DNA of 14,691 nucleotides. Source: a bacterium. Its GTDB lineage: Bacteria > JAMCPX01. Positions 1 to 14,691 of the stretch are shown here, piece by piece; within the stretch, counting starts at the first letter, position 1, and every line of letters begins with the position of its first letter. The stretch spans positions 1-14,691 of the forward strand of contig JAJYJX010000044.1 in assembly GCA_021789095.1 (NCBI GenBank), written 5' to 3'. The notes under the pieces are model-generated. The model did no database searches and had not been told where the DNA came from. It saw nothing but the letters and a program-made list of their open reading frames with translations. A program made the position numbers and the translations under genes.

Positions 1-481
1 TGAGAACTACTCAGTGGATATTATATCTTCAATGCTAAAATCCATAGAGGTCCCGGGAGAAGAAGAAGAAAAACTCAGGATACTTGCACTTGCATGTGAA
101 AATGATGCTTATCCGGCATTTGATATAGCAGGCATGAACCGCACTATATTCAATCCCAATGTAAGAATTATACCGGTAAGGTGCCTTGGATCTGTTAATA
201 TTGTATGGATAGCCGATGCACTCTCAAGAGGCATAGATGGGATAATGCTTATTGGATGCAAGTACGGCGATGATTATCAGTGCCATTTTATAAAGGGAAG
301 CGAACTTGCCAACAGAAGAATGGAAAATCTCAAAGAGGTGTTGCAGAGACTTGTTCTCGAGCCTGAAAGGGTTAAGGTTATGGAACTTGCCATTTCAGAT
401 TATGATAAAATACCGACAGTAATGAATGATTTCATGGCAAAGGTTACCGAACTGGGCCCCAATCCATATAAGAGCTTTTAA
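1..481 (+). CDS. qmoB: QmoB C-terminal part (5' end outside the window), MvhD-like iron-sulfur domain
   Basis: The frame is open from base 2 through the left edge, so the GTG at 14 is not taken as the start; this is the 3' end of a longer gene. The visible residues form an MvhD/HdrA-associated 'delta subunit' domain. Cysteines occur in a LACEN segment, in VRCLGS, and in a GCKYGDDYQCH stretch followed by KGSELANRR; in this family such cysteines hold a small iron-sulfur cluster. In QmoB this domain is fused to the C-terminus of an HdrA-like FAD/Fe-S protein, and the ending GPNPYK-x-F fits QmoB as I remember it. QmoABC is the membrane complex linked to APS reductase in dissimilatory sulfate reduction. 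The stop lies 11 bases before qmoC, which has its own AGAGG ribosome site, so the two are co-transcribed. The alternative, a free-standing MvhD subunit of an Hdr/Mvh complex, is less likely because qmoC follows directly. Confidence 0.85.
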   Translation, partial: ENYSVDIISSMLKSIEVPGEEEEKLRILALACENDAYPAFDIAGMNRTIFNPNVRIIPVRCLGSVNIVWIADALSRGIDGIMLIGCKYGDDYQCHFIKGSELANRRMENLKEVLQRLVLEPERVKVMELAISDYDKIPTVMNDFMAKVTELGPNPYKSF

Positions 482-492
482 AAGAGGTAAAC

Positions 493-1662
493 ATGGCTGA
501 TAATGTAATAGAAAGTGATATTGATTTTATAAAAGACGTAACAAGGTTAGGCGGCAGTTCGTTGAAAAAGTGTTATCAATGCGCCACCTGCTCTGTGGTA
601 TGTTCCCTGTCATCGGACGAAAAGCCTTTTCCCCGTAAAGAAATGATATGGGCGCAATGGGGTTTAAAAGACAGGCTTTTGTCCGATCCCGATGTGTGGA
701 GATGCTATCAGTGCGGTGATTGCTCGGTTTATTGTCCAAGAGGGGCGAAGCCTGGAGAGGTTATGGGCGCCATCAGGAATTACAGCTTCAGGCATTATGC
801 GTTTCCAGGTTTTATGGGGAAGGCTCTTGGCAGTGCAAAATACCTGCCTCTGCTTCTTGCCGCACCCGTAATACTGTTTTTGATTATACTTGCACACCTT
901 GGTAATCTGTCATCTGTACCAGCCGGTGATATTGTGTTTGCAAAATTTCTTCCGCATCTCTATGTTGACCCGATCTTTATAACGGTGAGTGTCCTTGTCG
1001 CTGCGGCAACGGCCATTGGCATTACAAGGTTTTGGAAGAATATGAATAAAAATAATCTACAGGGAAAACAGTATGGCAAAACAAGTATAGTGAACAGCAT
1101 TGTATTGGCCGCCGAAGAGGTCTTGACGCATAACAAGTTTAAAAAATGCGATGCTAATAATATAAGGTACTCAGGCCATCTTATAGTATTCTACGGCTTT
1201 CTGGCTTTGTTTGCTGTTACAACGATAGTGTTCTTCGGGTTATATGTGTTCGGGCTTGAACTGCCGCTGAAATTGACAAACCCCGTTAAGATACTCGCGA
1301 ACATCGGCGCAGTTGCACTTATTACAGGGTGTACCATAGCGGTGTATAACAGACTGGTCAGAAAAGATAAATCCGGAGAAAGTTATTATTATGACTGGCT
1401 TTTCCTGATCGTGCTTTATGCAATAGGTATAACGGGTTTGCTTACAGAACTCGTAAGGCTGTCGGGTTATGCATCTGCTGCTTACTGGTCTTATTTTGTT
1501 CACCTTGTTTTAGTGTTTTTCCTTATAGCTTATTTCCCGTATTCAAAATTTGCGCACCTTATCTATAGATTTGCAGCTATTGTCTATGCCAGGTACGCCG
1601 GTTTGAGTGAACCTGTTGCGGAAACAACGTCTGAGACGATAGAAACAAAGAATGTTGCGTAA
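493..1662 (+). CDS. qmoC: QmoC, membrane subunit with HdrC-like ferredoxin domain and cytochrome b-like domain
   Basis: At 389 residues it has the expected QmoC length. Residues 27-37 (CYQCATCSVVC) and 71-81 (CYQCGDCSVYC) are two CX2CX2CX3C motifs. The usual fourth ligand in each is a more distant cysteine or is supplied within this HdrC-type fold, consistent with [4Fe-4S] clusters. From about residue 117 there are roughly six hydrophobic segments (about 117-137, 155-178, 226-252, 266-287, 300-322, 330-349). Histidines 214, 229, 337 and 355 near them are candidate b-heme ligands, as in HdrE/NarI-type cytochromes. This HdrC-HdrE fusion is characteristic of QmoC, which takes electrons from menaquinol and passes them to QmoAB and then APS reductase. 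An AGAGG ribosome site precedes the ATG. HdrDE of methanogens keeps these parts on separate or differently fused proteins, so QmoC is preferred. A short low-complexity acidic/Thr tail ends the protein. Confidence 0.92.
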   Translation: MADNVIESDIDFIKDVTRLGGSSLKKCYQCATCSVVCSLSSDEKPFPRKEMIWAQWGLKDRLLSDPDVWRCYQCGDCSVYCPRGAKPGEVMGAIRNYSFRHYAFPGFMGKALGSAKYLPLLLAAPVILFLIILAHLGNLSSVPAGDIVFAKFLPHLYVDPIFITVSVLVAAATAIGITRFWKNMNKNNLQGKQYGKTSIVNSIVLAAEEVLTHNKFKKCDANNIRYSGHLIVFYGFLALFAVTTIVFFGLYVFGLELPLKLTNPVKILANIGAVALITGCTIAVYNRLVRKDKSGESYYYDWLFLIVLYAIGITGLLTELVRLSGYASAAYWSYFVHLVLVFFLIAYFPYSKFAHLIYRFAAIVYARYAGLSEPVAETTSETIETKNVA

Positions 1663-1751
1663 AGTATCCACTGGCTCAGCCTTGGTATGGATTCCTGTTT
1701 ATTAAGATTAAGGAGAAGAAAAAGGTGAGTTATGAGAAACAATGCTTAACG

Positions 1752-1786
1752 AACAGGGAGGAGTGGGGTACCCAACCGTCCCTGTT
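1752..1786 (+). terminator. Hairpin between qmoC and the permease module, possible terminator or attenuator
   Basis: AACAGGGA at 1752-1759 pairs perfectly with TCCCTGTT at 1779-1786. Inside, TGGG at 1764-1767 pairs with CCCA at 1771-1774 around a 3-base loop. Only a short TTT follows, so it is a weak intrinsic terminator; it could also be a dispersed palindromic repeat unit. It separates the qmo genes from the downstream membrane-protein genes. Confidence 0.45.
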
Positions 1787-1798
1787 TAAATAATGCAT

Positions 1799-1810
1799 TA
1801 TACAGTATAC
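1799..1810 (+). promoter_or_regulatory. TATACAGTATAC palindromic site upstream of module A
   Basis: TATACAGTATA is an 11-base palindrome around a central A. The 12-base string TATACAGTATAC also occurs inside the longer palindrome before module B (10404-10422). It lies 22 bases before the start of small protein A, so it could be an operator, or its TATAC core a -10-like element. No convincing -35 was seen. The regulator is not in the window. Confidence 0.45.
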
Positions 1811-1832
1811 GGGACAGAATAAAACTGAATAA

Positions 1833-2015
1833 ATGAATATCTTAAACTGGATAGCGGATATATCGCAAAGTACAACCCCGGGTAAAGGGTTTCATGCCCA
1901 TTGGCTTTATATTACATTAAGTGTTTTTGCACCTGCGGTAATAGGTGCATTTGTAACATTCTGTATAATGTTGCTGGAAAAAATATTCAAGATACACATA
2001 GGTGGAGGCCATTGA
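1833..2015 (+). CDS. Small one-helix membrane protein A, partner of the TauE/SafE permease
   Basis: A 60-residue protein with one hydrophobic helix at about residues 27-50 and a basic/His-rich tail ending in HIGGGH. It is real by comparison with small protein B (10090-10386). Both have an IAD motif, then an LYxxL segment leading into the helix with P-x-V-x-G, a similar helix exit (KIHI / GIDL), and both sit directly before a TauE/SafE gene. Unlike B, it has no signal peptide. The ATG at 1833 follows an in-frame TAA at 1830-1832, so it is the first possible start; no good ribosome site precedes it. The stop is 3 bases before the permease start, indicating tight co-translation. I do not recognise the family; a structural or regulatory subunit of the transporter is an inference. 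Confidence 0.75.
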   Translation: MNILNWIADISQSTTPGKGFHAHWLYITLSVFAPAVIGAFVTFCIMLLEKIFKIHIGGGH

Positions 2016-2018
2016 AAA

Positions 2019-2978
2019 ATGTTCAACGCATATCTTCCTATTGCCCATGTCCAGGTTAATCTTTTATGGATGCTGGCATTTGGCTTTCTTGTGGGAAGTA
2101 TGGCGGGTTTCTTCGGTGTTGGAGGAGGCTTTCTTATCACACCAATGCTGAATGCTATTTTTGGTGTACCCTATCCTATTGCAGTCGGCTCAAGCCTTTC
2201 CCTGCTTACCGGTATTACAGTAGCTTCAACTATAAGACACAGCAAATATGGTAATATAGATTATAAACTCGGGTTGATAATGATTGCAGGAACCGCCCTC
2301 GGGGTCAATACGGGTGCAAAGCTTCTCACTGAAATCAAAAATTTGCAGAATATTTTATTAATAAGACTTGGATATCACATAGATCTTCTCGAAATAGTAT
2401 TGAGCCTTGCCTATATAGTTATGTTAGGTTTAATCGGATTGTCCATATTCAGAGAGTCACTGAAAACAAGGAAGATGACAAAAGTGGCAGCCATGGGTGC
2501 GCCTGTTTCAGGCGAACCTGAGGCATCAGCGAGTGTGAAAAGAATAAGGGCATTAAAGATTAAACCAATGATCAGTTTTCCTGCGTCCGGCATTTCAGGT
2601 ATTTCCGTGTGGGTAATTGCGGGCATTGCATTTGCAGTCGGGATGCTGAGCGGCTTTATGGGCATTGGCGGCGGATTTATAATGATGCCGGCACTTATAT
2701 ATATCATTGGATGCCCGACAGTTATTGCTGTGGGAACAAGCCTTTTTGGCATCCTTTTTACCGCTGCATATGGGGCATTTACATACTCGCTTCAGGGCAA
2801 TATTGATCTCGTTCTGGTTGTCTCAATCCTTATCAGCTCAGCAATAGGATCTGTTATAGGCGCATCGTTTACAAGAAAAGCCGGAGGGCCGAATGTAAGG
2901 ATGCTCTTCTCATTGATTGCCTTCATTGCTGTCGTAATTGTGGCGGTTAAGCTTGCAATGACCCTTCTCCATACATAA
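2019..2978 (+). CDS. TauE/SafE (TSUP) family membrane permease A
   Basis: A 319-residue polytopic protein with the internal repeat typical of the TSUP family: GFFGVGGGFLITP at about 30-42 and GFMGIGGGFIMMP at about 212-224. Each is followed by an AVG(S/T)SL segment (IAVGSSL 54-60, IAVGTSL 236-242). Two bundles of hydrophobic helices are separated by a hydrophilic loop at about 145-190. TSUP proteins move sulfite, sulfoacetate, sulfonates or other small anions across the inner membrane. Next to qmo, a role in sulfite or sulfate traffic is plausible but not shown by sequence. The start at 2019 lies 3 bases after small protein A, with a GGTGGAGG ribosome site inside the end of that gene. It is paralogous to the permease at 9031-10080 but lacks that protein's extra C-terminal helix. 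Confidence 0.9.
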   Translation: MFNAYLPIAHVQVNLLWMLAFGFLVGSMAGFFGVGGGFLITPMLNAIFGVPYPIAVGSSLSLLTGITVASTIRHSKYGNIDYKLGLIMIAGTALGVNTGAKLLTEIKNLQNILLIRLGYHIDLLEIVLSLAYIVMLGLIGLSIFRESLKTRKMTKVAAMGAPVSGEPEASASVKRIRALKIKPMISFPASGISGISVWVIAGIAFAVGMLSGFMGIGGGFIMMPALIYIIGCPTVIAVGTSLFGILFTAAYGAFTYSLQGNIDLVLVVSILISSAIGSVIGASFTRKAGGPNVRMLFSLIAFIAVVIVAVKLAMTLLHT

Positions 2979-3004
2979 ATTATCTTTAAATTTCAGTTAA
3001 GATA

Positions 3005-3016
3005 GTATACAATTTT
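3005..3016 (+). promoter_or_regulatory. GTATACAATTTT half-site before Pps-like 1
   Basis: The 12-base string GTATACAATTTT is identical to bases 10414-10425, the right half of the palindrome before module B. The left half is not conserved here. It sits 19 bases before the TTG start in a 57-base gap, so it could be a half operator or a -10-like element (TATACA). No clear -35 is seen. Confidence 0.35.
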
Positions 3017-3035
3017 AATAAGAACAGAGGTTTGC

Positions 3036-5558
3036 TTGAAACTGCCAATAAATCTGTTTAAAGAAAAATTATCCCTTGGTAAAATTGTTCTGCAGCAAAA
3101 ATATACCGATTATCTTAAACTATTGTCTGACAACGAGCTCGTTCTAAGGATTATGGCAGAGTTAAAAGAGAAATCATCAGGTGAGGAGGTCTTTGAAATC
3201 GGGTACCTGCGTTTAAATGTGGAAGCAATACTCTCACTTGTAAAAAAGATAACAAACAGGCTAAACAGACTTTCTGAAAATAAATACCAACCCCTTGGCA
3301 GGGTCTATGATAATATTAAATCAAGCATGAACAGCATATTGTCAAGGCGCAAGGATATACCGGTTGATGAGCTGGTCCTGATGTATGGAGATATAGAGAA
3401 GGGGAAGCTCGACAGTGTTGGAGGCAAGAACGCGAACATAGGTGAAATTAAAAACAGACTCGGTTTGCCTGTACCTGAAGGCTTTGTAGTAACGGCTTAT
3501 GCGTATAAGAAGTTCCTCGAGTATAATCAACTTGAGAAGAAAATTCAGTATATGCTGTCAGGACTGGACACAAATGATTTTAAAAATACGGTTACGATAA
3601 GCAAACAGATTCAGGTAATGGTAAGGGATGCCGTTTTAGAGCCGGAGCTTGAACAGGTGATAAAGAACAAGACTCTCCTGTATATAAAAAAGTACGGCAG
3701 TAATGTTTTATTTTCTGTGCGAAGCAGTGCAGTCGGCGAAGGTACAGAGTTCAGCTTTGCAGGCCAGTATTCAACATTCCTTGGTGTGCACGCACATGAT
3801 ATCCCGGTGTACTACAAGGAAATAGTGGCAAGTAAATATGCGCCAAGAGCCCTTTTTTATCTTACCAACAGGGGATTTAAGGAGGATGACATAGCCATGA
3901 GTGTCGGCTGCATGGTTATGATTAATGCAAAATCAAGCGGCGTTATGCACACGATTAATCCAGTTAACCCGCAAAAGAACACGATCGTTATAAACTCAAT
4001 CTGGGGACTTGGTAAATACATTGTCGAAGGCAATATCCAGCCGGATATTTTTGAAGTGTCAAAACAGGAGCACAGCATCATTGAGTCAAAGACAGAACAT
4101 AAGGCACATATGCTTGTTATGAAAGAAAATGATGGTAGTACAACGGAAGATGATGTGCCGGCAGACAAGATGGATGTACCGTCTCTTACTGAAGAACAGC
4201 TGAGGGAGCTTGCGGGTTGTGCAAAGATACTAGAGACCCATTATCAGCATCCTCAGATAGTTGAATGGGCATACGACAAGGATGGAAAGCTTTTTATACT
4301 TCAGACATCTCCACTTATAATGTTCAAACGCAGTATGCCGGATATTCATATAGATACGACAAAGCACAAGCTGCTGGTAAGTGGTGCGGAAACGGCAGCA
4401 GCGGGAATTGGATTCGGCCCTGTCTGCTTTATTGATACAGAAGAAGATATTGTGCATTTCCCCAACGGGGGCATTATGGTTGCAAGGTATTCATCTCCAA
4501 AGTTTGTTAGTGTTATGAACAGGGCGAAAGCAATAGTTACAGAGATAGGAAGTCCAACAGGCCATATGGCAACACTTGCAAGGGAGTTTCAGATTCCGGC
4601 AATAGTGAACGCCGTCAATGCCGCCTCGGTACTCAGGAATGGTATGATGGTGAGCGTGGACGCAGACCATGGATGCATATATGAAGGGTATGTCGAAGAG
4701 CTGGTTAGACAGCCCCATGAGAAAAAGGGCATATTCAGGGATACGCCGGTGTTGGTTATCATGAAAAAGATTCTTGAATATATCACACCTTTGAACCTGA
4801 TAGATCCCTACAGTCCAAATTTCAGCGTAGGTTCCATACGCACACTGCATGATATTATAAGGTTCGCACATCAGGCATCCATGAATGAAATGTTTATTAT
4901 TGCACAGCATGTATCAACTGACAATGTTTCCGCAATGAAACTTAAAACACCATCCCAGTTCGAGATTTATATAATAGATCTGGGGGGGGGACTTAAAGAT
5001 AGTAAAGATATCTCGGAGTCCTCAATCGTATCAATTCCCTTTCTGGCTTTCTGGAAAGGGATTAAACTGGAGCGTATCGACACCAGACCCGTGAATAAAA
5101 ATGGTTTTTTCTCGGTGCTTATGAATACCATGGCAAATCCTCAGTTACAGGAAAGGCTGTACGAGAAAAATCTTGCATTAATAAGCAAGGAGTACATGAA
5201 CTTCAATATAAGAATGGGGTATCACATATCAACCATAGAAGGGCTCTGTACACAAAAAGCAAATGACAACTACATCAGGTTTATTTTTCAGGGCGGCGGC
5301 GCCGACCTTGAACGAAGGATGAAAAGGGCGCAACTCATTGCCGGAATTCTGAAAAAGTATAAGTTCAATGTAAAGCAGACAGAGGATATCGTCAGTGCCA
5401 TATGCACAAAATGCGGCCGGGAAAAATTTGAAATAATCATGGACATGCTGGGAAGGTTGACTATTTACACAAAACAGCTTGATATGCTGATGGCAGGGAA
5501 TGCAGCCATGCTCGATGATTATGTACAAACTTTTTTGAATGAAATTATGCAGATATAA
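3036..5558 (+). CDS. PEP-synthase-like protein 1: ATP-grasp plus phosphohistidine domain with a novel C-terminal domain
   Basis: An 840-residue protein. Residues 1-110 form a helical region shared with Pps-like 2. Residues about 115-430 are the PPDK_N ATP-grasp domain (VGGKNANIGE with K131; SVRSSA with R229; SFAGQY; GLGK; VEW with E410; ILQTSP with Q423). Residues about 445-555 are the swivelling domain with catalytic-type His510 in SPTGHMATLARE. From about 570 the usual PEP/pyruvate TIM barrel is missing. Instead there is an unrecognised domain with HDIIRFAH (605-612), IDLGGGL, NIRMGYH (724-730) and FQGGG. A canonical family member would transfer the beta-phosphate of ATP through His to an acceptor; the acceptor here is unknown. 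The Arg expected in ILQxRP is Ser425, which may weaken ATP binding. The TTG start is supported by an AGAGG site six bases upstream and no nearer ATG until residue 40. It follows the permease and is 12 bases before the YkgJ-type gene. Confidence 0.85.
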   Translation: MKLPINLFKEKLSLGKIVLQQKYTDYLKLLSDNELVLRIMAELKEKSSGEEVFEIGYLRLNVEAILSLVKKITNRLNRLSENKYQPLGRVYDNIKSSMNSILSRRKDIPVDELVLMYGDIEKGKLDSVGGKNANIGEIKNRLGLPVPEGFVVTAYAYKKFLEYNQLEKKIQYMLSGLDTNDFKNTVTISKQIQVMVRDAVLEPELEQVIKNKTLLYIKKYGSNVLFSVRSSAVGEGTEFSFAGQYSTFLGVHAHDIPVYYKEIVASKYAPRALFYLTNRGFKEDDIAMSVGCMVMINAKSSGVMHTINPVNPQKNTIVINSIWGLGKYIVEGNIQPDIFEVSKQEHSIIESKTEHKAHMLVMKENDGSTTEDDVPADKMDVPSLTEEQLRELAGCAKILETHYQHPQIVEWAYDKDGKLFILQTSPLIMFKRSMPDIHIDTTKHKLLVSGAETAAAGIGFGPVCFIDTEEDIVHFPNGGIMVARYSSPKFVSVMNRAKAIVTEIGSPTGHMATLAREFQIPAIVNAVNAASVLRNGMMVSVDADHGCIYEGYVEELVRQPHEKKGIFRDTPVLVIMKKILEYITPLNLIDPYSPNFSVGSIRTLHDIIRFAHQASMNEMFIIAQHVSTDNVSAMKLKTPSQFEIYIIDLGGGLKDSKDISESSIVSIPFLAFWKGIKLERIDTRPVNKNGFFSVLMNTMANPQLQERLYEKNLALISKEYMNFNIRMGYHISTIEGLCTQKANDNYIRFIFQGGGADLERRMKRAQLIAGILKKYKFNVKQTEDIVSAICTKCGREKFEIIMDMLGRLTIYTKQLDMLMAGNAAMLDDYVQTFLNEIMQI

Positions 5559-5570
5559 GAAAGGAACAGT

Positions 5571-6305
5571 ATGAGTATAACACTTTACAGCAAGTTCAGA
5601 TTTTCGTGTCACAAAGGATTAAAGTGCTTCACGAGGTGCTGCAGGAATGTGAACATATTTTTGACGCCTTACGATGTTCTTCGTATGAAGAACAGAACCG
5701 GGGTGCAATCAGACGAATTCCTGAAAAAATATACAAAAGCTCTTGTGAGCAGCAGCTTCAGTTTGCCCGTGGTTCTGCTGAAGATGAAAGATGATGAAGA
5801 TAAATCCTGTCCATTTCTGACAAATGGCGGATGCAGTATATATGAAGATAGGCCGTGGTCCTGCAGGATGTATCCGCTTGATAAGGATATCGAAGACGAT
5901 GAGTACAAACTCATCGTTGGAGAAGACTTCTGTCTTGGGTTAAAAGAAGGTAAGGAGTGGATTGTTGAGGATTGGTTTGAGGATCAGGGCTTGATTCCGT
6001 ATGACACGTATAATCAGCTGTTCAACCAGATTGTCAATGCCGAAAGTAGCTGGGGTAACAAGGTTCCGGACAAATCGGTCATAGATATGTTTTATATGAC
6101 CTGTTACAATATTGATAAATTCAGGGGCTTTGTTTTTAACAGTAGTTTCTTGAATCTTTTTGAGGTGGACGAAGGACTTAAAGAGAGGATCCGGGTTGAC
6201 GATCCGGAACTGCTGAAGTTCGGGTTTAAATGGCTAAGGTTCGGGTTGCTTGGCGAAAAAAATCTTTTGATAAAAGAAAGCGCGCTGAAGAAGAAAAAGA
6301 AATAA
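5571..6305 (+). CDS. YkgJ-type (UPF0153) cysteine-cluster protein
   Basis: A 244-residue soluble protein. Cys13, Cys19, Cys23 and Cys24 form a CX5CX3CC cluster. It is followed by SCPFL (Cys80), GGCSIYEDRPWSCRMYP (Cys88, Cys98) and Cys121. This pattern (CC near the N-terminus, CPFL, then C-x-IY-x-x-RP-x-x-CR) defines the YkgJ family, described as zinc- or iron-chelating; its molecular role is not established. The C-terminal half has no motif I recognise and ends in a lysine-rich tail. An AAGGA site precedes the ATG, and the gene starts 12 bases after Pps-like 1, so it is the last gene of the plus-strand operon. Its presence may mean that a metal or Fe-S centre is handled alongside the module. 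Confidence 0.85.
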   Translation: MSITLYSKFRFSCHKGLKCFTRCCRNVNIFLTPYDVLRMKNRTGVQSDEFLKKYTKALVSSSFSLPVVLLKMKDDEDKSCPFLTNGGCSIYEDRPWSCRMYPLDKDIEDDEYKLIVGEDFCLGLKEGKEWIVEDWFEDQGLIPYDTYNQLFNQIVNAESSWGNKVPDKSVIDMFYMTCYNIDKFRGFVFNSSFLNLFEVDEGLKERIRVDDPELLKFGFKWLRFGLLGEKNLLIKESALKKKKK

Positions 6306-6321
6306 TTCTTACCATGATGTC

Positions 6322-6341
6322 ATTCCCGAGACATCGGGAAT
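6322..6341. terminator. Strong hairpin between convergent genes, dRS3-like repeat unit or bidirectional terminator
   Basis: ATTCCCGA at 6322-6329 and TCGGGAAT at 6334-6341 form a perfect 8-bp stem with a 4-base loop. It has the form ATTCCC-N8-GGGAAT, like the dRS3 repeat of Neisseria, and it is continued by CCAGA as in many dispersed proteobacterial repeats. It lies between converging transcripts where terminators are expected. No T-run follows directly; a T8 tract lies at 6381-6388. Confidence 0.5.
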
Positions 6342-6397
6342 CCAGATTTCCATTCAGGGTGTAAGTCTTAAAGACAGTAATTTTTTTTGGTTAAGTC

Positions 6398-8995
6398 TTA
6401 TTTTGCAAATGCGTTTTTTGGGTTAAACTCAAAATTATAGTTACCCTCAAGGAAGGCTTTGGTAAACCATTCAACGCTTGCATCTGTTGTCATGAGCATG
6501 TCCAGATGCAGTGCACACAGTGTCAATCTGCCAAGCAGATCCAGTTTTTCCTCTATCACTTTTCTGCCATATTTTCTCATATGTGCCGTGATGCGATCAC
6601 CGGTTGTTTCTGTGACAAAACCGAGAGAATTAAGTACGTTTGTAAGGAACTTTGCTCTCCTTAGCCTTCGTATATCTTCGGATGCACCGCCCTGAAAGTA
6701 AAATGTAATATAGTTGTTGCTCTTGACATCATCGCAGTAGGCATCCACGGTACTGAAATGATAACCTACCCTTGAGTTAAAATTGAAATAGTATTTTGAA
6801 ACAGCTGCGTAGGTACGTTCACCGATGGGTTTTTCATGCTCAACAATGCGTGTTGTACTTGAAGATATAACTGAAAAGAATCCTTTCAGATCAAACCTGC
6901 GTGGTTCCCACCACCTTATATCTTTATGCGTCATACCCTTCATAAAGGCATAAAACGGGGCAGAAGCGATGTTATGCATTTTAATTTTGCCCTTATGCAG
7001 CTCTCCCTCGATTCCACCCCCGATATCCAGTACATAGAGATCAACCGGTAAACGTATACCTACCTTTATTGCGGGTACAGCGTCCGATATACCGTCACAG
7101 ATGGAGAACATGCTTGCTATGGCTTTCTCATGACAGTATCTTGTTATATCGTGTATGGTATCACAAAATTCAGGTTCAAATTTGCTGTCCATCGGATCCG
7201 TGAGGTGCAAAGGTGTTATGTGCTGTGATACTTTTTGAAGCAATTTATGCACAGGTGTATCTTTCATAAATGCCCGGTTTGATTGCTCTTTCTTTACAAG
7301 CTGTTTGACAATGCCCCTGTAAACATAGGCTGAGTCAGCATCAACCGTAATTTCGTCATTGGTTTTTATTACCGATGTGGCTGATTTTGTATCGGTAATA
7401 CTGGGTATGTTAAACTCCCTTGCCATTGAAGCCATGTGACCCGCTACACCGCCTGTATCGGTAATAATGGCGTTGATCCTGTCCATGACCCTTACCAGTG
7501 CCGGCGATGAATGCGGTGCTAAAAGTACCGCTCCCGCAGGTACATTATTGATGTCTTTTTCATCCTTTATAACAAATGCTTTCCCCATGCCAATACCTGG
7601 GCAAATTACACTTCCGCCGTCAACAAGCACGGGATATTCATTGTACTTCTTTCTACTCCCTGCAATACCTGGAGAGAATCTTAACGGTCTTGTTTGAAGA
7701 ATGAAAAATTGATCTGATTTGTCAGTACACCATTCTATGTCCTGAGGAGAGGTATAATAATTTTCTATCTGCAGCGCTTTTTCAGCAATGATACCAACCC
7801 GATCATCGGACAGGCACGGTTTGTTTTTTTCCTTCTCATCAACGGCAACGGTATCAACCCCGTTTAACGGGGCTGCGACAAGCATGCTGTATTTTTCTGC
7901 ACTATGCTTCTCCAGCACCTTCAGGGTGATGCGATCAACGATATAGACATCGGGTGTAACGGTTCCATCAACTGCTGGTTTGCCCAATCCTCTTACGGCA
8001 TTTATTATAACAGTGTTATTGCCAGGATTATTCGGATCCTTTGTATAAATAATGCCTGCAGTGTCTGCATCGATCATTATCATGCAGCCGACCCCCATTC
8101 GCTGATCAGTGTCTATCAGTCCTTTATGGGCGCGGTACACGATAGCAGGCGGGGAATAAAGGCTGGCAATTATCTGTTTGTAAGCCGGCAGCACGTATTC
8201 TTTGCTTACGTTAAGCACAGTTGTATATTGTCCTGCAAATGAGAGTGCTCCGTCTTCGTTTACATTACTGCTTCTTACTGCAACACGGACATCTCTTTCT
8301 GCAGAACGTGCTAATTTGTCGTAAGCGCTGTTTATGGCATTAAGGAGGCTGTCCGGAACATCCGCCTTGAGGATCATTGATTGTATCTCTTTGCTGATTG
8401 TATCTATAGTATCCTGATCCGCAAGATCAAGAATGCTTAATTTTTTATGAATTTTTTCGTACAGCTCATTGTTCTTCATGAATATATCGTAGGCATGCGT
8501 TGTTATGGCAAAACCGTCGGGCACGGGCAGTCCTTTTCTGTTTCTTATTTCGCCGAGATTGGCATTCTTGCCGCCAACGTCATCCAGCATATCCCTGGTT
8601 ATCTCATGATAAGGGATAACAAATTTCTGCGTTGACGGTGCGTGATCAATTTTCAACGCCTGCTGGATCCTGCCGTTTACCCGATCAAGTACGCCGTATA
8701 AAGGCATATAACGGTTGCCGGCTACATGGTTAAGGGATTTTATCATCTGGAATGTGCATAAATTTATCTTATCTGCCGCAGATTTTATGAAATCTATACC
8801 GAAGGGATCGTTGCCTGGAAGTTTATCCTCCAGTTCGCCGGTAAGTTTCAGAATATCATTGTTGTAGTGCAACAATTCCTGGAAATAGTGGTATTTCTCA
8901 ATTATTAAAGAATGCGGGTTTATACTGTACAGCCTGTTTGCCGAAGTATATGTATGTTTAAGGGTGCGCAGCCTGTTTAAAATTCTATGAATCAT
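6398..8995 (-). CDS. PEP-synthase-like protein 2: ATP-grasp plus phosphohistidine domain with a novel C-terminal domain
   Basis: An 865-residue paralogue of the proteins at 3036-5558 and 12618-14691, and the most canonical of the three. It has a helical N-terminal region (about 30-115) with a KY...LL...N..IL...EL pattern shared with Pps-like 1. The ATP-grasp domain carries K143 (VGGKNANLGE), R241 (VRSSNVNED), E421 (DIEW), Q434 and R436 (ILQTRP). The swivelling domain has His520 in GGVAGHMASMARE. The C-terminal domain from about 580 has HDITRYCH (615-622), LDIGGGI, SRVGYH (741-746) and FQGGA, and no PEP-binding barrel. Enzymatic phosphate transfer from ATP through His520 is plausible; the acceptor is unknown. 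The ATG at 8995 is the only possible start after an in-frame TAG, but it has no ribosome site; a strong site 30 bases upstream serves a 12-codon ORF overlapping the start. It follows permease B by 35 bases. Confidence 0.87.
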   Translation of the reverse strand: MIHRILNRLRTLKHTYTSANRLYSINPHSLIIEKYHYFQELLHYNNDILKLTGELEDKLPGNDPFGIDFIKSAADKINLCTFQMIKSLNHVAGNRYMPLYGVLDRVNGRIQQALKIDHAPSTQKFVIPYHEITRDMLDDVGGKNANLGEIRNRKGLPVPDGFAITTHAYDIFMKNNELYEKIHKKLSILDLADQDTIDTISKEIQSMILKADVPDSLLNAINSAYDKLARSAERDVRVAVRSSNVNEDGALSFAGQYTTVLNVSKEYVLPAYKQIIASLYSPPAIVYRAHKGLIDTDQRMGVGCMIMIDADTAGIIYTKDPNNPGNNTVIINAVRGLGKPAVDGTVTPDVYIVDRITLKVLEKHSAEKYSMLVAAPLNGVDTVAVDEKEKNKPCLSDDRVGIIAEKALQIENYYTSPQDIEWCTDKSDQFFILQTRPLRFSPGIAGSRKKYNEYPVLVDGGSVICPGIGMGKAFVIKDEKDINNVPAGAVLLAPHSSPALVRVMDRINAIITDTGGVAGHMASMAREFNIPSITDTKSATSVIKTNDEITVDADSAYVYRGIVKQLVKKEQSNRAFMKDTPVHKLLQKVSQHITPLHLTDPMDSKFEPEFCDTIHDITRYCHEKAIASMFSICDGISDAVPAIKVGIRLPVDLYVLDIGGGIEGELHKGKIKMHNIASAPFYAFMKGMTHKDIRWWEPRRFDLKGFFSVISSSTTRIVEHEKPIGERTYAAVSKYYFNFNSRVGYHFSTVDAYCDDVKSNNYITFYFQGGASEDIRRLRRAKFLTNVLNSLGFVTETTGDRITAHMRKYGRKVIEEKLDLLGRLTLCALHLDMLMTTDASVEWFTKAFLEGNYNFEFNPKNAFAK

Positions 8996-9023
8996 TGGTT
9001 CTGCCGACTATAGGGCAAATCAT
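8985..9023 (-). CDS. Possible 12-codon leader ORF overlapping the Pps-like 2 start
   Basis: On the minus strand an AGGAAGG ribosome site overlapping the permease B stop is followed by ATG at 9023 and the peptide MICPIVGRTNDS, then TAG. It ends 11 bases inside Pps-like 2, whose own ATG lacks a ribosome site. This arrangement would allow translational coupling. It may also be chance; only conservation in relatives could decide. Confidence 0.3.
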   Translation of the reverse strand: MICPIVGRTNDS

Positions 9024-9030
9024 ATCCTTC

Positions 9031-10080
9031 CTAAACATTTTTCATCGCCGCTTTTTTGCTCTTTAACTCTTTTCTTACCCCCTGGACCAGTCTGACAGTT
9101 ATAAATGTGCATAGTATAATAACCAGACCAAAAAGTATACCGGTTGAAATACCCGTACATATGTTCCCGTACTGCGGGAATTTACTTGCAACTTGCTTTA
9201 ATAAAATTGAAATGAATACACCTATGACAGCCAGGCCGAAAGCATACTTTATGGCGAACCCCTTTATATATTTAGTGGCTGTTGTTCCAATCTGTGCACC
9301 AACAGCAGAACCTATTAACATGATGAGGGCTGCAAGCAATTCCGTTCTGCCTTTCAAGGTATACGTAAAGGCGCCGTACAGTGCTGAAAACATGACCCCA
9401 TAAAGGCTTGTACCTACAGCAACGTGAGTAGGGCAGCCAATGAGATATATAAATGCAGGAAGAACAATAAGCCCTCCTCCTATCCCCAGTGTACCCGAGA
9501 TAAGACCTATAAAAAAGCTGATCAAAACAGGCAGCCATAAAGAACAATATACGCCGGCTGTCTTAAAATGTATCATTGGCGGGACATTTATCCTGTGTAA
9601 TCTCTTATACCAGTCTATGCCGACAGCGGTTTCCTCTGTTGCACCGACTGTAAACTGTTTTTTTTGCTTAGATATATCAACAAACACGGTCCATGAAATA
9701 AATGTAAGCAAGATCATGTAACAGTATCTGAGTACACTGCCTACAAGTCCGATATGTTCCAGGTATATGACTATACGCGCGCCAAGTTCAACTCCTACAA
9801 GTGTACCTATTATCATTATAGTCCCTAGTTTATAATCAACATTCCCGAATTTTGAATGCCTCATGGTGGATATTATGGAGTTTGCGGACATCTGTGTAAG
9901 GTCTGTTCCAATGGCGAAACTCATGGGGAACCCGAGGATGTTAAGGCCTGGTGTAACAAGCCACCCGCCACCGACTCCAAAAAAGCCGCCGATAACACCA
10001 ACACCAAAACCAAGTATAATCAGGCCCGGCCAGGATATTAATACACCGGATATGGGCATATGGATATAAAGCCAGTTCAT
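9031..10080 (-). CDS. TauE/SafE (TSUP) family membrane permease B
   Basis: A 349-residue polytopic membrane protein paralogous to permease A. The two TSUP repeat motifs are GGFFGVGGGWLVTP at about 31-44 and GTLGIGGGLIVLP at about 196-208, followed by AIGTDL and AVGTSL. The sequence STMRHSKFGNVDYKLG after the first repeat matches STIRHSKYGNIDYKLG in permease A. A hydrophilic loop lies at about 136-175. It differs from A by an extra C-terminal hydrophobic helix (about 308-330) and a basic tail. The expected role is passage of sulfite, sulfonate or a related small anion across the inner membrane; the substrate cannot be read from sequence. The ATG is preceded by a full AGGAGG site located in the 9 bases after small protein B. 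It lies between small protein B and Pps-like 2, exactly as in module A. Confidence 0.9.
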   Translation of the reverse strand: MNWLYIHMPISGVLISWPGLIILGFGVGVIGGFFGVGGGWLVTPGLNILGFPMSFAIGTDLTQMSANSIISTMRHSKFGNVDYKLGTIMIIGTLVGVELGARIVIYLEHIGLVGSVLRYCYMILLTFISWTVFVDISKQKKQFTVGATEETAVGIDWYKRLHRINVPPMIHFKTAGVYCSLWLPVLISFFIGLISGTLGIGGGLIVLPAFIYLIGCPTHVAVGTSLYGVMFSALYGAFTYTLKGRTELLAALIMLIGSAVGAQIGTTATKYIKGFAIKYAFGLAVIGVFISILLKQVASKFPQYGNICTGISTGILFGLVIILCTFITVRLVQGVRKELKSKKAAMKNV

Positions 10081-10089
10081 AAATCCTCC

Positions 10090-10386
10090 TCAGTGTTTTT
10101 TTGTCCGCAGATCGATCCCGATGTTGTTCATTATAAGATCAGCAAGTATACCGATTGCCAGGCCCGTAACAGGAACAATAATGATTGTCACAAGGGCGCA
10201 GTAAAGCTTATTTGTATTGTAGAGATTAGCATACCAAAGCCAGAAACCGGAAAGCCCTTTTGTGTCCGCAATGAATGAAAGAGGCCTTTCACTTTCAGCA
10301 GCAAAAAGGTTTGCAGGGAATAAAATAAAAAAAAATATTACTGCAGCTGCAAATGCTTCCAGTCTTTCAAGGAGTGATTTCTTCAT
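10090..10386 (-). CDS. Small membrane protein B, with signal-like N-terminal helix and one further membrane helix
   Basis: A 98-residue protein. Residues 1-30 look like a signal peptide or signal anchor (KK, hydrophobic AFAAAVIFFFILFP, then an ANLFAA-type possible cleavage site). After a short exported segment there is a second hydrophobic helix at about 62-87. The C-terminal 60 residues resemble small protein A: IAD motif, LYxxL, PVxG in the helix, GID-type exit and a basic end. The ATG is preceded by GGAGGTG at good spacing. The TGA stop merges with the AGGAGG site of permease B. The conserved pairing with a TSUP permease in both modules argues for a functional partner of the transporter. 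I do not recognise a named family. Confidence 0.8.
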   Translation of the reverse strand: MKKSLLERLEAFAAAVIFFFILFPANLFAAESERPLSFIADTKGLSGFWLWYANLYNTNKLYCALVTIIIVPVTGLAIGILADLIMNNIGIDLRTKKH

Positions 10387-10403
10387 TATTCACACCTCCA
10401 GAT

Positions 10404-10422
10404 ATTGTATACAGTATACAAT
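10404..10422. promoter_or_regulatory. 19-base palindromic operator before module B
   Basis: ATTGTATACAGTATACAAT is a perfect palindrome of two 9-base arms around a central A, located 18 bases before the small protein B start codon. The style (TTGTATAC arms) resembles GntR-family sites, but the regulator is not in the window. It shares TATACAGTATAC with the site at 1799-1810 and GTATACAATTTT with 3005-3016. It overlaps a -10-like TATACT on the minus strand. Confidence 0.6.
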
Positions 10423-10446
10423 TTTCCTAAAGGATAACACCATGAC

Positions 10447-10452
10447 TGTCAA
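10447..10452 (-). promoter_or_regulatory. Candidate -35 box of the module B promoter
   Basis: The minus strand has a perfect TTGACA starting 6 bases after the response regulator stop and 60 bases before the small protein B start. At 17 bases spacing the -10 would be TAGGAA, which is weak; the better TATACT lies further down inside the palindrome. A promoter here is therefore likely but its -10 is uncertain. Confidence 0.4.
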
Positions 10453-10458
10453 GGGTTA

Positions 10459-10896
10459 TCAGTATTGTTGTCCAGGTTTTGGGAATGAAGTCCTGACCTC
10501 AGCCTTGCTTATTTTATCGTCTTGCTGCTTTTTCCTTTCATATGCATCCCTGATCTTCTTAACAAGTTCATCCATATCCGTAGGTTTCATAAGGTAATCG
10601 AACGCACCCTTTTTCATTCCTTCTATACCTGACTGAATGGAGGCATAGCCTGTCAGCAGTAAGACCTCCAAAAGGGGCTGCATCTGTTTTATTTCACCGA
10701 GCAATGTGATCCCGTCCATTTCAGGCATTCTTACATCAATTATTGCTACATCGTAGGGTTCGTTTTTTATTCGTTTTATGGCCTCTTTTGCGCTTGTTAC
10801 ATACGATACATTAAACCCCCGTTTGTTAAGCCTTTTAGCAAGAGTCTCAACAAATTCAATTTCATCGTCGACCAGCAATATGTTTATATATTCCAT
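10459..10896 (-). CDS. Single-domain (CheY-like) response regulator
   Basis: A 145-residue receiver protein. The acidic pair D10-D11, phospho-acceptor D54 (in IIDVRMPEMDG), T82 and K104 (in LMKPTDMDEL) are all present, so it should be phosphorylated normally. After the receiver there is only a charged tail of about 30 residues with no DNA-binding or enzymatic output domain. It must act through protein contact or phosphorelay. It begins 18 bases after the kinase stop with an AAGGGGGTGA ribosome site, so the kinase is its probable partner. Receivers of this type are often cut-down NtrC-like regulators. The downstream neighbour is the promoter/operator of module B, but this protein cannot itself bind that DNA. 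Confidence 0.92.
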   Translation of the reverse strand: MEYINILLVDDEIEFVETLAKRLNKRGFNVSYVTSAKEAIKRIKNEPYDVAIIDVRMPEMDGITLLGEIKQMQPLLEVLLLTGYASIQSGIEGMKKGAFDYLMKPTDMDELVKKIRDAYERKKQQDDKISKAEVRTSFPKPGQQY

Positions 10897-10914
10897 AGTC
10901 TGTCACCCCCTTTT

Positions 10915-12591
10915 TTATATCTGGAATTTCCCGTAATCAGCCGGAAGACTGATTATAAAAGTGGTGCCTTTCTCCGGCTTACTTTCAACGGATATGTTCC
11001 CCCCAAACCCTTTCACGATTTCATAGCATATCGATAGCCCGAGCCCTGTACCGCCTTTATGCAGCTTTGTTGAAAAGAAAGGTTCAAAAATTCTCGGGAG
11101 GTACTCTTCGGGTATGCCGTTGCCATTATCCTTGATTCTTATTTCAATGCCGTCATTCCTTTCGTGAGTTGTAAGGATTATTTCGCCTTTTCCTTTAATA
11201 GCTTCCATTGCATTTGTAATGATATTGAGGAAGACCTGCTCTATCTGTGAGGCATTCCCATGCCACAGGGGTATATCTTTCTGATAATCCTTGATGATTG
11301 CAATATTTTCATGCTTTGCCTCCGTTTCAAGGAAGAATATGGCTTCGTCAAGCAACTGGTTTATGTTAACCGGCTCTGCGCCTTCTCCCACCCTTCTTGA
11401 AAATCCGAGCAATCTCGAAGTGATGTTCTTGCAGCGATCAACCTGCTTTTTTATCTGGGCTATGCTTCTTCTAAACTCGGTATAGTCTATCTGAGAACCC
11501 TTTCCTGTCGCATCGTTTATCAGGTCATGCATCCATCCCGATTCATTATTAATGATTGCTGCAGGATTGTTAATTTCATGTGCAATGCCTGCAGCCAGCC
11601 TGCCTATGGCCGCCATCTTTTCTGCCTGGATCAATTGGTTGTTAAGAGTGGCTCTTTGCATATCCGAAGCATGTAATCTGTTTGTGAACCATGTGGATAC
11701 TACATACGAAATAATGAAGATGCACAGAAGACCGGTTATAAACAGCACCTTCCCGACTTTCATCGCTCCCGTGAGCGGTTCTATATTGTTTTTCATGGCC
11801 TGCAGGACCACAACGACCCAGTCGCTGTTTGCTATCCACGATTTGGCACAGTAGAATTTGTTATTATTTTTATCCGTTACCTCGCTTATTATCGTGCCGG
11901 AACCCGGCTGTTCGAGATTTATAAAAGATTTTTGAGCAATGATCCCATTATTTGCCGGCGGGATCTGGTATATGCCGGCCTCATTTATTATAAAAGCTTC
12001 TACAGGAGCTTCCACTTCAGCTATCCTCATAAGGGATCTGAGTGCGTCTATATTTATAGTACTGCGGAGGATGAACGTCTTGCCGTCCGAGGGTTTTTTA
12101 ACAGCTATGATAAAGTGCGGGAACCTTCTGAATCCAAGGAAAACATCGCTCTTATAAACACCTTTGACCATTGCCTCTTTAAACCATTTTTCGTTGAGGT
12201 AATTCATGCCTCTCAGGCTATATGGTCCTACATAACTGACGGCTTTTCCGTTTTGATCCACAATACTTAAATCGACGTAATCTTTTCCCTCTTTCTGAAG
12301 AGATTCAAAGATTCTTTCAAGATTGTTTTCTTTTTTCAAATAATCATATGTATAAAGATTACCGACAACAGACAACTGTTCGGTCTTTTCTTTCAAGAAG
12401 AGCTCTATGGCATCTTTCCTGTTTTCAGCTATGTTTACAAGAACGCTTTCTATCTTGCTGCGTATTGCCTTGTTATAGTAGGATGAACTCATAAAATAGA
12501 TGACCGCCAAAGGAATAAGACTTGCAAGAAAGACCGTAAAGAACAGTTTATACCTGAGCAGCCTGTAATACTTTGACTTATGGCTCTTCAT
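10915..12591 (-). CDS. Membrane sensor histidine kinase with periplasmic dCache-like domain
   Basis: A 558-residue protein. One membrane helix lies at about 15-34, followed by an extracytoplasmic region of about 240 residues. Features such as VDQNGKAVSYVGPY, NEKWFKEA and the SDVFLGFRRFPHFIIAVK segment fit a double Cache sensor. A second membrane helix is at about 281-300. There is no clear HAMP or PAS domain. The kinase core has the H-box GIAHEINNP with H338, the N-box NIITNAMEA near N460, the G1 box DNGNGIP (488-494), the F-box FEPFFST and the G2 box GGTGLGLS (513-520). dCache kinases sense small organic ligands; the ligand here is unknown. It starts 26 bases after Pps-like 3 and is followed by the response regulator, so the three are probably one transcript. 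The ribosome site at its ATG is poor. Confidence 0.92.
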   Translation of the reverse strand: MKSHKSKYYRLLRYKLFFTVFLASLIPLAVIYFMSSSYYNKAIRSKIESVLVNIAENRKDAIELFLKEKTEQLSVVGNLYTYDYLKKENNLERIFESLQKEGKDYVDLSIVDQNGKAVSYVGPYSLRGMNYLNEKWFKEAMVKGVYKSDVFLGFRRFPHFIIAVKKPSDGKTFILRSTINIDALRSLMRIAEVEAPVEAFIINEAGIYQIPPANNGIIAQKSFINLEQPGSGTIISEVTDKNNNKFYCAKSWIANSDWVVVVLQAMKNNIEPLTGAMKVGKVLFITGLLCIFIISYVVSTWFTNRLHASDMQRATLNNQLIQAEKMAAIGRLAAGIAHEINNPAAIINNESGWMHDLINDATGKGSQIDYTEFRRSIAQIKKQVDRCKNITSRLLGFSRRVGEGAEPVNINQLLDEAIFFLETEAKHENIAIIKDYQKDIPLWHGNASQIEQVFLNIITNAMEAIKGKGEIILTTHERNDGIEIRIKDNGNGIPEEYLPRIFEPFFSTKLHKGGTGLGLSICYEIVKGFGGNISVESKPEKGTTFIISLPADYGKFQI

Positions 12592-12617
12592 GCAGCACCA
12601 TTATAAACGGTAGAAGG

Positions 12618-14691
12618 TTAAAGCACATCATATTTCTGCTCTTTAAATGCATTGTAATATTTGTCGATATCATTATCTGCAACCAGGGATATATCAAGCC
12701 TGTTAACAAACCCCAATAATCTGCCGAGGAATTCCAGTTTTTCTTCCATTTCTTTTTCCGGGAGGTTATGTATCCGGGAATTAATAATATCCATTGTCCT
12801 TAGGGAGGTATAGTTTGCATCATTGAGGATTTTTTCTATGAGCGCAGTTCTTCTGCTGCGCCTGTCCAGTGCATTTGCTCCACCGCTAAATCTGAAATTT
12901 ATATAATTTGATTCATGGTGTTCACCTATATATGCATCAACAGTAGCAAAATGATATCCCACCCTTGAGTTAAGATTCAGATAATTTTTCGATATAAATA
13001 CATAGCTTGGCGAACCCAGACCACGCATGGATGTACTTTCGTCAGTCAAGTAATTCGTCATGGCTGAAATAAGACCAGAAACATTGATGTTTCTTTCTCC
13101 TGACCATTTAATTCCTTTATGGATCATACCGCGCCATAGAGCCTGCATCGGTATTGATAGTACGTATTTAAGGGGTGCATTGTTTTCCGGTGCATCCTCC
13201 GCAATACCTTCACCAAGGTCGAATGCTATAAGGTTCATTGGAACAGGGGTGATAATAGTGCGTGCCCTGCAGCCTTTCGATACCTTATTGTCGCACGTTT
13301 TAAACATCTCCTCTATGGCTGTCTGATGGACAAACCTTACAATGTCATGTATGGTCCTGCACTTCAAAGCCTGGGTGTTGGAGTTTACAGGGTTTGGCAC
13401 ATTTAAAGCGGCGATATCCTTTAGTATACCACGGAGCAGTATGGCTGTTGGCGACATTTCTTTTTTTTCATCGGCAGTGTTGAGTAATCTTTCCACCCTG
13501 CCTTCATATATTACTTTGTTGCTCGCATCCAGGGTGATTATTGTGCCGTTTTCTATCGATATATCGGGTACACCGAATAATGAGGGTATGTTCAGTTCTC
13601 TTGCAACTGTCGCAAGATGGGCTGTAACATGCCCCTGCAGCGAAATTATGCCCGATGCTTTTTTAAGCAATATTGCAAGCCGTGGATCTGCAGTTTTACT
13701 TATTATAATACCGCCGGGCGGGAACAGCATAATATCAAAGGAGGTGTCTACATTAAACGCGGTACCTGCTGACGTTCCCGATGATGCCGTTATTCCCTTG
13801 CCATCCGAAATTATCTTGTTGCGTATTACGGATATGCCGGTTTCTTTTTTAAAACGTGTACCCTTTTTATCCAATTCCCTGTACCCGAGTACATACAATT
13901 CTCCATTCTCATCTATGGCCCATTCAATATCAATGTTTGATGCATCAGCATTTTCTGGTTTCGATAATGTTTCAGGGAATTGCGCACGGCACTGCAATAT
14001 ATAAATGTTAGATTTGTTGTCAATGACCCATTCTATATCCAGAGGAGTGCCGTAAATCTTTTCAAGCCTCCTGCCGATACGGAAGAGTTCTATGATATGA
14101 TCATTATCTACACTCTGGTTTCTCATAAACCCGGGTGCTACCTTTTCTTCTTTAGTCCCGTATTCATCGCATTTAAGCATTATGGGTTTTTCCCTTATCG
14201 ATGTGGAAATCAGGGTATGCATGTTTTTATCGTAAATAAATGTGTCAGGGATAACGGAACCGTTTACAAGGTATAGTCCGAGTCCATAAATAGACTGTAT
14301 CAGAAGTAAATTTTTTTTTTGCCAAGATGTGTACATTACGCCGGAAGATTCTGCATTGATCATCCGCTGAACAGCTACGCACATGCTGATGTCTTTTATG
14401 TCGTATCCGTGCACAGAAGAATAAACCAGCGCCTCCGGAGTGAATTTGCTTGAAATTATATCTTTATAAGAGTCACTGATCTCGTCAGAGGATATATTAA
14501 GCGTGGATCTATATTGCCCTGCGAAGCTTGTATATGCATTTGATTCGAACAATGCAGAACTTCTCATGGACGCACGCAATTCAGTATCAAAAAGAGCCCT
14601 CATCGCATGCAAGGCTTCAGAAATGGCCTCTTCCAATTCAATCGGCATTTTTGCTTTTATGATCAGGTTTCTTATCCGGCTGCTTATTTGA
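12618..14691 (-). CDS. PEP-synthase-like protein 3 (N-terminus outside the window)
   Basis: The frame stays open to the right edge, and the residues before the first ATG (14648) continue the alignment to Pps-like 2 (ISxxIxxxIxKA), so the gene is truncated by the window rather than starting at 14648. About 690 residues are visible: the later ATP-grasp part (MRSSALFES, SFAGQY, GLG, DIEWVID...ILQCRA), the swivelling domain with phosphohistidine-type His in GHVTAHLATVARE (codon at 13617-13619), and the same novel C-terminal domain (TIHDIVRFVH, FDLGEGI, SRVGYHFATVDAY, FSGGA). An extra segment repeats the end of the ATP-grasp domain: DIEWVIDN...ILQCRA is followed about 36 residues later by DIEWAIDE...VLGYRE. 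The PEP/pyruvate barrel is absent. It heads the transcript containing the sensor kinase and regulator. The acceptor substrate is unknown. Confidence 0.85.
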   Translation of the reverse strand, partial: QISSRIRNLIIKAKMPIELEEAISEALHAMRALFDTELRASMRSSALFESNAYTSFAGQYRSTLNISSDEISDSYKDIISSKFTPEALVYSSVHGYDIKDISMCVAVQRMINAESSGVMYTSWQKKNLLLIQSIYGLGLYLVNGSVIPDTFIYDKNMHTLISTSIREKPIMLKCDEYGTKEEKVAPGFMRNQSVDNDHIIELFRIGRRLEKIYGTPLDIEWVIDNKSNIYILQCRAQFPETLSKPENADASNIDIEWAIDENGELYVLGYRELDKKGTRFKKETGISVIRNKIISDGKGITASSGTSAGTAFNVDTSFDIMLFPPGGIIISKTADPRLAILLKKASGIISLQGHVTAHLATVARELNIPSLFGVPDISIENGTIITLDASNKVIYEGRVERLLNTADEKKEMSPTAILLRGILKDIAALNVPNPVNSNTQALKCRTIHDIVRFVHQTAIEEMFKTCDNKVSKGCRARTIITPVPMNLIAFDLGEGIAEDAPENNAPLKYVLSIPMQALWRGMIHKGIKWSGERNINVSGLISAMTNYLTDESTSMRGLGSPSYVFISKNYLNLNSRVGYHFATVDAYIGEHHESNYINFRFSGGANALDRRSRRTALIEKILNDANYTSLRTMDIINSRIHNLPEKEMEEKLEFLGRLLGFVNRLDISLVADNDIDKYYNAFKEQKYDVL

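Follow-up and report, generated by a model that had tools for sequence, protein, structure and literature searches.

The 14,691-nucleotide window, which is the whole of contig C174 of a 2.15-Mb draft genome, encodes three paralogous relatives of PEP synthase (here P1, P2 and P3) in which the PEP/pyruvate barrel is absent and an unrelated C-terminal domain stands in its place. This odd end domain, together with the anion transporters and sensors found next to genes of the family in many bacteria, suggests that these proteins are probably switches for transporters and not the enzyme that their label names. The specific proposal made here, that barrel-less PEP-synthase relatives switch anion transporters by means of an ATP-charged phosphohistidine, has in our judgement about an even chance of being right. 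It starts from what was observed, namely the domain make-up, the conserved residues, the absence of the barrel and the linkage to TauE permeases and receiver-only regulators in several phyla.

Three paralogs and their common C-terminal domain

An earlier sequence-only reading had placed three PEP-synthase-like paralogs in this DNA, each with an ATP-grasp and a swivelling domain, and this was borne out. P1 (positions 3036 to 5558, plus strand) starts at a TTG codon and has 840 residues, P2 (6398 to 8995, minus strand) has 865, and P3 (12618 to 14691, minus strand) has at least 690 residues in the window, where the contig end cuts the gene. Contigs C174 and C25 are joined by an exact 115-nt overlap (window positions 14577 to 14691; end of C25, locus L005), and the first 220 codons of P3 lie on the end of C25, giving a full protein of 872 residues. 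A fourth copy in the genome, of 864 residues, is found on contig C50. Neither this copy nor the continuation of P3 figured in the earlier reading, nor did a conserved N-terminal region of ~110 residues that is common to all copies and predicted to be helical.

P1, P2 and P3 match the PPDK_N family (PF01326, ATP-grasp) with Pfam E-values of 5e-88, 4e-90 and 2e-65, and the PEP-utilizers family (PF00391, swivel) with 8e-21, 4e-18 and 8e-14, respectively. In P1 the N-terminal region is followed by the ATP-grasp domain (residues 126 to 442), the swivel (475 to 546) and the new C-terminal domain (positions 4734 to 5558, plus strand, as delimited by alignment of the paralogs). The same order is found in P2, with the ATP-grasp domain at residues 139 to 440, the swivel, including the predicted catalytic His520, at 486 to 555, and the C-terminal domain at 576 to 859 (positions 6398 to 7270, minus strand; alignment and AlphaFold2 model), while that of P3 was placed by alignment at 12621 to 13448 on the minus strand. 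A survey of catalytic residues in 77 full-length members, with P2 numbering, found K143, R241, E421, Q434 and H520 to be invariant in all 77, H520 being the residue that aligns with the phospho-His of PEP synthase, and D419 and R436 to be kept in 75. All seven are present in P2 and P3.

No Pfam match was obtained in the last ~280 residues of P1, P2 or P3, and the family libraries tried recognise these proteins through the two familiar domains only. The three C-terminal regions can nevertheless be aligned with one another over about 280 residues, close to the ~270 of the earlier reading. Those of the four genomic copies share 29-36% identity and 37 invariant columns, and 91 more relatives could be added, so that the alignment holds 95 sequences; in it, by domain numbering, D41, R44, H47, P105, G112, G195, R205 and D257 do not vary, and many further columns hardly do. 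In 77 sequences, with P2 numbering, the invariant positions of the domain are H615, D616, R619, H622, P680, G687, G770, R780 and D832.

In a whole-genome search, the barrel family PF02896 was matched in only two places, both outside the family genes, by frames of 952 and 593 residues that are consistent with PPDK and PtsI, respectively. Comparison by hhalign of the C-terminal domain with PtsI and PPDK barrel profiles from the same phylum gave probabilities of 0.5% and 0.4%, against 99.5% for the positive control of the PPDK barrel with that of PtsI. The AlphaFold2 model of the domain from P2 (pLDDT 87, pTM 0.78) is mixed alpha/beta, with a predicted order of secondary-structure elements that differs from the (beta-alpha)8 order of a TIM barrel. 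The family search, the profile comparison and the predicted fold therefore agree that the domain is something other than the PEP/pyruvate TIM barrel, as had been claimed for all three paralogs, and the profile search and structure prediction that the claim had called for returned no confident barrel match.

Foldseek found no match for the domain in PDB and BFVD at E <= 0.001, which does not prove that the predicted fold is a new one. With VIA the best Z was 5.8, the same level as that of unrelated rows; an arginine-kinase-like fold was rejected at an rmsd of over 14, and a MotA-like fold, with a middling Z only, was rejected as well. Since no confident match was found, the fold offers no hint of a ligand. 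The single candidate for a stand-alone C-terminal domain, a 552-residue protein (L056), is in all likelihood a copy disrupted by a frameshift, because the absent N-terminal half sits just upstream. Frames of 1330-1833 residues in Desulfovibrionaceae, considered as fusions that might name a partner, are ordinary family proteins, most of them lengthened at the upstream end by a spurious stretch of open frame, the DNA being high in GC.

Two variants of the architecture were also seen. Proteins of 1043-1182 residues (L091, L099, L100 and similar) have an extra C-terminal region of ~190 residues, weakly lectin-like in L091 and L099, and several of their loci have MFS and chromate-transporter genes nearby. 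A member from Poribacteria (L070, 352-3705) carries an N-terminal extension of ~260 residues with no Pfam match.

Distribution of the family and its gene neighbourhoods

P1 lies just after qmoC (493 to 1662, plus strand), whose product is over the NCBIfam equivalog cut-off and which is preceded by the FlpD-domain end of a probable qmoB gene (2 to 481, plus strand; Pfam and NCBIfam). It is located between a gene for a TauE/SafE-family permease (2019 to 2978, plus strand, 57 bp upstream of P1; Pfam) and one for a CxxCxxCC protein, putatively metal-chelating (5571 to 6305, plus strand, 12 bp downstream). On the minus strand, closely spaced, P3 is followed by a histidine kinase with a dCache-like extracytoplasmic sensor (10915 to 12591, 26 bp downstream of P3), a receiver-only response regulator of 145 residues (10459 to 10896), a small membrane protein of 98 residues (10090 to 10386), a second TauE/SafE-family permease (9031 to 10080, 35 bp upstream of P2) and P2. 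The small membrane protein had been missed by the list of open reading frames, in which a 100-residue cut was applied, and once it is included the series reads P3-kinase-receiver-membrane protein-TauE-P2. Upstream of the completed P3, on C25, an HdrD/DsrK-like Fe-S protein is encoded, and the copy on C50 is flanked by genes for a sensor protein (dCache and PAS) and a YeiH-like (PF03601) carrier.

A scan of a genome collection rendered 314 encoding stretches, from which 79 loci were kept, belonging to Desulfobacterota, Nitrospirota, Bacteroidota/Ignavibacteria, Acidobacteria, Zixibacteria and Poribacteria. The family is thus common in sulfate reducers, in Nitrospirota and in several other phyla, being present in 7 of 9 genomes of the phylum of the window and in 54 of 79 Desulfovibrionaceae genomes, with one to nine copies per genome. 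Tight triples, within about 7 kb, also occur elsewhere (e.g., on G037:C5 and G011:C19). Three copies within 12 kb, which the sequence-only reading had considered remarkable, are therefore ordinary for this family, and the mutual identity of P1, P2 and P3 (31-36%) indicates that they are old paralogs and not the product of a recent amplification.

Two-component proteins are encoded near the family gene in 54 of the 79 loci and TauE in 27, with Usp proteins in 21, sodium:sulfate-symporter-type (Na_sulph_symp) carriers in 12 and CBS proteins in 10; MFS, chromate-transporter, CitMHS and YeiH carriers were found as well. Across 22 Desulfovibrionaceae genomes, a TauE start lies within 10 kb of at least 43 of 83 copies, where TauE numbers and genome size would predict 2.9; the p-value of this comparison is only indicative, as tandem copies are not independent and the weakest TauE matches fall outside the list used. 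Copies linked in this way (<=10 kb) are present in 21 of the 22 genomes, and 40 of the 83 copies have none of the listed TauE starts at that distance on their own contig. In the phylum of the window there are 2 TauE genes in the two genomes without the family and 4-6 in the others. The type of neighbouring transporter was considered as a trait that might track the protein tree, but TauE and DASS labels are scattered over it, so that the subfamily does not tell the transporter type.

Most of the complete, non-hybrid response regulators encoded near family genes (38 of 50) are receiver-only, which suggests that their output would be exerted by contact with a protein and not by binding to DNA. 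The 98-residue membrane protein is also kept beside TauE and PEP-synthase-like (PEPS-like) genes in Bacteroidota, Ignavibacteria, Zixibacteria and MAGs labelled as Deltaproteobacteria. In two Bacteroidota loci (L063 and L067), two to three TauE genes, the small membrane protein, a kinase, a receiver and the family protein follow in that order and face a set composed of qmoC and the CxxCxxCC gene, with apr-like genes beyond it in L063.

Loci of the Nitrospirota type (L061, L045, L065, L073 and L092) have sodium:sulfate-symporter-like and CitMHS carriers and CBS proteins, and also an LCIB-type carbonic anhydrase; the carriers, together with this enzyme, might have to do with bicarbonate transport.

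A possible phosphohistidine switch for anion uptake

With the barrel absent, and with nearly every member retaining the ATP-grasp catalytic residues and the phospho-His, the earlier suggestion that the family either phosphorylates something else or uses the histidine for regulation named the right pair of options; of these, the neighbourhoods would favour the regulation of transporters. The conserved catalytic residues suggest that, in a first step, the ATP-grasp domain would phosphorylate the swivel histidine from ATP, a charging like that of PEP synthase, PPDK and rifampin phosphotransferase (RPH). The swivel would then turn to the C-terminal domain, in the place of the barrel, where either a phosphate acceptor or a controlling ligand would be bound. 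Finally, the Cache-type kinase and the receiver-only regulator would determine, through protein-protein contact, which state the PEPS-like protein is in, and that state would let the neighbouring permease move its anion, the permease being TauE/SafE here and a DASS, YeiH-like or chromate-type carrier at other loci; gene order and published genetics are the basis for this last step. The charging, the acceptor, the contact with the receiver and the control of the permease are all steps that we infer, and taken together they make the most economical reading. That the neighbouring transporters belong to different families counts against it, as do the 40 copies with no TauE start listed nearby, and no biochemical test of any family member was found. 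It is also possible, although we put this more tentatively, that the C-terminal domain is an undescribed acceptor or sensor and that the set of kinase, receiver, dikinase, membrane protein and TauE constitutes an unrecognised non-transcriptional route for the two-component control of anion uptake through an ATP-charged phosphohistidine protein.

The published genetics comes from Korte and co-workers, whose study was the only directly relevant one found in the literature on TauE with PEP synthase. Insertions in a gene cluster of D. vulgaris and D. alaskensis are reported there to confer nitrate resistance (PMC4001038). As described, the cluster comprises the TauE permease gene DVU0251, genes for hypothetical and PtxB-like proteins and for a PAS kinase, the 360-bp receiver gene DVU0247, and those for a protein with PPDK_N and mobile domains (DVU0246) and a phosphatase (DVU0245) (PMC4001038). 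Transposon insertions in the TauE, receiver or PEPS-like gene led to the same nitrate-resistant phenotype, and single D. vulgaris mutants of DVU0246, DVU0247, DVU0250 and DVU0251 grew equally with and without 100 mM nitrate; a leaky thiosulfate transporter was suggested by the authors (PMC4001038). For some cluster genes of D. vulgaris the phenotypes differed between pooled and single-mutant tests, and polar effects of the transposon insertions do not seem to have been excluded (PMC4001038); both points weigh against the switch reading.

The arrangement of TauE, PtxB and family genes was located by coordinates in several Desulfovibrionaceae genomes. The syntenic loci that were read encode, in order, a kinase, a receiver of 119-120 residues, a family protein and a phosphatase-like protein of ~370-380 residues, and in four of them the family protein has the C-terminal domain (E <= 4e-80). 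From the published gene order and domain list, DVU0246 itself would carry this domain as well. Like the family proteins, DVU0246 and Dde_0604 are listed with PPDK_N-type and mobile domains and without a barrel (PMC4001038), and TauE, a receiver and a histidine kinase of the PAS type are their reported neighbours, where the window has TauE, a Cache kinase and a receiver. The window, in contrast to the nitrate cluster, lacks PtxB-like and phosphatase genes and has the Cache kinase, the small membrane protein and the Qmo genes. How sulfur oxyanions and nitrate enter sulfate reducers matters for oil souring and the sulfur cycle. No mechanism has so far been available for the published nitrate-resistant mutants, and the switch proposal supplies one that can be tested. 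Its main value lies in the family-wide tie to anion permeases and receiver-only regulators, with published mutants at hand.

The main rival is a metabolic dikinase, in which the phospho-His would pass its phosphate to a small molecule bound by the C-terminal domain (ATP + X -> AMP + Pi + X-P). X would perhaps be the imported anion or a metabolite derived from it, and the linkage to transporters would then reflect a common substrate and not regulation. The catalytic residues are kept, the many invariant His, Arg and Asp residues of the C-terminal domain are those expected of an active or anion-binding site, and RPH, which acts on rifampin, is a precedent for a swap of the acceptor domain (PMC4844700). 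However, a simple enzyme of metabolism would not usually be linked to receiver-only regulators and Cache kinases. Paralogs that number as many as nine in one genome, often next to a transporter or sensor of their own, fit better with dedicated control, and in the nitrate cluster losing the protein has the same effect as losing the permease (PMC4001038). We therefore regard the dikinase reading as rather unlikely, and prefer the switch reading.

The P1 subgroup and comparison with named enzymes

In P1, D419 is replaced by I and R436 by S (P2 numbering), with the phospho-His kept. The same two residues are missing from its orthologs in related genomes (L013, L018, L020, L022, L024 and L029), and from L103, in a MAG labelled as Deltaproteobacteria, which groups with P1 with 99% support and whose gene comes directly after qmoC, with a CxxCxxCC gene further upstream. 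The shared Qmo linkage and altered ATP site of P1 and L103 indicate that a Qmo-linked subgroup is conserved. This group retains the histidine and lacks D419 and R436, so the complete reaction with ATP may be missing from at least one subgroup, a point against the switch reading, and proteins of the P1 type may regulate without being fully catalytic. It could be the case, at least for the P1 group, that nucleotide binding and domain movement provide the signal and that phosphoryl transfer is not used. The loss of D419 and R436 in P1 orthologs from seven genomes and in the Qmo-linked L103 would agree with this, but the invariance of H520 and the four other residues across the 77 members, the full set in 75 of them, and the retention of all seven in P2 and P3 make it improbable.

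The ATP-grasp and swivel domains of the family gave PEP synthase, RPH and PPDK as best Foldseek matches. PEP synthase (PpsA; PDB 2ols, 8a8e, 9dae) and PPDK have these domains in the same order, ATP-grasp then swivel, and share with the family all seven catalytic residues (Lys, Arg, Asp, Glu, Gln, Arg and His); they end in the barrel, whereas the family has the unrelated ~280-residue domain and, in addition, the helical N-terminal region. RPH (PDB 5hv1, 5fbs) uses the same phosphotransfer machinery, with a similar ATP-grasp domain, on a different acceptor domain; its order is ATP-grasp, acceptor and His, compared with ATP-grasp, His and new domain in the family, and alignment by sequence is confined to the two common domains. 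That the family might be genuine PEP synthase or PPDK whose barrel has diverged strongly, a reading for which the 28-35% identity of the first two domains to canonical PEP synthases could be adduced, is ruled out with very little doubt by the lack of PF02896 matches, the hhalign probabilities and a predicted fold that is not (beta-alpha)8, and the genome has a separate PPDK-like gene.

No carbohydrate-binding domain of alpha-glucan water dikinase was detected by Pfam in the window proteins, and PADLOC gave no match to anti-phage defence systems. In a search for plasmid-borne relatives no record covered 80% of the query, the annotated best matches being canonical ppsA. P1 and P2 scored 48-49 bits with the PPDK equivalog TIGR01828 (cut-off 843), and 200 and 243 bits with the RPH equivalog NF041857 (cut-off 999). 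With the PEP synthase equivalogs they reached 377 and 386 bits (NF005057, cut-off 598) and 357 and 359 bits (TIGR01418, cut-off 740), scores so far below the cut-offs that a careful pipeline would not call the family PEP synthase. The warning that automatic labels would mislead thus holds for the 'PEP/pyruvate-binding' name of Pfam and InterPro and fails for the NCBIfam equivalogs; for annotators, members of this family are not PEP synthases.
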